A stretch of DNA of 64,000 bases from Granulicella sp. L46 (lineage in GTDB: Bacteria > Acidobacteriota > Terriglobia > Terriglobales > Acidobacteriaceae): NCBI RefSeq assembly GCF_009765785.1, contig NZ_LMUT01000003.1, positions 545,570-609,569 of the forward strand, read 5' to 3'. Numbering within the stretch: position 1 is the stretch's first letter; each line of letters begins with the position of its first letter. The position numbers were made by a program, and so were the translations under genes. Positions 1 through 64,000 of this stretch are shown here, piece by piece. Below the pieces are notes generated by a model. The model worked only from the letters and a program-made list of their open reading frames with translations, ran no database searches and was not told where the DNA came from.

Positions 1-199
1 TCTTTCCCCGCGGCGCCAACACCGGAACCTTGCGCACCCGATTCTGTTCTGCCAGCACGCGATACTGGTCCGCCCCCAAAATCTGCAGCCGCCAAAGCCA
101 GCAACCCAGCACCACCAGCACCGCCGCCACCACGTACTGCGACACATGCAGCTTCGTAGCCGACAACTTCTCCCGCCGATCGATGCCGCCCATATCCAT
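1..199 (-). CDS. mrdA: Penicillin-binding protein 2, N-terminal fragment (cut by window edge)
   Basis: Only the first 66 codons are present. The translation has a short charged N-terminus, one membrane segment (about residues 20-36, VVAAVLVVLGCWL) and then the stretch LAEQNRVRKVPVLAPRGK. That stretch matches the start of the periplasmic region of class B penicillin-binding proteins, where an R-x-P-x-x-APRG motif precedes the dimerisation domain. The family cross-links peptidoglycan in the elongasome. It lies directly downstream of mreC and mreD on the same strand, the usual mreC-mreD-mrdA order. The start ATG (199-197) has an AAGGGAG Shine-Dalgarno about 11 nt upstream; a second in-frame ATG lies two codons later. 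The transpeptidase domain is outside the window. Confidence 0.85.
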   Translation of the reverse strand, partial: MDMGGIDRREKLSATKLHVSQYVVAAVLVVLGCWLWRLQILGADQYRVLAEQNRVRKVPVLAPRGK

Positions 200-267
200 C
201 CGCTTCGCCGCTCCCTTTCTAAACCTTACGCTCGAACAACTGACAACTGAGAACTAACAACTGACAA

Positions 268-792
268 CTAGTCTCTTATGCGGAACCGATCCAGCACCGC
301 AAACATCGGAATCGCCACCACACAATTCGCCGCCGCCGAAATCAGCTCCACCACCGGCAGAAACCGATACGACACATCGCCCAGCAGCCAATGCGCAATC
401 ACGTACAGCAATCCGCTCTGCGCCATACTCAGCGTAAACACCAGCCCAATGCGATTAATAATGTTGTCGACATCCACTGCAAACCCAATGCTAGCGGCCA
501 CATATCCCACAACGCCCTTAGCAATCCCATCCACCCCAAACGGATGATTCGTCAACCCATCCTGAAACAACCCAATCAGCGTGCCCGTCACCGTTCCGGC
601 AATCGGGCTCCGTCGCGACACCGCAAAAAAAATCGTAGCAATCAGCGGCAAATCAATATGGATCAGCCAGGGAAACGTCTTAGGCAGCATAGCCTGCAGC
701 AGAATGCAGACCAGCGGCGCCATCACAGTCACTCCCGGATGGAACCCGTACTGGTCCAGTTCTTCGCGGCTTGTATAACTACGCTCTGCCAT
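268..792 (-). CDS. mreD: Rod shape-determining protein MreD
   Basis: A 174-residue, strongly hydrophobic protein with about five membrane segments, which fits MreD in size and topology. MreD is an inner-membrane partner of MreC in the elongasome that guides lateral wall synthesis. The segment after PFPWLIHIDLPLI and the mid-protein motif SPIAGTVTGTLIGLFQDG resemble the conserved G-x-x-x-G-L-x-x-D region of the family. It sits 15 bp downstream of mreC and about 70 bp upstream of mrdA, so the three are probably one transcript. Sequence conservation in MreD is low, so the call leans partly on position. Confidence 0.85.
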   Translation of the reverse strand: MAERSYTSREELDQYGFHPGVTVMAPLVCILLQAMLPKTFPWLIHIDLPLIATIFFAVSRRSPIAGTVTGTLIGLFQDGLTNHPFGVDGIAKGVVGYVAASIGFAVDVDNIINRIGLVFTLSMAQSGLLYVIAHWLLGDVSYRFLPVVELISAAANCVVAIPMFAVLDRFRIRD

Positions 793-807
793 CGCCCTCG
801 CCCATCT

Positions 808-2046
808 CTACTGCTCTTGCGGTTTCTGCGGCGCCTGCTGCGACGCCGGAGCACCCGGCGTCAACTCCGTAGCCGGCGGCACCGTCCCCGGCGTAAATTT
901 GTCCGGATGCACCGCAGGCTTCGGCCTCGGCAGCCCCGAATTGATATACCCCACAGCCCCGCCAACCTGGCTCTCCGGATCATCCGACACCGGCTTCCCA
1001 TCAGCCCCCACAGCAGGCGTCCCCGCAGCTCCCGGTGCAGCATCCCCATCCGTATGCAAACCAGGCAGCTTCTCCGCAATCAAATCCGCAGCCCGCTGAT
1101 TTGCATCCTGAGTCGCCTCCGCGGTCGCCGCATCCTGCGCAGCCGTCGGCGGCAACGTAGCCGACGTCCCTGTAATCACCAGCACCTCTTCCAGCCGATT
1201 CAAATTCGCCGCCGTCTTAATCACAATCGCGGTATACGGCTGATGCAGCGGGTCCGGCGCAATCGACTCAATCGTCCCCACCGGCAGCCCCCGCGGAAAC
1301 ACCAGATCTCCACCCGACGTCACCACCAACTCCCCCACCTTAATCCTTGAATCCGCCGTCAGATTATCAATCTCCACGCGCCCCGTAGCCGTGCCCTTCA
1401 CAATCCCGCGTATCCGCGTCGACGCCAAAATCACCCCCGCGCCCGACGACGAATCGCTGATCAACAACAGCTGCGACGTATGCGGGAACACATCCCGAAT
1501 CTTCCCCACCACACCATCCGGAGTAATCACCGCCATCTCCGGCTTCAGCCCATCCTCCGAACCTTTATCCAGATACAGCACATGCGACCGCTCCGACCCG
1601 CTAGTCCCAATCACCTGCGCCGCCACCGTGCTCGTCACATAGTGCTGTCTGAAATCCAGCAGCGTCTGCAACCTCCGCCCCTGCGCCGCGTCTTCGGCAA
1701 ACGAAGCCTCTTCCACCCGCAGCCGCGCCACTTCCTGCTTCAACGCCGCATCCTGCTGCCGCGTATGCAGCAGGTCGACATAATTTCCCCACGCTCCCCG
1801 CACCTTCACACTCGACGAATGCACCGCCGTCTCCAGCGGCGTCATCGCCGTCACCGTCCACCGTCTCAGCAACGACACATGCTTTCCATCCGGAGCCGAC
1901 CCTGCGTCCTCCATCGCACGCGCACTAACCGGCACATCCGCGTCCTTCCCCGGCCGCTGCACCTGCATCGCCAGCGCAATCACCTGCATCAGCACGATCG
2001 CAATCAACACCAGCGGATTTCGAAATCGGTAAAAGAATGAGTCCAT
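808..2046 (-). CDS. mreC: Rod shape-determining protein MreC
   Basis: A 412-residue protein with an N-terminal membrane anchor (about residues 9-28), a coiled-coil region rich in A/E/R/L (about 75-110), and the beta-rich periplasmic core with motifs such as DKGSEDGLKPEMAVITPDGVVGKI and TSGGDLVFPRGLPVG typical of MreC. The C-terminal ~110 residues are Pro/Ala/Gly-rich and probably disordered, making the protein longer than the usual ~280-330 residues. I chose ATG at 2046, which begins MDSFFYRFRNPLVL; an upstream in-frame start at 2082 would add 12 residues without hydrophobic character. MreC scaffolds the elongasome in the periplasm and binds PBP2, whose gene follows mreD here. Confidence 0.92.
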   Translation of the reverse strand: MDSFFYRFRNPLVLIAIVLMQVIALAMQVQRPGKDADVPVSARAMEDAGSAPDGKHVSLLRRWTVTAMTPLETAVHSSSVKVRGAWGNYVDLLHTRQQDAALKQEVARLRVEEASFAEDAAQGRRLQTLLDFRQHYVTSTVAAQVIGTSGSERSHVLYLDKGSEDGLKPEMAVITPDGVVGKIRDVFPHTSQLLLISDSSSGAGVILASTRIRGIVKGTATGRVEIDNLTADSRIKVGELVVTSGGDLVFPRGLPVGTIESIAPDPLHQPYTAIVIKTAANLNRLEEVLVITGTSATLPPTAAQDAATAEATQDANQRAADLIAEKLPGLHTDGDAAPGAAGTPAVGADGKPVSDDPESQVGGAVGYINSGLPRPKPAVHPDKFTPGTVPPATELTPGAPASQQAPQKPQEQ

Positions 2047-2189
2047 CGTGACGCAGCAACCGCGCGCAGCGACTTCCCGCACGCTCCTCCATTATTTCAT
2101 TAGCCGATCATTTCATCTGTGACCACCGCCCGCGCCACAACTCTGCCCCACCGTACCTCCGCAGCTACCACCCCGCCCAATCTGCTCCT

Positions 2190-2312
2190 GCCCTTGCACT
2201 GACCTTGCCTTGCCTTTGCCCTTGCCCTTGCCCTTGCCTTTGCATTTGCCTTTGCCTTTGCATTTGCCTTTGCCCTTGCCCTTGCCTTTGCCTTTGCCTT
2301 TCTTTGGACAAT
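2190..2312. repeat. Degenerate hexamer tract (CTTGCC/TTTGCC)n
   Basis: About 120 bp of imperfect 6-bp units, CTTGCC, TTTGCC and TTTGCA, lie between mreC and recG. The tract is open in several frames because it has no stops, which gives spurious reading frames (for example Pro-Leu repeats). Similar short tracts flank palindromic repeats at 5755-5830, 27120-27260 and 32560-32790, so the tract and the palindromes look like parts of one composite intergenic element. No promoter was recognised in it. Confidence 0.8.
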
Positions 2313-2326
2313 TTCTAAAAGAAATT

Positions 2327-2459
2327 GTCATTCCGAGCGGAGCGAGCGAACCTGCTGTCTCCCGTTCTTGCCCTTCCCCTCCTTTCTGTCATTCCCTCTG
2401 GGAATCTGCCTTTGTTTCTGCCCTTGCCTTTCTTTCTGTCATTCCCTCTGGGAATCTGC
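2327..2459. repeat. Cluster of three short interspersed repeats
   Basis: A GTCATTCCGAGCGGAGCGAG-type unit lies at 2327-2356. It is followed by two identical copies of a 27-bp unit that begins TTTCTGTCATTCCCTCTGGG (2383-2409 and 2433-2459), separated by CTTGCC-like sequence. The same 27-bp unit recurs with one or two changes at 5769-5795 and 32743-32769. Short inverted arms (ATTCCC/GGGAAT) suggest a REP-like element. Together with the hexamer tract these fill the 514-bp gap between mreC and recG. Confidence 0.75.
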
Positions 2460-2560
2460 TGTTCGCTCGCTGCCCCCTCGCTGTGCCTTCTCCACGACCA
2501 CCACCACCACCCGCCCACCCAACCTGTTTCGCAGAACCTCCGCTGCTACCATCAAACCCG

Positions 2561-5500
2561 ATGCCGCTCCAGCTCTCCACGCCCGTAAAATTCGTCAAGC
2601 GCATCGGCGACCGCATCGCCGCCGGCCTAGCCGATCGAGGCATCCTCACCATCGAAGACCTCCTCTACCACCTCCCCTTCCGCTACGAAGACCGTCTCCA
2701 CCCCAAGCCCCTCAGCCTCTACAACCCCGGCGACATGGCCTCCCTCATCGGCGAAGTCCGCGGCACCACCCTCCTCCGCACCCGCTCCGGCCCCATCTTC
2801 GAAATGACCGTAGGCATCACCCCGCCCGACCCCAACAGCGAAGCCGCCATGCAAGGCCTCCTCGCGCCTCCACCCTCGTTCGCCCCGGGCTCCTCCAACT
2901 CACCACAAATCGGCCAATCCCCTATCGCCTCACCACAAATCGGCCAATCCCCTATCGCCTCACCACAAATCGGGTACCCCGAGGCTTCAGCCTCGGGTCT
3001 CATATCCAGCAATAAAAATGGTGGGGCTTTAGCCCCGGGGCGGAGCCCCATCCTCGAAACCGTAAAGTGCATGTGGTTCCACGGCACCTATCTAAAAGAC
3101 AAATTCCACGCCGGCCAAAAAATAGCCCTCTACGGCAAGTTAGAAGGAAGCCGCAGCGGTAACGCCCTCGGCGCCATCCCCGGCACCACCCGCTTCAAAA
3201 TGATCCAGCCCACCTTCGAAATCCTGCCCGACGACAACGCCACCGGAGAAGACGCCGAATTCATCCTCCTCGAAATGGGCCGCATCGTCCCCGTCTACGA
3301 ATCCCTGGGCGGCAAAACTCCCTGGGGCGCCAAACTAACCTCCCGCTGGACCCGCCGAATCCTCTGGACCATCTTCAAAGACCTGGCCGAATCCGAACCT
3401 CTCTCCCAAACCTCGTCATCTGCACCTGCACACGCCACCCAAACCTCGTCATCTAGACCCGCACCCGCTACCCAAACTTCGTCATCTCGACCGGAGGCCG
3501 CAGGCCGTAGTGGAGAGACCCCTGCATTTCGTTCGCATCACCCAAACTCTGTCATCCTGAGCGCAGCGCACAGCGCGCAGCCGAAGGACCCGCCAGCCCG
3601 CCAGCCTCAGCAGACAAGCCCGCCCCTTTCCACCACGCGAAGCCCCTCACCGTCCGCGCAGGACGAAACCCTCCCCACGTCCCTTCGCAACCGCCTAGCC
3701 TTCCCCACCCGCATGGAAGCCCTTCGCGACCTCCACTTTCCCCCCGCCGGCACCTCCATGACCGACCTCATGTCCGCCCGCACCCCCGCGCACCGCCGCC
3801 TCATCTTCGAAGAGTTCTTCTACCTCGAACTAGGCCTCGAACTAAAACGCCGCAAGCTTCACAACCGCCAGGGCACAGCCTTCGTCACCAACGATCAAGT
3901 CCGCGAAGCCCTAAAACAAATCCTCCCCTTCAAACCCACCGCCGCCCAAAAACGAGTTCTAGGCGAAATCGTCCACGACATGCGCCGCACCCAGCCCATG
4001 CGCCGCCTCCTGCAAGGAGACGTAGGCTCCGGCAAGACCATCGTCGCCTTTCAAGCAGCATTAATAGCGATCGAAAACGGCTACCAGGTAGCTCTCATGG
4101 CGCCAACAGAAATCCTGGCAACGCAACACTACCTCTCCGCGCGCAAACTGCTCAGCGAAAAAATCTCACCGCGCACAAAGCGCCCCTACCGCATCGGCCT
4201 TCTCACCGGCTCGCTCGACGACAAGACAAAGCGCGACACCCGCGCCCACATCTTCCGCGGCGAAATCGATCTAGCCATCGGCACCCACGCCCTCGTAGAA
4301 GAAAAAGTAGACTTCGCCAACCTCGGCCTCGTCATCGTCGACGAGCAACACCGCTTCGGCGTCCAACAGCGCTTCCAACTAATGCGCAAACCCAACACTG
4401 GCACCGCCACCACGCCCCTCCCAGAATCGGGTGCCCCAGGTCCCGCTCCTGGGACCCGGGTTTCCAGAGAATCCTTCGCAACCACCACTGCAAACACCAC
4501 CACGCAAAGCCCCTCGCCGTCCGCGCAGGACTCTGTCATCCTGAGCGAAGCGCGCAGCGCGCAGCCGAAGGACCTGCCAGCCAGCCCGCACCAGCAAGCA
4601 AGCTCGCCCCTTTCCGCCACCCAAACCCCCGCACACGACACGTACAGCGAACCCGACGTATTAGTAATGACGGCAACCCCCATCCCTCGCACCTTGGCCC
4701 TCACGCTCTACGGCGACCTCGAAGCCTCCATCATCGACGAGCTCCCCCCGGGCCGCACCCCCATCCAAACCCGCCGCATGCCCGAAGAGCGCTCCGCCGA
4801 AGTCTGGGACTTCATCCGCAAGCAAGTAGCCGCCGGCCGCCAGGCCTACATCGTCTACCCCATCATCGAAGGCGCCACCGACGACCAACCCGAATTAGAC
4901 TTCGCCAAGTTCGACGACTCCGAACCCTTAGCGCCAACGGCGCGGCCCCATACCAGCGAGGGGCAACGCTCCTCGAAATTGTCCCTCAAGAATCCCTTGA
5001 GGGCTGAAGGCCCGACCCAATCCGGATCGCCTAAACCCTCTAAATCCAAACGCGCGACCACCAAACTCCGCTCCGCCACCGACATGCACCACGACCTTCA
5101 ATCCGGCCCCCTCGCCGGCCTCAAACTCGGCCTACTCCACGGCCGCATGTCCGCAGACGACAAAGAAGTCACCATGGCCCGCTTCAAGCGTGGCGAGCTA
5201 GACGTCCTCGTCTCCACCACCGTCATCGAAGTAGGCGTCGACGTCCCCAACGCCACCGTCATGGTCATCGAACACGCCGACCGCTTCGGCCTCGCGCAAC
5301 TCCACCAACTCCGCGGACGAGTAGGCCGAGGCGCCGCTAAAAGCTTCTGCATCCTCATCACCGCCGCGACGGTAACCCCCGAAGCCGACCAACGCCTCAA
5401 CGCCATGGTCCAAACCCAGGATGGTTTCGCGTTAGCCGAACTAGACCTCCAACAACGAGGCCCCGGAGAATTCTTCGGCACCAAGCAAGCCGGCCTCCCC

Positions 5501-5674
5501 GAATTCCGAGTAGCCAATCTAGCCCGCGACCGAGACCTCCTCGAACTAGCCCGCCAGGAAGCCGCCCACTTCGCAGAACAAGAAGACCCCACCATGCCCC
5601 GCCCCGAAATCGACGCAGTCTGGTCCCGCCTCAAGCAACAATGGCAACGCCGCTACGGCCTAGTCGAAGCCTAA
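2561..5674 (+). CDS. recG: ATP-dependent DNA helicase RecG, enlarged by in-frame inserts
   Basis: RecG remodels stalled replication forks and branched recombination intermediates. The N-terminal wedge domain begins VKRIGDRIAAGLADRGILT. Helicase motifs follow in order: Walker A GDVGSGKT (about residue 486), DEQHRFG (about 594), TATPIPRT (about 702), LLHGRM (about 857) and HQLRGRVGRG. All key residues are present. At 1037 residues it is ~300 longer than typical RecG (~690-760). The excess sits in four Ser/Pro/Ala/Thr-rich blocks between conserved elements, annotated separately, at least three of which contain copies of intergenic repeats. ATG 2561 (MPLQLSTPVKFVKRIG) was chosen; the open frame extends upstream only through hexamer repeats. 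The gene is probably functional because motifs and frame are intact. Confidence 0.92.
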   Translation: MPLQLSTPVKFVKRIGDRIAAGLADRGILTIEDLLYHLPFRYEDRLHPKPLSLYNPGDMASLIGEVRGTTLLRTRSGPIFEMTVGITPPDPNSEAAMQGLLAPPPSFAPGSSNSPQIGQSPIASPQIGQSPIASPQIGYPEASASGLISSNKNGGALAPGRSPILETVKCMWFHGTYLKDKFHAGQKIALYGKLEGSRSGNALGAIPGTTRFKMIQPTFEILPDDNATGEDAEFILLEMGRIVPVYESLGGKTPWGAKLTSRWTRRILWTIFKDLAESEPLSQTSSSAPAHATQTSSSRPAPATQTSSSRPEAAGRSGETPAFRSHHPNSVILSAAHSAQPKDPPARQPQQTSPPLSTTRSPSPSAQDETLPTSLRNRLAFPTRMEALRDLHFPPAGTSMTDLMSARTPAHRRLIFEEFFYLELGLELKRRKLHNRQGTAFVTNDQVREALKQILPFKPTAAQKRVLGEIVHDMRRTQPMRRLLQGDVGSGKTIVAFQAALIAIENGYQVALMAPTEILATQHYLSARKLLSEKISPRTKRPYRIGLLTGSLDDKTKRDTRAHIFRGEIDLAIGTHALVEEKVDFANLGLVIVDEQHRFGVQQRFQLMRKPNTGTATTPLPESGAPGPAPGTRVSRESFATTTANTTTQSPSPSAQDSVILSEARSAQPKDLPASPHQQASSPLSATQTPAHDTYSEPDVLVMTATPIPRTLALTLYGDLEASIIDELPPGRTPIQTRRMPEERSAEVWDFIRKQVAAGRQAYIVYPIIEGATDDQPELDFAKFDDSEPLAPTARPHTSEGQRSSKLSLKNPLRAEGPTQSGSPKPSKSKRATTKLRSATDMHHDLQSGPLAGLKLGLLHGRMSADDKEVTMARFKRGELDVLVSTTVIEVGVDVPNATVMVIEHADRFGLAQLHQLRGRVGRGAAKSFCILITAATVTPEADQRLNAMVQTQDGFALAELDLQQRGPGEFFGTKQAGLPEFRVANLARDRDLLELARQEAAHFAEQEDPTMPRPEIDAVWSRLKQQWQRRYGLVEA
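2884..3052 (+). repeat. recG insert 1: 30-bp tandem repeat plus palindromic element
   Basis: An in-frame block inside the RecG wedge/OB region, between the strand ending FEMTVGI and the conserved VKCMWFHGTYLKDKF. It holds 2.5 copies of a 30-bp unit (2900-2929, 2930-2959, 2960-2973; peptide SPQIGQSPIA). Next comes an element starting GGGTACCCCGAGGCTTCAG with hairpin arms CCCGAGG/CCTCGGG and GGGGCT/AGCCCC (2972-3050). The same two-hairpin element occurs outside the gene at 5689-5749. All 169 bp are read through without a stop. Confidence 0.8.
3397..3672 (+). repeat. recG insert 2: three repeat families in frame
   Basis: An in-frame block of about 90 codons between the wedge domain (IFKDLAESEPL) and the linker before the helicase core (RNRLAFPTRMEAL). 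It has three imperfect ~33-bp units containing CAAACCTCGTCATCT (from 3408), then a block GTCATCTCGACCGGAGGCC (3481-3531). A GTCATCCTGAGCGCAGCG element follows (3551-3590), then a CACCACGCGAAGCCCCTC...GTCCGCGCAGGAC unit (3631-3664). The last two families also occur in intergenic DNA in this window. Confidence 0.8.
4393..4650 (+). repeat. recG insert 3: palindromic repeats in frame
   Basis: An in-frame block of about 85 codons between the DEQH motif segment (RFQLMRKP) and the next helicase motif (DVLVMTATPIPRT). It contains a stem-loop unit at 4429-4463 (GGGTGCCCCAGGTCCC...GGGACCCGGGTTT) with the same layout as the intergenic unit at 51840-51873. A CACCACGC...GCGCAGGAC unit (4498-4531) and a GTCATCCTGAGCGAAGCGCG element (4534-4573) follow. 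In E. coli RecG, as far as I recall it, this position is a short linker. Confidence 0.82.
4916..5090 (+). repeat. recG insert 4: low-complexity linker
   Basis: An in-frame block of about 58 codons in the second RecA-like domain, between YIVYPIIEG...FAKFDD and MHHDLQSGPLAGLKLGLLHG. It is rich in Ser, Pro, Lys and Arg, with short inverted arms (AGCGCCAACGGCGC; CCCTTGAGGGCTGAAGGCC). RecG proteins normally have a variable linker here, so part of the length could be native. I found no second copy of this block in the window, so repeat origin is less certain than for inserts 1-3. Confidence 0.5.
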
Positions 5675-5688
5675 CCCCACCACGCTCA

Positions 5689-5831
5689 GGTACCCCGAGG
5701 GTTCAGCCTCGGGTTTCATACCTCCGCAGAGATCTGGGCTTTAGCCCTAAGGTTTGCCCTTGCTTTTCTTTCTGTCATTCCCTCCGGGAATCTGCTTCTT
5801 CTTTTGCCTTTGATCTTGCTTTTCTGGCTGT
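5689..5831. repeat. Two-hairpin element and 27-bp repeat downstream of recG
   Basis: Fifteen bases after the recG stop, 5689-5749 repeats the element seen in recG insert 1: GGTACCCCGAGG-TTCAG-CCTCGGG followed by GGGCTTTAGCCC. A 27-bp repeat copy (5769-5795) and a GTCATTCCGAACGCAG unit (5830-5858) follow, with TTTGCC-like spacers. The first hairpin could slow RNA polymerase after recG, but it has no clear U-tract. This fills most of the 370-bp gap before the next gene. Confidence 0.7.
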
Positions 5832-5909
5832 CATTCCGAACGCAGAGAGGAACCTGCTTCTCGCGCAAAGCGCGCCCGTTTTTCTCCACCCAGGCAGCAA
5901 GCGAGAGGG

Positions 5910-5931
5910 GGGTGGGTCAAATGACCCACCC
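5910..5931. repeat. Perfect inverted repeat
   Basis: Ten-base arms GGGTGGGTCA/TGACCCACCC around AA lie between convergent recG and the receiver-domain gene. No T-run follows on either strand, so it is not a canonical intrinsic terminator, although it may end or stabilise transcripts. Confidence 0.6.
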
Positions 5932-6044
5932 CCACCCAAACCCACTCCCAAAACCCACAATACGTGTCCCGAAACCAGGCTAAACAAGTCGCTGCGTAAC
6001 CCGAAACCGGGCTCAGTCATACACCAAATTCACAACTTCCGGGC

Positions 6045-6485
6045 TTAACTCGCCATCGCGACCTGCACCGGAGCCGCTTCCACACCAACCGATTGCACCT
6101 GCTTCTTCGGCCCCCGCTTCCGCGCCACCAGGATCCGAATCCTATCCAGCACTTCCGCCGGCGTGCACGCCCCCTTAGGCAGAAACGCGTCCGCCGCAGC
6201 CGCCCGGTCAAAGCTAGTCACCGTTCCCGAAACCAGCAGCGTCGGCAACGTAGGGTGAACCTGTTTCGCCTTTCGAATCAGCTCATTACCGTCCATCTGC
6301 GGCAATATCAGATCCGCCATCAAAAGGTCCACCGACCCCTGAGCCGCCCCCTGCAGATATTCCAAAGCCTCGGCCGCCGTACTCATCGCCAGCACCCGAT
6401 ATCCCCTCGTCTCCAGCAAAAACTTCCTCACCGAAAGCACCTGTTCGTTATCTTCCACACACAAAATCGTCTTGCGAGGTCTCAT
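6045..6485 (-). CDS. Single-domain response regulator (CheY-like receiver)
   Basis: A 146-residue protein made of one receiver domain plus a basic ~25-residue tail, with no output domain. It has the acidic pocket (E11, D12), the phospho-acceptor Asp58 in ADLILPQMDGNE, the switch Ser86 (LLVSG) and Lys104 (FLPKG). Such proteins relay phosphate in phosphorelays or act by protein contact. No kinase gene is adjacent; it is flanked by 370 bp and 680 bp of gene-free DNA, so its partner cannot be named. It ends convergently with recG. Confidence 0.88.
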   Translation of the reverse strand: MRPRKTILCVEDNEQVLSVRKFLLETRGYRVLAMSTAAEALEYLQGAAQGSVDLLMADLILPQMDGNELIRKAKQVHPTLPTLLVSGTVTSFDRAAAADAFLPKGACTPAEVLDRIRILVARKRGPKKQVQSVGVEAAPVQVAMAS

Positions 6486-7163
6486 CGTTTCTCTCCATGC
6501 CGGTGGTCCCCGGCTTTTTAGTTGACTTAGTTCAAGTTAGGCGGCGCTCTTCAAATCAAATCAATGACTTACGAGGCGCAGTACTTCCGTTGCTGGGAGC
6601 CGAGCGGAATCGTTTGCGCCAAAAGGGCGCATCCATCCTCCGCTCGGATTGAGCGTTTCAATTTGCCGCGATACAGCCTTTTCCCCGCAAAAAGGCCACA
6701 TCGATCGCGCCAAAGCGCTGACCGTGCGTCTGCTGTGGATAGTGTGGATTGCCGTGGAAAAGGCGCAAAAAGCCTCCCCACCGCTTCACAACCATCGTGA
6801 AAGCAGTGCCTCTTTACAGCTCAAGTTGGGATTCCCCCAAAGAACTGGTTCGTAGCTCGCAATAGCCCAGCCACCCTCAAGATTCTCTACAGCGCGCGGC
6901 CTTACGAAGGTTTCATCGCAGCGCAGAGAACGCCTGTTGGCGCTTTGCTATCACACAGATTGTCGGTAAATCAGGCGAAAAATTGCGTCTCGGAATCACT
7001 TGGTTCGTTGACGATTTGCTGAGCATACGGAGCCGCACCCCCCATGGCAACAGTGAATTTTTAGCGAAAATCCAGCTACTTTGGAGTGGCGCTTCCACCG
7101 CCGCGACGCATTGCTTGTCCCTGTTGGCGTTTGCGATTCTCCCCTTGTGGAAAACTCCCGTTT
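6486..7163. other. 678-bp gene-free region
   Basis: No convincing reading frame, tRNA or terminator is visible. Base composition is less GC-rich than the neighbours. Two adjacent 9-mers, TGTGGATAG (6734-6742) and TGTGGATTG (6743-6751), each differ slightly from a DnaA box, and TTGTGGAAAAC occurs at 7145-7155. The promoter of the receiver-domain gene should lie near 6490-6560. The role of the rest is unknown. Confidence 0.5.
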
Positions 7164-8072
7164 TCAGGGCAGGAAAAACCGTCCTTCTGCCACAGAAATG
7201 GTGCGTCCCGAAACTTCTACCGAGTGAACCCTCTCCCCCTCCAGCGTCGCCCGCACCCCAATCCGACTCGGCCGCTGCATCTCAATCCCCTGCTCAATCA
7301 ATACTTCACGCCCAGATGAAACCAGTCCCGTCTTGACCAGCCACGCAATGCAGCAGCCCGCCGCCGATCCCGTTGCTGGATCCTCTCCTGAATAAAACTG
7401 CATGCGCGCATGCCAATCTGCCCCACCCGCCTCCTGCGCCAACGGCGCAATGCAATAGAAAAACTGCGCATCATTCCTCGCTGTCCATACCTGCGCCTCC
7501 TGTTGCACTAATTGCAATCGCTGCGAAACTTCAACCGACCGGAGCAACACAATGCAAAACGGCACACCCGTCGACACCGTCTGCGGCAGATACTCTACCG
7601 AGAGATCATCGGCATTCAATCCGATCGCGCGCGCAACCTCCGCTCGATCATGCGTCGCCCCAAACACAGGATCCTTCTGCGTCATCGTCGCGCGCACACC
7701 AACATCGCCTTCATCACATTGATCAAAGCGAACGGTAATCCTCCCCACATTCAATCGCAGCGTAATCATCTCCGCGCCACGCAGCGTCGGATGGTTCAAG
7801 TACAACCACGTAGCCGTACCCAACGTCGGATGTCCCGCGAACGGCAGCTCTTCCTGCGTGGTGAAGATGCGAACCCGCACACCTTCGCGCTGCTCCTTCT
7901 CCGCGTCACTCGGAAAAATGAACGTCGTCTCAGACAAATTCGTCTCGCGAGCGATCCGCTGCATCTCGTCATCGGACAACCCGCACGCATCATGAAACAC
8001 AGCCAGTGCATTGCCCTCCAGCGGGCGCTCAGCGAAGACATCGAGGACGGAATATCCAAGCGTACGTGGCAT
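7164..8072 (-). CDS. PhzF-family isomerase/epimerase-like protein
   Basis: A 302-residue protein matching the PhzF family (diaminopimelate-epimerase fold): N-terminal VLDVFAERPLEGNALAVF, then ARETNLSETTFIF with the catalytic Glu48, EELPFAGHPTLGTA, and the second-half GEDPATGSAAGCC. PhzF proteins isomerise small metabolites, but most members outside phenazine clusters have no known substrate. There is no phenazine gene nearby, so the physiological substrate is unknown. It starts at ATG 8072 and is divergent from the peroxiredoxin unit. Frames on the opposite strand through this gene are shadows. Confidence 0.88.
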   Translation of the reverse strand: MPRTLGYSVLDVFAERPLEGNALAVFHDACGLSDDEMQRIARETNLSETTFIFPSDAEKEQREGVRVRIFTTQEELPFAGHPTLGTATWLYLNHPTLRGAEMITLRLNVGRITVRFDQCDEGDVGVRATMTQKDPVFGATHDRAEVARAIGLNADDLSVEYLPQTVSTGVPFCIVLLRSVEVSQRLQLVQQEAQVWTARNDAQFFYCIAPLAQEAGGADWHARMQFYSGEDPATGSAAGCCIAWLVKTGLVSSGREVLIEQGIEMQRPSRIGVRATLEGERVHSVEVSGRTISVAEGRFFLP

Positions 8073-8148
8073 GTTTCCATCCTATGTGACCCAGCTAAGT
8101 GCAGACGCCGCAAGCAACCACCTTTTGGAGTCCAGACCTGGGCCGGTC

Positions 8149-8177
8149 TTGACATCGATAACGCGCCGCCGTACCTT
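8149..8177 (+). promoter_or_regulatory. Candidate sigma-70-type promoter for the leader/peroxiredoxin unit
   Basis: TTGACA (8149-8154), a 17-bp spacer and TACCTT (8172-8177) lie in the divergent region between the PhzF-like gene and the peroxiredoxin gene. A transcript from about 8184 would carry the leader ORF, the terminator and the peroxiredoxin gene. The -35 is a perfect match; the -10 matches TATAAT at only three of six positions. Confidence 0.45.
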
Positions 8178-8262
8178 ATCAACAACCGCAAGGGAAGCGA
8201 AACTGCTTCTACGCTGGCGCTAGGCGCCCGCGGCGGTACTAAGTTTAGAAGCACTCAACTCA

Positions 8263-8343
8263 ATGACACTGACCGTCTCCAACTCGATGCTCTGCTGCTG
8301 TGGTTGCTGCTGTTGCTGCGGCCCCACACGGGTGAGCGGATGA
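8263..8343 (+). CDS. Polycysteine leader peptide (26 aa)
   Basis: A 26-codon frame contains CTC followed by CCCGCCCCC at codons 11-19: eight Cys codons (six TGC, two TGT) interrupted by one Gly. It ends at TGA 8341-8343, 43 nt before a strong terminator hairpin and 147 nt before the 1-Cys peroxiredoxin start. Start is ATG 8263, or ATG 8287 for an 18-residue version; no strong Shine-Dalgarno precedes either. In mycobacteria, short ORFs with runs of Cys codons are established cysteine-responsive attenuators. This frame has that architecture, so I infer ribosomes stalling on Cys codons when Cys-tRNA is scarce. It could be a chance reading of CTG-rich DNA, but the density of Cys codons, the stop and the terminator placement argue against that. 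Confidence 0.6.
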   Translation: MTLTVSNSMLCCCGCCCCCGPTRVSG

Positions 8344-8386
8344 GCGAATCGAGACGATAGCAAAGCGTCAAGAAACGAACATCAAG

Positions 8387-8424
8387 ACCCACCCAAGGCT
8401 CAGCCGGGTGGGTTTTCTGCTTTT
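8387..8424 (+). terminator. Intrinsic terminator between leader peptide and peroxiredoxin (candidate attenuator)
   Basis: Arms ACCCACCC (8387-8394) and GGGTGGGT (8406-8413), with an inner GGC/GCC pair, are followed by TTTTCTGCTTTT. It lies upstream of the peroxiredoxin start (8491) and downstream of the Cys-rich ORF, on the coding strand. Short alternative pairings are possible: GGGTG at 8330-8334 with CACCC at 8390-8394, and CCCAC at 8323-8327 with GTGGG at 8408-8412. Both involve the 3' part of the leader ORF, but at 5 bp each they are weak. Confidence 0.75.
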
Positions 8425-8490
8425 ACCGACATTCCCCAAAACTGCTCTTCAAGCAAAGCTCAAACTTTATTCAGAAGGACGGAAAACACG

Positions 8491-9147
8491 ATGTCACTCC
8501 GGATCAACGATATTGCTCCCGATTTCACCGCCGACACCACGCAGGGCACCATCCACTTCCATGAATGGATCGGCGACGGCTGGGCCGTTCTCTTCTCCCA
8601 CCCCAAGGACTTCACCCCGGTCTGCACCACCGAACTCGGCGCCGTGGCTGGCCTCGAACGCCAATTCGCGCAGCGCGGCGCGAAAGTTATCGGCCTCTCC
8701 GTCGACCCCGTCGACAGCCACAGCAAGTGGACCCAGGATATCGAAGACGTCGGCGGCCACAAGGTCAACTACCCGCTCATCGGCGACCCCACCCTTACCA
8801 TCGCGAAGCTCTACGACATGTTGCCCGCCGACGCCGGTGAGACCAGCGAAGGCCGCACTCCCGCCAACAACGCACCCGTTCGCACCGTCTTCGTCATTGG
8901 CCCCGACAAGCGCATCAAGCTCCAAATCGCTTACCCCATGACCACCGGCCGTAACTTCGACGAAGTCATCCGCGTGCTCGACTCCATCCAACTGACCGCG
9001 AAGCATAAAGTCGCAACGCCAGCCAACTGGAAGCAGGGTGAGGACGTCATCATCACCGGCGCCGTTTCCAACGAAGATGCCGACAAGATCTTCCCCGGCT
9101 ACAAAACCGTGAAGCCTTACCTGCGTACGACAGCGCAGCCGCAGTAG
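8491..9147 (+). CDS. 1-Cys peroxiredoxin (Prx6 type)
   Basis: A 218-residue thiol peroxidase that reduces H2O2 and organic hydroperoxides. The active-site segment HPKDFTPVCTTELG has the peroxidatic Cys45; no other Cys is present, so it is a 1-Cys enzyme needing an external thiol such as glutathione-like or thioredoxin-type donors. The long C-terminal half (NNAPVRTVFVIGPDKRIKL... TPANWKQGEDVII) is the dimerisation region of the Prx6 class. Shine-Dalgarno AGAAGGA precedes ATG by about 10 nt. Upstream are a leader peptide and terminator; tRNA-Cys starts 53 nt after the stop, on the same strand. Regulation by cysteine supply is inferred from that context. Confidence 0.93.
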   Translation: MSLRINDIAPDFTADTTQGTIHFHEWIGDGWAVLFSHPKDFTPVCTTELGAVAGLERQFAQRGAKVIGLSVDPVDSHSKWTQDIEDVGGHKVNYPLIGDPTLTIAKLYDMLPADAGETSEGRTPANNAPVRTVFVIGPDKRIKLQIAYPMTTGRNFDEVIRVLDSIQLTAKHKVATPANWKQGEDVIITGAVSNEDADKIFPGYKTVKPYLRTTAQPQ

Positions 9148-9161
9148 TTTCTTACAGAACC

Positions 9162-9194
9162 TTCTGCCGTGTATCGTCAACATGCGCGGCAGAA
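9162..9194 (+). repeat. Inverted repeat between peroxiredoxin and tRNA-Cys
   Basis: Eight-base arms TTCTGCCG (9162-9169) and CGGCAGAA (9187-9194) end six bases before the tRNA. No T-run follows, so it may be a processing or protection stem rather than a terminator. If it does not terminate, the tRNA is co-transcribed with the peroxiredoxin. Confidence 0.5.
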
Positions 9195-9200
9195 TCATGA

Positions 9201-9276
9201 GCACCGGTGGCGAAGTGGCTAACGCGCTGGTCTGCAAAACCAGTATTCGCGGGTTCAATTCCCGCCCGGTGCTCCA
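9201..9276 (+). tRNA. tRNA-Cys (anticodon GCA)
   Basis: A complete cloverleaf can be folded by eye: acceptor GCACCGG/CCGGTGC, anticodon stem CTGGT/ACCAG around CTGCAAA (anticodon GCA), T-stem GCGGG/CCCGC with loop TTCAATT, discriminator T and an encoded CCA. It follows the 1-Cys peroxiredoxin by 53 bp on the same strand. No clear promoter is seen between them, although the gap is long enough for one. About 220 bp of non-coding DNA then separates it from the efflux operon. Confidence 0.96.
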
Positions 9277-9495
9277 TCATTCTTTCGCCTCGAGTTGTTG
9301 ACCAAACCAAAGTGCGTGATCGATCGTCACTAAGCTCCAAGCGAGTAGGTCTTGGCGAGCTCCGCACCATCTCAAACATGACTGCCAGCCTTTGCGCTTT
9401 TCGCACACGCCGTGCGACTATCGGCCACTCGCCGAGTCTTTCGTTACTCCGTTACAGTCATACAAGGGGGATCCCTCACCCCTGGAGAGCGCTTC

Positions 9496-12400
9496 ATGTG
9501 GATTGTCCGGCTTGCGCTTAACCGGCCGTATACCTTCGTCGTCCTCGCGATTCTCATCCTGATCGCAGCGCCGGTGCTCATCCTGCGGACCCCCACCGAT
9601 ATCTTCCCCAACATTAATATCCCCGTCGTCTCCGTTGCGTGGCAGTACACGGGCCTCAGCCCCGAAGAGGTCGAGGGTCGCATCACCGGCCCCTACGAGC
9701 GCTCCCTCACCACCCTCGTCGATAACATCCAGCACACCGAATCGACCAGCCTCAACGGCCAGGCCATCGTCAAGATCTACCTGCAGCCCGGCGCCTCCCT
9801 CGATACCGCCAATGCTCAGGTCTCTGCCGCCGCCGAGGGCCAGCTCAAGTCGCTCCCTCCCGGCATTCTCCCTCCCCAGATCATCAATTTCTCAGCCTCG
9901 AGCGTTCCCATCCTTCAGCTCGGCCTCTCCGGCAAAGGCCTCAACGAACAGCAGCTCAACGACTACGGCCTCAACATCATAAGACCGCAGTTGGTCACCA
10001 TCCCCGGAGCCGTTGTCCCCGCCGTCTACGGTGGCAAGCAACGCTCCATCATGCTGAACCTCGACCCCAAGAAGATGCAGGCGGTCGGCGTCTCCCCAGG
10101 CGAGGTCCTTGCCGTCTTCGGCAATCAGAACATCGTCGAACCCGGTGGCACCGCTAAGATCGGACCCTCCGAATACGATGTCCGTTTCAACAGCACGCCC
10201 AGCACGCTCGAGGGCCTGGGAAATATCCCCCTCAAACAAGTCAATGGCGCGACCGTCTATCTCAAGGACGTCGCCACCGTCAGCGACGGCTCCATTCCCC
10301 AGACCAACATCGTTCGCCAGGACGGACACCGCGCCGTCCTCATTACCATCCTCAAATCCGGCTCCGCCTCCACACTCAGCGTCGTCGAGGGCATCAAGAA
10401 TCTTCTCCCCCGCGTAGCCGCCACCGTCCCCAAAGAGCTTAAGATCCAGCCCATCGGCGACCAGTCCATCTTCGTCCGCTCCTCCATCGACGGCGTCATC
10501 CGCGAAGGCGTCATCGCCGCCACCCTCACCGGCCTGATGATCCTCCTCTTCCTCGGCTCCTGGCGCTCGACGCTCATCATCGCGGTGTCCATTCCCCTCT
10601 CTATCCTTGTCTCCATCATCGTCCTCAGTCTCATCGGTCAGACCATCAACATCATGACCCTCGGAGGCCTCGCACTCGCCGTCGGCATCCTCGTCGACGA
10701 CGCCACCGTTGAAATCGAAAACACCAACCGCTACCTCGAAGAAGGCCACCAACTCCGCGAAGCCATCCTCGAAGGCGCCGCCCAGATTGCCGTTCCCGCC
10801 CTCGTCTCGACCCTCTCCATCTGCATCGTCTTTCTCCCCATGTTCTTCCTCTCCGGCGTCACCGGCTACCTCTTTCAGCCGCTCGCCGAAGCCGTCGTCT
10901 TCGCCATGCTGGCTTCGTACTTCTTGTCCAGAACCCTCGTGCCCACCATGGCCATGTATCTGCTCAAGCCCATCGACCACCACGCACCGCTCTCCCAGGG
11001 TTTCTTCTCCCGCTTCCAGCGCGCCTTCGAGCGCGGCTTCGAAAGCGTTCGCTCCGCCTACGAATCCCTTCTCACCCAGCTCGTCAAAGCCCGCGTTCTC
11101 TTCATCCCCCTCTTCCTGCTTGCCTGCCTGATCTGCATGCTGCTCATCCCCCTGCTCGGCCAGAACTTCTTCCCCAATAACGACAACGGCTCGTTCATCC
11201 TGCACGTGCGCGCCAAGACCGGTACCCGCATCGAAGAAACCGCTCGGCTCTGCGATCTCATCGAGCAGTCCATTCGCTCCACCGTGCCGCAGAATCAGAT
11301 GGACAACATCCTCGACAACATCGGCCTTCCCTACTCCACCCTCAACACCCAGCACGCCACCAGCGGCCTCTTCGGAGCTGCCGACGCCGACATCATGGTC
11401 TCCCTCAAGAAGGATCACTCCCCCACCGCCGACTATGTCCGCACCCTGCGCGAGCGCCTGCCCCGCGAGTTCCCCGGTGCTACCTTCTACTTCCTTCCTT
11501 CCGACATCGTTACCCAGATCCTCAACTTCGGCCTTCCCGCACCCATCGATATCCAGATCGAAGGGGCCGACGATCCCGGCAACCGCATCGTCGCCGCCAG
11601 GATGATGCAGCAGCTCGGCCAGGTCCCCGGGCTCGTCGATCTCCGTCTCGAACAACCCAATGACGGGCCCGTGCTCAACGTCGCCGTCGACCGCACCAAG
11701 GCTCTGCAGGGCGGCTACACCCAGAGCGACATTGGCACCTCCGCAGTCAATATTCTTTCTGGCTCGGCGCAGCTCCAGCCGCAGTTCTTCCTCAACGGCA
11801 AGAACCACGTCGCGTACAGCATCATCGCGGAGACGCCGCAGTATCAGATCCAATCTCTGCGCGACCTCGAAAATATCCCCCTCGCCTCGCCCACCGCCAA
11901 GACACCGGAAATCCTCGCCGACGTAGCCGCCATCTCGCGTTCCACCGAGCCTCCCATCATCAGCCACGTCAACACCCGCCGCACCCTCGACATCTACGCC
12001 AATGTTCAGGATCGCGACCTCGGCTCTGTCGCCCGCCAAGTCAAACGCATCGTCGATAGCAATCGCCCGTCTCTCGCCCGCGGCAACTTCGTTCGCATCA
12101 GCGGCCAGGTCGACACCATGCAGACCTCCTACATCAGCCTGCTCTTCGGCCTCGTCTTCTCCATCGTTCTCGTCTACCTGCTCATCGTGGTCAACTTCCA
12201 ATCCTGGCTTGACCCCTTCATCATCATCACCGCTCTACCTGCGGCCATCGCCGGCATCGTCGTCTTTCTCTTCCTCACGCACACCACGCTCTCCGTCCCC
12301 GCTCTTATGGGTTCGATCATGTGCATGGGCGTTGCCACCGCAAACTCTATCCTCGTCGTCTCCTTCGCCAAAGATCGTCTGCGCATCAGTGGCGACGCCT

Positions 12401-12675
12401 TGCTCGCTGCTGTCGAAGCCGGCACCACTCGCTTCCGTCCCGTCTGCATGACGGCCCTAGCCATGATCATCGGCATGGTTCCCATGGCGCTCGGTCTGGG
12501 CGACGGTGGCCAGCAGAACGCTCCGCTCGGCCGTGCCGTCATCGGTGGACTTTCGCTCGCTACGGTCGCCACCCTCATCTTTGTACCCGCGGTCTTCGCA
12601 CTTCTGCATGGCCGCGAGCGACGTTCCGATACCATGCCAGCATCATCCCCACAGGAAACCGTAGCGATCGGGTAG
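9496..12675 (+). CDS. RND efflux pump, inner-membrane transporter subunit
   Basis: A 1059-residue proton-driven exporter of the HAE-RND type. It has TM1 (RPYTFVVLAILILIAA), the DIFPNINIPVV motif, two large periplasmic loops and two sets of six membrane segments. The proton-relay pair Asp-Asp is in GILVDDATVEIENTNR (about residue 399). The C-terminal half has GMVPMALGLGDGGQQ, equivalent to the conserved loop after TM11. ATG 9496 has GGAGAG upstream and gives the usual MWIVRLALNRP start; the frame is open further upstream but without an SD. The adaptor and outer-membrane channel genes follow, forming a complete tripartite pump. Substrates cannot be predicted. A long opposite-strand frame over this gene is a shadow. 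Confidence 0.95.
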   Translation: MWIVRLALNRPYTFVVLAILILIAAPVLILRTPTDIFPNINIPVVSVAWQYTGLSPEEVEGRITGPYERSLTTLVDNIQHTESTSLNGQAIVKIYLQPGASLDTANAQVSAAAEGQLKSLPPGILPPQIINFSASSVPILQLGLSGKGLNEQQLNDYGLNIIRPQLVTIPGAVVPAVYGGKQRSIMLNLDPKKMQAVGVSPGEVLAVFGNQNIVEPGGTAKIGPSEYDVRFNSTPSTLEGLGNIPLKQVNGATVYLKDVATVSDGSIPQTNIVRQDGHRAVLITILKSGSASTLSVVEGIKNLLPRVAATVPKELKIQPIGDQSIFVRSSIDGVIREGVIAATLTGLMILLFLGSWRSTLIIAVSIPLSILVSIIVLSLIGQTINIMTLGGLALAVGILVDDATVEIENTNRYLEEGHQLREAILEGAAQIAVPALVSTLSICIVFLPMFFLSGVTGYLFQPLAEAVVFAMLASYFLSRTLVPTMAMYLLKPIDHHAPLSQGFFSRFQRAFERGFESVRSAYESLLTQLVKARVLFIPLFLLACLICMLLIPLLGQNFFPNNDNGSFILHVRAKTGTRIEETARLCDLIEQSIRSTVPQNQMDNILDNIGLPYSTLNTQHATSGLFGAADADIMVSLKKDHSPTADYVRTLRERLPREFPGATFYFLPSDIVTQILNFGLPAPIDIQIEGADDPGNRIVAARMMQQLGQVPGLVDLRLEQPNDGPVLNVAVDRTKALQGGYTQSDIGTSAVNILSGSAQLQPQFFLNGKNHVAYSIIAETPQYQIQSLRDLENIPLASPTAKTPEILADVAAISRSTEPPIISHVNTRRTLDIYANVQDRDLGSVARQVKRIVDSNRPSLARGNFVRISGQVDTMQTSYISLLFGLVFSIVLVYLLIVVNFQSWLDPFIIITALPAAIAGIVVFLFLTHTTLSVPALMGSIMCMGVATANSILVVSFAKDRLRISGDALLAAVEAGTTRFRPVCMTALAMIIGMVPMALGLGDGGQQNAPLGRAVIGGLSLATVATLIFVPAVFALLHGRERRSDTMPASSPQETVAIG

Positions 12676-12711
12676 CCCGTCCGCACCAAGCACCCACTGG
12701 AGATCAGGACC

Positions 12712-13992
12712 ATGCCCATCCACAACACCGACGTCCAAACCGACATCAATACCGACATGACGACACCCTCTGCTGATTACGCTCCATCGGAGCACCCGAT
12801 CCCAGCTCACCCCGATCCCGCCCGTGCGCTCCCCTCCCCGCAGCGGCTGCCCAGTGCTGTCATCGTCACCCTCATCGTGATCGCATTGCTCCTGCTTGCC
12901 GGCATCGTCTATCGTTTCATCGGCGGTGCAGCCGATGAGCGTCACCTCGCGAAGCAGACCAAGCTCGACGCAATCCCAACCGTGGACGTCATCTCCCCCA
13001 TCGTCTCGGGCGCAACCTCTGAAATCGCGTTGCCCGGCAACACCCAGGCCTTCGACGACACGCCCATCTACGCGCGCACCAGCGGCTACCTCAAACAGTG
13101 GTTCGTCGACATCGGCCAGCACGTCAGCAAGGGTGAGCTCATGGCCACCATCGAAACACCCGAGCTCGACGAGCAGCTGCAGGTAGCCCAGGCCGATCTC
13201 AAAAGCGCGCAGGCCGATCTCAACCTCGCTATCACCACCTCCAACCGCTTTACGAATCTCCTCAAGCTCGACTCCGTCTCCCAGCAGGAGACCGACGTTG
13301 CCGTCTCAGGCGCGGCCGCCAAACGTGCTGCCGTAGAAGCTGCAGAAGCCAACGTCCGGCGCCTCTCGCAACTCCAGTCTTTCGAGAAGATCTACGCTCC
13401 CTACTCCGGCATCGTAACGCAGCGCAATACCGACATTGGCGACCTCATCAATGCAGGCTCCGCCACAACCACCAACACCGCCAAAGAGCTCTTCCATATC
13501 GCCTCGGTTAATCAGTTGCGCGTCTTCGTCGCCGTACCCGAGGTCTACGCCCCAGACATTCATAACGGAGATACGGCAACCCTTACTCTCGATGAATATC
13601 CTGACCAGGTCTTCACCGGCATCGTCACCCGCAACTCCGGTTCCATCGATCCAAGCTCTCGAACGCTCAACGTTGAGGTCGACGTAAACAACCGCAACGG
13701 CAAGCTGCTCCCCGGTGCCTACGTCTTCGTCCACTTCAAGATTCCATTCCAAAGCCGTGAACTCTCCATACCTTCCGACGCCCTCATCTTCCGCGCCCAG
13801 GGCCTGCAGGTGGGTGTTGTGCGCGACGGTCATGTGCACTTGCAGACCATCACCATCGGCAAGGACAACGGCAAGACCGTAGAGGTTGCCACCGGACTCT
13901 CTCCGACCGACAAGGTCATCCTCTCTCCCTCCGATTCGCTGGCCGAAGGTCAGCCGGTGAACATCGCCACGCAACCGGCGGTGATGCAATGA
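12712..13992 (+). CDS. RND efflux periplasmic adaptor (membrane fusion protein)
   Basis: A 426-residue adaptor with a cytoplasmic N-tail of ~45 residues, one membrane anchor (about residues 45-65, VIVTLIVIALLLLAGIVY), a biotinyl-lipoyl half motif (TSGYLKQWFVDIGQHVSKGELMATIETPE), an alpha-helical hairpin, the second lipoyl half (IYAPYSGIVTQRNTDIGDLI) and beta-barrel and membrane-proximal domains. It joins the RND transporter to the outer-membrane channel. It lies 36 bp after the transporter gene, and its stop overlaps the next start by 4 bp (ATGA), indicating coupled translation. Confidence 0.94.
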   Translation: MPIHNTDVQTDINTDMTTPSADYAPSEHPIPAHPDPARALPSPQRLPSAVIVTLIVIALLLLAGIVYRFIGGAADERHLAKQTKLDAIPTVDVISPIVSGATSEIALPGNTQAFDDTPIYARTSGYLKQWFVDIGQHVSKGELMATIETPELDEQLQVAQADLKSAQADLNLAITTSNRFTNLLKLDSVSQQETDVAVSGAAAKRAAVEAAEANVRRLSQLQSFEKIYAPYSGIVTQRNTDIGDLINAGSATTTNTAKELFHIASVNQLRVFVAVPEVYAPDIHNGDTATLTLDEYPDQVFTGIVTRNSGSIDPSSRTLNVEVDVNNRNGKLLPGAYVFVHFKIPFQSRELSIPSDALIFRAQGLQVGVVRDGHVHLQTITIGKDNGKTVEVATGLSPTDKVILSPSDSLAEGQPVNIATQPAVMQ

Positions 13993-15476
13993 AGCCTCGA
14001 TCGCCGCTTCAATACGCGTCGCTCAGCGCAGCCTCCCTGGCCACCCTCGCGCTCGCAGGATGCATGGTCGGTCCTAAATACAAGACACCCTCTGTTCCAA
14101 CCGCGCCCTCCTTCAAAGAGATCAGCCCCAGCGCCGACTCCAGCGCCTTCAAAGACAACGCAGACTGGCAAACCGCCAAGCCGCAGGACACCATCCCCCG
14201 CGGCAACTGGTGGACTATCTTCCACGACGACGGGCTCAACGCACTAGAACCGCAGGTCGCCGACGCCAATCAAACCCTGAAGATCGCAGATGCCAATCTT
14301 CGTGGCGCACGCGCCAACCTTCGCGTGCAGAATGCGACCAAATATCCGACGGTTGGCCTCAATCCTTTCCTGGGCGGCGTACGCGACTCCGCCAACCAAC
14401 CCTACTTCAATGTGGCATCCTCCAACAGCGGAGAAGGTGACCTCGAACTGCCCTTGCAACTGAGCTATGAAGTCGACCTTTGGGGAGCAGTCCGGCGCAA
14501 CATCACCGCGGCCCGCGAGCAGTCACAAGCCACCGCAGCCGACCTCCAAACCGCCCTCCTGTCTCTCCAGGCAGAAGTAGCAATGGATTATTTCGAGCTC
14601 CGTGCAGCCGACGCGCAGCAAAAACTTCTCAACGACACCGTCTCGCAATACGCAGAAGCCGTTCGCATCACCAACGACCGCTACCTCGGCGGCGTCGCCG
14701 TAAAGTCCGACCTCACCCAGGCAAAAACCCAGCTTCAGGATGCCGAGGTGCAGGCCTCCGATGTTGCCATCGCACGCTCCCAATTCGAGCACGCCATCGC
14801 CATCCTCATCGGCAAGCCTCCCGCGTCCTTCAGCCTGCCGCCGTCCCCGCTCCCACTCTCAGATGCGCCGCCGGTCATTCCTCCCGGCCTCCCCTCGCAG
14901 CTCCTCGAGCGCCGTCCCGACATTGCTGCCGCTGAGCGCCGCACCGCCGCTGCCAACGAGCAGATCGGCATCGCACGCGCCGCCTACTTCCCTTCGCTCA
15001 ACATTGGCGCGACCGCCGGGCAGGAGAGCACCAGCTTTACCTCGCTGTTTGAATCCTCCAGCTTCATCTACGCGCTCGGTCCCACCATTGGCCAAACGTT
15101 CTTCGACGGCGGCCGCCGCCGCGGCATCTCCGAAGAAGCCCTCGCCAACTACGACAGCACCACCGCCAGCTATCGCCAGACCGTCCTCACCGCCTATCAG
15201 CAGGTCGAGGACAACCTCGTCGCGCTCCGCGTTCTCTCCCACGAGCAGGATCAACAGCGTGAAGCCACCGCCTCCGCCGTCGAATCAGAACGCATCTTCA
15301 ACAACCGCTACGTCGGAGGCGTCGATACCTATCTGCAAGTCATCACGGCCCAGACCTCGGCGCTCATAAACCAACGCAACGACATCGACATCCTGCGCCG
15401 CCGCATGGACGCCAGCGTTCTCCTGATAAAAGTCCTCGGCGGCGGCTGGAACCGCACCCAACTCCCCACCCATTAA
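13989..15476 (+). CDS. RND efflux outer-membrane channel lipoprotein (NodT/OprM family)
   Basis: A 495-residue outer-membrane factor. The signal peptide ends in a lipobox (TLALAGC, Cys about residue 24) followed by MVGPKYKTPSVP, a typical NodT-family opening. Two repeated OEP halves follow, the second starting PSQLLERRPDIAAAERR, a signature of the family. It forms the trimeric TolC-like exit duct of the pump. It overlaps the adaptor gene by 4 bp, and a strong terminator follows 22 bp after the stop, closing the three-gene operon. Confidence 0.95.
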   Translation: MKPRSPLQYASLSAASLATLALAGCMVGPKYKTPSVPTAPSFKEISPSADSSAFKDNADWQTAKPQDTIPRGNWWTIFHDDGLNALEPQVADANQTLKIADANLRGARANLRVQNATKYPTVGLNPFLGGVRDSANQPYFNVASSNSGEGDLELPLQLSYEVDLWGAVRRNITAAREQSQATAADLQTALLSLQAEVAMDYFELRAADAQQKLLNDTVSQYAEAVRITNDRYLGGVAVKSDLTQAKTQLQDAEVQASDVAIARSQFEHAIAILIGKPPASFSLPPSPLPLSDAPPVIPPGLPSQLLERRPDIAAAERRTAAANEQIGIARAAYFPSLNIGATAGQESTSFTSLFESSSFIYALGPTIGQTFFDGGRRRGISEEALANYDSTTASYRQTVLTAYQQVEDNLVALRVLSHEQDQQREATASAVESERIFNNRYVGGVDTYLQVITAQTSALINQRNDIDILRRRMDASVLLIKVLGGGWNRTQLPTH

Positions 15477-15498
15477 ACACGCACCTTACATCACGCAG

Positions 15499-15530
15499 AA
15501 AGGCCGCTCACCCGAGCGGCCTTTGTCTTC
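15499..15530 (+). terminator. Intrinsic terminator of the efflux operon
   Basis: AAAGGCCGCTC (15499-15509) pairs with GAGCGGCCTTT (15514-15524), followed by GTCTTCT. It lies between convergent genes (the efflux operon and mreB), and the A-rich left flank would also serve the minus strand. Confidence 0.85.
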
Positions 15531-15565
15531 TCTACACTCTATCCTCTACACCCTATCCCCTGTAC

Positions 15566-16630
15566 TTAATCGATCGAGATCTTCCGCAGCAGCCGGAAAT
15601 CCGACAACATCTTTCCGGTTCCCAGCACGACGCTAGCCAGCGGATCATCCGCAATCGTCACGGGAAGTCCCGTCTCCTCGCGAATGCGCTTATCCAGATT
15701 CTTGATCAGCGCGCCGCCGCCGGTCAGCACAATCCCGCGATCCGAAATATCCGCCGACAGCTCAGGCGGTGTGCGTTCCAGCGCCACGCGAATTGCATTC
15801 AGGATCGTCGCAATGCATTCAGCCAGCGCCTCGCGAATCTCCGTGTCGTCGATCGTAATGGTCTTCGGCACGCCCTCAATCAGGTTGCGCCCCTTGATCT
15901 CCATCGACAGCGGCCGATCCAACGGATACGCCGAACCGATATCGATCTTGATCTGCTCTGCCGTGCGCTCGCCGATCAGCAAGTTGTACTTCCGCTTCAG
16001 ATACGTCATCACGGCTTCGTCCATCTGGTTGCCGGCCATGCGCACCGACCGCGAGTACACAATGCCCGCCAGCGAAATCACCGCAATGTCTGTCGTCCCG
16101 CCACCGATATCGACAACCATGTTGCCGCCCGGCTCAGTGATCGGCAAGCCCGCACCAATCGCCGCCACCATCGCCTGCTCCACCAGGTGCACTTCGCTCG
16201 CCTTCGCGCGATACGCAGAGTCCATAACCGCGCGCTTCTCCACCTGCGTAATCTCGCTCGGCACGCCAATCACGATGCGCGGATGAACCATCATCTTCCG
16301 GTTGTGCGCCTTCTGGATGAAGTAGTTCAACATCTTCTCGGTCTGCTTGAAGTCGGCAATCACGCCATCCTTCATTGGCTTGATGGCAATGATGTTGCCC
16401 GGCGTTCGGCCAAGCATCTCCTTGGCCTCCTTGCCCACAGCCTCAACTTCGCCCGTCACGCGATTGACAGCAATAATCGAGGGCTCATTCACAATGATGC
16501 CCTTGCCATGAGCAAAGACAAGAGTATTAGCCGTCCCCAAATCGATCGCGAGATCGCTCGAGAACAGCGAAAAAATGGATCGCATGTTGCTCACACGCGA
16601 GGTCCGCATCTGAAAGTTTTTCGAGGACAT
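15566..16630 (-). CDS. mreB: Rod shape-determining actin homologue MreB
   Basis: A 354-residue bacterial actin that polymerises under the inner membrane and organises the wall-elongation machinery. Nucleotide-binding motifs are clear: DLAIDLGTANTLVF (phosphate 1), MVVDIGGGTTDIAVISL (phosphate 2) and GIVLTGGGALIKNLD (adenosine). Three in-frame starts exist. I use the first (16630), with an AGGAA sequence about 14 nt upstream; the third (16585, MRSIFSLFSSDLAID) gives a more usual N-terminus with the amphipathic membrane-binding helix near the start. Unusually it stands alone, 13.5 kb from mreCD in this window and on the same strand. Confidence 0.96.
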   Translation of the reverse strand: MSSKNFQMRTSRVSNMRSIFSLFSSDLAIDLGTANTLVFAHGKGIIVNEPSIIAVNRVTGEVEAVGKEAKEMLGRTPGNIIAIKPMKDGVIADFKQTEKMLNYFIQKAHNRKMMVHPRIVIGVPSEITQVEKRAVMDSAYRAKASEVHLVEQAMVAAIGAGLPITEPGGNMVVDIGGGTTDIAVISLAGIVYSRSVRMAGNQMDEAVMTYLKRKYNLLIGERTAEQIKIDIGSAYPLDRPLSMEIKGRNLIEGVPKTITIDDTEIREALAECIATILNAIRVALERTPPELSADISDRGIVLTGGGALIKNLDKRIREETGLPVTIADDPLASVVLGTGKMLSDFRLLRKISID

Positions 16631-16822
16631 GAGACCGATCGGTTTCCTAAGATAAAAAGATAGAAAAAGTTATGTGAAACAAACAGAAAAGTTGGGGTTT
16701 AGCTGACCCGGCACAACCATTGTACGGCCTGAGGAGCAGTCTACTGCCTCAGGGCACAGGCGACTATACTCAAGAGGTTTGCAAGTTTGGCTCACAGTAC
16801 CACCTTCAGGAGAGATTCAGGC

Positions 16823-17938
16823 ATGATCATCGGCGTCCCCAGGGAAGTAAAAGACCACGAAAGCCGCGTCGGCGTCACCCCAGCCGGTGCCAAAGCCCTT
16901 GTCGACGCCGGCCATAAAGTGCTCATCGAACGCAACGCTGGCGCCCTGTCCTCCTTCCCGGACGAAGAATATCTCGCCGTCGGCGCCGAAATCGTGCCCG
17001 ACGCTGCCAGCGTCTGGAACCCAGCCAACATGGTCGTCAAGGTCAAGGAACCGGTGGAAAAGGAGTACCCCTATTTCCGCCCCGGCCTGGTGCTTTTCAC
17101 GTACCTCCACCTCGCCCCGCTCCGCGCCCTCACCGACGCCCTCATCGCTCAAAAAGTCACCGGAATCGCCTACGAAACCGTTCGCGACCAAGCCGGATCC
17201 CTGCCCCTCCTCACCCCCATGTCCGAAGTCGCCGGGCGCCTTTCCGTGCAAGTCGGTGCCGCCTACCTCGAGAAGGAGCATGGCGGCCGTGGCGTTCTCC
17301 TCGGCGGCGTCCCGGGCGTTCCTCCCGGCAACGTCTGCATCATCGGCGGCGGCATCGTCGGCATCAACGCCGCCAAGGTCGCGCTCGGCATGGGCGCGCG
17401 CGTCACCCTCGTTGACCTCAACCTGAATCGCCTCCGCGAACTCGACGACATCTTCTCCGGCCGCCTCTATACCCTCTACTCAAACGCCTACAACGTCGAG
17501 CGCGCTGTCTGCGAAGCCGACCTCGTCATTGGTGGCGTCCTCATCCCAGGAGCCGCCGCCCCCAAGATCGTCACCAAATCCATGGTCTCCAAGATGCGCA
17601 AGGGCGCCGTCATCGTCGACGTCGCCATCGACCAGGGCGGCTGCATCGAAACCGCCCGCCCCACCACCCACTCCGACCCCAGCTATGTCGTCGACGGCGT
17701 GGTCCACTACTGCGTCACCAACATGCCCGCCGCAGTCCCCAATACCAGCACCCTCGCGCTCACCAATGCCACCTTCCCCTACGTGATGAAGCTTGCCAAG
17801 CTAGGCGCCAACGCCGCCATCCAGTCCGATCCTGGCATTGCCGAGGGCGTGAACACCTACAACGGCTCCCTGACCTACAAGGCCGTAGCCACGGCGCAGA
17901 GCCGCGACTTCACCCCCGTCGCCCAATTGTTGCCCTGA
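16823..17938 (+). CDS. ald: Alanine dehydrogenase
   Basis: A 371-residue enzyme for reversible NAD-dependent oxidative deamination of L-alanine to pyruvate and ammonia. N-terminal [20 protein letters not shown] carries the substrate-binding Arg; Lys in VKVKEP and His in FTYLHLAP are at the catalytic positions; the Rossmann motif is [20 protein letters not shown] (about residues 172-191). ATG 16823 has AGGAGAG about 9 nt upstream; an earlier in-frame start at 16787 adds 12 unconserved residues. Divergent from mreB, with ~190 bp for both promoters. Confidence 0.96.
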
Positions 17939-18025
17939 TACCCAACTCCCATACAGAGTTCCCCATTCACGGCAGGCTCGTGTCAGGGCCGGGGTAGAGA
18001 ATTCCCAAACCCGCAGAAAGTCCAA

Positions 18026-18048
18026 CTCTCGCCGTCCGCGCAGGACCA
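18026..18048. repeat. Short interspersed repeat (CGCCGTCCGCGCAGGAC family)
   Basis: CTCTCGCCGTCCGCGCAGGA and flanking bases, followed by a partial duplication (CAGCGCAGGACC), lie just upstream of the NtrY-like gene. Related copies are at 3631-3664, 4498-4531, 38485-38502 and 57430-57463, three of them inside coding frames. Confidence 0.65.
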
Positions 18049-18079
18049 GCGCAGGACCAAAGCGAGTAAACTTGCTCGC

Positions 18080-20485
18080 ATGGGAGCTGGTACATTTCGC
18101 CGCAGAGCCTTCGTCATCGCGCTCGGCGTGTGCCTCTTGGTGCTCTTTCTTTCTCTCGCAGCGCTCAACGCTTTCAACCCAAAGTTCCTCAATCCAAACT
18201 CCCCCCTCCAGACCCTGGTGTTCGTCAGCCTATCCGTCATTGGATTCCTCCTCTTCGTCGGCGTCCTGGTCCTGCTCGTTCGCAACGTCCTCAAGCTCTA
18301 CGCCGACCAGCGCAGCCGCGTCCTCGGCACGCAACTGCGCACCCGCATGTTGTGGGGAGCAGTCCTGGTCTCCCTCGTTCCCCTCGTTTTCATGTTTGCT
18401 TTTAGCTATTTGCTCATGAATCGCGCAGTCGATCGCTGGTTCTCCCAGCCCGTTACGCAGATGCGCGATGACGCCAACACCATGGCTCTCGAGCTCTACC
18501 AGTATGCCGATGCCAACGACCGATCCGAAGCCGACAGCATCGCCGTCGACCTTTCCAACCTGCCCCTCTCAGACACGCAGCCACTCCCCCCCGACTCCAT
18601 CGCCGCAATTACTCGCATCTTCCAGCGCCACGAGGTTACCCTCCAGGGCGGCTTCGTCATCCTCTATCGCGACCGTCAAGCCATTGCCTCGCTCCATGTC
18701 CCGAGATCCCCCACCGGTAAATCAGAGCTGCGCTCCATCCAGCCCTCCGAGCCTTCCACCGACGAGAACTCCGACCCACGACCCGCCACGCTCGCAACAC
18801 CGCTCGAAGGCCCCACCGAACAGGCAATTCTCCAAGCCGCTCAGCGTACCGACGAGCCCTTCTATTCCCTCTCCGGAATTGACTACACCCTCGCCGCCGC
18901 CGGCCTTCCCAACGGCGATCTGGTCGTCTCAGGCATTCCGATCCCTGCGGGAATCTCCGCTACATCGCTTCGTCTCCGTAAGTCTGCTGACAAATACTGG
19001 ATGCTCTACCGCGAACGTCGAGAAGTTCGCAGCCTGTACACCGGCTTCCTGCTCCTGACCACCGCGTTGGCACTCTTCGCCTGCTGCTGGCTCGCCCTCA
19101 ATCTCAGCAAGCAGGTAACGCGCCCGGTAGAGTCCCTCGCCGACGCGATGGAGGCCATCGCCGCCGGCGACTACGCCCACCGCGTCGGTCAATCCTCCAC
19201 CGAAGAGCTCGGCGAACTCGTCGACAGATTCAACGTAATGGCCGCCGATCTCGAGAGCGCCCACGCCATCGCAGAGCGATCCACCGCTCAACTCTCAGAC
19301 CTGAACCACGCGCTCCAGGCCCGCCGCACCGAGCTCGAAACCATCATCGAGACCATACCCTCCGGCGTCGTCACCCTCTCCGCCGATCGCCGCATCCTGC
19401 TCGCCAACCGCGCCTTCTCCGAAATGCTCGACCCCGGCGGCCAGCGCCAGTTCATCGGCCTGTCTCTCTCCTCCGTGCTTCCCGGAGACATCATCGATGC
19501 GCTGGATCATCTCCTCCGCCGAGCGCACCGCATGGGATCCGCTTCCGCCGAAATGCAGATGCAATCCAACGCGGGCATTCTTCACCTCGCCGCCACGGTC
19601 GCCCTCCTCGAAGGCCGTCTTGCCAACGGCCCCGGTTCCCTTGGCTTCGAGGACATCAGCCGTGAACATCGCGGCTATGTCCTTGTCCTCGAAGACGCAA
19701 CCGAGTTGCTGCGCGCCCAGAAACAAAGTGCCTGGAAAGAGGTAGCCCGCCGCGTAGCCCACGAGATCAAGAACCCTCTCACCCCGATCTCTCTCAACGC
19801 CGAGCTCATCCAGCGACACATCGGCCGCCTCAGTTCCCTACTCAACGAGCGCAGCCTCGAATCTCCCTCCCCCGCCATCATCCAGCGCTCCGTGGAAGTC
19901 ATCTCATCGTCCGTTGAGACGATGAGATCGTTGGTAGATCAGTTCTCCTCGCTTGCCGAATTCCCCAGCGCTCGCCCCCACCCCTCCGACCTCAACACCA
20001 TCGTCGAAAACTCGCTCGCCCTCTTCGCCGGCCGCCTTGGCAACATTCGCGTACGCAAAAATCTGGCCCCGAACCTGCCGCTGGTCCTCGCCGATCCCGA
20101 AGCCCTCAAGCGCGCTCTCTCCAACCTCATCGATAACGCCGCCGAGGCTATGCAGCAAAGCCTCCTCTGTGAGCTTCACCTCTCCACACGCGCACTCCCC
20201 TCCGGCATGGTCGAGCTCATCATCGCCGACACCGGCCCCGGCCTTACCGACGAGATGCGTGAGAGCCTCTTCCTCCCCTACTTCTCCACCAAGCAGCGCG
20301 GCACCGGCCTCGGCCTCTCCATCGCCGCAAAAATCCTCCAGGAACACCACGGCTCCATTCGCGCCGAAAGAAATATCCCCACCGGCGCCCGCTTCATCCT
20401 CGAACTCCGTCCAGCCACCGACTCCACCGACGCCCCTGGTCCGACTACCGAAAACGCCCTCCATACCGAAGAAGAGCTCGCCTAA
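18080..20485 (+). CDS. NtrY-like sensor histidine kinase
   Basis: An 801-residue membrane kinase. Layout: three N-terminal membrane segments in the first ~130 residues, an extracytoplasmic region, a further membrane segment (about 315-335), HAMP (QVTRPVESLADAMEAIAAGDY), a PAS-like domain (about 420-530), HisKA with the phospho-accepting His in RVAHEIKNPLTPISLNAE (about residue 560), and a HATPase domain with N-box (SNLIDNAAEAM), DTGPGL and GTGLGLSIA. The order matches NtrY of nitrogen or redox sensing systems. The response-regulator gene starts 30 bp downstream. No clear Shine-Dalgarno precedes ATG 18080; a CGAG...CTCG inverted repeat does. The signal sensed is unknown. Confidence 0.9.
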   Translation: MGAGTFRRRAFVIALGVCLLVLFLSLAALNAFNPKFLNPNSPLQTLVFVSLSVIGFLLFVGVLVLLVRNVLKLYADQRSRVLGTQLRTRMLWGAVLVSLVPLVFMFAFSYLLMNRAVDRWFSQPVTQMRDDANTMALELYQYADANDRSEADSIAVDLSNLPLSDTQPLPPDSIAAITRIFQRHEVTLQGGFVILYRDRQAIASLHVPRSPTGKSELRSIQPSEPSTDENSDPRPATLATPLEGPTEQAILQAAQRTDEPFYSLSGIDYTLAAAGLPNGDLVVSGIPIPAGISATSLRLRKSADKYWMLYRERREVRSLYTGFLLLTTALALFACCWLALNLSKQVTRPVESLADAMEAIAAGDYAHRVGQSSTEELGELVDRFNVMAADLESAHAIAERSTAQLSDLNHALQARRTELETIIETIPSGVVTLSADRRILLANRAFSEMLDPGGQRQFIGLSLSSVLPGDIIDALDHLLRRAHRMGSASAEMQMQSNAGILHLAATVALLEGRLANGPGSLGFEDISREHRGYVLVLEDATELLRAQKQSAWKEVARRVAHEIKNPLTPISLNAELIQRHIGRLSSLLNERSLESPSPAIIQRSVEVISSSVETMRSLVDQFSSLAEFPSARPHPSDLNTIVENSLALFAGRLGNIRVRKNLAPNLPLVLADPEALKRALSNLIDNAAEAMQQSLLCELHLSTRALPSGMVELIIADTGPGLTDEMRESLFLPYFSTKQRGTGLGLSIAAKILQEHHGSIRAERNIPTGARFILELRPATDSTDAPGPTTENALHTEEELA

Positions 20486-20515
20486 CCACCACTCCAACCC
20501 CTATCCCCTGCCCCT

Positions 20516-21934
20516 ATGAATCACGTTCTCATCGTCGACGACGAAGCCGACATCCGCGAATCCCTCGAAGCCATCCTCAACGAGGAAGACTACGTCATCA
20601 CAACGGCAGGTACCGCCGCTGAGGCCCTCGAACTGATTCGCGATGCCGACTACCAGGCCGTCCTCCTCGACATCTGGCTACCCGACGGCGACGGCCTCGA
20701 CGTCCTCGCCGCCATCCGCGGCGACGCTTCCCATACACCGCGCCCCGGCGCTCCCGAAGTCATCATGATCTCCGGCCACGGCACCATCGAAGCTGCCGTC
20801 CGCGCCACCAAGCTCGGCGCGTACGACTTCCTCGAAAAACCTCTCTCCATGGACCGCACCCTGCTCGTCCTTCGCAACGCCATCCAGGCCCATCACCTCC
20901 GCGAAGACAACCAGGAGTTCGCGCGCCAGCTCACCAAGGGCTCCATCACCGGCGAATCCATCTCCGTCAAAGCCCTTCGTCAGCAGATCAAACTCATGGC
21001 GCCCACCAACGGCCGCGTGCTCATCTACGGAGAATCCGGTGCCGGTAAAGAACTCGTCGCCCGCTCCATGCACGCCGAGTCCCTCCGCCGCGATCGCGTC
21101 TTCGTCGAGCTCAACTGCGCCGCAATCCCCGAAGACTTCATCGAGACCGAACTCTTCGGCTATCGGCACGGCGCCGGCCCCGGTGGTCCCAATCAACCCA
21201 CAGAAAAACGCGGCACCTTCGAGCGCGCCGACGGTGGCACCCTCTTCCTCGACGAAGTAGGCGACATGAGCCTGAAGACTCAAGCGAAAGTCCTCCGCAC
21301 TTTAGACGAGCAGCGCTTCTACCCAGTCGGCGCCAGCACTCCCGTCCACGTCGACACTCGCGTCATCGCCGCCACTAACAAGGACCTCGAAGAAGAGATC
21401 GCCCGCGGCAACTTCCGCGAAGACCTCTTCTATCGCCTCAACGTCATCCCCTTCTTCGTTCCTCCTCTGCGCGACCGCAAGGAAGACATCCCTCTCCTCG
21501 CCCGCGAATTCCTCTCCGAGTTCGGCCAGCAGTACGGCCGACCCCACGTAGAGATCTCAGACCCCGCCCTCGCCGCGCTAAAGCAATATCACTGGCCCGG
21601 AAACGTCCGCGAGCTCCGCAACGTCATCGAGCGCGTCCTCATCCTGAATCCCAAGGTCCAGCGCATCGAATCCAAGCACCTCCCCATGCTCGTGCAACGA
21701 ACGGAGGGTGTATCTCAACGCACCGAAGGCAGCGTTCCCACCCGCTCCAGCAACGGCAATCGCGAAGAGTTCTCCACCCTCCTGCAAGCCCGCGAAGCCT
21801 ACGAACGCGACTACATCCTGAAAGAATTAGACCGCTGCCACGGCAACGTCTCCCGCGCCGCCGAATCCCTCGGCCTGGAGCGCTCCCACCTCTATCGCAA
21901 GATGAAAGCCCTGGGCATCAGCACCCACGATTAG
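20516..21934 (+). CDS. NtrX-like response regulator, AAA+ with altered GAFTGA loop
   Basis: A 472-residue regulator: receiver domain with Asp8, Asp9, phospho-Asp52 (LLDIWLPDGDG) and Lys in EKPLSM; AAA+ domain with Walker A GESGAGKE (about 172), Walker B GTLFLDEVGDM and an arginine region FREDLFYRLNV; C-terminal Fis-type helix-turn-helix (GNVSRAAESLGLERSHLYRK). The loop that contacts sigma-54, normally GAFTGA after ELFG, reads GAGPGGPNQ. It therefore may not activate sigma-54 promoters and could act as a sigma-70 regulator or repressor, as proposed for some NtrX/NtrC variants. Partner kinase is the gene just upstream. Confidence 0.9.
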   Translation: MNHVLIVDDEADIRESLEAILNEEDYVITTAGTAAEALELIRDADYQAVLLDIWLPDGDGLDVLAAIRGDASHTPRPGAPEVIMISGHGTIEAAVRATKLGAYDFLEKPLSMDRTLLVLRNAIQAHHLREDNQEFARQLTKGSITGESISVKALRQQIKLMAPTNGRVLIYGESGAGKELVARSMHAESLRRDRVFVELNCAAIPEDFIETELFGYRHGAGPGGPNQPTEKRGTFERADGGTLFLDEVGDMSLKTQAKVLRTLDEQRFYPVGASTPVHVDTRVIAATNKDLEEEIARGNFREDLFYRLNVIPFFVPPLRDRKEDIPLLAREFLSEFGQQYGRPHVEISDPALAALKQYHWPGNVRELRNVIERVLILNPKVQRIESKHLPMLVQRTEGVSQRTEGSVPTRSSNGNREEFSTLLQAREAYERDYILKELDRCHGNVSRAAESLGLERSHLYRKMKALGISTHD

Positions 21935-21997
21935 TCGTCCAGCAACTCCGCCAACCAAACTGATACGCTAGCCAAACATCAGCACACCGAGGTCCCT

Positions 21998-23320
21998 TTG
22001 CGCCTTCGCACTCTTTCGCCCGCCCTCGTCTTCATAACACTCGTCCTGGCCACCACCGCTAGCGCCCAGACCCCGCTCCCCGAGACCCCGCTTATTGCTA
22101 TCTACAAAGACCTCCACACCCACCCCGAACTCTCCCACCAAGAAGAGCGCACCTCCGCCATCCTCGCCCAGGCTCTCCGCGAAGCCGGCTACACCGTCAC
22201 CGATCACATCGGCCTCTACCCCGACGGCTCGCACGCCTTCGGTGTCGTAGCCATCCTCAAGAACGGCCCCGGCCCAACCCTCCTCATCCGCGCCGACATG
22301 GACGCCCTCCCCATCGTCGAAGAAACCGGCCTCCCCTATGCCAGCCACGTCACGGTCACCAACGCCGCCGGCCAGAAAGTCGGGGTCATGCATGCCTGCG
22401 GTCACGACATCCACACCACCGTCCTCATCGGCACCGCGCGCGCCATGGCCGCCAACAAATCGCAATGGCACGGAACCCTCATGCTCATCGGCCAACCCTC
22501 CGAAGAATCTATCGACGGCGCGAAAGCCCTACTCGCCGACCACCTCTACGAACGCTTCGGCCGCCCCGACAAAATCATCGGTCTCCACGACATCAACACC
22601 CTCGCCGCAGGCCAGGTAGGCATCCTCGCCGGCCCCGCAATGGCCAGCTCCACCTCCATCGACGTAGTCATCCACGGCATCGGCGGCCACGGCTCCGCAC
22701 CCCAGCTAGGCCGCGATCCCATCACCCTCGCCGCCCTTTACATCATGCAAATCCAAACCATCGTCAGCCGCGAAGAAGATCCCCAGGACCCCTCCGTCGT
22801 CACCGTCGGCGACATCCACGGTGGCACCCGCCGCAACATCATCCCCGACTCCGTCAAGCTCGAGCTCACCACCCGCGCCTTCACCCCGCACGCCCGCCAG
22901 GTCATCATCACCGGTCTCCAGCAGATGGCCGCCGGCCTCACCAACTCCGCCGGCCTGCCGCCAGACAAAGCAGTAACCGTAACCGTCCTCGATGACGAAT
23001 CCGCCCCCGTCCAGATCAATGACCCCACCCTCACCGCCAACGTCCAGGCCACGCTCATCAAGACCCTCGGCGCCCCCAACGTGATTACCGTGCAGAAGAT
23101 GATGGGCAGCGAAGACGTCGGCGTCCTCTCCCTCAACCAGCAAATCCCGCTCGTCTATCTCCGCCTCGGTGCCATGGATCCCGCCAAACTCGCCGCCGCC
23201 GAAGCCCAGGGCAAAACCCTTCCCGGCCTCCACACCAGCCGCTTCGAGCCGCTCCCCGAACCCACCATCGCCACCGGCGTCAAAACCATGACCGCCGTAG
23301 CCACATCCCTGCTGCAATAA
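21998..23320 (+). CDS. Secreted M20-family amidohydrolase/peptidase
   Basis: A 440-residue protein with a signal peptide (LVFITLVLATTASAQ, cleavage near residue 24) and the M20/amidohydrolase metal-binding motifs: DLHTHPELSHQE, RADMDALPI, MHACGHDIHTTVLIG and GLHDIN. The family hydrolyses N-acyl or amide bonds of amino-acid derivatives with two metal ions. The start codon is TTG (21998) with GAGG about 5 nt upstream; no ATG or GTG is available before the signal peptide. It follows the NtrX-like gene by 63 bp and may be co-transcribed. Substrate is unknown. Confidence 0.9.
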   Translation: MRLRTLSPALVFITLVLATTASAQTPLPETPLIAIYKDLHTHPELSHQEERTSAILAQALREAGYTVTDHIGLYPDGSHAFGVVAILKNGPGPTLLIRADMDALPIVEETGLPYASHVTVTNAAGQKVGVMHACGHDIHTTVLIGTARAMAANKSQWHGTLMLIGQPSEESIDGAKALLADHLYERFGRPDKIIGLHDINTLAAGQVGILAGPAMASSTSIDVVIHGIGGHGSAPQLGRDPITLAALYIMQIQTIVSREEDPQDPSVVTVGDIHGGTRRNIIPDSVKLELTTRAFTPHARQVIITGLQQMAAGLTNSAGLPPDKAVTVTVLDDESAPVQINDPTLTANVQATLIKTLGAPNVITVQKMMGSEDVGVLSLNQQIPLVYLRLGAMDPAKLAAAEAQGKTLPGLHTSRFEPLPEPTIATGVKTMTAVATSLLQ

Positions 23321-23334
23321 ACACGCCGCAATAG

Positions 23335-23910
23335 CTAACGCGTTCTTCGGTACCGCACCGTCCCCGAATCATCACCCTCGCCCACGTAGCTCATCCCGCA
23401 GCGCTCCATCACCTTAATCGACTCCGGCAGCCGCGGATACGTCTGCGCGCTCACCGACTGCACGCCCTCCACCGTCAGCAGCCAGTCCACCAGCGTTCTC
23501 GCCGATGCCGTCGCATACCCTCTCCGCTGAAACCCCGGCAGCGTCGAATACCCAATCTCCACATCCCCCTGCGCCCGCGGAAATCCCCCAATCGCCCCCA
23601 CCAACGTCCTCGCTTTCCCAAATCCCCCGTCCAGCACCACATACCGATGCCACCCGAAGCTCGCCGGCCATTCGTCATACTGCTTCTGAATAATCCGATA
23701 CACATGCGGCTCCCAATCCACCGGAGGCCACTCGCTCGTAAGCTTTGCCCGCAGCAGACTCCCCAGCCCCACCGCGTCGCCACTATGTTCCGCCGTCAGC
23801 ATCTCGGACGTGATCGCCACCAGGCGCAGGCTGCCAACCTTCAACTCCGGTACACGGGCAGTTCGGGGTTGCAAGCCGAGCACGGCTCCCCACTGCAAAA
23901 AATCAATCAC
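23335..23910 (-). CDS. GNAT-family N-acetyltransferase
   Basis: A 191-residue GNAT protein. The acetyl-CoA-binding signature is EIGYSTLPGFQRRGYATASARTL (Q/R-x-x-G-x-A/G within residues ~120-140), and the C-terminal SIKVMERCGMSYVG matches the RimJ/RimL branch, which acetylates N-termini or small molecules. It starts with GTG at 23910 and overlaps the era stop by 3 bases (GTGA), so it is translationally coupled to era and is the last gene of the phoH-era cluster. Target unknown. Confidence 0.88.
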   Translation of the reverse strand: MIDFLQWGAVLGLQPRTARVPELKVGSLRLVAITSEMLTAEHSGDAVGLGSLLRAKLTSEWPPVDWEPHVYRIIQKQYDEWPASFGWHRYVVLDGGFGKARTLVGAIGGFPRAQGDVEIGYSTLPGFQRRGYATASARTLVDWLLTVEGVQSVSAQTYPRLPESIKVMERCGMSYVGEGDDSGTVRYRRTR

Positions 23911-25025
23911 TCAGCATCCTCCGCCGTTTTCGTTCGGCTTTCAGCAAGCTTCTGATTCCTGTGCTGCGTCTCTGCCAACTGCTCTAACTGCCTGCGCCAA
24001 TCCAATTCCTCGACAAACCCGCGCGAGCTTCTCCACTCATCCTGCACCTTCACAAACAGCTCCAGGAACACCCGCGTCCCCAGCAGACCTTCAATATCCT
24101 TACGAGCCGTCGTGCCAATCTGTTTCAGCATCGCGCCCTGTTTGCCAATCAAAATCGCTTTTTGGCCCTCGCGTTCGCAAAAAATTGCCGCTGTAATTTT
24201 CGTCACCGGCAGCCGCCCTGCCTTATCTTTCTTAAGATTCTCCGGCTCCTCCCAACGCTCAATCACCACCGCCGTCGCATAAGGAACCTCTTCGCCAGTC
24301 AACAGCAAAATCTTCTCACGAATAATCTCCGCCGCCAGGAATCTTTCCGGCTGATCCGTCAATTGATTCTTCGGGAAATACCTCTGCCCCTCCGGCAGCT
24401 GCGCCACCACCTTATCCAACAGCAGCTCCAACCCTTCCTTTTTCTTCGCCGAGATCGGAATCACATCCGCAAACGTATGGAGCGACGTCCAGTGCGCAAT
24501 CAAGGGCAGCAGCGCACTCTTCGGCAGCGCGTCAATTTTATTCAGCACCAGAATCACCGGACAATCCAGCTTCTTCACCAACTGCAGCGAAAAATCATCC
24601 TCCGCCTTCGACAGCAGCCGCCGATGCTGCCCCAGCGTCCGCACCCTGCGCGCCTCCGCAAACTCCTCACTCGTCCGCGGCTTCTCCGCCACCGGCAGTC
24701 GATGCGTCACGTCCACCAAAAAAATCACCGCATCCCGCGTCTCCAGCGCATCATGCACCTCCTGCATCATGCGTTTATCCAACTGCGTCTCGGGCTTATG
24801 CACTCCCGGCGTATCGACCAGCACAACCTGCGCCTGCGACCTCCCGGGATCCCCCTTCGCCTTCTTCCGCACCGGCAACTCCAGCACCCCTTGGATACGC
24901 GTCCGCGTCGTCTGCGGCTTATGCGTGACGATGGCCAGCTTCTGCCCCAGCAACGCATTCAATAGCGTAGATTTCCCTGCATTCGGGCGGCCAATAATCG
25001 AGACGAAACCAGTACGTAATGCCAT
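23907..25025 (-). CDS. era: GTPase Era
   Basis: A 372-residue GTPase needed for 16S rRNA processing and 30S assembly. G1 is GRPNAGKS (residues 12-19), G2 lies in PQTTRTRIQG, G3 is DTPG, G4 is NKID, and the C-terminal KH domain is recognisable (AILIGKQGAMLKQIGTTAR). It is longer than the usual ~300 residues: two charged insertions lie in the G domain (RKKAKGDPGRSQAQ and KPRTSEEFAEARRVR...SKAEDDF) and a ~30-residue charged tail follows the KH domain. ATG 25025 (MALRTGFVSIIG) was chosen over 25049. Cluster with ybeY and phoH supports the role in ribosome maturation. Confidence 0.96.
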   Translation of the reverse strand: MALRTGFVSIIGRPNAGKSTLLNALLGQKLAIVTHKPQTTRTRIQGVLELPVRKKAKGDPGRSQAQVVLVDTPGVHKPETQLDKRMMQEVHDALETRDAVIFLVDVTHRLPVAEKPRTSEEFAEARRVRTLGQHRRLLSKAEDDFSLQLVKKLDCPVILVLNKIDALPKSALLPLIAHWTSLHTFADVIPISAKKKEGLELLLDKVVAQLPEGQRYFPKNQLTDQPERFLAAEIIREKILLLTGEEVPYATAVVIERWEEPENLKKDKAGRLPVTKITAAIFCEREGQKAILIGKQGAMLKQIGTTARKDIEGLLGTRVFLELFVKVQDEWRSSRGFVEELDWRRQLEQLAETQHRNQKLAESRTKTAEDAE

Positions 25026-25138
25026 CTCTATATGATGACACCGATTCAAATCTCAACCCTCAGGAATCTGCTCTCGACGTCAGCCCGCTCCCACCCGCGC
25101 GCACCCGGGAAACGCGCAAATGGATAGCTGCGGCCCTT

Positions 25139-25675
25139 CTAATGAGCCATTAAATGGCCAAGTACTGTGCCAACGATCACCTGCGCAAGCACGACGACGA
25201 GTATCACCGACCGGATGATCCAATGAAGTCTTCGAGCAGACTTCGACTCGGCAGTTTGGCTGGTCCACAGTACGCCGAAAAGCACCCCACGCTGATGCCA
25301 CAAGAGTAAGAGCATGCACCCCAGGATGAAGGCGGAATTACACTCTGCGCCCACGCTAATGGAATAGAAGATATTGATCAGCAGAATGTTGGCCATAACA
25401 GGTGTCATCATCACGGCCGCGAGCAGGGCCGACTTGCGAAACAGCAACAGCGACGCGCCTATGACCTGGGTCAGTCCGAGAATGTCTTTATAGAGGTGCG
25501 AGTAGCTGTAGTAATACCAGGTCAGCCAGTACCCGCTCAGCGAACCAATCGGTTGCTGCGCCATTTCAGCAGGAACCGTGAGCTGATGCCCGCTAAGCTT
25601 GGCCATCCCATAGAAGTACAGCAGGCAGGCACAGATATAGCGCAGCCAGTCGAAATATCTGGGATACGGCTTCAT
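25139..25675 (-). CDS. Membrane protein, DoxX-like topology
   Basis: A 178-residue protein with four or five membrane segments: WLRYICACLLYFYGMAKL, a central pair including LLLFRKSALLAAVMMTPVMANILLI, then AFILGCMLLLLW and a C-terminal VILVVVLAQVIVGTVLG. The first segment and the Trp/Tyr-rich loop (GYWLTWYYYSYSH) are reminiscent of DoxX-type proteins, but I do not recognise a specific family. Its composition is less GC-rich than era and the CorC-like gene on either side, which may indicate later acquisition. Confidence 0.75.
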   Translation of the reverse strand: MKPYPRYFDWLRYICACLLYFYGMAKLSGHQLTVPAEMAQQPIGSLSGYWLTWYYYSYSHLYKDILGLTQVIGASLLLFRKSALLAAVMMTPVMANILLINIFYSISVGAECNSAFILGCMLLLLWHQRGVLFGVLWTSQTAESKSARRLHWIIRSVILVVVLAQVIVGTVLGHLMAH

Positions 25676-25695
25676 GCGGTCACCTTCCTTGAAAC

Positions 25696-27051
25696 TTACG
25701 CCGCGTCACCGCCAGCCGGAAATCCCATCAAGCCCACCCGCACCCGCTCCACCCGTCGATCCGTCGAAGCAATCACCTCCAGCCGCAGCGGCCCATCCTC
25801 CACCACCTCGCCCGGCAGCGGGATATGTCCCGCCATCTCGCTCACCAACCCTCCCACCGTCGACGCCTCGTACTTCCGCAGCAACTCCGCCAGGCTCTCT
25901 TCCTCATCCCCCCCATCGATCTCATCCTCCCCAAAACTCTCCCCCACATCCGCGCCCTCACCCGACTCCTCCAGCAACTCCCGCAGCCGATCCACCTCAA
26001 AGTTTCCCTGCACCACCCAAGTCCCCTCAGGCTCTGCAACCGGAGCGTCCCCATCCGCGTCCGTATCGTGCTCGTCCTCAATCTCTCCCACGATCGCCTC
26101 GATCAAATCCTCAATCGTCACCAGCCCCGCAACCCCCCCATACTCATCAATCACGATGCCCATATGCTGCTTCTGCCGCTGCATCTCCCGCAGCAGCTCA
26201 TTCACCTTCTTGGTCTCCGGAATAAACAAAGCCGGCCGCTGCAACTGCGCGACCGTCCGCGTCGCAGCGTCCGTATCCTTTACCGCCAACAGATCTCGTG
26301 CAAACGCAATCCCCGTAATGTGATCCAGCGATTCTCCATACACCGGAACCCGCGAGAAATTATGCGCATTCACCTCCGCCGTGAATTTCTCCAGCGAAGT
26401 TTTTCCCGCCACCGCGAACATCTCTGGTCGTGGAGTCATCACGTCGCGCACCACCTTGTCACCGAACTCCACAACGCTCCGCACCAGCTCGCGGTCCTCC
26501 TCGTCCAGGACGCCTTCTTCTTCTCCCGCCTCCAGCAGCGCATCCATCGCCTCCCCCGGATGCTCAAGCTGCTGCGTCTCCGGCTCTGCTAATCCCGCGA
26601 TGGACAGCAGTAGCCCAATCGTCAACGTGAGCGGAAGCACCAGATAAAACAGCACCCGAACTAGAAACGAGATCCGCGCAATCCACTCGCCCCTCGTCTT
26701 CGTAAAAAATATCTGCGGCAGCAGCCGATCGAATACCAGCATTGCTAACAGCAATTCAAATACGGTCCGCCCAATCTCAACCGGACTCTCTCCCACCTTC
26801 CCCTGCAGATGAATCGCCAGCAGGAAGATCAGCGCCCCCAGCGCAATCTGCCGCAACACCGAAGCAGCCATCGCGGACGACTGCCGGCTCAACCGCAACT
26901 TCGGCTCAACATGCGTCTCCCAAGCGTCGATATTCTCCGTGTACTCGCGCGAAAGAAACTTCCCCATCTCAAAATAAATCCGGTCAACATAAGCCGCCAA
27001 CGCCAGCAGGCAAAGCAGCAGAGACACCGTTACGTCATAACCCGTAATCAT
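25696..27051 (-). CDS. CorC/HlyC-type CBS-domain membrane protein (UPF0053)
   Basis: A 451-residue protein: N-terminal membrane domain of the CNNM/DUF21 kind (about residues 1-170), two CBS domains (VMTPRPEMFAVAG..., about 205-330, including SRVPVYGESLDHITGI and MGIVIDEYGGVAGLVTIEDLIEAIVGEI), and the C-terminal CorC_HlyC domain (VGGLVSEMAGHIPLPGEVVEDGPLRLEV). The family is linked to Mg2+/Co2+ efflux or homeostasis. The order ybeY-corC-era is common in bacteria. ATG 27051 has GGAG about 13 nt upstream; it overlaps the 3' end of ybeY by four bases. Confidence 0.92.
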   Translation of the reverse strand: MITGYDVTVSLLLCLLALAAYVDRIYFEMGKFLSREYTENIDAWETHVEPKLRLSRQSSAMAASVLRQIALGALIFLLAIHLQGKVGESPVEIGRTVFELLLAMLVFDRLLPQIFFTKTRGEWIARISFLVRVLFYLVLPLTLTIGLLLSIAGLAEPETQQLEHPGEAMDALLEAGEEEGVLDEEDRELVRSVVEFGDKVVRDVMTPRPEMFAVAGKTSLEKFTAEVNAHNFSRVPVYGESLDHITGIAFARDLLAVKDTDAATRTVAQLQRPALFIPETKKVNELLREMQRQKQHMGIVIDEYGGVAGLVTIEDLIEAIVGEIEDEHDTDADGDAPVAEPEGTWVVQGNFEVDRLRELLEESGEGADVGESFGEDEIDGGDEEESLAELLRKYEASTVGGLVSEMAGHIPLPGEVVEDGPLRLEVIASTDRRVERVRVGLMGFPAGGDAA

Positions 27052-27743
27052 GCCCGTACCCCGCTCCACCGCTGTACTCCGCGCCCTTCGCGTTTAAACT
27101 TCGCGCCCTTTGCGTCAAGAGTCGTTGCCTTTGCTCCAGCCTTGGCTCTAGTCTTTGCGCCCGCTTTTGCCCTTGCTGTTGCCGTTGCCCGTCTTTCGCC
27201 GTCATCCCGAGCGGAGCGAGGGACCCCCGCATTGGCCTTTGCTGTTGCCCGTCCTTCCACCCGCGCAATCAACCCACTCGACAGCCGCAGCCTCGCCCGC
27301 AACTCCCCCTCGCGCTCCGCCATCTCCCCACGATCAGCCTCGTGATCCATCCCCGAAAGATGCAGCAACCCATGCAACAGCAGCACCCTCACTTCATCCC
27401 TCAACGTATGCCCGTGCTCCTCAGCCTGCCGCTTCGCCGTATCCAACGAAATCGCCAAATCCCCACCATGCGAACCCGCAAGCTCTTCCGCCGCAGGAAA
27501 GCTCAGCACATCCGTAGCCTTGTCCTTCCCCCGATACTCTCGATTCAACCGCCGCAGCGTCCGATCTCCAGCTAGCAGCACGTCCACCTCGCCCTCAAGC
27601 CCCACCACCGCCTGCGCCACACTCAGAAAACGACTAAGCCCCGACCGCGACAATCCCCACGCACGCCAAACCTCGGCATCCGGAACCTGCCCAAGCTTCC
27701 CAGCATTCCCACTCAGCGTTCGCGGAGGTTCCATGGTCATCAT
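27048..27743 (-). CDS. ybeY: Endoribonuclease YbeY with repeat-derived C-terminal tail
   Basis: YbeY is a metal-dependent RNase used in 16S rRNA 3'-end maturation and rRNA quality control. The zinc motif HGLLHLSGMDH is at about residues 124-134 and the fold-defining LNREYRGKDKATDVLSFP at about 66-83. YbeY proteins are usually ~150-170 residues; this one has 231. The extra ~68 residues after GLIARVEGRATAK are Ala/Lys/Arg-rich and are encoded by hexamer-tract DNA plus a GTCATCCCGAGCGGAGCGAG repeat (27120-27260). The tail runs into the start of the CorC-like gene. ATG 27743 is preferred; other starts lie at 27776 and 27734. Downstream of phoH, as in many bacteria. Confidence 0.93.
   Translation of the reverse strand: MMTMEPPRTLSGNAGKLGQVPDAEVWRAWGLSRSGLSRFLSVAQAVVGLEGEVDVLLAGDRTLRRLNREYRGKDKATDVLSFPAAEELAGSHGGDLAISLDTAKRQAEEHGHTLRDEVRVLLLHGLLHLSGMDHEADRGEMAEREGELRARLRLSSGLIARVEGRATAKANAGVPRSARDDGERRATATARAKAGAKTRAKAGAKATTLDAKGAKFKREGRGVQRWSGVRA
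27120..27262. repeat. Hexamer tract and GTCATCC element inside the ybeY tail
   Basis: TTTGCTCC/TTTGCCC-like units (27120-27200) flank a GTCATCCCGAGCGGAGCGAG element (27201-27232), followed by GGACCCCCGCATTGGCCTTT. The same order, with GGACCCCCGTATTGGCTTTT, is found in intergenic DNA at 32684-32730. Here it is read as the C-terminal tail of YbeY. Confidence 0.75.
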
Positions 27744-27832
27744 GCTTGCTCTGATGCTACCGCAACCAAGCCCCATAGCAAGCGATACCCATCACAATCC
27801 AACGCGATTTCAACCTCTTAGAAACAAGTCGT

Positions 27833-28141
27833 TTACGACTTGCCCCCGCGTACCTTCCCGAAATGCAGCGCCAGCTGAATCGAGATCGCCAGCGCCCCCG
27901 CACCCAGCGCCACCCACCCGGCAGCACCCCACGGCCAGAAATAATGCAACAGCACGAACCCCACCACCAGGTTCCCAAATCCCCACAACACATTACTCAG
28001 CGCCGACGACTCGCCCACTCCCGGCGGCTTCGCAAACGGCGACTGGAACGGTGCCCCGCTAACTCCATGCACGAAGTGCGGGACACCATTCGCCAGAAAC
28101 ATTCCACTCAAAAATTCAAGCAAGTAAAAATACCAAGGCAT
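27833..28141 (-). CDS. Small conserved-looking membrane protein
   Basis: A 102-residue protein with three probable membrane segments (YLLEFLSGMFLANGVPHFVHG; NVLWGFGNLVVGFVLLHYF; AAGWVALGAGALAISIQLAL) and a polar loop PFQSPFAKPPGVGESSA. I do not recognise a named family. It lies between phoH and ybeY, 16 bp after phoH, so it is probably co-transcribed with the ribosome-maturation genes. ATG 28141 begins MPWYFYLLEFL. Confidence 0.75.
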   Translation of the reverse strand: MPWYFYLLEFLSGMFLANGVPHFVHGVSGAPFQSPFAKPPGVGESSALSNVLWGFGNLVVGFVLLHYFWPWGAAGWVALGAGALAISIQLALHFGKVRGGKS

Positions 28142-28157
28142 TCAGAACTCCAGCACA

Positions 28158-29189
<1,032 letters not shown>

Positions 29190-29508
29190 GTAGAAGCCTG
29201 ACCTCCGTCAGGAGAGTGCAAGAAGAGGTTTGACGCCACCTCTCTATTTTTAGATGCAGGGGGAATTACAGCGACTCTATACCGCCGGCTGCAGCACCGG
29301 TTCGATACAGCGGCCATGCGATCCATCGCACGCTGTACATTCACCGGATTGGCCCTAACCAGATTGAAGTTTGCCAATAGAGTATCGATGTTGAGCCAGA
29401 GCCTAACCGCCTCCGTCCTCACGCGTCAAGCCACACTGTGTAAATTCCCGACCAATCGCGAACCAAGCTCGTACCCCTCAAACACCAACCCTCTACTAAG
29501 ATGGTTCC
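29190..29508. other. 319-bp gene-free region
   Basis: Lies between divergent phoH and the small membrane-protein gene and must hold their promoters. No convincing ORF, RNA gene or terminator is seen. A short inverted pair GAGGT/ACCTC occurs at about 29225-29243. Confidence 0.5.
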
Positions 29509-29745
29509 GTGAAGATTCCACTTCTGGTACTCGCAGTTTCAACGATCGCGGCGATTCTTGGATTTTGGCTGATCGGATTTCCGGGCACCTGTGGCTTCAC
29601 TGGCCTGTATGGCGACGCTCTATCCAAGACTTCCATCGGCTTCTGGGTCGCTCTCCTGCTCGTGGTCCTGCCCATCCTGGGAATCGTCGTTGGCTTCTTT
29701 TGGGCTATGGCAAATAAGCTGAAGGCCTTTCCGACCGCTCGATAG
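29509..29745 (+). CDS. Small two-helix membrane protein
   Basis: A 78-residue protein with two membrane segments (IPLLVLAVSTIAAILGFWLI and FWVALLLVVLPILGIVVGFFWAM) joined by a short loop GFPGTCGFTGLYG with one Cys. It starts at GTG 29509; no strong Shine-Dalgarno is evident. No recognised family. It lies 140 bp upstream of rpsT on the same strand. Judged probably real because of clean segment boundaries and a start near the first helix, but the evidence is modest. Confidence 0.55.
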   Translation: MKIPLLVLAVSTIAAILGFWLIGFPGTCGFTGLYGDALSKTSIGFWVALLLVVLPILGIVVGFFWAMANKLKAFPTAR

Positions 29746-29884
29746 GGCCCGCCTTCATTGACCCGTCCCCCTCAAATCCCGTAAAATCAAGGCTGCAGAG
29801 GACCGCTGCACTGCGCTTCAGGTTCAGCACCAGCCTCCTCCAGCATCCCCCTTTCCCAACCGGAAAAGAAAAGAGTCTCGCACC

Positions 29885-30166
29885 ATGGCAAATCACGTAT
29901 CTTCGCTCAAGCGCGCCCGTCAGACCATCACCAAGACGGCCATCAACCGTGCCAACAAGTCCAAGCTCCGCGGCGCCCTCCGCCTCATGCGCGAGGCCCT
30001 CACCGCCGGCGACAAGAAGACCCTCGTCGAGACCTACCGCTCCACCGTCTCCGTCCTCGACAAGAGCGTCCAGAAGGGCGTTCTGCACAAGAACACCGCC
30101 AGCCGCTACAAGGGCCGTCTCAACGCCCGCGTCAAGGCAATCGTCACGAAGGCCAAAGCCGCCTAA
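29885..30166 (+). CDS. rpsT: 30S ribosomal protein S20
   Basis: A 93-residue basic protein: [26 protein letters not shown] is the typical S20 opening, and the [17 protein letters not shown] region matches the C-terminal helix that packs against 16S rRNA. Length is close to the family's ~88. A strong terminator follows 18 bp after the stop, consistent with a single-gene transcript. The ~140-bp upstream region may include a regulatory leader, as S20 genes are often autoregulated, but no motif was identified. Confidence 0.97.
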
Positions 30167-30184
30167 GACCTTCCCTGCTTCCCC

Positions 30185-30220
30185 AAAAGGCCAGCCTCGC
30201 GCTGGCCTTTTGCTTTTCCC
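30185..30220 (+). terminator. Intrinsic terminator of rpsT
   Basis: AAAAGGCCAGC (30185-30195) pairs with GCTGGCCTTTT (30201-30211), followed by GCTTTTCCCCTTTT. A strong 11-bp stem with a T-rich tail. Confidence 0.9.
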
Positions 30221-30386
30221 CTTTTGCATACACAGGCAATCCCACCCGAAACTCTCCGGGAACCTGCGTCCTCACCTCCGCGTACAGTACTCTGTCAGGG
30301 ACATTCTCGGCCCACGCACAGCTACGCCCAAACTCCTCCACCAACCGCCCATCAGCCTCACCCCAACCCGAACCGGAGTCCTCTAA

Positions 30387-32498
30387 ATGATTGACCGCCT
30401 CCCGCGCCGTGCATCCTCTCTGCACCGCACCCTCGCCGCCCTCCCACTCTGCGCCCTGCTCCTTGCCACTCCGCTCGCAGCCTTCGCGCAAGCACCCGCC
30501 GCTCCGCCCCAGACCCACTACCTCCCCGCGCCCGCATTCGACACCGCCTCCATCAACAAAGCCGTCGACCCCTGCACCGACTTCTACAAGTACGCCTGCG
30601 GCAACTTCGCGGCCGCCAATCCCATCCCCTCCGACCAGTCCGGCGTCGACCAGTTCTACACCCTCTACAACGTCAATACCCAGGAGCTCAACGGCATCCT
30701 CACCAAGTACGCCGCTCCCGACGCCTCCCGCACTCCCAACCAGCAGAAGATCGGCGACTTCTACGCCGCCTGCATGAACACCTCGCTTATCAACCAGAAG
30801 GGCCTCACTCCCGTACAGCCCCTCCTCGATCAAATCAACGCCGTCTCGAAAGATGACCTCACCTCTCTCGCCGGTGAACTCCAGCGCTACAACGTCAACG
30901 TCTTCTTCGGCTTCGGCGAAGAGCAGGACTTCAAAGACTCCAGCAAGCAGGTCGCTGTCATCGATCAGGGCGGTCTCGGCCTTCCCGAGCGCGACTACTA
31001 CACCCGCACCGGCGACAAGGACAAGCAGCTCCGCGCAAAATATGTAACCCACATCGCCAAGATGCTCACTCTGGCCGGCGAGTCCGCCGCCGACGCCCAG
31101 CGTGATGCCACCAACATCCTCGCCTTCGAAACCAAGCTCGCCGAAGCCTCCATGACCAACACCGAGCGCCGCGACCCCGAAGCCGTCTATCATCCCCAAT
31201 CCCTCGAGACCTTCGAGCAAAGTATCGGGAATATTGACTTCACACCATTCTTCGAAGCCGCTCACGCCCCTAAAATCGATTCGCTCATCAACGCAAACCC
31301 CAAATTCTTCCCCGCGATGGTAGATGCCGTACGCGCAACAGACATCGACACTCTTCGCGCCTACATTCGCTTCCAAACCCTTACCGCCTTCGCCGGTCAG
31401 CTGCCCCAACCCTTTGACGCCGAAAACTTCGACTTCTACGGCCGTGAGCTCGAGGGCGTGCCTGCCCAGCGCCCGCGCTGGAAGCGTTGCTCCTCCGCCG
31501 TTGACGGCGCCCTCGGCGAAGCTCTCGGAGCCGTCTATGTCGACCAATACTTCGCCGGCGACAGCAAGGCCAAAACCCTCCAGATGGTCCACGACATCGA
31601 AGCCGCCATGGACAAGGACATCGACACCCTCGACTGGATGAGCCCCGCCACCCGCGTCCGCGCCAAGGAGAAACTCCACGCCGTCGCCGACAAGATCGGC
31701 TACCCCGACAAGTGGCGCGACTACAGCAAGCTCACCATCAGCCCGGACGATGCCCTCGGCAACGACCAACGCGCTATCGCCTTTGAGAACGATCGCCAGC
31801 TCAACAAAATCGGCAAGCCCGTCGACCACAACGAATGGGGCATGACACCTCCCACCGTCAACGCCTACTACAACCCCAGCATGAACGACATCAACTTCCC
31901 CGCCGGCATTCTCCAGCCCGCCTTCTACGACCCCAAGGCCGATCTCGCCGTCAACTACGGTCACATCGGCGCCGTCATCGGCCACGAGCTCACCCACGGC
32001 TTCGACGACGAAGGCAAGAAGTTCGACGGCAAAGGTAATCTGGCCGACTGGTGGACCGCCGAAGACACCACCAAGTTCGAAGCCAAGACCGGCTGTGTCG
32101 TCAACGAGTACGGCAACTTTGTAGCCGTCGCCGGCGCCACCCCCAAGGATGACGTCCACGTCAACGGCAAGCTCACCCTCGGCGAGAACACCGCCGACAA
32201 CGGTGGCCTCGTCCTCGCCTACCTCGCCTACCTCGATCGCGCCAGCAAAGACGGACTCGATATTCACAAGAAGCTCGACGGCTACACCGGCCCGCAGCGC
32301 TTCTACATCGCCTTCGCTCAGAACTATTGCGAGAACTCCCGCCCCGAAGCCATCCGCGAGCAGGTCCTCACCGACCCCCACTCGCCCGACCACTTCCGCG
32401 CCAACGGAGCCATCGTCAACCAGCCCGGCTTTGCCACCGCCTTCGGTTGCAAAAAAGGCACCCCCATGGTCCCAGCCGACAGCTGCCGCGTCTGGTAA
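30387..32498 (+). CDS. M13-family zinc metallopeptidase (neprilysin/PepO type)
   Basis: A 703-residue exported endopeptidase. Signal peptide of ~34 residues ending LAAFAQA; N-terminal M13 domain begins NKAVDPCTDFYKYACGNF. The catalytic zinc motif HELTH lies in GAVIGHELTHGFDDEG (about residue 532) and the third ligand Glu in LGENTADNGGL (about 600). The C-terminal Cys/Trp of the family (DSCRVW) is present. It degrades peptides in the periplasm or outside. ATG 30387 is the first residue of a clear signal peptide. A monocistronic layout is suggested by the terminator downstream. A long opposite-strand frame here is a shadow. Confidence 0.95.
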   Translation: MIDRLPRRASSLHRTLAALPLCALLLATPLAAFAQAPAAPPQTHYLPAPAFDTASINKAVDPCTDFYKYACGNFAAANPIPSDQSGVDQFYTLYNVNTQELNGILTKYAAPDASRTPNQQKIGDFYAACMNTSLINQKGLTPVQPLLDQINAVSKDDLTSLAGELQRYNVNVFFGFGEEQDFKDSSKQVAVIDQGGLGLPERDYYTRTGDKDKQLRAKYVTHIAKMLTLAGESAADAQRDATNILAFETKLAEASMTNTERRDPEAVYHPQSLETFEQSIGNIDFTPFFEAAHAPKIDSLINANPKFFPAMVDAVRATDIDTLRAYIRFQTLTAFAGQLPQPFDAENFDFYGRELEGVPAQRPRWKRCSSAVDGALGEALGAVYVDQYFAGDSKAKTLQMVHDIEAAMDKDIDTLDWMSPATRVRAKEKLHAVADKIGYPDKWRDYSKLTISPDDALGNDQRAIAFENDRQLNKIGKPVDHNEWGMTPPTVNAYYNPSMNDINFPAGILQPAFYDPKADLAVNYGHIGAVIGHELTHGFDDEGKKFDGKGNLADWWTAEDTTKFEAKTGCVVNEYGNFVAVAGATPKDDVHVNGKLTLGENTADNGGLVLAYLAYLDRASKDGLDIHKKLDGYTGPQRFYIAFAQNYCENSRPEAIREQVLTDPHSPDHFRANGAIVNQPGFATAFGCKKGTPMVPADSCRVW

Positions 32499-32522
32499 TC
32501 CCCAACTCAACCGCAACAACCC

Positions 32523-32556
32523 AACGCCCCGGATCCTAACAAGCTCCGGGGCGTTC
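32523..32556 (+). terminator. Probable terminator after the M13 peptidase gene
   Basis: AACGCCCCGGA (32523-32533) pairs perfectly with TCCGGGGCGTT (32545-32555). The following sequence, CCTGTTGCGGTTGCTGTTGC, is only moderately T-rich, so termination may be incomplete. Confidence 0.65.
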
Positions 32557-32800
32557 CTGTTGCGGTTGCTGTTGCGGTTGCTTGTTTTACGCCGTCATCC
32601 TAGAGCGCAGCGAAGGATCCCTGTATTGGCTTTTGCTCTTGCTCTTGCATTTGCCTTTGCAGTAGTCGTTGCTCGTTTCTCACCGTCATCCTGAGCGGAG
32701 CGAAGGACCCCCGTATTGGCTTTTGCCTTTGCTTGGCCTTCCTTTCTGTCATTCCCTCCGGAAATCTGCTTCTGCCTTTGCCTTCCCCCGCAAAATAAAA
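32557..32800. repeat. Composite repeat region
   Basis: TTGCGG/TTGCTG and TTTGCC-type hexamers surround two GTCATCC elements: GTCATCCTAGAGCGCAGCG (32594-32630) and GTCATCCTGAGCGGAGCG (32684-32720). Each is followed by a TATTGGCTTTTGC-like segment. A copy of the 27-bp GTCATTCCCTC unit follows at 32743-32769. This explains about half of the 616-bp gap before the next gene; 32800-33114 holds no recognisable feature except the promoter and RBS region of that gene. Confidence 0.75.
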
Positions 32801-33114
32801 ACCCACAAAACAGCCCAAATTTCACGTGTCAACCCCCCAACCACCCCCAAACATCACAAAACCCGCATCAACACCGGCGATTTCCATTTCCAGAACTTGG
32901 CATAGTTCCCTACGCAACTTGATACACTTTAACTAGACCCAAATCCAAAGCCGCACCCACAGCTTCACATTTGCCCCCTAACTCCAATAGAAAGAAAATG
33001 ATACCCGTAACCCTTTTAGAATGAGCCGTTTGAAAGCAGCTTTCGCCTACTAACTAGCACATTCCAAACGACTTCACTAACGAAAAGTGAAAGCAGGGGG
33101 AGGGGGGTACCGTC

Positions 33115-34032
33115 ATGCAGACACTCGGAAAACACCGCACCCTCGGCTTCCTCGCCGCGTTCCTCGCCAGCAGCTTCTGGGGTTGCGGGTTCTACTTCGG
33201 AAAGATCGCCCTCGCCGAGATGAGCGTTGGCGCAATGGTCTTCTACCGCTTCGCCTTCGCCCTCCTCGGCCTTGCACCTCTGCTCCTCACACACCGCCCA
33301 AACTTCAATGCTGCCGAATGGCGCATGCTCATCTTCGCCTCCTTCATGGGAGTTCCCCTGCAGTTCATCCTGCAGTTCAAAGGCCTCTCCCTCACCACCG
33401 TCTCGCACGCCGCGCTCATGGTCGGCACGATGCCCGTGATCCTTGCCGTCGGCGCAACCATCTTCGCCAAGGAACGCCTCAGCAAGCTAGGCTGGTCTGC
33501 TCTCGCCCTCTCCACCACCGGCGCAGCCCTCATCGCGCTCGGCGGTACGCATCATCACACCGACGGAGGCCCAACCCTTGCCGGCGATCTCCTCGTCGTC
33601 TTCTCCCTCTTCATCGCGCTCTTCTGGATCCTCTTCAACCAGCGCCTCATGAAGCGTCACAGCCACATCGTGGTCACCGCCTACGGCATCGCCATCGGCA
33701 CCGCCATGCTCGCCGTCTACGTCCCCATCGTGTACGGCGCACCACCCATCCACGGAGTTTCACTCAAAGCGTGGCTCGCCCTCGCCGCCAGCGGCCTGCT
33801 CTGCACCGCCACCACCACGCTGCTCTGGAACTGGGGAATGACCCAGGTCCCCGCATCGCAAGCAGGAGTCCTGCTCAACATGGAACCCCTCATCGGCTCA
33901 CTCCTAGGCGTCTTTCTCCTCAGCGAACACCTCGGCCCCGTCGCCTGGCTAGGCGGAGCCATGATCCTCATCGCCGCCATCGCCCTCACTACCCGCTCCA
34001 ACACCTCACCCCAGGACCCAGCAATGGTCTAA
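33115..34032 (+). CDS. EamA/DMT-family transporter
   Basis: A 305-residue membrane protein with ten predicted segments in two homologous EamA halves (AAFLASSFWGCGFYFGKIAL... and FSLFIALFWILFNQRLMKRHSHI...). The motif PLIGSLLGVFLLSEHLG is typical of the end of the second half. DMT permeases export or import metabolites such as amino acids; the substrate here is unknown. A purine-rich GGGGGAGGGG sequence lies upstream of ATG 33115. It abuts the convergent thrC gene with no spacer: its TAA ends at 34032 and the thrC stop begins at 34033. Confidence 0.9.
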   Translation: MQTLGKHRTLGFLAAFLASSFWGCGFYFGKIALAEMSVGAMVFYRFAFALLGLAPLLLTHRPNFNAAEWRMLIFASFMGVPLQFILQFKGLSLTTVSHAALMVGTMPVILAVGATIFAKERLSKLGWSALALSTTGAALIALGGTHHHTDGGPTLAGDLLVVFSLFIALFWILFNQRLMKRHSHIVVTAYGIAIGTAMLAVYVPIVYGAPPIHGVSLKAWLALAASGLLCTATTTLLWNWGMTQVPASQAGVLLNMEPLIGSLLGVFLLSEHLGPVAWLGGAMILIAAIALTTRSNTSPQDPAMV

Positions 34033-35289
34033 CTAGACCGGCGTAATAATCCCGCCCACCGGCAACGAGGTAGGCAGCGAACCCGGCCGCCGCAGATGCA
34101 TCGCCTCCGCGATCACGTCCACATACTTCAACCCCGCGCCGGTATTGAACAGCACCACCCGTTCCCCACGTTTGATCTCGCCGGAAGCCAGCAGCGTGTC
34201 ATACGCCGCGGTAGCCGCCGCGCCCTCTGGAGAAAGAAAGATCCCCTCCTCCTTCGCCCAATCCAGAATCGACGCCAGGATCGCCGCATCGTCGGACGCC
34301 ACCACCTTTCCACCCGACTCCCGCACAATCTCCAGAATAATGTTGTCCCCATAAGGCTTCGGCACCCGCAACCCCGATGCAAACGTGGCCGCACCATCGA
34401 AGAACTCACTCACCGCCTTGCCCTCGTCAAACGCCCGCTCCACCGGCGCGCATCCTGCAGCCTGCAGCGCATACATCCGCGGCCGCTTGCCCGTCACCCA
34501 CCCCAACTGCTCCATCTCCTCAAACGCCTTCCACATCCCAATCAGCCCAACGCCGCCGCCCGTCGGATAAAACACCGCATCCGGATACTCCCACCCCAAC
34601 TGCTCCACCAGCTCATACCCCATCGTCTTCTTGCCCTCCACGCGAAACGGCTCCTTCAGCGTCGACATATCAAACCAAGCATCATCCGCCGCAACGCCTG
34701 CCTCCTTCTGTCGCTTGATCTCCTCGCCCACCATCCGCGCGCAATCCGAAATGAGCCCATCCACCATCCGCACATCCGCGCCATACACGACGCCCTCAAG
34801 GTAATTCGCGAACGGCACATCCTTCGGCATAAAGATATGCGCCTTCATCTGCGCCGCGGCAGCATACGCCGCCAGAGCCCCAGCGGCATTGCCAGCCGAA
34901 GGCGTCGCCAAATGCCGCAAGCCATACTGCTTCGCCATCGACACCGCCATCGACATTCCCCGTGCCTTGAACGTCCCCGTAGGATTCGCCCCCTCTTCCT
35001 TCACAAACAACCCCTCATACCGACGACTGCGCAGCATCGGGGTCCAACCCTCGCCCAGCGACACCGGCTCAACCTCCGGCAATACGTCCGCATAGCGCCA
35101 CATCCCTAGGCTCTTGCTCGACGCGGCAGCCAACTCCGCCGGATGCTCCCGCCTCGCCGTCATCTTCAGCGACTCCATGTCGTACCGCACATACAGTACC
35201 CCTCCATCCAACGGGCAAAGCGTCTGCGGTGTATCAGCGGAAATCCTATGGTGGCAACGCGAGCATTCAAGAGCAGCAATCTTCGGCAT
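34033..35289 (-). CDS. thrC: Threonine synthase
   Basis: A 418-residue PLP enzyme converting O-phosphohomoserine to threonine. An N-terminal zinc-ribbon-like segment (CSRCHHRISADTPQTLCPLD) precedes the catalytic domain. The PLP lysine is in EEGANPTGTFKARG (about residue 110), the phosphate-binding region is PTGGGVGLIGMWKAF, and ATPSAGNAAGALAAYA is the conserved fold-II motif. The Cys-containing N-terminus places it in the shorter class of threonine synthases. ATG 35289 (MPKIAALECSRC) was chosen; the upstream frame to 35331 adds 14 residues. It belongs to the same aspartate pathway as asd and lysC 5 kb away. Confidence 0.92.
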   Translation of the reverse strand: MPKIAALECSRCHHRISADTPQTLCPLDGGVLYVRYDMESLKMTARREHPAELAAASSKSLGMWRYADVLPEVEPVSLGEGWTPMLRSRRYEGLFVKEEGANPTGTFKARGMSMAVSMAKQYGLRHLATPSAGNAAGALAAYAAAAQMKAHIFMPKDVPFANYLEGVVYGADVRMVDGLISDCARMVGEEIKRQKEAGVAADDAWFDMSTLKEPFRVEGKKTMGYELVEQLGWEYPDAVFYPTGGGVGLIGMWKAFEEMEQLGWVTGKRPRMYALQAAGCAPVERAFDEGKAVSEFFDGAATFASGLRVPKPYGDNIILEIVRESGGKVVASDDAAILASILDWAKEEGIFLSPEGAAATAAYDTLLASGEIKRGERVVLFNTGAGLKYVDVIAEAMHLRRPGSLPTSLPVGGIITPV

Positions 35290-35356
35290 ACCCTCAATCC
35301 TATCCAATTCGCCTTGTAACCCGCCTGTCACCCGACTTCGACTACCCTAGAAGCAC

Positions 35357-36274
35357 ATGCCCCCTCGCCTCATCGCCATTGACCTCGACGGAACGCTCCT
35401 CAACTCCTCCGGCCAAGTCAGCCCCCGAAACCTCGCCGCCCTCCGCCTCGCCGAGTCATCCGGCATCGAAATCGTGATCTCCACCGGCCGCCGCCACAGC
35501 TTCGCCATGCGCGTCCTCCGCGACCTGAACCTTCAGCACTCATCCGCTGTCGTCAGCTCCAACGGCACGGTCATCCGCACCATTGGCTCCGAACTCATTC
35601 ATCGCACACACTTGCCGCTCTCCACCGCGCGCTGGCTCTGCGCGCACCTCAATGACTACCGCAGCACCCTCGTCCTCACCTTCGATCTCACCGGCCCCGA
35701 CGGCGAAGACTCCCGCGGTGCCCTCATCGTCGAACATCTCGACGATCTCCACACCAGCATCGGCCGCTGGATGCGCGCCAACGAGCCCTACATCCAGCAT
35801 GTCCAACACATCGAGGACGCTCTCAAGTCCGGCGCCAATCCACCCATCCAGATGATGCTCTGCGGCCCCATCGATCGCATGCGCGAGGCAGAAGCCCTGC
35901 TCGACCAGCACCCCTTCGTAACCGCCGTCGGTGAGCAGGAAGACACTCAGGCCGAGGTAGCACTCCACCGCACCACCTACCCTGAAACCGATCTCACCCT
36001 CTTGGATATTCTTCCCGCGGGCTGCTCCAAGGCCTCTGCCCTCGGACACCTCTCCAACCTCCGTGGCCTCACCCCAACCGACATCCTCGCTATCGGCGAC
36101 AACTGGAACGACGTCGCCATGCTCCGCCTAGCCGGCCAGGCCACCCTCATGTCCAATGCCCCCGACGACCTCAAGGCTCTCGCCTCCACGAGCGGATGGA
36201 CCATCGTCCCCTCAAATGACGAGGATGGTGTCGCCGTTGCCATCGAATCCGTACTAAGCCAGGTTCCGGTCTAG
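35357..36274 (+). CDS. HAD-superfamily hydrolase, Cof type
   Basis: A 305-residue phosphatase-like protein. Motif I is AIDLDGTLLNSSG (nucleophile Asp about 9, acid Asp about 11), motif II is ISTGRRHSFA, the C2-type cap lies in the middle, and the Lys plus motif IV is SKASALGHL...AIGDNWNDVAMLRLAG. Cof-type enzymes dephosphorylate sugar phosphates, nucleotides or flavin precursors; the substrate is not predictable. Divergent from thrC with a ~67-bp gap. Intact and standard in length. Confidence 0.92.
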   Translation: MPPRLIAIDLDGTLLNSSGQVSPRNLAALRLAESSGIEIVISTGRRHSFAMRVLRDLNLQHSSAVVSSNGTVIRTIGSELIHRTHLPLSTARWLCAHLNDYRSTLVLTFDLTGPDGEDSRGALIVEHLDDLHTSIGRWMRANEPYIQHVQHIEDALKSGANPPIQMMLCGPIDRMREAEALLDQHPFVTAVGEQEDTQAEVALHRTTYPETDLTLLDILPAGCSKASALGHLSNLRGLTPTDILAIGDNWNDVAMLRLAGQATLMSNAPDDLKALASTSGWTIVPSNDEDGVAVAIESVLSQVPV

Positions 36275-36310
36275 CTCCAATTCATCGGTAGCCTCAACCC
36301 GAAAACTCGC

Positions 36311-36490
36311 TCAGCCAGTCCAGACCGGGGAGGGCTTGGTCTGCTGCTCTTCCCGCGCCCGCAACATCTTGCGACTCATGCACGCGGCACATCGCCACGG
36401 ATACAGCCCAAGACGGCTATACAGCAGCCGTTCAAAGCTTGACTGCTTCGACCGAAACATCCGGCCCTTCTGGCAGCTCTGACAACGCAT
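36311..36490 (-). CDS. Small zinc-ribbon protein
   Basis: A 59-residue basic protein starting MRCQSCQKGRMFRS with a first C-x2-C and a second pair in WRCAACMSRKM, spaced like a four-Cys zinc ribbon. ATG 36490 has AGGAG about 8 nt upstream, which supports it over the longer frame starting at 36595. No named family recognised. It may bind nucleic acid or protein through the zinc knuckle. It stands alone between the HAD gene (convergent) and the transglycosylase gene (divergent). Confidence 0.65.
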   Translation of the reverse strand: MRCQSCQKGRMFRSKQSSFERLLYSRLGLYPWRCAACMSRKMLRAREEQQTKPSPVWTG

Positions 36491-36617
36491 AACTGTTCGC
36501 TCCTGAAAGTCAATTGGAAAAAACCAGCACGAACAACATCGGCAGTTCAGGTGAAAACTTCTAGGGAGTCTCGATCTCTTTGCTACCCGGATCAACGCGA
36601 TGATAGTCTCATAAACA

Positions 36618-37388
36618 GTGCAGATTCACCGTCTAACACGTATCTATCTAGGTTCCGCCCTTCTCCTCGCACCTTTCCTGTGCAAAAGTGCGGACGCATT
36701 TCAGCGCGTCACGCTGCGCAATGGCTTCTCCTACGATTGCGCCCGCTATGAGCCCATCGACGACTCCCACATCCGCCTCTTCCTTACCACCCAGGCCTCG
36801 GACTTCATCGATCTTTCCCGCCAATCCATCGCCACCATAGAAACCCTCCCCGACCCTCCTCAACCACCGTCCGCACCCGTGGCCTCTGCCGCAATCGCAG
36901 CCCCCAACGTTCCCGAACTCATCACCGCAGCCGGCGCCCAGCACCACATTGACGCCGACCTCCTCGCCAGCGTCATCCGCGCCGAGAGTGGCGGCCGCGC
37001 CAACGCCGTCTCCCGCACCGGGGCCCGTGGCCTCATGCAGCTCATGCCCGGCACCGCCCATCAGCTCGGCGTCAGCGACGCCTTCCGTCCCGACCAAAAC
37101 ATCGCCGGCGGCACCACCTACCTCGATCAGCTCCTCGATCGCTACGACCCCCACAACGACACGCACGGTCTGGCCCTCGCGCTCGCGGCCTACAACGCAG
37201 GCCCCGCCGCCGTCGACCGCTATCATGGCGTGCCCCCCTTCAGCGAAACCCGCGCCTACGTCGTTCGCGTCATGAATGAGTTCAAGCGCCGCAAGCTCGC
37301 CCTCGAACATGGAGCGACAGAGCATGCCCACCCCCAACTTTCCTCTCCCACCGCCTCCCTTGCCGTAGCGTCCCTCGGCTCTCGCTGA
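36618..37388 (+). CDS. Lytic transglycosylase (SLT domain)
   Basis: A 256-residue exported protein. Hydrophobic N-terminus (IYLGSALLLAPFLCKSADA) as a signal peptide, a small beta-rich segment (VTLRNGFSYDCARYEP...) and then the SLT domain: catalytic Glu in IRAESGGRANAVS (about residue 119), SRTGARGLMQLMPGTA, and LALALAAYNAGPAAVDRY. It cleaves peptidoglycan glycan strands with formation of 1,6-anhydro ends. Start is GTG 36618. Its stop overlaps the next gene's ATG by one base, so the two are probably co-expressed. Confidence 0.92.
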   Translation: MQIHRLTRIYLGSALLLAPFLCKSADAFQRVTLRNGFSYDCARYEPIDDSHIRLFLTTQASDFIDLSRQSIATIETLPDPPQPPSAPVASAAIAAPNVPELITAAGAQHHIDADLLASVIRAESGGRANAVSRTGARGLMQLMPGTAHQLGVSDAFRPDQNIAGGTTYLDQLLDRYDPHNDTHGLALALAAYNAGPAAVDRYHGVPPFSETRAYVVRVMNEFKRRKLALEHGATEHAHPQLSSPTASLAVASLGSR

Positions 37389-38470
37389 TGCCGAACCCAG
37401 ACCTCTCTCCTGGTGTCTCCAGCGTCCCTGCCCAGCCTTCCGCGAAAAAGGGTATCTTCTCCTCCCGCACCATGATTCCCGTCGTGCTGGTTCTCCTCGT
37501 CCTGATCATTTGGCTTGCCCGCGGCCACGCCTCCTTTGATTGGAAATCGCTAGGCCATCAGCTTCGTTCCGTCTCTCCAGTCCTCATTCTCATCGCCTTT
37601 GCCTCCACCTATCTCGGCTACGTGCTGCGCGCCTGGCGTTGGTCCGTGCTGCTCAAACCGCTGCATAAGACCACCACGTTCGAGATGGTTCCCTCTCAGT
37701 TCATCGGCTTCACCATCGTCGCCCTGTTTGGCCGCTTCGCCGACCTCGGCCGCCCCTACCTCATCGCACGTCGCCTCAAGACCCCGGTCGCCACGCAGCT
37801 CGCTGTTTACTCCATCGAGCGCGCCTTCGACCTCGCCTCCGCAGCCATCATCTTCTCCGTCACCCTCGCCTTCGCTCCAAAGAACATGCCGCACCACGAA
37901 GCCTTCGCTCGCGCCGGCGCCGTCTCCCTCGCGGCGACGCTCTTCCTCGCCGTCTTCGCCATCTCTCTCCGCCTCGCCGGCAACCACATCGCGAGCAGCG
38001 CCGCGAGCCTGCTTCGCCTCATGTCAGACTCCTTTGCGCAATCCGCCTCTGCCCGCATTCTCGAGTTCAGCCAGGGCCTTCGTATCATCTCCACCTTCGG
38101 AGAATTCTTCTCCGCGCTCGCCATTTCCCTCGGCATGTGGCTGCTCATCGCCTTCATGTACCTCGAAGCCGTCCACGCCTTCCGCGCCACACCATCCCTA
38201 GCCAACCTCAGCTTCGCCGGCACCATGTTGCTGCTCGCCACCGGCCTAGGCGGCTCACTGATCCAGCTTCCAATCCTCGGCTGGTTCACCCAGATCGCGG
38301 TCCTCGCCGCCGCCCTGCATGGCTTCTTCAACGTCCCCCTCGAGACCGCCACGGCCTGCGGCGTCGTCCTCCTGTTCGTCGCGAACCTCGCCATCATTCC
38401 CGGCGGCTTTATCGCCGCCCACTTCGAAGGCATCTCCCTCCGCGAAGCCGCAACAGCCCCCGCACCATAG
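37388..38470 (+). CDS. Flippase-like integral membrane protein (LPG synthase TM family)
   Basis: A 360-residue protein with about eight membrane segments matching the UPF0104 / lysylphosphatidylglycerol-synthase transmembrane domain: YLGYVLRAWRWSVLLKPL, FIGFTIVALFGRFADLGRPYLIARR and SIERAFDLASAA are conserved-looking signatures. Members without a catalytic domain are thought to flip lipids. It overlaps the transglycosylase gene by one base. The first ~25 residues are polar and probably cytoplasmic. Confidence 0.88.
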   Translation: MPNPDLSPGVSSVPAQPSAKKGIFSSRTMIPVVLVLLVLIIWLARGHASFDWKSLGHQLRSVSPVLILIAFASTYLGYVLRAWRWSVLLKPLHKTTTFEMVPSQFIGFTIVALFGRFADLGRPYLIARRLKTPVATQLAVYSIERAFDLASAAIIFSVTLAFAPKNMPHHEAFARAGAVSLAATLFLAVFAISLRLAGNHIASSAASLLRLMSDSFAQSASARILEFSQGLRIISTFGEFFSALAISLGMWLLIAFMYLEAVHAFRATPSLANLSFAGTMLLLATGLGGSLIQLPILGWFTQIAVLAAALHGFFNVPLETATACGVVLLFVANLAIIPGGFIAAHFEGISLREAATAPAP

Positions 38471-38484
38471 CCGCACTCAACGCC

Positions 38485-38502
38485 CGCCGTCCGCGCAGGA
38501 CC
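38485..38502. repeat. Short interspersed repeat (CGCCGTCCGCGCAGGAC family)
   Basis: An intergenic copy of the 17-bp core between the flippase-like gene and nrdR. Other copies are at 3648, 4515, 18030 and 57446. Confidence 0.6.
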
Positions 38503-38532
38503 GCCCTGCGCGTAGCAGTAAAATGAGAGCTT

Positions 38533-39018
38533 ATGAAATGTCCGTACTGCGGCTTCACTGAAGACAAGGTCATCGATAGCCGCGAGAGCAAAGAAGCCGA
38601 CTCCATCCGTCGCCGCCGCGAGTGCGAACGCTGCAACAAGCGCTTCACCACCTACGAGCGCCTCGACGAGATCCCCTATATGGTCGTCAAGAAAGACGGC
38701 CGCCGCGAAAACTTCGACCGCCAAAAGGTCCTCGCCGGCCTGCTCCACTCCTGCCAGAAACGCAAAGTCTCCGTCACCCAGATGCAGGAGATCGTCGACG
38801 CCGTGGAAGCCTTCGTCATCGACAGCCCTGAGCGCGAGCGCTCCACCGCATCAATCGGCGAACTCATCATGCACCGCCTCAAAGACATCGACACTGTCGC
38901 CTACATCCGCTTCGCCAGCGTCTATCGCGACTTCAAAGACGTCAACGAATTCAAGATCGAACTTGAAGGCCTGCTCAGCGGCAAAGACTCCCGCAACAAA
39001 CGCCCCAATCCCCGTTAA
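38533..39018 (+). CDS. nrdR: Transcriptional repressor NrdR
   Basis: A 161-residue repressor of ribonucleotide reductase genes. N-terminal zinc ribbon MKCPYCGFTEDKVIDSRESK...CERCNKRFTTYER with two C-x2-C pairs, then the ATP-cone (VVKKDGRRENFDRQKVLAGLLHSCQKRKVS) that senses ATP/dATP. Length and motif order are standard. No nrd gene is in the window, so its targets are elsewhere; no NrdR box was searched for systematically. Confidence 0.97.
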   Translation: MKCPYCGFTEDKVIDSRESKEADSIRRRRECERCNKRFTTYERLDEIPYMVVKKDGRRENFDRQKVLAGLLHSCQKRKVSVTQMQEIVDAVEAFVIDSPERERSTASIGELIMHRLKDIDTVAYIRFASVYRDFKDVNEFKIELEGLLSGKDSRNKRPNPR

Positions 39019-39048
39019 ATCCACCTCAGCATCCAAAGGAGCATGGTG

Positions 39049-39822
39049 ATGCCTCGAATCCCCGCTGTCCTCCTGTGCGCGCTCATCCTCACCGGCTGCA
39101 AGGAGCCACCCACTCCCGCCACCTCCGCGCCCGCCGCCACGCACATAACCGTGCACGCCGCGCCACCCGTCAACCGCGCCACCGCTGGCACCATCTCCGG
39201 CGTCGTCCGCTTCGATGGTCAACCCCCTGCGCGCATCCCCATCGACATGTCAGCCGACCCAGCCTGCAAGCTCCCCGACCTGCCCTATCTCACCGAGCAG
39301 ACCATCGTCACCGACCAGCAGCTGGCAAACGTCTACGTTTACATCAAGTCTGGAGCGCCTGGTTACACCGCCCTCCCGAACGCTCCGCCTGTCCGTCTCA
39401 ATCAGAAGGGCTGCCGCTATTCCCCGCACGTCATCGCCGTTCAGCAAGGCGGCTCCGTCACCTTCATCAACTCTGACTCGACCGTGCACAACATCCACAC
39501 CATGCCCGACCAGCCGGGCACCGTCTCCATCGACATCTCCCAGCCCGCCAACAGCGCTCCCCGCACCCGGGCCTTCCCCACACCTGAAGTGATGGTCCCC
39601 GTCCGCTGCAACAACCATCCCTGGATGAGCGCGTTCATCAACGTCGCCCCCAATCCATGGTTCGCTGTCACCGGCACCGATGGCAAATTTACTATTACCG
39701 ACGTCCCGCCCGGCACCTACACCCTGGCTGCGGTCCACGAAAAACTAGGCGAGCAGGACGTCCAGATCACCGTCCCTCCAAAATCGGCTGCCCAGGCGAG
39801 CTTCACTTTCTCCGCCAAATAG
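39049..39822 (+). CDS. Lipoprotein with cupredoxin-like copper motif
   Basis: A 257-residue lipoprotein: signal peptide with lipobox LILTGC (Cys about residue 17), a Pro/Ala/Thr linker, a beta-rich domain (SGVVRFDGQPPARIPIDMSAD), a plastocyanin-like segment with TVHNIHTM and VRCNNHPWMSAF, and a C-terminal domain GKFTITDVPPGTYTLAAVHE resembling carboxypeptidase-regulatory folds. The His and the C-x2-H-x2-M set could form a copper site; that is inference. ATG 39049 is used because AAAGGAG is 7 nt upstream; ATG 39043 is only one base from it. A small membrane-protein gene follows, suggesting a redox-related pair. Confidence 0.8.
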   Translation: MPRIPAVLLCALILTGCKEPPTPATSAPAATHITVHAAPPVNRATAGTISGVVRFDGQPPARIPIDMSADPACKLPDLPYLTEQTIVTDQQLANVYVYIKSGAPGYTALPNAPPVRLNQKGCRYSPHVIAVQQGGSVTFINSDSTVHNIHTMPDQPGTVSIDISQPANSAPRTRAFPTPEVMVPVRCNNHPWMSAFINVAPNPWFAVTGTDGKFTITDVPPGTYTLAAVHEKLGEQDVQITVPPKSAAQASFTFSAK

Positions 39823-39904
39823 CATCCAACCGGGAGTATCGTTTCACTACGCAACCAGCAACTCAACTCAAGCAGCGTAAAGCGCACGCCAGGAGCCAGC
39901 ACGC

Positions 39905-40216
39905 ATGAACGTCCATCTTGACCTTGCCACCCACACCATCCCTCTCTGGTTTCTCGTTCTCTCTCTCTTCCTTCCGCGCATCTGCATCGTGGTCGCGTGG
40001 TTCCAGCACAGCATGACGCAGTACATCCCGGCCGTCGTCGGCATCATCCCCGTCATCGTCGCTCTGCTCATCCCACGCCTCTTGATCCTCTTCTGGATCT
40101 ACAGCGATCAAGGTATCGGCCTCTGGTTCCTCATCCACGTCATCGGTCTGCTCGCAGCCTGGGGTGGTGGCGGTTCCCGCGTCTACTCCCGCCGCCGCGT
40201 CACCTACGTCGACTAG
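39905..40216 (+). CDS. Small three-helix membrane protein
   Basis: A 103-residue protein with three membrane segments (IPLWFLVLSLFLPRICIVVAWF, YIPAVVGIIPVIVALLIPRLLILFWIYS, GLWFLIHVIGLLAAWGGGG) and a basic C-terminus. AGGAG lies about 10 nt before ATG 39905. No named family recognised. It follows the cupredoxin-like lipoprotein by 82 bp and is closed by a strong terminator, so the two may be one transcript. Confidence 0.75.
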   Translation: MNVHLDLATHTIPLWFLVLSLFLPRICIVVAWFQHSMTQYIPAVVGIIPVIVALLIPRLLILFWIYSDQGIGLWFLIHVIGLLAAWGGGGSRVYSRRRVTYVD

Positions 40217-40229
40217 GCCATTCCCACCC

Positions 40230-40268
40230 AAAGCAGCGCAGCGGAATCTCCCTGCGCTGCTTTTCATT
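40230..40268 (+). terminator. Intrinsic terminator
   Basis: AAAGCAGCGCAG (40230-40241) pairs with CTGCGCTGC plus TTT (40252-40263), followed by TCATTC. It ends the transcript of the small membrane protein, before asd. Confidence 0.88.
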
Positions 40269-40334
40269 CACACCCGAAATACGTGACCTTTTCATAGCCT
40301 CTGAATGCTCACGCCTGCGATATCCTAGACAGAT

Positions 40335-41465
40335 ATGGAACGGCGAAACGTAGGCATTCTCGGCGCAACCGGCATGGTCGGTCAGCGGTTCATCCAGCTT
40401 CTGGAAAACCATCCCTGGTTCAACATCACCTGGCTCGCCGCCAGCGATCGCAGCGCCGGCAAGACTTACGCCGAAGCCTGCGCCTGGCGCCTCGACACGC
40501 CGCTCCCCAAACGCATCGCAGGCATGGTCCTGCAGCCAAACATCCCCGAGCTCTCCACCAGCGAAATCCCGCGCGTTATCTTCTCCTCCGTCGACGCTCC
40601 CATCGCCCGCGAGCTCGAGCCTCTCTTCGCCGCCGCCGGTTGCGCCGTCATCTCCAACTCGTCCGCCTTCCGCATGGCCCCCGACGTCCCCCTCGTAGTC
40701 CCCGAGGTCAACGCCGACCACCTCGCCTTCATCGAACAACAACCCACCCGCAAGCGATCAGGCGGCTACATCGTCACCAATCCCAACTGCTGTGCGATTG
40801 GCTTAGTTCTCCCCCTCGCTCCTCTCGAAGCCCGCTTCGGCATCGACAAACTTTTCGTCTCCACCCTGCAAGCCGTCTCCGGCGCCGGCTATCCCGGCGT
40901 AGCCTCACTCGACATCCTCGGCAACGTCATCCCCTACATCAAGAATGAAGAAGAGAAGCTCCAGGAAGAAGTAGCCAAGCTGCTCGGCACGGCTTCCACC
41001 TCTGGCTTCGAGCCCGCGCCCCTCACTCTCTCCGCACACTGCAACCGTGTCGCCGTAGTCGACGGTCACACCGAGTGCGTCAGCATCAAGCTCCGCAAGC
41101 CCGCAACCCACGAGCAGATCCTCCAGGCCTGGGCCGAATTCCAGCCCCTCCACGGCCAGGGTCTCGACGGCCTGCACCTCCCCTCAGCGCCGCTCTACCC
41201 AGTCGAGTACGCGCCCGAAGACACCCGCCCCCAGCCTCGCCTCGACCTCATGCGCGGCAACGGCATGGCCACCACCGTCGGCCGCCTCCGCCCCTGCTCC
41301 CTCTTCGACTGGAAGTTCACCCTGCTCTCCCACAACACCATTCGCGGAGCCGCCGGCGCCGCCCTCCTCAACGCCGAAATCCTCGCCGTCATGGGCAAGT
41401 TCGACTTCCGCGCGTACCCACCGATCTCGTCTGGTGAAAAATCAGCGACGCTGGTGCCTGCATGA
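40335..41465 (+). CDS. asd: Aspartate-semialdehyde dehydrogenase
   Basis: A 376-residue NADP-dependent enzyme reducing aspartyl-4-phosphate to aspartate semialdehyde, the branch-point for lysine and threonine. NADP motif GILGATGMVGQRF; catalytic Cys in IVTNPNCCAIGL (about residue 154); TLQAVSGAGYPG; His in SAHCNRVAVVDGHTE. Its length and motifs resemble the archaeal/fungal-type branch rather than the E. coli type. Its stop overlaps lysC by 4 bp (ATGA), so the two enzymes of consecutive steps are translationally coupled. Confidence 0.94.
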   Translation: MERRNVGILGATGMVGQRFIQLLENHPWFNITWLAASDRSAGKTYAEACAWRLDTPLPKRIAGMVLQPNIPELSTSEIPRVIFSSVDAPIARELEPLFAAAGCAVISNSSAFRMAPDVPLVVPEVNADHLAFIEQQPTRKRSGGYIVTNPNCCAIGLVLPLAPLEARFGIDKLFVSTLQAVSGAGYPGVASLDILGNVIPYIKNEEEKLQEEVAKLLGTASTSGFEPAPLTLSAHCNRVAVVDGHTECVSIKLRKPATHEQILQAWAEFQPLHGQGLDGLHLPSAPLYPVEYAPEDTRPQPRLDLMRGNGMATTVGRLRPCSLFDWKFTLLSHNTIRGAAGAALLNAEILAVMGKFDFRAYPPISSGEKSATLVPA

Positions 41466-42922
41466 GCACACCGCGCAGCAACATCGTCGTCATGAAGTTC
41501 GGCGGAACTTCCGTCGAGGACGCCACCGCCATTCTTCGCACCGCCGCCATCGTCGCCTCGCGCCTGCGTAGGAACCTCAACCCAATCGTCGTTGTCTCCG
41601 CGATGTCCAGGGTCACCGATACCCTGCTCGCTGCCGCAGCAGCCGCCGGCCGCAACGATCGCGAAGAGGCCCTCAAGATCTCCGACGCCCTGCGGACCCG
41701 CCATCTCAACACCGCCGCCGAGCTCGTCTCCAACCCTCCCAACTCCCATCCCGACGAACACGGCGACCGCCTCACCAGTCTCCAGCTCAACATCCACCAC
41801 GACTTCGACACCCTCGACGACCTTCTCCGCGGCATCTCCGCCGTAGGCGAACTCACGCCGCGCACCTCGGACAACGTAGTGAGCTTCGGCGAGCGCCTCT
41901 CGTCCGTCCTCGTCACCGCAGCCTTCGCCCAGCAATCCATCCCCAGCACCCACGTCGACGCCCGCACCGTCATCCTCACCGACAACCACTACGGCAAGGC
42001 AGCTCCCAACGAGCCCGCCATCGAAGCCGCGCTCACCGAGCAAGTCCTCCCCCTCATCGACCTCGGTCGCGTCCCCGTCATGGGCGGCTTTATCGGCTCC
42101 TGCAACGGCATCACCACCACCCTCGGCCGCGGCGGCTCCGACTACACCGCCGCCATCGTCGGCGGCGCTCTCCACGCCGGCGCCATCGAAATCTGGACCG
42201 ACGTCAACGGCATCATGACCACCGACCCGCGTATTGTCCCCGAAGCCCTGCGCGTCAAAACCATCTCCTTCGAAGAAGCCGCCGAGTTAGCCTACTTCGG
42301 CGCGAAAGTTCTTCACCCCGCGACCATCCTCCCCGCAGTGCAAAAGAACATCCCCGTCTTCGTTCTCAACTCCCGCAACGCCGACAATGAAGGCACCAAA
42401 ATCACCGCCACGCCTCCACCCTGCGCCAGCCCCTTCAAGTCCATCGCGGCGAAAAAGAAACTCACCATCATCGACATCGTCGCCAGCCGCATGCTCCTCG
42501 CGCACGGCTTCCTCGCCGCCGTCTTCGCCATCTTCGACAAGCACGGCTGCGCCATCGACATGGTCTCCACCTCCGAGATCTCCGTCTCCGTTACCGTCGA
42601 CTCCAAGGAAGCCCTGCCTGCCATCTGCGCCGACCTCGGCCAGATCGCCGACGTCAAATACGAAGGCAACAAAGCTCTCATCTGCCTGGTCGGCGAAGAC
42701 ATTCGCGGCCAGTCCGGCATCTCCGGCCAGGTCTTCTCCTCCATCGCCCACGTCAACGTGCGCATGATCTCGCAGGGCGCCAGCGAAATCAACATGAGCT
42801 TCATGGTCAACGAAGAAGACGTAGACGAAGCCCTCCGCTCCCTCCACAAAAAATTCTTCGCCAACCCCGACCCCACCATCTTCGACATCGAAGCTCGCGT
42901 CGCGGCAATGGACAACGTTTAG
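41462..42922 (+). CDS. lysC: Aspartate kinase
   Basis: A 486-residue kinase phosphorylating aspartate at the first step of the lysine/threonine pathway. VMKFGGTSVEDA is the nucleotide-binding start; GRGGSDYTAAIVGGAL and EIWTDVNGIMTTDPRIV are catalytic-domain signatures. Two C-terminal ACT domains (ITIIDIVASRMLLAHGFLAAVFAIF... and ALICLVGEDIRGQSGISGQVF) allow feedback control, probably by lysine and/or threonine. It resembles the long single-polypeptide (LysC/ThrA-type) kinases rather than those with internal starts. A repeat element follows before the next gene. Confidence 0.95.
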   Translation: MSTPRSNIVVMKFGGTSVEDATAILRTAAIVASRLRRNLNPIVVVSAMSRVTDTLLAAAAAAGRNDREEALKISDALRTRHLNTAAELVSNPPNSHPDEHGDRLTSLQLNIHHDFDTLDDLLRGISAVGELTPRTSDNVVSFGERLSSVLVTAAFAQQSIPSTHVDARTVILTDNHYGKAAPNEPAIEAALTEQVLPLIDLGRVPVMGGFIGSCNGITTTLGRGGSDYTAAIVGGALHAGAIEIWTDVNGIMTTDPRIVPEALRVKTISFEEAAELAYFGAKVLHPATILPAVQKNIPVFVLNSRNADNEGTKITATPPPCASPFKSIAAKKKLTIIDIVASRMLLAHGFLAAVFAIFDKHGCAIDMVSTSEISVSVTVDSKEALPAICADLGQIADVKYEGNKALICLVGEDIRGQSGISGQVFSSIAHVNVRMISQGASEINMSFMVNEEDVDEALRSLHKKFFANPDPTIFDIEARVAAMDNV

Positions 42923-42953
42923 AATTTTTCATTCGTGGACGCCCTTATGTTGC

Positions 42954-42994
42954 CGTCATCCTGAGCGAAGCGCGCAGCGCGTAGTCGAAGGATC
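42954..42994. repeat. GTCATCCTGAGCG-family repeat between lysC and the next gene
   Basis: GTCATCCTGAGCGAAGCGCG, then CAGCGCGTAGTCGAAGGATC, 31 bp after the lysC stop. It is nearly the same as the copy inside recG at 4534-4573. A GGGGTACCCC palindrome lies at 43028-43037. Confidence 0.75.
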
Positions 42995-43042
42995 CTTGTA
43001 TTCTGCTCGCACCGCCGATACTCTTCGAGGGGTACCCCAGCG

Positions 43043-43597
43043 ATGGCGCCAGTTCACGTCAACATCAAATCCCGCTCAACACTACTATTCATCGCATCCG
43101 CCTCGCTCTTGCTCGCCAACCTCCACGCTTTCGTCGCCCTCTCTCACAGACTCACATCCGTCGCAAGTCTGCTCGGCATCCTTCTCACCGGTTCCGTTGT
43201 TTGGAACCTCTATCAGCTTCACGACCAACTCTCCCCAGAGCCCCAAGACAAGCCCTCAACGTCATGGATTGATGCACTCTTCGCTGTAGCGGGTACAGCT
43301 CTCCTGCTGGTAAACCGATTCATTCATCTCAGGCCTTCATGGCATGGCGTTTTTAGCATTGCTGGATGGCTGCTAATTATCGCCTGCTGGTCATTCCCAA
43401 CCTCACGCGCACAATCGTTCGCCGTCTCTGGCGTCTGCCTTATCGCGATCACCGACATTCGCTGGAGGACATTCGCCGCTTTCCGTGATGTGCCAACCTA
43501 CGTAACGATTGTCCTCGGCGTGCTCTGGCTGACGGTATCCGCACTCACCTACCTCTACCTTTCCCGCCGAGCTGCATCTCCTTCGCCGCGGGTCTAA
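43043..43597 (+). CDS. Integral membrane protein of unknown function
   Basis: A 184-residue protein with about six membrane segments (LLFIASASLLLANLHAFVAL, SLLGILLTGSVVWNLY, WIDALFAVAGTALLLVNRFI, VFSIAGWLLIIACWS, and two near the C-terminus including VTIVLGVLWLTVSALTYLYL). No recognised family. Its base composition is visibly less GC-rich than lysC and dapB on either side, and it breaks the lysC-dapB succession; this may be an insertion. It ends 9 bp before dapB, so dapB may depend on its transcript. Confidence 0.7.
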   Translation: MAPVHVNIKSRSTLLFIASASLLLANLHAFVALSHRLTSVASLLGILLTGSVVWNLYQLHDQLSPEPQDKPSTSWIDALFAVAGTALLLVNRFIHLRPSWHGVFSIAGWLLIIACWSFPTSRAQSFAVSGVCLIAITDIRWRTFAAFRDVPTYVTIVLGVLWLTVSALTYLYLSRRAASPSPRV

Positions 43598-43606
43598 ACT
43601 AGTCCC

Positions 43607-44311
43607 ATGCGCATCCTAATTCTCGGTGCCGGCAAGACCGGCAGACTCGTAGCAGAAGTAGCCTCCGAGCGCAGCCACACCGTTCGCGTTCTCGCCTCGA
43701 GCGAAAACGCCAACGCTTCCGCCCTCACCCCCGCCTTCCTCAAAGACTTCGACGTCGCCATCGACTTCACCACCCCCACTGCCGTCGTCGCCAACATGCG
43801 CGCCTGCCTTCCCAACGGCATTCGCATGGTCATCGGCACCACCGGCTGGTACGGCCAGCTACCCGAACTCCGCGCCCTCGCCGCCCAACACAAAACCGCG
43901 CTCCTTTATGGCACCAACTACTCCATCGGCATGCAGATGATGCTCAAGCTAGCCAAAGAGATGACCACCACCCTCAAGGACGCAGGCTACGCCTTCACCA
44001 TCTCCGAAACCCATCACGTCAGCAAACTCGACGCACCCAGCGGCACCGCCCTCACCCTCCGCGACGCCGTCCTCGCCACACTCGACCTCAAAGACGCCAG
44101 CCCCAACAATGAAATTGTCATCACGGCCAACCGCACGGGCGATGTAGAAGGCATCCACTCCCTCATTGCCACCGGCACCTGCGACCGCCTCATCCTCACC
44201 CACGAATCCAAATCTCGCCGCCCGTTCGCCGAAGGTGCCGTCCGCGCCGCCGAATGGCTCACCACCCACACCGGCGTCTACGATTTCCACGAAGTCTTCA
44301 CCGAGCTCTAG
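43607..44311 (+). CDS. dapB: 4-hydroxy-tetrahydrodipicolinate reductase
   Basis: A 234-residue NAD(P)H-dependent reductase in lysine/diaminopimelate synthesis. N-terminal MRILILGAGKTGRLVAEV dinucleotide motif, VIGTTGW, GTNYSIGMQMM, and the catalytic signature ISETHHVSKLDAPSGTALTL. It is about 30 residues shorter than the E. coli enzyme, matching shorter DapB versions that lack part of the N-terminal Rossmann region. Same strand as asd and lysC and likely part of that pathway cluster despite the intervening membrane gene. Confidence 0.94.
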   Translation: MRILILGAGKTGRLVAEVASERSHTVRVLASSENANASALTPAFLKDFDVAIDFTTPTAVVANMRACLPNGIRMVIGTTGWYGQLPELRALAAQHKTALLYGTNYSIGMQMMLKLAKEMTTTLKDAGYAFTISETHHVSKLDAPSGTALTLRDAVLATLDLKDASPNNEIVITANRTGDVEGIHSLIATGTCDRLILTHESKSRRPFAEGAVRAAEWLTTHTGVYDFHEVFTEL

Positions 44312-44381
44312 ACCCACCCGTCAACACCAGACCCCGCCCTGCAAAGTTGCATACATCGCCGCTGCCGCCTACCCTTGCATC

Positions 44382-45656
44382 ATGAGTTCTGCAACCGCCC
44401 TCGCGCACGCCCCCTTCGCTCTCCTTCCCTTCGAACATAAGCTTGACCGCCTCGCCGAAGTCGCCGTCCGTATCGGCGCCGGCCTCCAGCCCGATCAGGA
44501 GCTCGTCATCACGGCTCCCATCGAAGCCGTTCCGCTCGTCCGCCGCATCACTGAACAAGCCTACAAAGCCGGAGCCAAACTAGTCACCACCTTCTACGCC
44601 GACGATGCCGCCAGCCTCGCCCGCTACCAGCACGCGCCCGACGGCAGCTTCGACTACGCGCCCACTTGGTACTACGACGCCCTCGCCGCCGCCTACAAAT
44701 CCAACGCCGCCCGCATGGGCATCACCGGCGCCAATCCTGCGCTGCTGGCTGGCCAGGATCCCGCCAAAGTTTCGCGCGCGAACACCGCCATGTCGGTGGC
44801 CTACAAGCCCGCCATGGAACTCATCACCCGCTTCGCAATCAACTGGACCATAGTAGCCGCCGCCACCCCCGCCTGGGCCGCGCTCGTCTTTCCCAACGAT
44901 TCCCCCGAGCTCGCCCTCTCCAATCTCTGGGAAGCCATCTTCTTCACCTCCCGCATCACCGGCGAAGATCCCATCGCCGATTGGAAACAGCACAACGCCA
45001 ACCTCACCCTGCGCGTCGACTACCTCAACCACAAGCGCTACCACTCCATCCGCTTCTTCACCCCCGACAATGCCACCGACCTGACCGTCGGTCTAGCCGA
45101 TCAACACCTTTGGGCCGGCGGCGGTTCCACGGCCAGCAACGGCTTCTACTGCAACGCCAACATCCCCACCGAGGAGTGCTTCACCACACCCCACAAGGCG
45201 CGCGTCAACGGCCACGTAGCCGCCTCCAAACCCCTCTCGCACCAGGGCACGCTGATCGAAAACATCCGCTGCACCTTCAAGGACGGCAAGATCGTCAAAG
45301 CGACCGCCACCGCCGGCGAAGCTGCCATCAACAAACTCATTTCCACAGACGAAGGCGCACGCCAGCTTGGCGAAGTTGCTCTCGTCCCCCACAACTCGCC
45401 CATCGCGCAGTCCGGCATCCTCTTCTGGAACACCCTCTTCGACGAGAACGCCGCCAGCCACATCGCGCTTGGCCAGGCCTACTCCACCTGCCTCATCGGC
45501 GGCGACAAGATGTCCAAGGAAGAGCTCTCCGCTCTCGGCGCCAACGACAGCCTCATCCACGTCGACTGGATGATCGGCGGCCCCACCATGAACGTCGACG
45601 GCATCTCCGCCGATGGCACCGCCGAACCCCTCATGCGCGACGGCGACTGGGTTTAG
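44382..45656 (+). CDS. Aminopeptidase, M29 family
   Basis: A 424-residue metallo-aminopeptidase (AmpS/AmpT/PepS type) removing N-terminal residues from peptides. Metal-ligand regions are visible: NIPTEECFTTPHKARVNG, ALVPHNSPIAQSG, NAASHIALGQAYSTC and SLIHVDWMIGG. ATG 44382 (MSSATALAHAPFALLPFEHKLDRLAEV) was chosen; the longer frame from 44166 overlaps dapB and is Pro/Ser-rich non-coding-like sequence. It lies about 70 bp after dapB on the same strand. Confidence 0.93.
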   Translation: MSSATALAHAPFALLPFEHKLDRLAEVAVRIGAGLQPDQELVITAPIEAVPLVRRITEQAYKAGAKLVTTFYADDAASLARYQHAPDGSFDYAPTWYYDALAAAYKSNAARMGITGANPALLAGQDPAKVSRANTAMSVAYKPAMELITRFAINWTIVAAATPAWAALVFPNDSPELALSNLWEAIFFTSRITGEDPIADWKQHNANLTLRVDYLNHKRYHSIRFFTPDNATDLTVGLADQHLWAGGGSTASNGFYCNANIPTEECFTTPHKARVNGHVAASKPLSHQGTLIENIRCTFKDGKIVKATATAGEAAINKLISTDEGARQLGEVALVPHNSPIAQSGILFWNTLFDENAASHIALGQAYSTCLIGGDKMSKEELSALGANDSLIHVDWMIGGPTMNVDGISADGTAEPLMRDGDWV

Positions 45657-45669
45657 CGCGAGCAATGTC

Positions 45670-46188
45670 ATGCCTCCTGCAACAGTCTCCATCCGTCGCG
45701 CAACCGCGAGCGATCTCCCCTCCCTGCACGCTCTCCTTCAGCTCTATTACAGCGAAGGAGACGTGCACCACACCGAAGACGAGCAGTCACTCCACGCAAC
45801 CCTCAACCAACATCCCTACGGTTTCTTCTTAGCCGAACTCTCTCCCACAGCCACCACAGCACAAAGCGCCGCGGCAAATACTATCGCTGGCTGCGTTCTC
45901 TACCGCGCCCTCGACACCATTCCCCAAGCCGCTGAGTGCAAGCGCCTCTTCGTCCTCCCCGAGTTCCGCGGCCACAACATCGCCGCCCGCCTCATGGACA
46001 CGCTCGAAGACACTGCCCGCGACTCCGGCCTCCGCTGGATCTACCTCGACAGCAAAGAAAACTTCCAGGCCGCCATCACCATGTACCGCGGCCGCGGCTA
46101 CACCGACTGCCCTCGCTACAACCAGAACGCCGAGGCCACTATCTTTCTCCGCAAAGATCTTGCAATCCACAAAGAGCTAGGAATGTGA
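45670..46188 (+). CDS. GNAT-family N-acetyltransferase
   Basis: A 172-residue acetyltransferase. VSIRRATASDLPSLHALLQLYY is the usual beta1-alpha1 opening and RLFVLPEFRGHNIAARLMDTL is the acetyl-CoA loop (motif A). ATG 45670 lies 13 bp after the aminopeptidase stop, so the two may be co-transcribed. Its 3' end overlaps the convergent RNB nuclease gene by 12 bp. Target unknown. Confidence 0.88.
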   Translation: MPPATVSIRRATASDLPSLHALLQLYYSEGDVHHTEDEQSLHATLNQHPYGFFLAELSPTATTAQSAAANTIAGCVLYRALDTIPQAAECKRLFVLPEFRGHNIAARLMDTLEDTARDSGLRWIYLDSKENFQAAITMYRGRGYTDCPRYNQNAEATIFLRKDLAIHKELGM

Positions 46189-47910
46189 CGCAGCCACCGG
46201 CGCCTTCCCCCCGACCGCGGATCCCACAGCAGGCGTCACCGCCCGCATTCCCACTTTCGCAAAATCAATAAACGCCCGCGCCGGATCCGTGTGCAGCAGC
46301 TTCACGCTCACCTTGTCGCCCACATCCAGCCCCTGCTCGCCCTGGATCACGCGTCCCTCAAACGGCGGCTGAAGTACGCGCGCATACACACCCTTGTCGC
46401 TCGACCCGGTGACGACGGCCGCAAACACTTCGCCAATATGCGACGCCATTGCCACCGCGGCAACGCGCTTCTGCATATCGCGTTCAATCTTCCGCAACGC
46501 CTTGTCCGCATCATTGCAGTGCGCCGCAATCGCCGTAAGATCCCCGTCACTATAAGGCGCGGGCTCTCCATGCGCCATCGCGTGCAGAACCCTCTGCGTC
46601 ACCAAATCCGGAAACCGCCGATTCGGTGCAGTCGAGTGCGTATAGTCACGTGCCGCCAAACCAAAGTGTCCCGTCGGATCGTCATCCGGCCGCATCAACA
46701 TGTACTCACCCGGCCCCATCAACTTGATCACCGCCACCGCAATATCCGGATAGTGAACCGAATCCGTCCTCCGCTGCACCTCCAGAAAATCATTCAGCAA
46801 CACCGAGTTCGGCACCGCCGGCAACTCGATCCCATGCTGCGCCGCCAGCGCTACAATCCGATCCCAACGCGCCGGCACCTTCACCACCCGCTGCAATCCA
46901 CTGCGCCCGCCCTTGCGCAGCGCCCGCGCCATCACACCATTCGCCGCCACCATCAAGTCCTCAATCAAATTCATCGCGCGATTCTGTATCGCCTCCTGCA
47001 CCGAAATCACGCGCCCATCCACCACCACCGGATCAGCCTCCGACTTGTGAAACTCCAGCGCTCCGTTCTTCACCCGCGCCGTATGCAGCGCCTGCGCCGC
47101 CTCATCCTGCAGCTTCAACTGCTCCACTAACCAGTTCGCCCCCAACGGTCCGGGCGCTGTAAACAGAGAAGCATCCGCATCATGCTCCCGCGCGCTATCC
47201 GACCGCAACGACATCACATCGTTATCCACCACGCCCGCTGCCGTATTCTCCAGCCACGGTCCCACCCGCGAGTACGCCAGCTGCGCCCGATTCCTCACCA
47301 GCGCCAGCGACACATTCTCATCCAGCATCTCGCCATCCGGCCCCACCGTGAACGTCATCATCACGGCCTGCCGGTCGCCACTCTCGTTCAGCGACGTCAC
47401 ACCCGTCGACAGCTCCAGAGGCAGCATCGGAAAATTCTTCACTGCCGTATAAATCGTCTGCGTCTGCGCCTGCGCATGTTGATCGATCGGACTTCCCTGC
47501 GCCACCGCCGCCGCCACATCCCCAATCGCCACCCTCAGTTTGATCCCACCCGCAATACGCTCCGCGACCTCAATCTGGTCCAGGTCCTTCGACGTATCGT
47601 TGTCGATCGACGACCATCCCAACCCCCTCAAATCCTCCACGCCCGCCGTCGGCGTCAGCTGCGCCAGCACCTTCTCAATCGCCGCCGTCTGCTGATCTAC
47701 CCCCGGCCCAAACTCCGGCTTGAACCCGGCCGCATGCATCTCATCCAGCGCCGATTGAGCCAGGTCAAAACCGCCACCATGCCCACCATGCGTCGGCTGC
47801 GATTCTTCGTGCGATCCCTGCGGATGCTGTGGTTGCTGTTGTGAAGAAGGAATGGACGAGAAACCTTGCGAGCGACCTCCGCCACGCTGGCGGTAGCTAT
47901 GTTCAGACAT
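46177..47910 (-). CDS. RNB-domain exoribonuclease (RNase II/R family)
   Basis: A 577-residue 3'-5' exoribonuclease. The first ~70 residues are Gly/Gln/His-rich and probably disordered. The RNB catalytic core begins [24 protein letters not shown], with Asp residues that bind Mg2+, and continues with [22 protein letters not shown], the conserved Arg/Asp site. A C-terminal S1-like domain ([45 protein letters not shown]) follows. It is shorter than E. coli RNase II and R because no clear N-terminal cold-shock domains are seen. ATG 47910 has GGAG about 7 nt upstream. Confidence 0.88.
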
Positions 47911-48107
47911 GCTCCGCAGACTACCACGCAACCCCTACCCCTCGCCTTCCCCGCTTCCATGTCAGCAGAACGGATCTGTTCCCTCGACGGGCCAACGAGC
48001 CTCTCCCTTTCTTTACAACTAGAGCAATCCGGTACAGCGCTCCCCGCAACCCCTGGTAGAACATTGAACTGCCTTCGCTTACGCGCTCAACTCCCAGGAG
48101 GCCTGCC

Positions 48108-48818
48108 ATTCTCCCTCGCAACTGTCAAAACTGTTCGGTTCTCGGCGCCCCGGCCTTCGACACGCTCTCATCCAAGGCTCTGCGCGACTTCGATTCCATC
48201 GGAATTTGTCGCCATCGCGAATCCCACGCAGTCCTCTTCCACGAAGGCTTACCCGCCGATCACCTCCTGATCCTTTGCGCCGGCCGCGTCAAAGTCACCG
48301 CCTCCTCCAGCAATGGCCGTCTCTTCCTCCTCCGTGTCGCCGGCCCCGGCGACATCCTCGGCCTCGCCGCTTTGCATGAGCAAACCGCCCACCGCGTCAC
48401 CGCCGAGACCCTCTCCCCCTGCACCATCAAATCCATCCCCCGCGCCGACTACATCCGCGTCATGAAAACCAACCCCGACGTCAGCCTCATCACCGCTTTG
48501 GCCATCGCACGCGAGTATCAAAGCGCCTTCCTCTCCGCGCGTCGCCTCGCTCTCCATACCTCCGCCGCCGGCAAACTCGCCAGCACCCTTCTTGACTGGG
48601 CCCGTACAGACCACGGCAGCCACTGCCCCACCCCAGCCAACCTCCCCATTTCCTTCCACATGCAACTTAACCAGGAAGAGCTCGGCAGCATGGCAGGCCT
48701 CTCCCGCGAAACCGTCAGCCGCCTCCTCACCCGCTTCCGCCGCGAGGGCCTCGTCGATCAGAGCGACGACCGGATGACCCTCAACAACCCCGGTCGCCTC
48801 GAAGCACGATACCGCTAG
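48108..48818 (+). CDS. FNR/Crp-family regulator with probable ATT start
   Basis: A 236-residue regulator: cNMP-binding-like domain ([24 protein letters not shown]..., [14 protein letters not shown]) and C-terminal winged helix with FNR-type recognition helix [15 protein letters not shown]. Upstream of the conserved region the frame has no ATG, GTG or TTG until codon 89 (TTG 48372), which lies inside the sensor domain. A perfect AGGAGG at 48096-48101 sits 6 nt before ATT 48108, so ATT is the likely start. N-terminal C-x2-C (Cys6, Cys9), plus Cys34, Cys57 and Cys105, could hold an iron-sulfur cluster. Cys105 lies where FNR has its internal ligand; the N-terminal third ligand of E. coli FNR is absent. 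Divergent from the RNB gene. Confidence 0.8.
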
Positions 48819-48845
48819 ACCCTCCCACCCAACCCCTTAAATCTA

Positions 48846-48877
48846 GTTGCCGCTCGAGAGGGACCCCGAGCGGCAAC
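48846..48877 (+). terminator. Hairpin after the FNR-like gene, possible terminator
   Basis: GTTGCCGCTC (48846-48855) pairs with GAGCGGCAAC (48868-48877), 27 bp after the stop. It is followed by GTCTCTATCCT, only weakly T-rich. Confidence 0.6.
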
Positions 48878-48985
48878 GTCTCTATCCTGAGGCCCTTTCT
48901 CCCAAGAGAGTCCCGAATAGAGCTTCAGCTACCAGTAGTTACCGTCCTGCCGACAGCAATATTCACTGGTTTGAAGATCAATCTT

Positions 48986-49190
48986 CTACGCGGCTGCCTC
49001 CTCATCCAACGAAGCAGCCAGCTCCTTCTTGGCCTGATCCAGCGTCGCCAGCACCAGCAGCGAGGGGCAGCCAGTTCGAGTTCCATATCCAGCACAGGGT
49101 CCAGCACACGAACAAGGTGTCGGCAACGATTCCTGCACAACCTCTGGGAGAGAGTTCGACGGCATCTGGTGAATCCTCCAACAACTTCAT
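48986..49190 (-). pseudogene. Possible frameshifted remnant of a small ORF
   Basis: On the minus strand a frame opens at ATG 49190 (MKLLEDSPDAVELSPRGCAG, then IVADTL). The natural-looking continuations lie in other frames: VRVLDPVLDMELELAAP in one, and LLVLATLDQAKKELAASLDE ending at a TAG (48988-48986) in the third. The net shift is one base over 205 bp. The in-frame continuation is Trp/Cys-rich (FVCWTLCWIWNSNW), unlike a usual protein. This suggests a ~68-residue gene broken by one or two indels. It is weak evidence from composition only. The rest of the gap (48878-48985, 49191-49283) shows nothing. Confidence 0.3.
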
Positions 49191-49283
49191 CCTGAAGCCT
49201 CGCATCAAGACCCGTCTGTGATACTCATCACACCCCCAGCCTTTCTCTCCCCCGGACCCCACCTCGCGTCCAAACCCAATCCC

Positions 49284-51818
49284 ATGACATCCTATGAGTG
49301 CATGCCTGCCACTTTACAAGTAGAAACAACCCGCGAAACCACCTTCGACCTCTTCCGCCGCTGGGGCTACCTTCAGGCCTCCCTCGACCCCCTCGGCCAG
49401 CTCCTCCCGCCCACGCCATTCCCTATCGCCGACCCCGCGCCCGACGAAGACTCCCCTGACACCAAAGAAGCCCGCCGCATTTACGCCTCCTCCGTTGGCG
49501 CCGAGTTCATGCACATCCCCTCCGCCGAAAAGCGCGCCTGGATCCAGCAGCGCCTCGAAGCTCCGTTTATCAATCCCGACGCCGTCACCCCCACCATCCC
49601 GGCCGCCCGCATCCTCACCGGCCTCCTCCGCGCCGACCTCTTCGAGCAGGTCATCCAGCAGCGCTACCTCGGCACCAAGCGCTTCTCCCTCGAAGGCCTC
49701 ACCGTCCTTATCCCGTTCTTAGACCAGCTCTTCACCACCGCAGCCGAGCTAGGCGTCAACCGCTCCCTCTTCACCATGAGTCACCGCGGCCGCCTCAACG
49801 TCATGGTCAACACCATCAACCGTCCCTCCCGCGACATCTTCACCAAGTTCGAAGATGTTGACCCTCGCAGCACCCTCGGCGGCGGCGACGTCAAATACCA
49901 CATCGGCGCCACCGGCGACTTCATCACCGCCACCGGCAAGACCGTGCACCTTCACCTCGCCTCAAACCCAAGCCACCTTGAAGCCGCCGACCCCGTCATC
50001 ATGGGCCGCGCCCGCGCTTATCAAGAACGCCTCGCCAAAAACCGCAGCAAAGAAAACTTTCTCGAAGCCCGCCGCCAGGTTCTCCCCATGATCATCCACG
50101 GCGATGCCGCCTTTGCCGGCCAGGGTATCTGGGCCGAGAGCCTCAATCTCGCGACCCTGCACGGCTACAACATCGGCGGCACCGTCCAGGTCATCGTCAA
50201 CAACCTCCTCGGCTTCACCGCCCTTCCCGGCGAATCCAACTCCTCACGCTTCGCCTCCGACCTCGCCAAGCGCCTCCCCATCCCCATCTTTCACGTCAAC
50301 GCCGAAGACCCTCAGGCCGTCGTCCGCATCGCCGCATTAGCCGCGGAGTACCGCCAGACCTTCCACTCCGACGTCGTCGTCGACCTCATCGGTTACCGCC
50401 GCCACGGCCACTCCGAAGTCGACGACCCCACCGTCACCCAGCCCCTCCGTTACGCCAAAATCAAGGACCACCCGCCCCTCTACCAGCTCTACGCCAAACA
50501 GATTGGCGTTGACCCCGCAGAAGAAATCGCCTTCTCCCAAGGCAAGTTCCTCGAAGAGCAGAAAGCCGCCACTGCCGCCAACCGCAAGCCCAAGCTCTTC
50601 GACATCCGCGACTACTGGAACCCCTACTACGGCGGCCCTCTCCGCGCCGACGACGACCCCCGCACCGGCCTCGATCTCGCCGAAATCGCCTCCCTCACCA
50701 ATGCCCTCACCACACCGCCCGAAGGCTTCCACGTCCATCCGAAAGTACAGAAGCTCCTCGAGCAGCGCGTAGAGATGGGCACCGGCAAGAAGCCCCTCGA
50801 CTACGGCATGGCCGAGCTCCTCGCCTACGCCTCTCTGCTCAAAGTCGGCACGCCCGTGCGCCTCTCCGGTCAGGACACCCAGCGCGGCACCTTCAACCAG
50901 CGCCACTCCGTCCTCATCGACATCGAGAACGAAACTCGCTTCTCTCCACTCTGGAACCTTGGCCCCAAACAAGGCCGCTGGTCCGTCTACAACTCCATGC
51001 TCTCCGAGGCTGCCTGCCTCGGCTTCGAATATGGCTTCTCCCGCGACTACCCAGAAGCCCTCGTCCTCTGGGAGGCTCAGTTCGGCGACTTCGCCAACGG
51101 CGCCCAGATCATCATCGACCAATTCCTCTCCGCCGGCGAAGCCAAGTGGGGCCTGCTCTCCGGCCTCGTCATGCTCCTCCCCCACGGCTACGAAGGCCAG
51201 GGCCCCGAGCACTCCAGCGCCCGAATCGAGCGCTACCTCCAGCTAGCCGCGCAGGACAACATCCAGGTCGCACAGCCCTCCACAGCCGCGCAGTACTTCC
51301 ATCTCCTCCGCCGCCAGTCCTTGCGCAAGTGGCGCAAGCCCCTGATCGTCTTCACCCCGAAATCCATGCTCCGCCATCCCGACGCCATGTCTCCCGTCGC
51401 CGACCTCACGCTCGACCACTTCCAAAACGTTCTCCCCGACAACTCCGTCACCAACCCCCACCGCCTGCTCGTCTGCACCGGCAAAATCGGCCACAACCTC
51501 CGCGTCGAACGCGACAAGCGCAAGGTCACGGACGTCGCCATCATCTTCCTCGAACAGCTTTACCCCTTCCCCGAAGCCGAGCTCCAGGCCGCCCTCGACC
51601 AGCACCCTTCTGCGACAGAAATTGTGTGGGTACAAGAAGAGCCCGCCAACATGGGAGCCCTCTCCTTCGTCATCCCCCAACTCCGCCGCCTCGCCGGCGA
51701 CCGCGCCGTCCTAAGCGTAAAGCGCACCGCCGCCGCCTCGCCCGCCACCGGCTCCGCCAAGGCCCACGCCCTCGAAGAGAAAACCCTCATCGACTTAGCG
51801 CTAGGCCACGAGTCTTAA
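49284..51818 (+). CDS. sucA: 2-oxoglutarate dehydrogenase E1 component
   Basis: An 844-residue thiamine-diphosphate enzyme decarboxylating 2-oxoglutarate in the TCA cycle. Conserved blocks: MSHRGRLNVMVNTI, GDVKYHIGATGDF, HLASNPSHLEAADPVIMGRARAYQ region, HGDAAFAGQGIWAESLNL, NNLLGFTALP (ThDP), DVVVDLIGYRRHGHSEVDDP and GQDTQRGTFNQRHSVL. It is shorter than E. coli SucA (933) at the N-terminus, where the E2-binding segment lies. ATG 49284 was chosen; ATG 49302 is an alternative and neither has a clear Shine-Dalgarno. No sucB or lpd is adjacent in the window. Confidence 0.94.
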   Translation: MTSYECMPATLQVETTRETTFDLFRRWGYLQASLDPLGQLLPPTPFPIADPAPDEDSPDTKEARRIYASSVGAEFMHIPSAEKRAWIQQRLEAPFINPDAVTPTIPAARILTGLLRADLFEQVIQQRYLGTKRFSLEGLTVLIPFLDQLFTTAAELGVNRSLFTMSHRGRLNVMVNTINRPSRDIFTKFEDVDPRSTLGGGDVKYHIGATGDFITATGKTVHLHLASNPSHLEAADPVIMGRARAYQERLAKNRSKENFLEARRQVLPMIIHGDAAFAGQGIWAESLNLATLHGYNIGGTVQVIVNNLLGFTALPGESNSSRFASDLAKRLPIPIFHVNAEDPQAVVRIAALAAEYRQTFHSDVVVDLIGYRRHGHSEVDDPTVTQPLRYAKIKDHPPLYQLYAKQIGVDPAEEIAFSQGKFLEEQKAATAANRKPKLFDIRDYWNPYYGGPLRADDDPRTGLDLAEIASLTNALTTPPEGFHVHPKVQKLLEQRVEMGTGKKPLDYGMAELLAYASLLKVGTPVRLSGQDTQRGTFNQRHSVLIDIENETRFSPLWNLGPKQGRWSVYNSMLSEAACLGFEYGFSRDYPEALVLWEAQFGDFANGAQIIIDQFLSAGEAKWGLLSGLVMLLPHGYEGQGPEHSSARIERYLQLAAQDNIQVAQPSTAAQYFHLLRRQSLRKWRKPLIVFTPKSMLRHPDAMSPVADLTLDHFQNVLPDNSVTNPHRLLVCTGKIGHNLRVERDKRKVTDVAIIFLEQLYPFPEAELQAALDQHPSATEIVWVQEEPANMGALSFVIPQLRRLAGDRAVLSVKRTAAASPATGSAKAHALEEKTLIDLALGHES

Positions 51819-51839
51819 GTTCAGATCAGCACACAAACC

Positions 51840-51873
51840 GGGTGCCCTATGTCTCGCTTCTGAGACGTGGGTT
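51840..51873. repeat. REP-like stem-loop, GGGTGCCC...GTGGGTT family
   Basis: GGGTGCCCTATGTCTC, loop GCTTCT, GAGACGTGGGTT lie 21 bp after the sucA stop, between convergent genes. The layout is the same as the unit inside recG at 4429-4463, and similar to 52946-52980 and 55626-55652. It could help end sucA transcripts. Confidence 0.7.
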
Positions 51874-51895
51874 CGCAGAATATAGTTCGGCGCAT

Positions 51896-52858
51896 TCAAC
51901 CCACTGAGTAAACCTCAGGCCCACTCAACTTGGGCCTGAGCGCCTTACTCTCGCTCGCCGCCGGCGTCCGCACCTCACCTCCCACCAACAAACGCTCGCC
52001 CTCGCCGAGCACCCGCACCCTCTCCAGCACGCCCGCGCGTTTCGCCGCCTTCAACAACCTCGCCAACGGCTCGTCCATCGACTCTCTTCCCAACCGAAAC
52101 GTGTTGTAGTGCATCGGCACCATCGTCTCCGCGCCTAAATCCAGAAACCCCTGCAGCGCCTCCTCCGGACTCGTATGCACGCTCCGATAACTATCCGGGA
52201 AATATGCCCCAATCGGCAGCAGAGCAATCTTCGGCGCCAACCTCTTCCCGATCTCCGCGAACCCCCCAAAGTAAGCTGTATCGCCCGAGTGATAAACCGT
52301 CTCCGCCCCCTCAGCCTCAAGCACATACCCACCAAACCCCCGATGCGTGTCCTTGAACATCCGCGCGCCCCAATGCCGCGCCGGCGTAGCCGTAACCTTC
52401 AACCCCAACACCTCCGCAGACTCCCACCATTTCAACTCCACCACCTTCGAGAACCCAAGGTCCGCCACCAAATCTTCCACGCCGTTCGGCACAATCGCCA
52501 CCGGCGCCACACGTCCCCGCCGCCGCATCTCCTGCACCACCGCGCGCAGCGACGGCCGATTCAAATGATCCATATGCGCATGCGTCAACAGCACCGCATC
52601 GATCACCGGCAAATCCTTCACGCGAACGCCCGGCCGCCGTTGCCGCCGCAACAAAATCAGCCGCGTAGCAAACACCGGATCAATCAACACACCCAGCCCC
52701 TTCATCTGCACCAAAAACGACGAGTGCCCAATGAACGTAGCCGCCTGCTCCTCAACCCCCAACACCGCAGGCTTGCGCGGCTCACCCTTGAGTGGCTCCG
52801 CATGACTCTCCCTCACCAACCGCCAAAGCTGCTTCAACTTCTCCATCCGAAACGCCAT
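51896..52858 (-). CDS. Metallo-beta-lactamase-fold hydrolase
   Basis: A 320-residue protein with the metal motif LLTHAHMDHLNRPSL (H-x-H-x-D-H), the further ligands in ATPARHWGARMF and VYHSGDTAYFGGF, and TMVPMHYNTFRLG near the C-terminus. This arrangement matches the branch that includes N-acylphosphatidylethanolamine phospholipase D and UlaG-like proteins; the substrate is not predictable. ATG 52858 (MAFRMEKLKQLWRL) has AGGAG about 6 nt upstream, better than the ATG at 52876 or the frame start at 52939. Confidence 0.88.
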   Translation of the reverse strand: MAFRMEKLKQLWRLVRESHAEPLKGEPRKPAVLGVEEQAATFIGHSSFLVQMKGLGVLIDPVFATRLILLRRQRRPGVRVKDLPVIDAVLLTHAHMDHLNRPSLRAVVQEMRRRGRVAPVAIVPNGVEDLVADLGFSKVVELKWWESAEVLGLKVTATPARHWGARMFKDTHRGFGGYVLEAEGAETVYHSGDTAYFGGFAEIGKRLAPKIALLPIGAYFPDSYRSVHTSPEEALQGFLDLGAETMVPMHYNTFRLGRESMDEPLARLLKAAKRAGVLERVRVLGEGERLLVGGEVRTPAASESKALRPKLSGPEVYSVG

Positions 52859-52945
52859 GCTCACTCCTAAACTCATTAACCAGTAGATGGCGCAACCGCG
52901 TCCCTCGATGCGGCAAACATCCCACGCCCAACCGGCCACATACCC

Positions 52946-52980
52946 GAGTGCCCCACATCTCGATTCTGAGATGCGGGTTG
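52946..52980. repeat. REP-like stem-loop
   Basis: GAGTGCCCCACATCTC, loop GATTCT, GAGATGCGGGTTG lie in the divergent gap between the metallo-hydrolase and GH127-like genes. The core TCTCGATTCTGAGATGCGGG is identical to 55631-55650. Confidence 0.7.
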
Positions 52981-53029
52981 TACGATGAGGTCAAGCGACC
53001 GCGAGCCGCCTCGATCAGTCAGCCACCCC

Positions 53030-55051
53030 ATGCCCCGCAAAACGCCTCATCCCGCTAGTCGCCGCCGCTTCCTAAAGCAAGCCGCAGCAGCAGCCCTCGC
53101 CTCAACCCTCCCCTGTCCCACGACCCACGCTTCCCCTATCGCGCCCACGACCCCCAAGAACCGCGCCCTCCTAGCCCCCAACGCCTTCTACCCTCTCCCG
53201 CTAGGCTCGGTCCGCCCCACCGGCTGGCTCCGCGCCCAACTCCAGATCCAGGCCAACGGCCTGGGAGGCCATCTCGACGAAACCTGGCCCGACGTCGGCC
53301 CCAACAGCGGTTGGCTAGGCGGCACCGGCGAATCCTGGGAGCGCGGCCCTTACTTCCTCGACGGCCTAGTCCCCCTCGCCTACCAACTCGACGACCCCCG
53401 CCTCAAAGCCAAAGCGCAAAAATTCATCGACTGGACCCTCACCCACCAGCAACCCAACGGCAGTTTCGGCCCCGCCTCCAACAACGACTGGTGGCCCCGC
53501 ATGGTGATGCTCAAAGTCCTCACCCAGTATTACGAGGCCACAAGCGACCCGCGCATCCTCCCCTTCCTCACCCGTTATTTCGCCTACCAGCTCGCGACCC
53601 TCCCCTCACGGCCTCTGCAAGACTGGGGCAAGTTCCGCTGGCAGGACAACGCCCTCACCGCACTCTGGCTCTACAACCGCACCGGCGACACATCCCTCCC
53701 CACACTCGTCCGCCTGCTCCACACCCAGGGCTTCGACTGGCAAAAAAACTTCGCCGACTTCCGCCACACCGAACGCATGACCGCCGACCAACTCCACCTC
53801 CCCGAAGGCGGCCTCAGCGACCTAGCCCTCGCCACCCACGGCGTCAATAACGGCCAAGCCATCAAAGCAGCCCCCGTCTGGTCCGTCCTCTCCAACAAAG
53901 AAGAAGACCGCGCCGCCATCCACCGAATGCTCTCCGCGCTCGACACCTACCACGGCCTCCCCAACGGCATGTTCTCCTGCGACGAGCACTTCGCCGGCCG
54001 CAACCCCTCGCAAGGCTCCGAGCTCTGCACCGTCGTCGAGACCATGTTCTCCCTCGAACAATCTCTCGCCATCCTCGGCGACCCCACCCTCGGAGACCGC
54101 CTCGAACTCCTCGCCTTCAACGCCCTCCCCGGCGCCTTCACCGACGACATGTGGGCCCACCAATACAACCAGGAGCCCAACCAGGTCGAGTGCTCCCTCC
54201 ACCACAAACCCTGGACCACCGATGGCCCCGAGTCCAACCTCTACGGCCTCGATCCCAACTTCGGCTGCTGCACCGCCAACTTCCACCAGGGCTGGCCAAA
54301 GTTCACCGCCAGCCTCTGGATGGCCTCCCACGACGATGGCCTCGCCGCGACCGCCTACTCTCCCTCCACGGTAACCACCACCATCCGCGGCGTCCCCCTC
54401 TCCATCCACGAAGACACCGAGTACCCCTTCCGCGATCGCATCACGCTCACCCTCAATCCCGCCACGCCGACAGCCTTCCCCCTACATCTCCGCATCCCCG
54501 CCTGGGCCGCGAACGCAACCCTCCGCATCAACAACCAACCTCAACCAACTCCCACCCCCAACACCTTCGCTCGCATCCATCGCACCTGGACCTCCGGCGA
54601 CGTAGTCGAACTAACCCTCCCTCTAACGCCGCGCCTCATCACCGGCTTCAACCAATCTCTCTCCATCAACCGAGGCCCACTAGTCTTCTCCTACCCCATC
54701 GGAGAAACCTGGCTCAAACTCCGCGACCGCGACCTGACCGCCGACTGGCAAGTCTACCCCAACACCCAGTGGAACTACGCCCTCGCCGTCGACAACACCA
54801 CAACCCTCCACGCAACCGAACACCCCCTCACCGACGCCCCCTTCACCCGCCATGCCGCACCCGTGACCATCACCCTCCCCGCCCGCAAACTAAAATCCTG
54901 GCAAGCAGTCGACAGCGTAGCCGACCCCGTCCCCCCAAGCCCAATCACCACCTCCGAGCCCCTCGAGCAAATCACCCTCATCCCCTACGCCGCCGCAAAA
55001 CTCCGCATCACCGCATTCCCCCGATGCGCTCCCGCACAAGTCTCAACTTAA
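53030..55051 (+). CDS. GH127-like (DUF1680) glycoside hydrolase with Tat signal
   Basis: A 673-residue protein. N-terminal Tat signal (SRRRFLKQAAAAALASTLP) for export in folded form. An alpha/alpha-barrel catalytic domain follows, with GGWLGGTGESWERGPYFLDGL-type residues, Glu/Cys in SQGSELCTVVETM, and the adjacent Cys pair in FGCCTANFHQGWPK. In GH127 beta-L-arabinofuranosidase, conserved Glu and Cys residues bind zinc and act in catalysis; the same set is recognisable. C-terminal beta-rich domains include LHLRIPAWAANATLRINN. ATG 53030 puts the twin-arginine motif near the start. It overlaps the convergent DinB-family gene by 4 bp. Actual sugar substrate unproven. Confidence 0.9.
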   Translation: MPRKTPHPASRRRFLKQAAAAALASTLPCPTTHASPIAPTTPKNRALLAPNAFYPLPLGSVRPTGWLRAQLQIQANGLGGHLDETWPDVGPNSGWLGGTGESWERGPYFLDGLVPLAYQLDDPRLKAKAQKFIDWTLTHQQPNGSFGPASNNDWWPRMVMLKVLTQYYEATSDPRILPFLTRYFAYQLATLPSRPLQDWGKFRWQDNALTALWLYNRTGDTSLPTLVRLLHTQGFDWQKNFADFRHTERMTADQLHLPEGGLSDLALATHGVNNGQAIKAAPVWSVLSNKEEDRAAIHRMLSALDTYHGLPNGMFSCDEHFAGRNPSQGSELCTVVETMFSLEQSLAILGDPTLGDRLELLAFNALPGAFTDDMWAHQYNQEPNQVECSLHHKPWTTDGPESNLYGLDPNFGCCTANFHQGWPKFTASLWMASHDDGLAATAYSPSTVTTTIRGVPLSIHEDTEYPFRDRITLTLNPATPTAFPLHLRIPAWAANATLRINNQPQPTPTPNTFARIHRTWTSGDVVELTLPLTPRLITGFNQSLSINRGPLVFSYPIGETWLKLRDRDLTADWQVYPNTQWNYALAVDNTTTLHATEHPLTDAPFTRHAAPVTITLPARKLKSWQAVDSVADPVPPSPITTSEPLEQITLIPYAAAKLRITAFPRCAPAQVST

Positions 55052-55587
55052 TCCCACAACCTCTCCCAACTCCACATCGCACTTATTACATCCTTCGGCA
55101 ACTCAAACCCCATCTGATGCGCCAGCATGCAAACCTGCCCACGATGATGCGCCTCATGCGCCACCATGTAACAAACCATCTCCGTCCCACCCGGTGTCAT
55201 CCCCAAACGCCAGGCTGTCGCCCACCCATCGCGAAGAAACTCCCTGACCCCGCCGTTCTCTACCAGCGCCAGCATCCTCTCACAAGCAAGAGCACTCTCC
55301 CCTAACCCCACCTGCGCCTGCTCCTGCGTACAACTCGCCCACTTTAGCTGCGCCGGCACTCCTACCTGCGGTGCATTTAGCCGCACCCATTTCGCGCGCA
55401 CATTGTGCACATGCGTAACGATTGCGGCAATCGTCCGCACCCCACCCACTGGCTTCGTTCTCCACGCCGCAGCATCCAGCCGCTCCAGCAGCAACTGGTT
55501 CACACGCTCATTCACCGCAAAGATCTCCGCAGCCGTCCGACCCACTCGAGTCTCCACCGCTCGCCGACTCTTCGCCACGGCTCTCAC
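55048..55587 (-). CDS. DinB-like four-helix-bundle protein
   Basis: A 179-residue protein with the DinB/YfiT-type metal-binding histidines: IVTHVHNVRAKWVRL and MVAHEAHHRGQVCMLAHQMG. Members are four-helix bundles binding a divalent metal; some act as thiol-dependent transferases, most have unknown function. Start is GTG 55587, with GAGGA just upstream, or GTG 55578 with better spacing. It is convergent with the GH127-like gene. Confidence 0.85.
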   Translation of the reverse strand: MRAVAKSRRAVETRVGRTAAEIFAVNERVNQLLLERLDAAAWRTKPVGGVRTIAAIVTHVHNVRAKWVRLNAPQVGVPAQLKWASCTQEQAQVGLGESALACERMLALVENGGVREFLRDGWATAWRLGMTPGGTEMVCYMVAHEAHHRGQVCMLAHQMGFELPKDVISAMWSWERLWD

Positions 55588-55625
55588 TCCTCAAGCGCGA
55601 CATCCAGCAACAAAATCCGGCCGCC

Positions 55626-55652
55626 CCGTATCTCGATTCTGAGATGCGGGAT
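55626..55652. repeat. REP-like stem-loop
   Basis: CCGTATCTC, loop GATTCT, GAGATGCGG, then GATTGCAGGAT lie between the DinB-like and TPR genes. It shares a 20-bp core with 52954-52973. Confidence 0.65.
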
Positions 55653-55678
55653 TGCAGGATCCTGGTAAGGGCGCGCCG

Positions 55679-57376
55679 CTAATCCGCCGCCCGCTCCGTC
55701 CCAGCCACAAAGCTCTTCGCATGCGCAAACTCCGGCCGCGCCGACCCCGCTCCCCCGTCGGTGGACTTCAACAGCGCCGCATAATAAAACTCCGCCTTGC
55801 CCTTCTCGCCAGCCGCCTCCGCCGCCCTGCCCGCGTTGAACAATCCGTTCAGCCGGTTCGGACTGAGCTTCAGCGCCACCGCATACTCCGCCAGCGCCTC
55901 CTTCGGCTTGCCAAAATTCAGCAGCATATCCGCGAGCATCTCGCGCGCCGGAATGTCCACCTCGCCCTGCCCCACCTGGTCCTGCAAGTCGGCCGCGGCG
56001 CGCATCGCCATCAACGCCGCCTCCTGGTTGCCTTCGGCATACGCAACCCACGCCACCATCTCGTTGCGCTCAATCTTCGTACCCGTTCCCTCCAACTCGT
56101 ACGCGTCTTTACTCTTCTGCACCTCCGCAACAAGCGCGTCATACTTCGCCAGATCTGCACGCGCCTTCTCCGGCTCCTTCAAGTGCCCATCTCCCACCAC
56201 ACGCAACCAGTAAGCCAGCGTAGCCGTTGCCGGTCGCGTTCCCGCCACCGGCTCTATCCCAGACGCGGCCTTCCACTCATGCATCTCCAGCGCATAGAAC
56301 CCCGGTAACTTCAGCCGATAGTACGGAATCATTCCCGCCATATATCCCGCACCCATTCCCTGCATCGCCGCAATCTTATCCAGCGGCTCTTTACTCGCCT
56401 CCAGCTCCTTCTTCGCCTGGACATCCTCCCCACTCTGCAAATACGCATAGATCAAAAAGTCATACGAGTGCGGCTCGTCCATCAGCCCACTCTCACCCCG
56501 CTTCTCCGCGGCCTGTGACGCCGCAATCGACCCTAACTGCGACGCCTCATCCTTTTGCCACAATCCTAGCCGTGAGTAAATGTGTCCCGGCATATGAAAC
56601 GCATGTGGGCCAGACTGCGCTATCTCGCCATAGTGGTCGGCCGCCGCCAAACCCTCCGCCGCCATCGCCGGGTTATCGCACGCATGAATAATGTAATGCA
56701 CCACTCCTGGATTATCTGGGTACTTCGCAAACAGCGGCTTCAACACCACCATCGCCTTGCGGTCCTGTGCCTGTGTCAAATCGTCAGGAGTCTTCGCGGC
56801 CAGCAGTGACAGCGCGTAAAACGCCCCCGCATCCACGTCTTCCGGATACTTCGCATACAACCTCCCCATCGCATTCGAGTACGCCGCAATCCGCGCTGGA
56901 TGCTCCGCCGGCCCCGGCTTATAAAACTCCGCCAGCGCAGCAATATAATCCTTCTCCCGCTCGGTTTTCACCGGCAGCGCCTCCGCCGCCTGCATCTGCT
57001 CCCACCCCAACTTCCTCGACTCCGCGTCCGGCCGATCCCATATCTGGTGGAACGAGCTCATCGCCAAACCCCAATGCGCCATCGCACACCCAGGATCGTT
57101 CTTCGCAATCCGCTCAAACTGCTTCGTCGCCTCCGCGTACCAGAAGTCATGCAGTAGCGCCACGCCGCGATCGAAATACGCCTGCGTCCCCGCCCCGCAC
57201 GACACCGGAAACGAAACCGTGCCCAGCCGCTCTTGCATCTGCGCCGACGTAGCCATCACCCCCGCTTCCGCAGGCCCCATCGACATGCCATTCATCGACT
57301 GCGCACCCAACGGCGCGGCAACCAAACAAGAAAGAACCACTGGAAGGAGGGAGAAGGTCGCACACAAGTTTTTCAT
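55679..57376 (-). CDS. Exported TPR-repeat protein
   Basis: A 565-residue protein with a signal peptide (LLPVVLSCLVAAPLGAQ, cleaved near residue 25), a Met-rich segment (MNGMSMG) and many tetratricopeptide-type helices, e.g. FDRGVALLHDFWYAEATKQFERIAKNDPGCAMAHWGLA near the start and NFGKPKEALAEYAVALKLSPNRLNGLFNAGRAAEA near the end. TPRs mediate protein contacts; the role is unknown. The start ATG 57376 lacks a Shine-Dalgarno but a TATAAT hexamer lies 9 nt upstream, so the mRNA may be leaderless. It is ~50 bp downstream of the MFS gene on the same strand. Confidence 0.85.
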   Translation of the reverse strand: MKNLCATFSLLPVVLSCLVAAPLGAQSMNGMSMGPAEAGVMATSAQMQERLGTVSFPVSCGAGTQAYFDRGVALLHDFWYAEATKQFERIAKNDPGCAMAHWGLAMSSFHQIWDRPDAESRKLGWEQMQAAEALPVKTEREKDYIAALAEFYKPGPAEHPARIAAYSNAMGRLYAKYPEDVDAGAFYALSLLAAKTPDDLTQAQDRKAMVVLKPLFAKYPDNPGVVHYIIHACDNPAMAAEGLAAADHYGEIAQSGPHAFHMPGHIYSRLGLWQKDEASQLGSIAASQAAEKRGESGLMDEPHSYDFLIYAYLQSGEDVQAKKELEASKEPLDKIAAMQGMGAGYMAGMIPYYRLKLPGFYALEMHEWKAASGIEPVAGTRPATATLAYWLRVVGDGHLKEPEKARADLAKYDALVAEVQKSKDAYELEGTGTKIERNEMVAWVAYAEGNQEAALMAMRAAADLQDQVGQGEVDIPAREMLADMLLNFGKPKEALAEYAVALKLSPNRLNGLFNAGRAAEAAGEKGKAEFYYAALLKSTDGGAGSARPEFAHAKSFVAGTERAAD

Positions 57377-57423
57377 AACTGAGGAATTATAAGTCGCCGA
57401 AACCCACCCGCGCCCACCCCACA

Positions 57424-59112
57424 TCAGCCGCCACGCGAAGCACCCTCGCCGTCCGCGTAGGACCCCGCCCACACCTGGTACGTAATCTTCGGCGACTCCG
57501 TCCCCCGATGCAGCGCATTCACCTGCTCGCGAATCGCCTGGTCCGCCAGCGTCATTCGCTCCCGCGACCGCAAAAAATCCAGCCAGCTTTCCATGATGAA
57601 TGTCTCGTTCAGATGCTCCGGATCAGCCGCATCCCGATAGATACCCCACCGCACCGCGCCCCCACGCAATCGCACCCCTTCCAGTCCTCGCACAGCACGT
57701 GTAAACGCTGCATAGTCCTCCGCCGTCACACGGTAATCCACCGAGATGCGCACCGGCCCCTCATCCGGATCAGCGGCCGTCGCAAACCCCGGCAGCGGCC
57801 GCTTCCACCGATAAGGCGTAAGGTCCGGCAGCATGCCCTTCAAGATATGAATCCGCCGCGTCAACGGCAGGCTCATCGCCAACCCCACCGCCGCACAAAT
57901 CAACGAAGTCTTCGTTGACGTCCGCTCCGCCACCGCCCCCCACAGCGCACTGCCCAGCGCCAGCCCGCCCTGGAACGCCATCAGGTACACGCCCAGCGCC
58001 CGCGCGTACACCCAGGCCGGCACACTCAACTGCACGCTCACATTCAGCGTCGACATCGTGGTTGTCCAAGCAAATCCCGCACCCAGCAGCGCCACAATCG
58101 CCACCCACGGCAGCGGCACCAGCGCCAGCACCACCATCGTCGCCACGTAGTACACACCCGTCGCCAGCAGCAGCGTATCCGCATCCACGCGCTGCCGAAT
58201 CCACGCCAGCGTAGTAGCCCCAACCACCGCCCCCACTCCCAGGCAGCCATTCAGAATGCCGTACCCCATCGCCCCCTGGTGCATATCCCGCTTCGCCACC
58301 AGCGCCAGCAACGACCACACTGAACTCACAAAAAATGTAAACGTAAACGCGCGAATCAACGGCCCCTGCAAGTCCGGCGCATAGCGCAGATACCGCAGCC
58401 CCGATCGCACCGAGCCCGCAATCCGCTCCGCCGGCAACGCACTCTGAAAAATCGGCTGCCGCTTCCACCGCCACAGTATCCAGATCACCCCCGCAAACGA
58501 CGCCGAGTTCAGCGCGAACACCCAAGCCGCCCCGCGATGTGGCACCGCATACGCCGCAATCATCAGCCCACCCAGCGCCGGCCCCAATGCGCGCGCAATA
58601 TTATTGCTCGCCGCATTCAACGTCACCGCATTCGGAATTTCATCATGCGGCACCAGCTCCGGAACAATCGCCTGCCAAGCAGGATTGTTCATCGCCGACC
58701 CAATATTCAACAGAAACGTAAACAGCAGCAGAGTCACCGGCGTAATCACGCCCACAAACGTCAGCACCGCCAGCACGGCAACACTCGCCAGCATCCAACA
58801 CTGCCAAAAGATCAGCAGCCGCCGCCGCTCATAAATATCCGCAGTAGCTCCGGCCAGCAATCCGAGAAACAACACCGGCAAGCTAGCCGCCGTCTGCATC
58901 AACGCAATCAGCAACGGCGACGTTGTCAGCACCGTCATCAACCACGTGCCCGCCGTGTCCTGCATCCACGTGCCCAAACTCGACACCGTCGACGCAACCC
59001 ATCGGTCGCGGAACAACGGAATCTTCAGCGGCTCAAACGCATTCGGACTGCGCTGCAGCGTCTCCGTCGTTACGGCGATGTCAGTCGAATCTACGTGCCC
59101 AGTCTCACCCAC
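57424..59112 (-). CDS. MFS exporter with C-terminal soluble domain
   Basis: A 562-residue protein. Residues ~30-430 form an MFS transporter of the enterobactin-exporter-like (MFS_3) type, with GTWMQDTAGTWLMTVLTTSP and LGLLAGATADIYERRRLL (loop 2-3 motif). The last ~120 residues (VRISVDYRVTAEDYAAFTRAVRG..., ETFIMESWLDFLRSRERMT) resemble a ferredoxin-like antibiotic-biosynthesis-monooxygenase domain, a combination known in this family. The last ~12 codons coincide with a CCACGCGAAG...CGTAGGAC repeat copy (57430-57463). Start GTG 59112 is close to AGAGG. Likely exports a small compound; substrate unknown. Confidence 0.88.
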   Translation of the reverse strand: MGETGHVDSTDIAVTTETLQRSPNAFEPLKIPLFRDRWVASTVSSLGTWMQDTAGTWLMTVLTTSPLLIALMQTAASLPVLFLGLLAGATADIYERRRLLIFWQCWMLASVAVLAVLTFVGVITPVTLLLFTFLLNIGSAMNNPAWQAIVPELVPHDEIPNAVTLNAASNNIARALGPALGGLMIAAYAVPHRGAAWVFALNSASFAGVIWILWRWKRQPIFQSALPAERIAGSVRSGLRYLRYAPDLQGPLIRAFTFTFFVSSVWSLLALVAKRDMHQGAMGYGILNGCLGVGAVVGATTLAWIRQRVDADTLLLATGVYYVATMVVLALVPLPWVAIVALLGAGFAWTTTMSTLNVSVQLSVPAWVYARALGVYLMAFQGGLALGSALWGAVAERTSTKTSLICAAVGLAMSLPLTRRIHILKGMLPDLTPYRWKRPLPGFATAADPDEGPVRISVDYRVTAEDYAAFTRAVRGLEGVRLRGGAVRWGIYRDAADPEHLNETFIMESWLDFLRSRERMTLADQAIREQVNALHRGTESPKITYQVWAGSYADGEGASRGG

Positions 59113-59192
59113 ACCTCTATGATGCCATCCCCGTCAGCTGTCAGTCTTTGCCTCCCGCATCTCGCCTCTCGTATCTCGGTTTATCCTTCAGC

Positions 59193-60134
59193 ATGGGCCA
59201 ACGCTGCCGCGCACTCTTCCTCTGCATCGCCAGCGCGACCAGCTCCGCTCAGCAACCCACGCCTCCGGCCGATGCAACGCCGCCCACCATGCAGCCGTTC
59301 CCTCCCACCACCCAACTTCTCCTCGACGTCGAACGCAATCAGAAAGCATCCGAGGCTGCCAACAAGGACTACACCTACCACGTTCACATCGAGCAGCAGG
59401 AGTTAGACCGCAAAGGCGAAATCAAGAAGACCGACACCACTGACTCCGAGAGCCTCACTATCGAAGGCATCCGCGTCGACCGCACCGTCGCACGCAACGG
59501 CAAGCCTCTCTCCGACAAAGATGTCCAGAAAGAAAGCGATCGCCTCGACAAAGAAGTCGCCAAAGCGAAGGAGCATCGCGAGAAACTCGCCAGCGAAGGC
59601 AAACCCACCGACGCCCGTGGTGACGACCTCCTCACCGTCTCCCGCATCCTCGAGCTAGGCACCTTCTCCAACCCCCGCCGCGTCGATCTCAACGGCCGCC
59701 CCACCATCGTCCTCGACTACGCCGGCGATCCCAACGCCAAAACCCACAACGAATTCGAGAAAGTGTTCCGCGACCTCGTCGGCACCGCCTGGATCGATGA
59801 ACAGGACCATGTCCTCGTTCGCGGCCAGGGCCACTTCCTCCACGACTTCAAAGTCGGCGGCGGTCTCGTCCTCAACATCCATCAAGGCCTCAGCTTCGAC
59901 TTCACCGCTACCCACATCACCGACAACATCTGGCTCCCAGCCGCCGTCGACGCCCAGGGCAGCGGCCGCTTCCTGCTATTCGACGGCATCAATGGACGCT
60001 TCCACCTCGTCACCTCCGACTACCGGAAGTTCCATTCAAAATCCACCATCATCGACTCGAACCGCCTGATCGGCCCGGACGGTCAGCCCATCCCCGACCC
60101 GCCACCACCCTCGACCACGCCCCCGCAGCCTTAA
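59193..60134 (+). CDS. Exported protein of unknown function
   Basis: A 313-residue protein with a short hydrophobic N-terminus (ALFLCIASATSSAQ), a Pro/Thr-rich linker, a charged helical stretch with coiled-coil character (KDVQKESDRLDKEVAKAKEHREKLASEG) and a beta-rich C-terminal half (RRVDLNGRPTIVLDYAGDP..., VRGQGHFLHDFKVGGGLVLNIHQGL). The latter pattern recalls outer-membrane lipoprotein-sorting (LolA-like) folds, but I cannot name a family. Pro-rich tail. ATG 59193 was chosen for the signal peptide; the longer frame from 58923 overlaps the divergent MFS gene. Confidence 0.8.
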   Translation: MGQRCRALFLCIASATSSAQQPTPPADATPPTMQPFPPTTQLLLDVERNQKASEAANKDYTYHVHIEQQELDRKGEIKKTDTTDSESLTIEGIRVDRTVARNGKPLSDKDVQKESDRLDKEVAKAKEHREKLASEGKPTDARGDDLLTVSRILELGTFSNPRRVDLNGRPTIVLDYAGDPNAKTHNEFEKVFRDLVGTAWIDEQDHVLVRGQGHFLHDFKVGGGLVLNIHQGLSFDFTATHITDNIWLPAAVDAQGSGRFLLFDGINGRFHLVTSDYRKFHSKSTIIDSNRLIGPDGQPIPDPPPPSTTPPQP

Positions 60135-60138
60135 ATGC

Positions 60139-60170
60139 AAAAGGGAAGAGCACAGCTCTTCCCTTTTGCT
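60139..60170 (+). terminator. Intrinsic terminator, bidirectional
   Basis: AAAAGGGAAGAGC (60139-60151) pairs with GCTCTTCCCTTTT (60155-60167). A/T runs on both sides allow use by this gene and by the convergent cold-shock gene. Confidence 0.9.
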
Positions 60171-60215
60171 CAGTGAACAAAACTCACCCACCGGTCAAAC
60201 CGCTTTAGCCGAAGC

Positions 60216-60416
60216 TTAGAGAGGCTGAACGTCGGACGCCTGCCACCCCTTCGGTCCCTTTACTACGTTGAACTGAACGGCCTGGCCCTCTTGCAGACTT
60301 TTGAAACCATTGGAGTTGATCGCCGAATAATGCACGAACACGTCTTCACCATTCTGACGGCTGATGAAGCCAAATCCCTTGGCGTCGTTGAACCACTTCA
60401 CTGTTCCCTGTTCCAT
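60216..60416 (-). CDS. Cold-shock protein (CspA family)
   Basis: A 66-residue single cold-shock domain: [33 protein letters not shown] contains RNP1 (KGFGFI) and RNP2 (DVFVHY). It binds single-stranded RNA/DNA and acts as an RNA chaperone. ATG 60416 has AAGGA about 11 nt upstream; a longer frame to 60491 has no conserved sequence. The ~190 bp upstream up to cmk is AT-richer and probably a long 5'-UTR, as is common for such genes, with an inverted pair TTTTTCCGG/CCGGTGGAAAA near 60535-60550. Confidence 0.95.
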
Positions 60417-60607
60417 GTCTCGTAAATCCTTGTGATTGACTTTGACGCTGAATCCAAATGGGTATTCGGCTACCGCTGATGCAGAAACCAATCTGTTTCA
60501 AACGATTGAGAAATGTTAGCACGAAGGTCGAATTTTCCACCGGAAAAATTGCGAAAGGTTGATGTTTGCACTAAGAACAGTGCAACTATTCGCGCGATTC
60601 GCACAGT

Positions 60608-61357
60608 CTATCCCTTCGGCTCTCTCAAGTGAGCGTCAACAATCTCCTCCGCCGCCCGCAACACCTGCTCCAGGCTCATCGCCGTCGAATCCAAAATCAC
60701 CGCATCCTCCGCCGCCCGCAGCGGAGACTCTACTCGATTCCGATCTCGCGCATCCCTCTCCTTGAGTTCGCGGATCACCGCTTCCTCCGTAACCTCCGCC
60801 TGCGCCGGCACCCCCTGCCGATACCGCCGATTCCCCCGCACCTCCGGCGCCGCATCCAGAAAAATCTTTACCTCCGCATCCGGAAACACCACCGTCCCGA
60901 TATCGCGGCCCTCCATCACCACGCCACCAGCGTCCCCCAACAGCCGCTGCTGCTCCACCATCCATTGCCGCAACCGCGGATGCACCGACACGCGCGAAGC
61001 TGCCGCCGTCACATCCCCATCGCGCACCCGCCGCGATACATCCACTCCATCGAGCATCACCAGGTTGCCTTCCAGCTGCGGCTTCAACGCAATGCGCGTC
61101 CTTTCCGCCAGCTCCAGCAACTCCGGCTCCTCGTCAAAACTCAAATCATGGTCGATCGCCTTCAGCGCCAGCGCTCGATACATCGCCCCCGTCTCCAGGT
61201 TCAGAAACCCGAATCGCCGCGCCAAGTGTGCTGCCAGCGTACTCTTCCCCGCACCCGCCGGCCCATCAATCGCGATCACCGGCCGCGCCCGCCGCGCCTT
61301 GCTCTCAGCGCCCGCTGATTCCATTCCTGATCCGGTAGTCGCTGAAGGCGTGCTCAT
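60608..61357 (-). CDS. cmk: Cytidylate kinase
   Basis: A 249-residue kinase phosphorylating CMP/dCMP with ATP. P-loop GPAGAGKSTLAAHLA (about residues 33-47), acceptor region ETGAMYRALALKA, MEGRDIGTVVFPDA (CMP binding) and LKERDARDRNRVESPL (lid). About 25 residues longer than E. coli Cmk because of an N-terminal polar extension. ATG 61357 has AGGAG six bases upstream; a TTG two codons earlier has no spacing. It starts 9 bp after the preceding gene in the same operon. Confidence 0.95.
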   Translation of the reverse strand: MSTPSATTGSGMESAGAESKARRARPVIAIDGPAGAGKSTLAAHLARRFGFLNLETGAMYRALALKAIDHDLSFDEEPELLELAERTRIALKPQLEGNLVMLDGVDVSRRVRDGDVTAAASRVSVHPRLRQWMVEQQRLLGDAGGVVMEGRDIGTVVFPDAEVKIFLDAAPEVRGNRRYRQGVPAQAEVTEEAVIRELKERDARDRNRVESPLRAAEDAVILDSTAMSLEQVLRAAEEIVDAHLREPKG

Positions 61358-61366
61358 CCTCAACTC

Positions 61367-63523
61367 CTATGCCCCAGGCTTCCTGCGAAATGTCGGCTTC
61401 GCTCCACCAGGCCCACTCCGCTTCGCTCCAAATCCACCCGGCTTACCACCAAACTTCGGCTTGCCGCCAAACGAGGACTTGCCGCCAAAGCTCTTTCGCT
61501 TCGTCCCATCGCCCTCGCTCTTCGGAACCCACGGCTCCTTCGTAAACGGACGCGTATGCGCATCCGCAGCGCGAGGCTTGTACGGCCGCTTCGGCAACGA
61601 CCGCTCCACCGTCGACTCCGCACCACCGCTAGCCTCAACTCGCGGCGTATACGCCTTCTTCATAAACGGTCGCGTCCCGCCTTCACGCGCTTTGTAAGGA
61701 CGCTTCGGGAACGGCTTGCCCCCGCCTTCCTTCCCGGCAAAACTCCGTGGCTTGAACGAAGCCCGCTCTCCACCCTCTTCCGTCCGAGGCGTGTAGGGTC
61801 TCTTCGCAAACGGCTTCGCTCCACCCTCTGCGGTCCGCGGCGTATAAGGCCGTTTCGTAAACGAACCCTCTGCGCCCTCACCACGAGGCGTATAGGGACG
61901 CTTGGCAAAAGGCTTCGCTCCACCTTCAGTGCGTGGCGTATAAGGCCGCTTAGCAAATGATCCCTCACCACCCTCACCACGAGGCGTGTACGGTCTCTTC
62001 GCGAACGGCTTTGCACCGCCCTCAGCATCGCGCTTCACATACGGCCGCTTCGCTCCAAACCCGCCAGCCTTCGCCACGCGATCCTTGCTCTCATAACTCC
62101 GAGGCTTGAACGTCGCCCGCTCACCACTCTCTTCGGTCCGAGGCGTATACGGCCGCTTCTCAAATGACTTAGTCGCCGACCGTGGCGGAGTCCGCCGTTC
62201 CACCGGCAACCCCGCCTGCTCGCGCGCACCCAGCGGCGCACGATCCTCAGGCGCCGGCCGCCGAAACTTTGTGAACCCATCAGCCTTGGCAGGCGCCGCA
62301 GCCCGCGGCTTCCGATCCTCGTCCCAAGGTTTCGTGAATGTCTTCTTCACCCCACCAGCCCGCGCCGGCGCCGCTCCATCCTTCTTGAACGGCCGACGAT
62401 CCTTATCCGTCTTCCCATCCAGCCGCGCCCCAAACCGAGCCGACGGTTTCACCGGCCCAGCCCCCGGTCGCTTCGCCGCAAACCCGCCACGTCCCGCAGG
62501 CTTTGCAAAACTCTTCCCAGCAGGCTTGCCCCTGAACTCGCTAGCAACCTTACCTTCGCTCGCAAAGCTCTTGATCCGTCCCGTCCCAATCTTCTTCGGA
62601 CGCTCGACCACCGCAACCGGCTCTTCACCCTCCACCGCGAGCGCCTCGCCCTCAACCGCCGCAGCCACCGGCAGCCCACCAGGAATATGCAGCAGCGTCT
62701 TGCCCTCGACCACCACGGTCTCCAACTGCCGCGCACCCACCAGCGCATGCAGCACCTCGCGCACGCGCGACCGCGCTGTCAATGGCGAAAGAAATGTCGT
62801 CACCTCTTCTTCCGTCGCCGCAAACACCTGCGCCAAATACAACGACACCAGCGCCGACAGCGCCGTAGGCTGCCCAGCATTTGCCCCCGCCTTAATCGCC
62901 TTCGTGAATCTGCGCGACGTCAACTCCCACAACGTCCCGCCGTCACCCTGTGCCAACAGCGGAATCACCCGCAGCTGCGACCAAAGCTCTGTCAGCGAGC
63001 GCAGAATCGCCGCCTCCGTAACCTCGCGTCCCAACTCCTGCGCAACCTCCGCAGCCGACACCGGCCCACGCTCCGTCACCACCTCGTACACCTTCAGCCC
63101 CAGCGGCGAAACCTTCACCGCCCCCGACGTCGACGGCGGCTGCTTCCACGCCTTATCACCCCGCATCGTGAACACAAAGCTGAACACCTGCGCGCTCACT
63201 ACGAAGTCCGGCGCATCGCCAGGCACTCCCAGCAGATTCAGCGGCAGCGCCAATCCCTCACCCACCAGCCGCGAAACCAATCCCCGCGCAACCTCTGTCT
63301 CGGCAAACGTAGGTGCAGCCTTCGCCACGCCAAGTGTAGCCTCCACCAGCGAGGGCGCCGGCACCGGCAGTTGCGAACCGCGCGGCGCAAACAGCACCAG
63401 CCCGCGTTCGTTGATCCAGTCGCGCGCCGCCTCGAGCGTCAGCAACGGCTCGCCCGTCTGCTTCCATGCTGCAGCGCGAGCAGCCTCGAGCTGCATATCG
63501 TTAAACTCCGGTGTTGTACTCAA
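61367..63523 (-). CDS. Winged-helix protein with long basic KRPYTPR-repeat tail
   Basis: A 718-residue protein in two parts. Residues ~1-290 are a globular, mostly helical region with a winged-helix-like segment (GPVSAAEVAQELGREVTEAAILRSLTELWSQLRV) and some resemblance to AlkZ/YcaQ-type DNA-binding proteins. I see no glycosylase active-site motif, so this is tentative. Residues ~310-718 are extremely rich in Lys, Arg, Gly, Pro and Ala, with about ten copies of a KRPYTPR-like unit in the consensus PFAKRPYTPRTEGG, and a final FGGKPKFGGKPGGFGAKR block. The tail should be disordered and bind nucleic acid. It is 9 bp upstream of cmk, so co-transcribed. Start ATG 63523. Confidence 0.8.
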   Translation of the reverse strand: MSTTPEFNDMQLEAARAAAWKQTGEPLLTLEAARDWINERGLVLFAPRGSQLPVPAPSLVEATLGVAKAAPTFAETEVARGLVSRLVGEGLALPLNLLGVPGDAPDFVVSAQVFSFVFTMRGDKAWKQPPSTSGAVKVSPLGLKVYEVVTERGPVSAAEVAQELGREVTEAAILRSLTELWSQLRVIPLLAQGDGGTLWELTSRRFTKAIKAGANAGQPTALSALVSLYLAQVFAATEEEVTTFLSPLTARSRVREVLHALVGARQLETVVVEGKTLLHIPGGLPVAAAVEGEALAVEGEEPVAVVERPKKIGTGRIKSFASEGKVASEFRGKPAGKSFAKPAGRGGFAAKRPGAGPVKPSARFGARLDGKTDKDRRPFKKDGAAPARAGGVKKTFTKPWDEDRKPRAAAPAKADGFTKFRRPAPEDRAPLGAREQAGLPVERRTPPRSATKSFEKRPYTPRTEESGERATFKPRSYESKDRVAKAGGFGAKRPYVKRDAEGGAKPFAKRPYTPRGEGGEGSFAKRPYTPRTEGGAKPFAKRPYTPRGEGAEGSFTKRPYTPRTAEGGAKPFAKRPYTPRTEEGGERASFKPRSFAGKEGGGKPFPKRPYKAREGGTRPFMKKAYTPRVEASGGAESTVERSLPKRPYKPRAADAHTRPFTKEPWVPKSEGDGTKRKSFGGKSSFGGKPKFGGKPGGFGAKRSGPGGAKPTFRRKPGA

Positions 63524-63672
63524 AATTGCCTCTATCGTTTTCTGCTACGCCTTTTACGCGCAGCTTCCGAGATACCACGCAGAGAATAGACCTCAGTTCG
63601 CAGTGCTGTCATCGGAGAAAATCCTGTAAAGTATCCGTAAAAAAATCCTGCAAGAATAGCTCTTGCTCGCGC

Positions 63673-64000
63673 CTAGATACGCTGAAACGCGCGTTGGATG
63701 TCTCTTAGAGAATACCGCAATGCGATCGGTCTGCCGTGCGGACAGCTCATCGGATGCTCAGTTTTCCCCAATTCCCGCAATAACCAGTCAATCTTCGCCG
63801 GCTCCAGCACCATATTCACCTTGATCGCCGCATGGCACGCAATCGAAGCCGCAATCCGCGTCCGACGCAGCTCCTCGTTCTCCACCTGCGCCGACTTCTC
63901 CGTCACCCCCAGCACCTCCTCCAACACCCGTTCCAGCACCTTTCCCTCCAACCCCACAGGAGTCGCCTTCACCGCCAGCGTCCGTGGCCCAAACGGCTCA
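63673..64000 (-). CDS. mutL: DNA mismatch repair protein MutL, C-terminal fragment
   Basis: The last 108 codons of a gene entering from the right edge. The translation FGPRTLAVKATPVGL...RIAASIACHAAIKVNMVLEPAKIDWLLRELGKTEHPMSCPHGRPIALRYS matches the end of the MutL dimerisation/endonuclease domain: ACHAAIK and CPHGRP are the conserved C-terminal metal-site motifs of endonuclease-type MutL. It ends 150 bp before the KRPYTPR-repeat gene on the same strand. The ATPase domain is outside the window. Confidence 0.88.
   Translation of the reverse strand, partial: EPFGPRTLAVKATPVGLEGKVLERVLEEVLGVTEKSAQVENEELRRTRIAASIACHAAIKVNMVLEPAKIDWLLRELGKTEHPMSCPHGRPIALRYSLRDIQRAFQRI

Follow-up and report, generated by a model that had tools for sequence, protein, structure and literature searches.

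As judged from the aligned sequences, a fixed order of elements surrounds the 1-Cys peroxiredoxin gene prx6 in this family: promoter, Cys-rich leader open reading frame (ORF), ORF-end motif complementary to the 5' arm of the terminator, terminator and prx6, to which a second tRNA-Cys gene is added in many species. The arrangement probably constitutes a ribosome-mediated transcription attenuator through which tRNA-Cys charging governs a prx6-tRNA-Cys operon (a probability of roughly three in four). With plentiful Cys-tRNA, the ribosome would reach the leader stop codon and cover the ORF-end motif, and the terminator would form; with scarce Cys-tRNA, due to cysteine shortage or an oxidized cysteine pool, the ribosome would stall within the Cys run, the ORF-end motif would capture the 5' arm of the terminator ahead of synthesis of the 3' arm, and RNA polymerase, the terminator being prevented, would continue through prx6 and the tRNA gene. 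The predicted outcome of read-through is more tRNA-Cys and more peroxiredoxin, and at prx6 loci without a tRNA-Cys gene the switch would have prx6 as its only target.

The stretch of DNA that was analysed (the window; 64,000 nt) is located on contig C21 of genome G000, and the features of the locus are collected in Table 1. The promoter, the 26-codon ORF with eight Cys codons in nine positions and the peroxiredoxin start all lie where a first-pass annotation of the window had placed them, and the terminator it had reported after the leader ORF is present, with the hairpin and the T-rich stretch now delimited as in Table 1; absent from that annotation were the tRNA-Cys gene 3' of prx6 and the 5' structured element. 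The T-rich stretch 3' of the terminator hairpin is broken by CTGC. A generic scan of the window did not flag the promoter (the -10 having only 3/6) or the + strand terminator (which has an 11-nt loop), but flagged the same inverted repeat on the - strand. Upstream of prx6 lies a divergent PhzF gene and 3' of the tRNA-Cys an AcrB-type pump gene (both assigned by Pfam in the window), and the tRNA-Cys(GCA), which is the sole tRNA of the window according to ARAGORN, follows the prx6 stop at a distance of 53 nt. The nearest prx6 records are labelled Acidobacteriaceae or Acidobacteriales, one of them being from Terriglobus albidus (L036).

Table 1. Coordinates of features at the prx6 locus, in positions of the window.
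Feature	Position	Strand	Basis
Sigma-70-type promoter TTGACA-17-TACCTT (TTGACA 8149-8154, TACCTT 8172-8177)	8149..8177	+	read directly
5' structured RNA element forming a three-way junction (ACCGC/GCGGT) with two hairpins; predicted mRNA 5' end	8185..8237	+	
Leader ORF, 26 codons, ATG to TGA, encoding MTLTVSNSMLCCCGCCCCCGPTRVSG	8263..8343	+	
Cys run, 8/9 codons (codons 11-19)	8293..8319	+	
GGGTG at ORF end, putative antiterminator 5' strand, pairing with 8390-8394	8330..8334	+	predicted fold
Extra helix segments of the putative antiterminator	8339-8342/8380-8383 and 8353-8356/8366-8369	+	predicted fold
Intrinsic terminator hairpin AAGACCCACCC..GGGTGGGTTTT, then T-rich stretch up to 8424	8384..8416	+	
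1-Cys peroxiredoxin (Prx6 type), AhpC-TSA and 1-cysPrx_C	8491..9147	+	Pfam
prx-tRNA intergenic hairpin, no T run following	9162..9194	+	predicted fold of 9145-9205, z -3.63
tRNA-Cys (GCA), second isodecoder, CCA encoded	9201..9276	+	ARAGORN, Rfam

Orthologues of prx6 were gathered from 61 genomes including G000, from 300 genomes of the family, at least 172 of which had a prx6 match at E ≤ 1e-80 (11 low-scoring rows being left out), and from a genome collection (80 loci); 100 further stretches were also taken. A lenient rule for the leader, which called for a short ORF in the right place with at least three Cys in nine codons near the ORF end, found a Cys-rich short ORF before prx6 at 120 of the 143 family loci, compared with 12/143 for the reverse complement, 4/143 for the prx6 coding start and 10/143 for a downstream stretch, such that 4-12 of 143 is the level at which the rule also fires on chance ORFs. 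Outside of the family set the rule fired on 12 of 89 loci, comprising Acidobacteria records (L032-L037 and L089) and five others. When the orthologous upstream regions were compared, a check that the first-pass annotation had proposed, the Cys run, the stop codon and the terminator recurred while other bases drifted, and on sequence grounds its interpretation as a Cys-codon attenuator appears supported.

A run of five TGY codons is not rare, with 50 matches in G000, as would suit the reading that an open TGC repeat merely happens to precede an ordinary terminator; this reading is already contradicted by the conservation of the leader against the controls and by a lineage-specific switch from TGC to TGT codons in which Cys is kept (see below), and is scarcely credible. 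Because such runs are common on their own, it is the conservation that exceeds chance. Thirty of the 50 matches were examined as loci (12 contexts after the merging of overlaps), and none had the leader-terminator anatomy. Locus L282 has a 75-codon frame with a TTG start, in which the run lies 42 codons from the end and a hairpin follows the run, and L311 has a weak hairpin and no start codon.

By the lenient rule, 79 of the 143 family loci have both the leader and a downstream tRNA-Cys, 41 have the leader without a tRNA-Cys and 23 have neither, with the leader lacking at none of the 79 tRNA-Cys loci. A leader and, by rule, a terminator-like hairpin were found at 113 of 233 loci (108 unique), two of which (L104 and L180) were dropped as chance, resulting in a set of 106 leaders for which a terminator-type hairpin was a condition of entry; five hairpins in the set were later judged to be mis-picked and not the conserved terminator, and were kept in the capture and equilibrium computations below. 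The best-scoring promoter starts with TTGAC in 104 of the 106 leaders, under a scoring that favours TTGAC and carries no shuffle control, and a strict-pattern promoter occupies the same place in 103. On a FastTree phylogeny of 173 Prx proteins, many forks of which are weak, loci with both leader and tRNA group together (10 changes vs 56.8 in shuffles). At least four genomes with a leader-bearing prx6 carry second prx6 copies that lack the leader (L164, L168, L184 and L191). At locus L009 of genome G021 the tRNA-Cys is kept, the leader is degenerate, though it still passed the lenient rule, and the conserved terminator is missing; this natural loss is a possible comparison case.

The leaders were divided into clade B, in which the leader ends with Gly plus TAG/TAA and no tRNA-Cys lies behind prx6, and clade A, comprising all others, with the size of clade B varying slightly with definition (23, 25 or 26 leaders). 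The number of Cys per leader ranges from three (the floor of the rule) to 11, in a variable pattern. Across the 106 leaders Cys frequency peaks at codons -13 to -8 from the stop (0.50-0.81), and a second peak (0.54 at codon -2) belongs to the ORF-tail motif. That GGGTG motif is retained even in L003 and L014, where it falls in a different reading frame. TGC predominates among adjacent Cys codons in clade A (267:122) and TGT in clade B (66:9), and such a switch between lineages with Cys retained is evidence against an explanation of the run at the RNA level. Among 46 neighbour pairs, changes in the region before the Cys run fall equally over the three codon positions (128/132/120), and the leader peptide appears to have no conserved sequence in this region. 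The Cys block changes less (59 of 255 codons changed, vs 241 of 435 before the run), and of the changed codons inside the run 16 are synonymous and 43 are not; over 101 overlapping pairs, 13 of the 137 changed codons in the run are synonymous and 124 are not. The small number of synonymous changes suggests that the presence of the run is kept, rather than single codons, and the individual Cys codons seem to be without clear purifying selection.

The variable pattern also bears on whether the nascent Cys-rich peptide, and not the tRNA, could be the sensor, with thiol oxidation or metal binding slowing the ribosome and so controlling the terminator. The controlled gene is a peroxidase, the peptide is thiol-rich and the RNA geometry would serve equally well, but the spacing of the Cys is not fixed, no residues are conserved before the run and the tRNA-Cys gene behind prx6 points to charging. 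Further, the Cys block is near the C terminus of the leader and would presumably be mostly within the exit tunnel while it is being read, which also counts against a peptide sensor, and this explanation is considered unlikely.

In the window, the 3'-incomplete transcript 8318-8400 is predicted to fold into an imperfect hairpin closed by GGGTG/CACCC (MFE -22.9 kcal/mol, z -2.59), by which part of the terminator 5' arm would be captured before the 3' arm is made. The alternative pairing of only about 5 bp had been named as the weak point in the first-pass annotation, a concern that is eased as GGGTG/CACCC closes a longer imperfect hairpin and the pairing reaches 7-9 bp in some relatives (L124, L142, L153 and L154). 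All capture values rest on the assumption that the ribosome covers 12 nt past the A-site codon. Stalling at the first Cys codon gives a mean 5'-arm capture of 0.69, compared with 0.44 with shuffled segments, and 94 of the 106 leaders are above their own shuffled mean. By stall codon, mean capture is 0.63-0.67 at codons -18 to -9, 0.50 at -8 and 0.18-0.19 from -5 to the stop. In this model the Cys codons are concentrated at positions from which a stalled ribosome would not reach the ORF-end motif, and a ribosome near the stop would cover the motif. For the window, capture is only 0.58 with the ribosome at the first Cys codon, falls to 0.18-0.38 (codons 12-14), returns to 0.58 (codons 15-18), and is 0.39 at codon 19 and at most 0.23 thereafter. 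At equilibrium with the whole hairpin made, the terminator reaches 0.95 in the window for both ribosome positions, and its mean over the 106 leaders is 0.76 with the ribosome stalled vs 0.89 with the ribosome at the stop. Since most leaders, the window included, favour the terminator at equilibrium, the predicted switch must be kinetic.

Compensatory changes in the antiterminator are only suggestive. The clade B antiterminator (GTGGGT/ACCCAC) is paired in 98% of cells and no pair is changed on both sides, a near invariance that leaves little room for compensatory change to show. Of 31 clade A tails, 27 were aligned, four of these after trimming. RNAalifold, applied to A2, returned the terminator plus a weak 5' helix and not the antiterminator. 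Divergent arms with matching tails occur in L124 (GCGGGTT/AACCCGC) and L154 (GGCGGGTGA/TCGCCCGCC). Over the whole set, own tails outperform swapped tails (11 of 500 swaps as good). Restricted to the 23 variant arms, own tails are better than permutation among the variants (0/1000 as good) and are no better than foreign consensus tails (162/400 as good, with own above the foreign mean in 11/23).

The linked tRNA gene is one of two tRNA-Cys genes in G000: there are 48 RF00005 matches, ARAGORN places a tRNA in 47 of the 48 loci and, of three Cys hits, two are one gene in overlapping loci. The prx-linked gene differs from a housekeeping tRNA-Cys at G000:C11:62853-62927, which rules out the idea that it is the sole tRNA-Cys of the genome. 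Within the genus, a prx-type tRNA (>100 bits) and a close prx6 (E below 1e-100) are present together in 19 of 28 genomes, and neither was found in the other nine, three of which are <70% complete and five of which have a distant peroxiredoxin (45-48% identity). Among 78 unique loci, no strict promoter match occurs between prx6 and the tRNA-Cys (0/78), the gap has a median of 54.5 nt and a terminator-like hairpin lies in the gap at only two loci, while 24 loci have a terminator-like hairpin within 110 nt 3' of the tRNA. With no strict promoter match and few terminator-like hairpins in the gap, one transcript is the simplest reading, and we infer that the tRNA-Cys is probably part of the regulated output. 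The competing possibility, in which the attenuator acts on prx6 only and the tRNA-Cys is an independently transcribed or constitutively fed neighbour, would accommodate the 41 of 143 loci where leaders have no tRNA-Cys behind prx6 and the housekeeping tRNA-Cys in 25 of the 28 genus genomes, which means that the second gene is not the sole source; the near absence of signals in the gap and the joint presence of prx6 and tRNA within the genus argue against it, and it is held to be doubtful, though the most plausible of the alternatives. With the tRNA-Cys included in the output, a tRNA gene would be controlled by its own charging, and Cys-tRNA stalls would open the second tRNA-Cys together with the peroxiredoxin, such that translation may act as a sensor of thiol oxidation within a cis feedback loop on the tRNA pool, a proposal for which the odds are about even.

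Some hairpin, by score, was found between prx6 and the tRNA at 67 of the 78 loci; at 46 of these 67 its end lies 4-8 nt short of the tRNA (counts made with no shuffle control). The strong hairpin of the window is followed by no T run, and hairpins of other sequence lie at a similar place in many relatives, perhaps as a processing or insulation signal. Separately, a same-strand selenocysteine tRNA (anticodon TCA) lies behind prx6 at 12 loci, none of which has a tRNA-Cys and some of which have the leader (L023, L169, L183, L190, L193, L202, L225, L229 and L231) and some do not (L078, L200 and L227); prx6 thus tends to precede a Cys or Sec tRNA gene.

Between the promoter and the leader, the segment covering the covarying 5' structured element (8178-8262) folds with z -2.35. 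Of 35 leaders inspected for this element, 27 were aligned and eight without a clear element were excluded; in the 27 selected leaders 97.5% of cells are paired and both sides have changed in 24 cells, vs 6.3 in shuffles. A model search recovered the element before prx6 in 15 of the 28 genus genomes and matched three of 80 further loci, the few matches there indicating that the element belongs to part of the family. No Rfam family matched the element, at E ≤ 5 in the window and at E ≤ 2 in seven relatives. It may protect the 5' end of the mRNA, regulate translation of the leader or bind a ligand.

Two models, R1 for the 5' element and R2 for the ORF end plus terminator, were also used to look beyond prx6. 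Of the 19 genus genomes that possess a close prx6, 18 give an R2 match at the prx6 locus, and none of the other nine does. Elsewhere, R2 has weak matches in G021 (5.0e-4, about 42 kb from its prx6) and G000 (0.0047), and R1 has one further weak match in G000 (E 0.0056). No wider Cys-leader regulon was found in G000 with R1 and R2 among the best 150 and 148 first-look candidates per genome, a restriction that may have hidden copies of differing sequence. No ORF with at least three Cys in nine codons is present within 600 nt upstream of the matches to cysS, to four cysK-like loci (four of the eight cysK-family matches being taken) or to two PAPS-reductase loci. As a side observation, a recG-like ORF (identified by eye; 2210-5674) possesses in-frame low-complexity inserts with SPQIGQSPIA repeats and VILSEARSAQPKDL-type stretches, and similar VILSEAKDP-type stretches occur elsewhere in the genome (loci L286 and L307) beside TGCTGT repeats.

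Classical attenuators of the trp and his type combine leader codons, a stop, an antiterminator and a terminator. Corresponding parts are present here, the antiterminator as a putative one, with Cys as the amino acid and with products that are a peroxidase and an isodecoder of the tRNA being sensed rather than biosynthetic enzymes. Among the literature matches listed, judged by title and the opening of the abstract, there was no Cys leader on a peroxiredoxin or in Acidobacteria and no tRNA gene under a leader-peptide attenuator.

Mycobacterial polycysteine leaderless short ORFs, reportedly the subject of Canestrari et al. in 2020, raise the prospect that attenuation at prx6 is translational and not transcriptional. 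The leader starts within 16 nt of the -10 in 58 of the 106 leaders and in 24 of 26 in clade B (near-leaderless), as leaderless short ORFs would, but a terminator-type hairpin and a T stretch follow the leaders (a condition of the set) and the ORF end complements the 5' arm of that hairpin, leaving translational control very improbable. The mycobacterial ORFs are described as responding to cysteine and acting on downstream translation (PMC9031893, PMC13236596, PMC9094748). The likeness to this description lies in a short ORF containing Cys-codon runs and in the leaderless appearance of clade B; the differences are the intrinsic terminator, the other genes, the other phylum and the leader of the window, which is not leaderless, its ATG being 85 nt from the -10 and thus not at the transcription start.

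The closest transcriptional counterpart, the uORFC-8-2 motif, is presented as a predicted Cys-codon transcription attenuator of cysS in Rhodobacterales, with a short ORF carrying tandem Cys codons, an intrinsic terminator and predicted read-through at low Cys-tRNA, all features that resemble the prx6 leader (PMC8632094). Compared by that description, the motif belongs to alphaproteobacteria and to cysS, with two Cys codons usually at positions 14-15 inside the first stem (PMC8632094), and the leaders here stand before prx6 and tRNA-Cys and not upstream of cysS. The statement in the first-pass annotation that no polycysteine attenuator was known on a peroxiredoxin or in this lineage agrees with the literature matches listed, but a Cys-codon attenuator as such had already been published for cysS. 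PBC-28-3 is likewise an RNA element preceding a peroxiredoxin gene, found upstream of ahpC-like genes with a long stem and a conserved loop with pyrimidine stretches that adjoins the start codon, and its section mentions no Cys ORF or terminator (PMC8632094). Cys-codon attenuators are already known on other genes; the matches listed included none on the prx6/tRNA-Cys target or in Acidobacteria. Leader-peptide attenuation is established for biosynthetic genes and has been predicted for a tRNA synthetase; if the proposed mechanism is true, the output of an attenuator would include an isodecoder of the tRNA that it senses, closing a loop on tRNA supply, and peroxide defence would be linked to the charging of cysteine tRNA.
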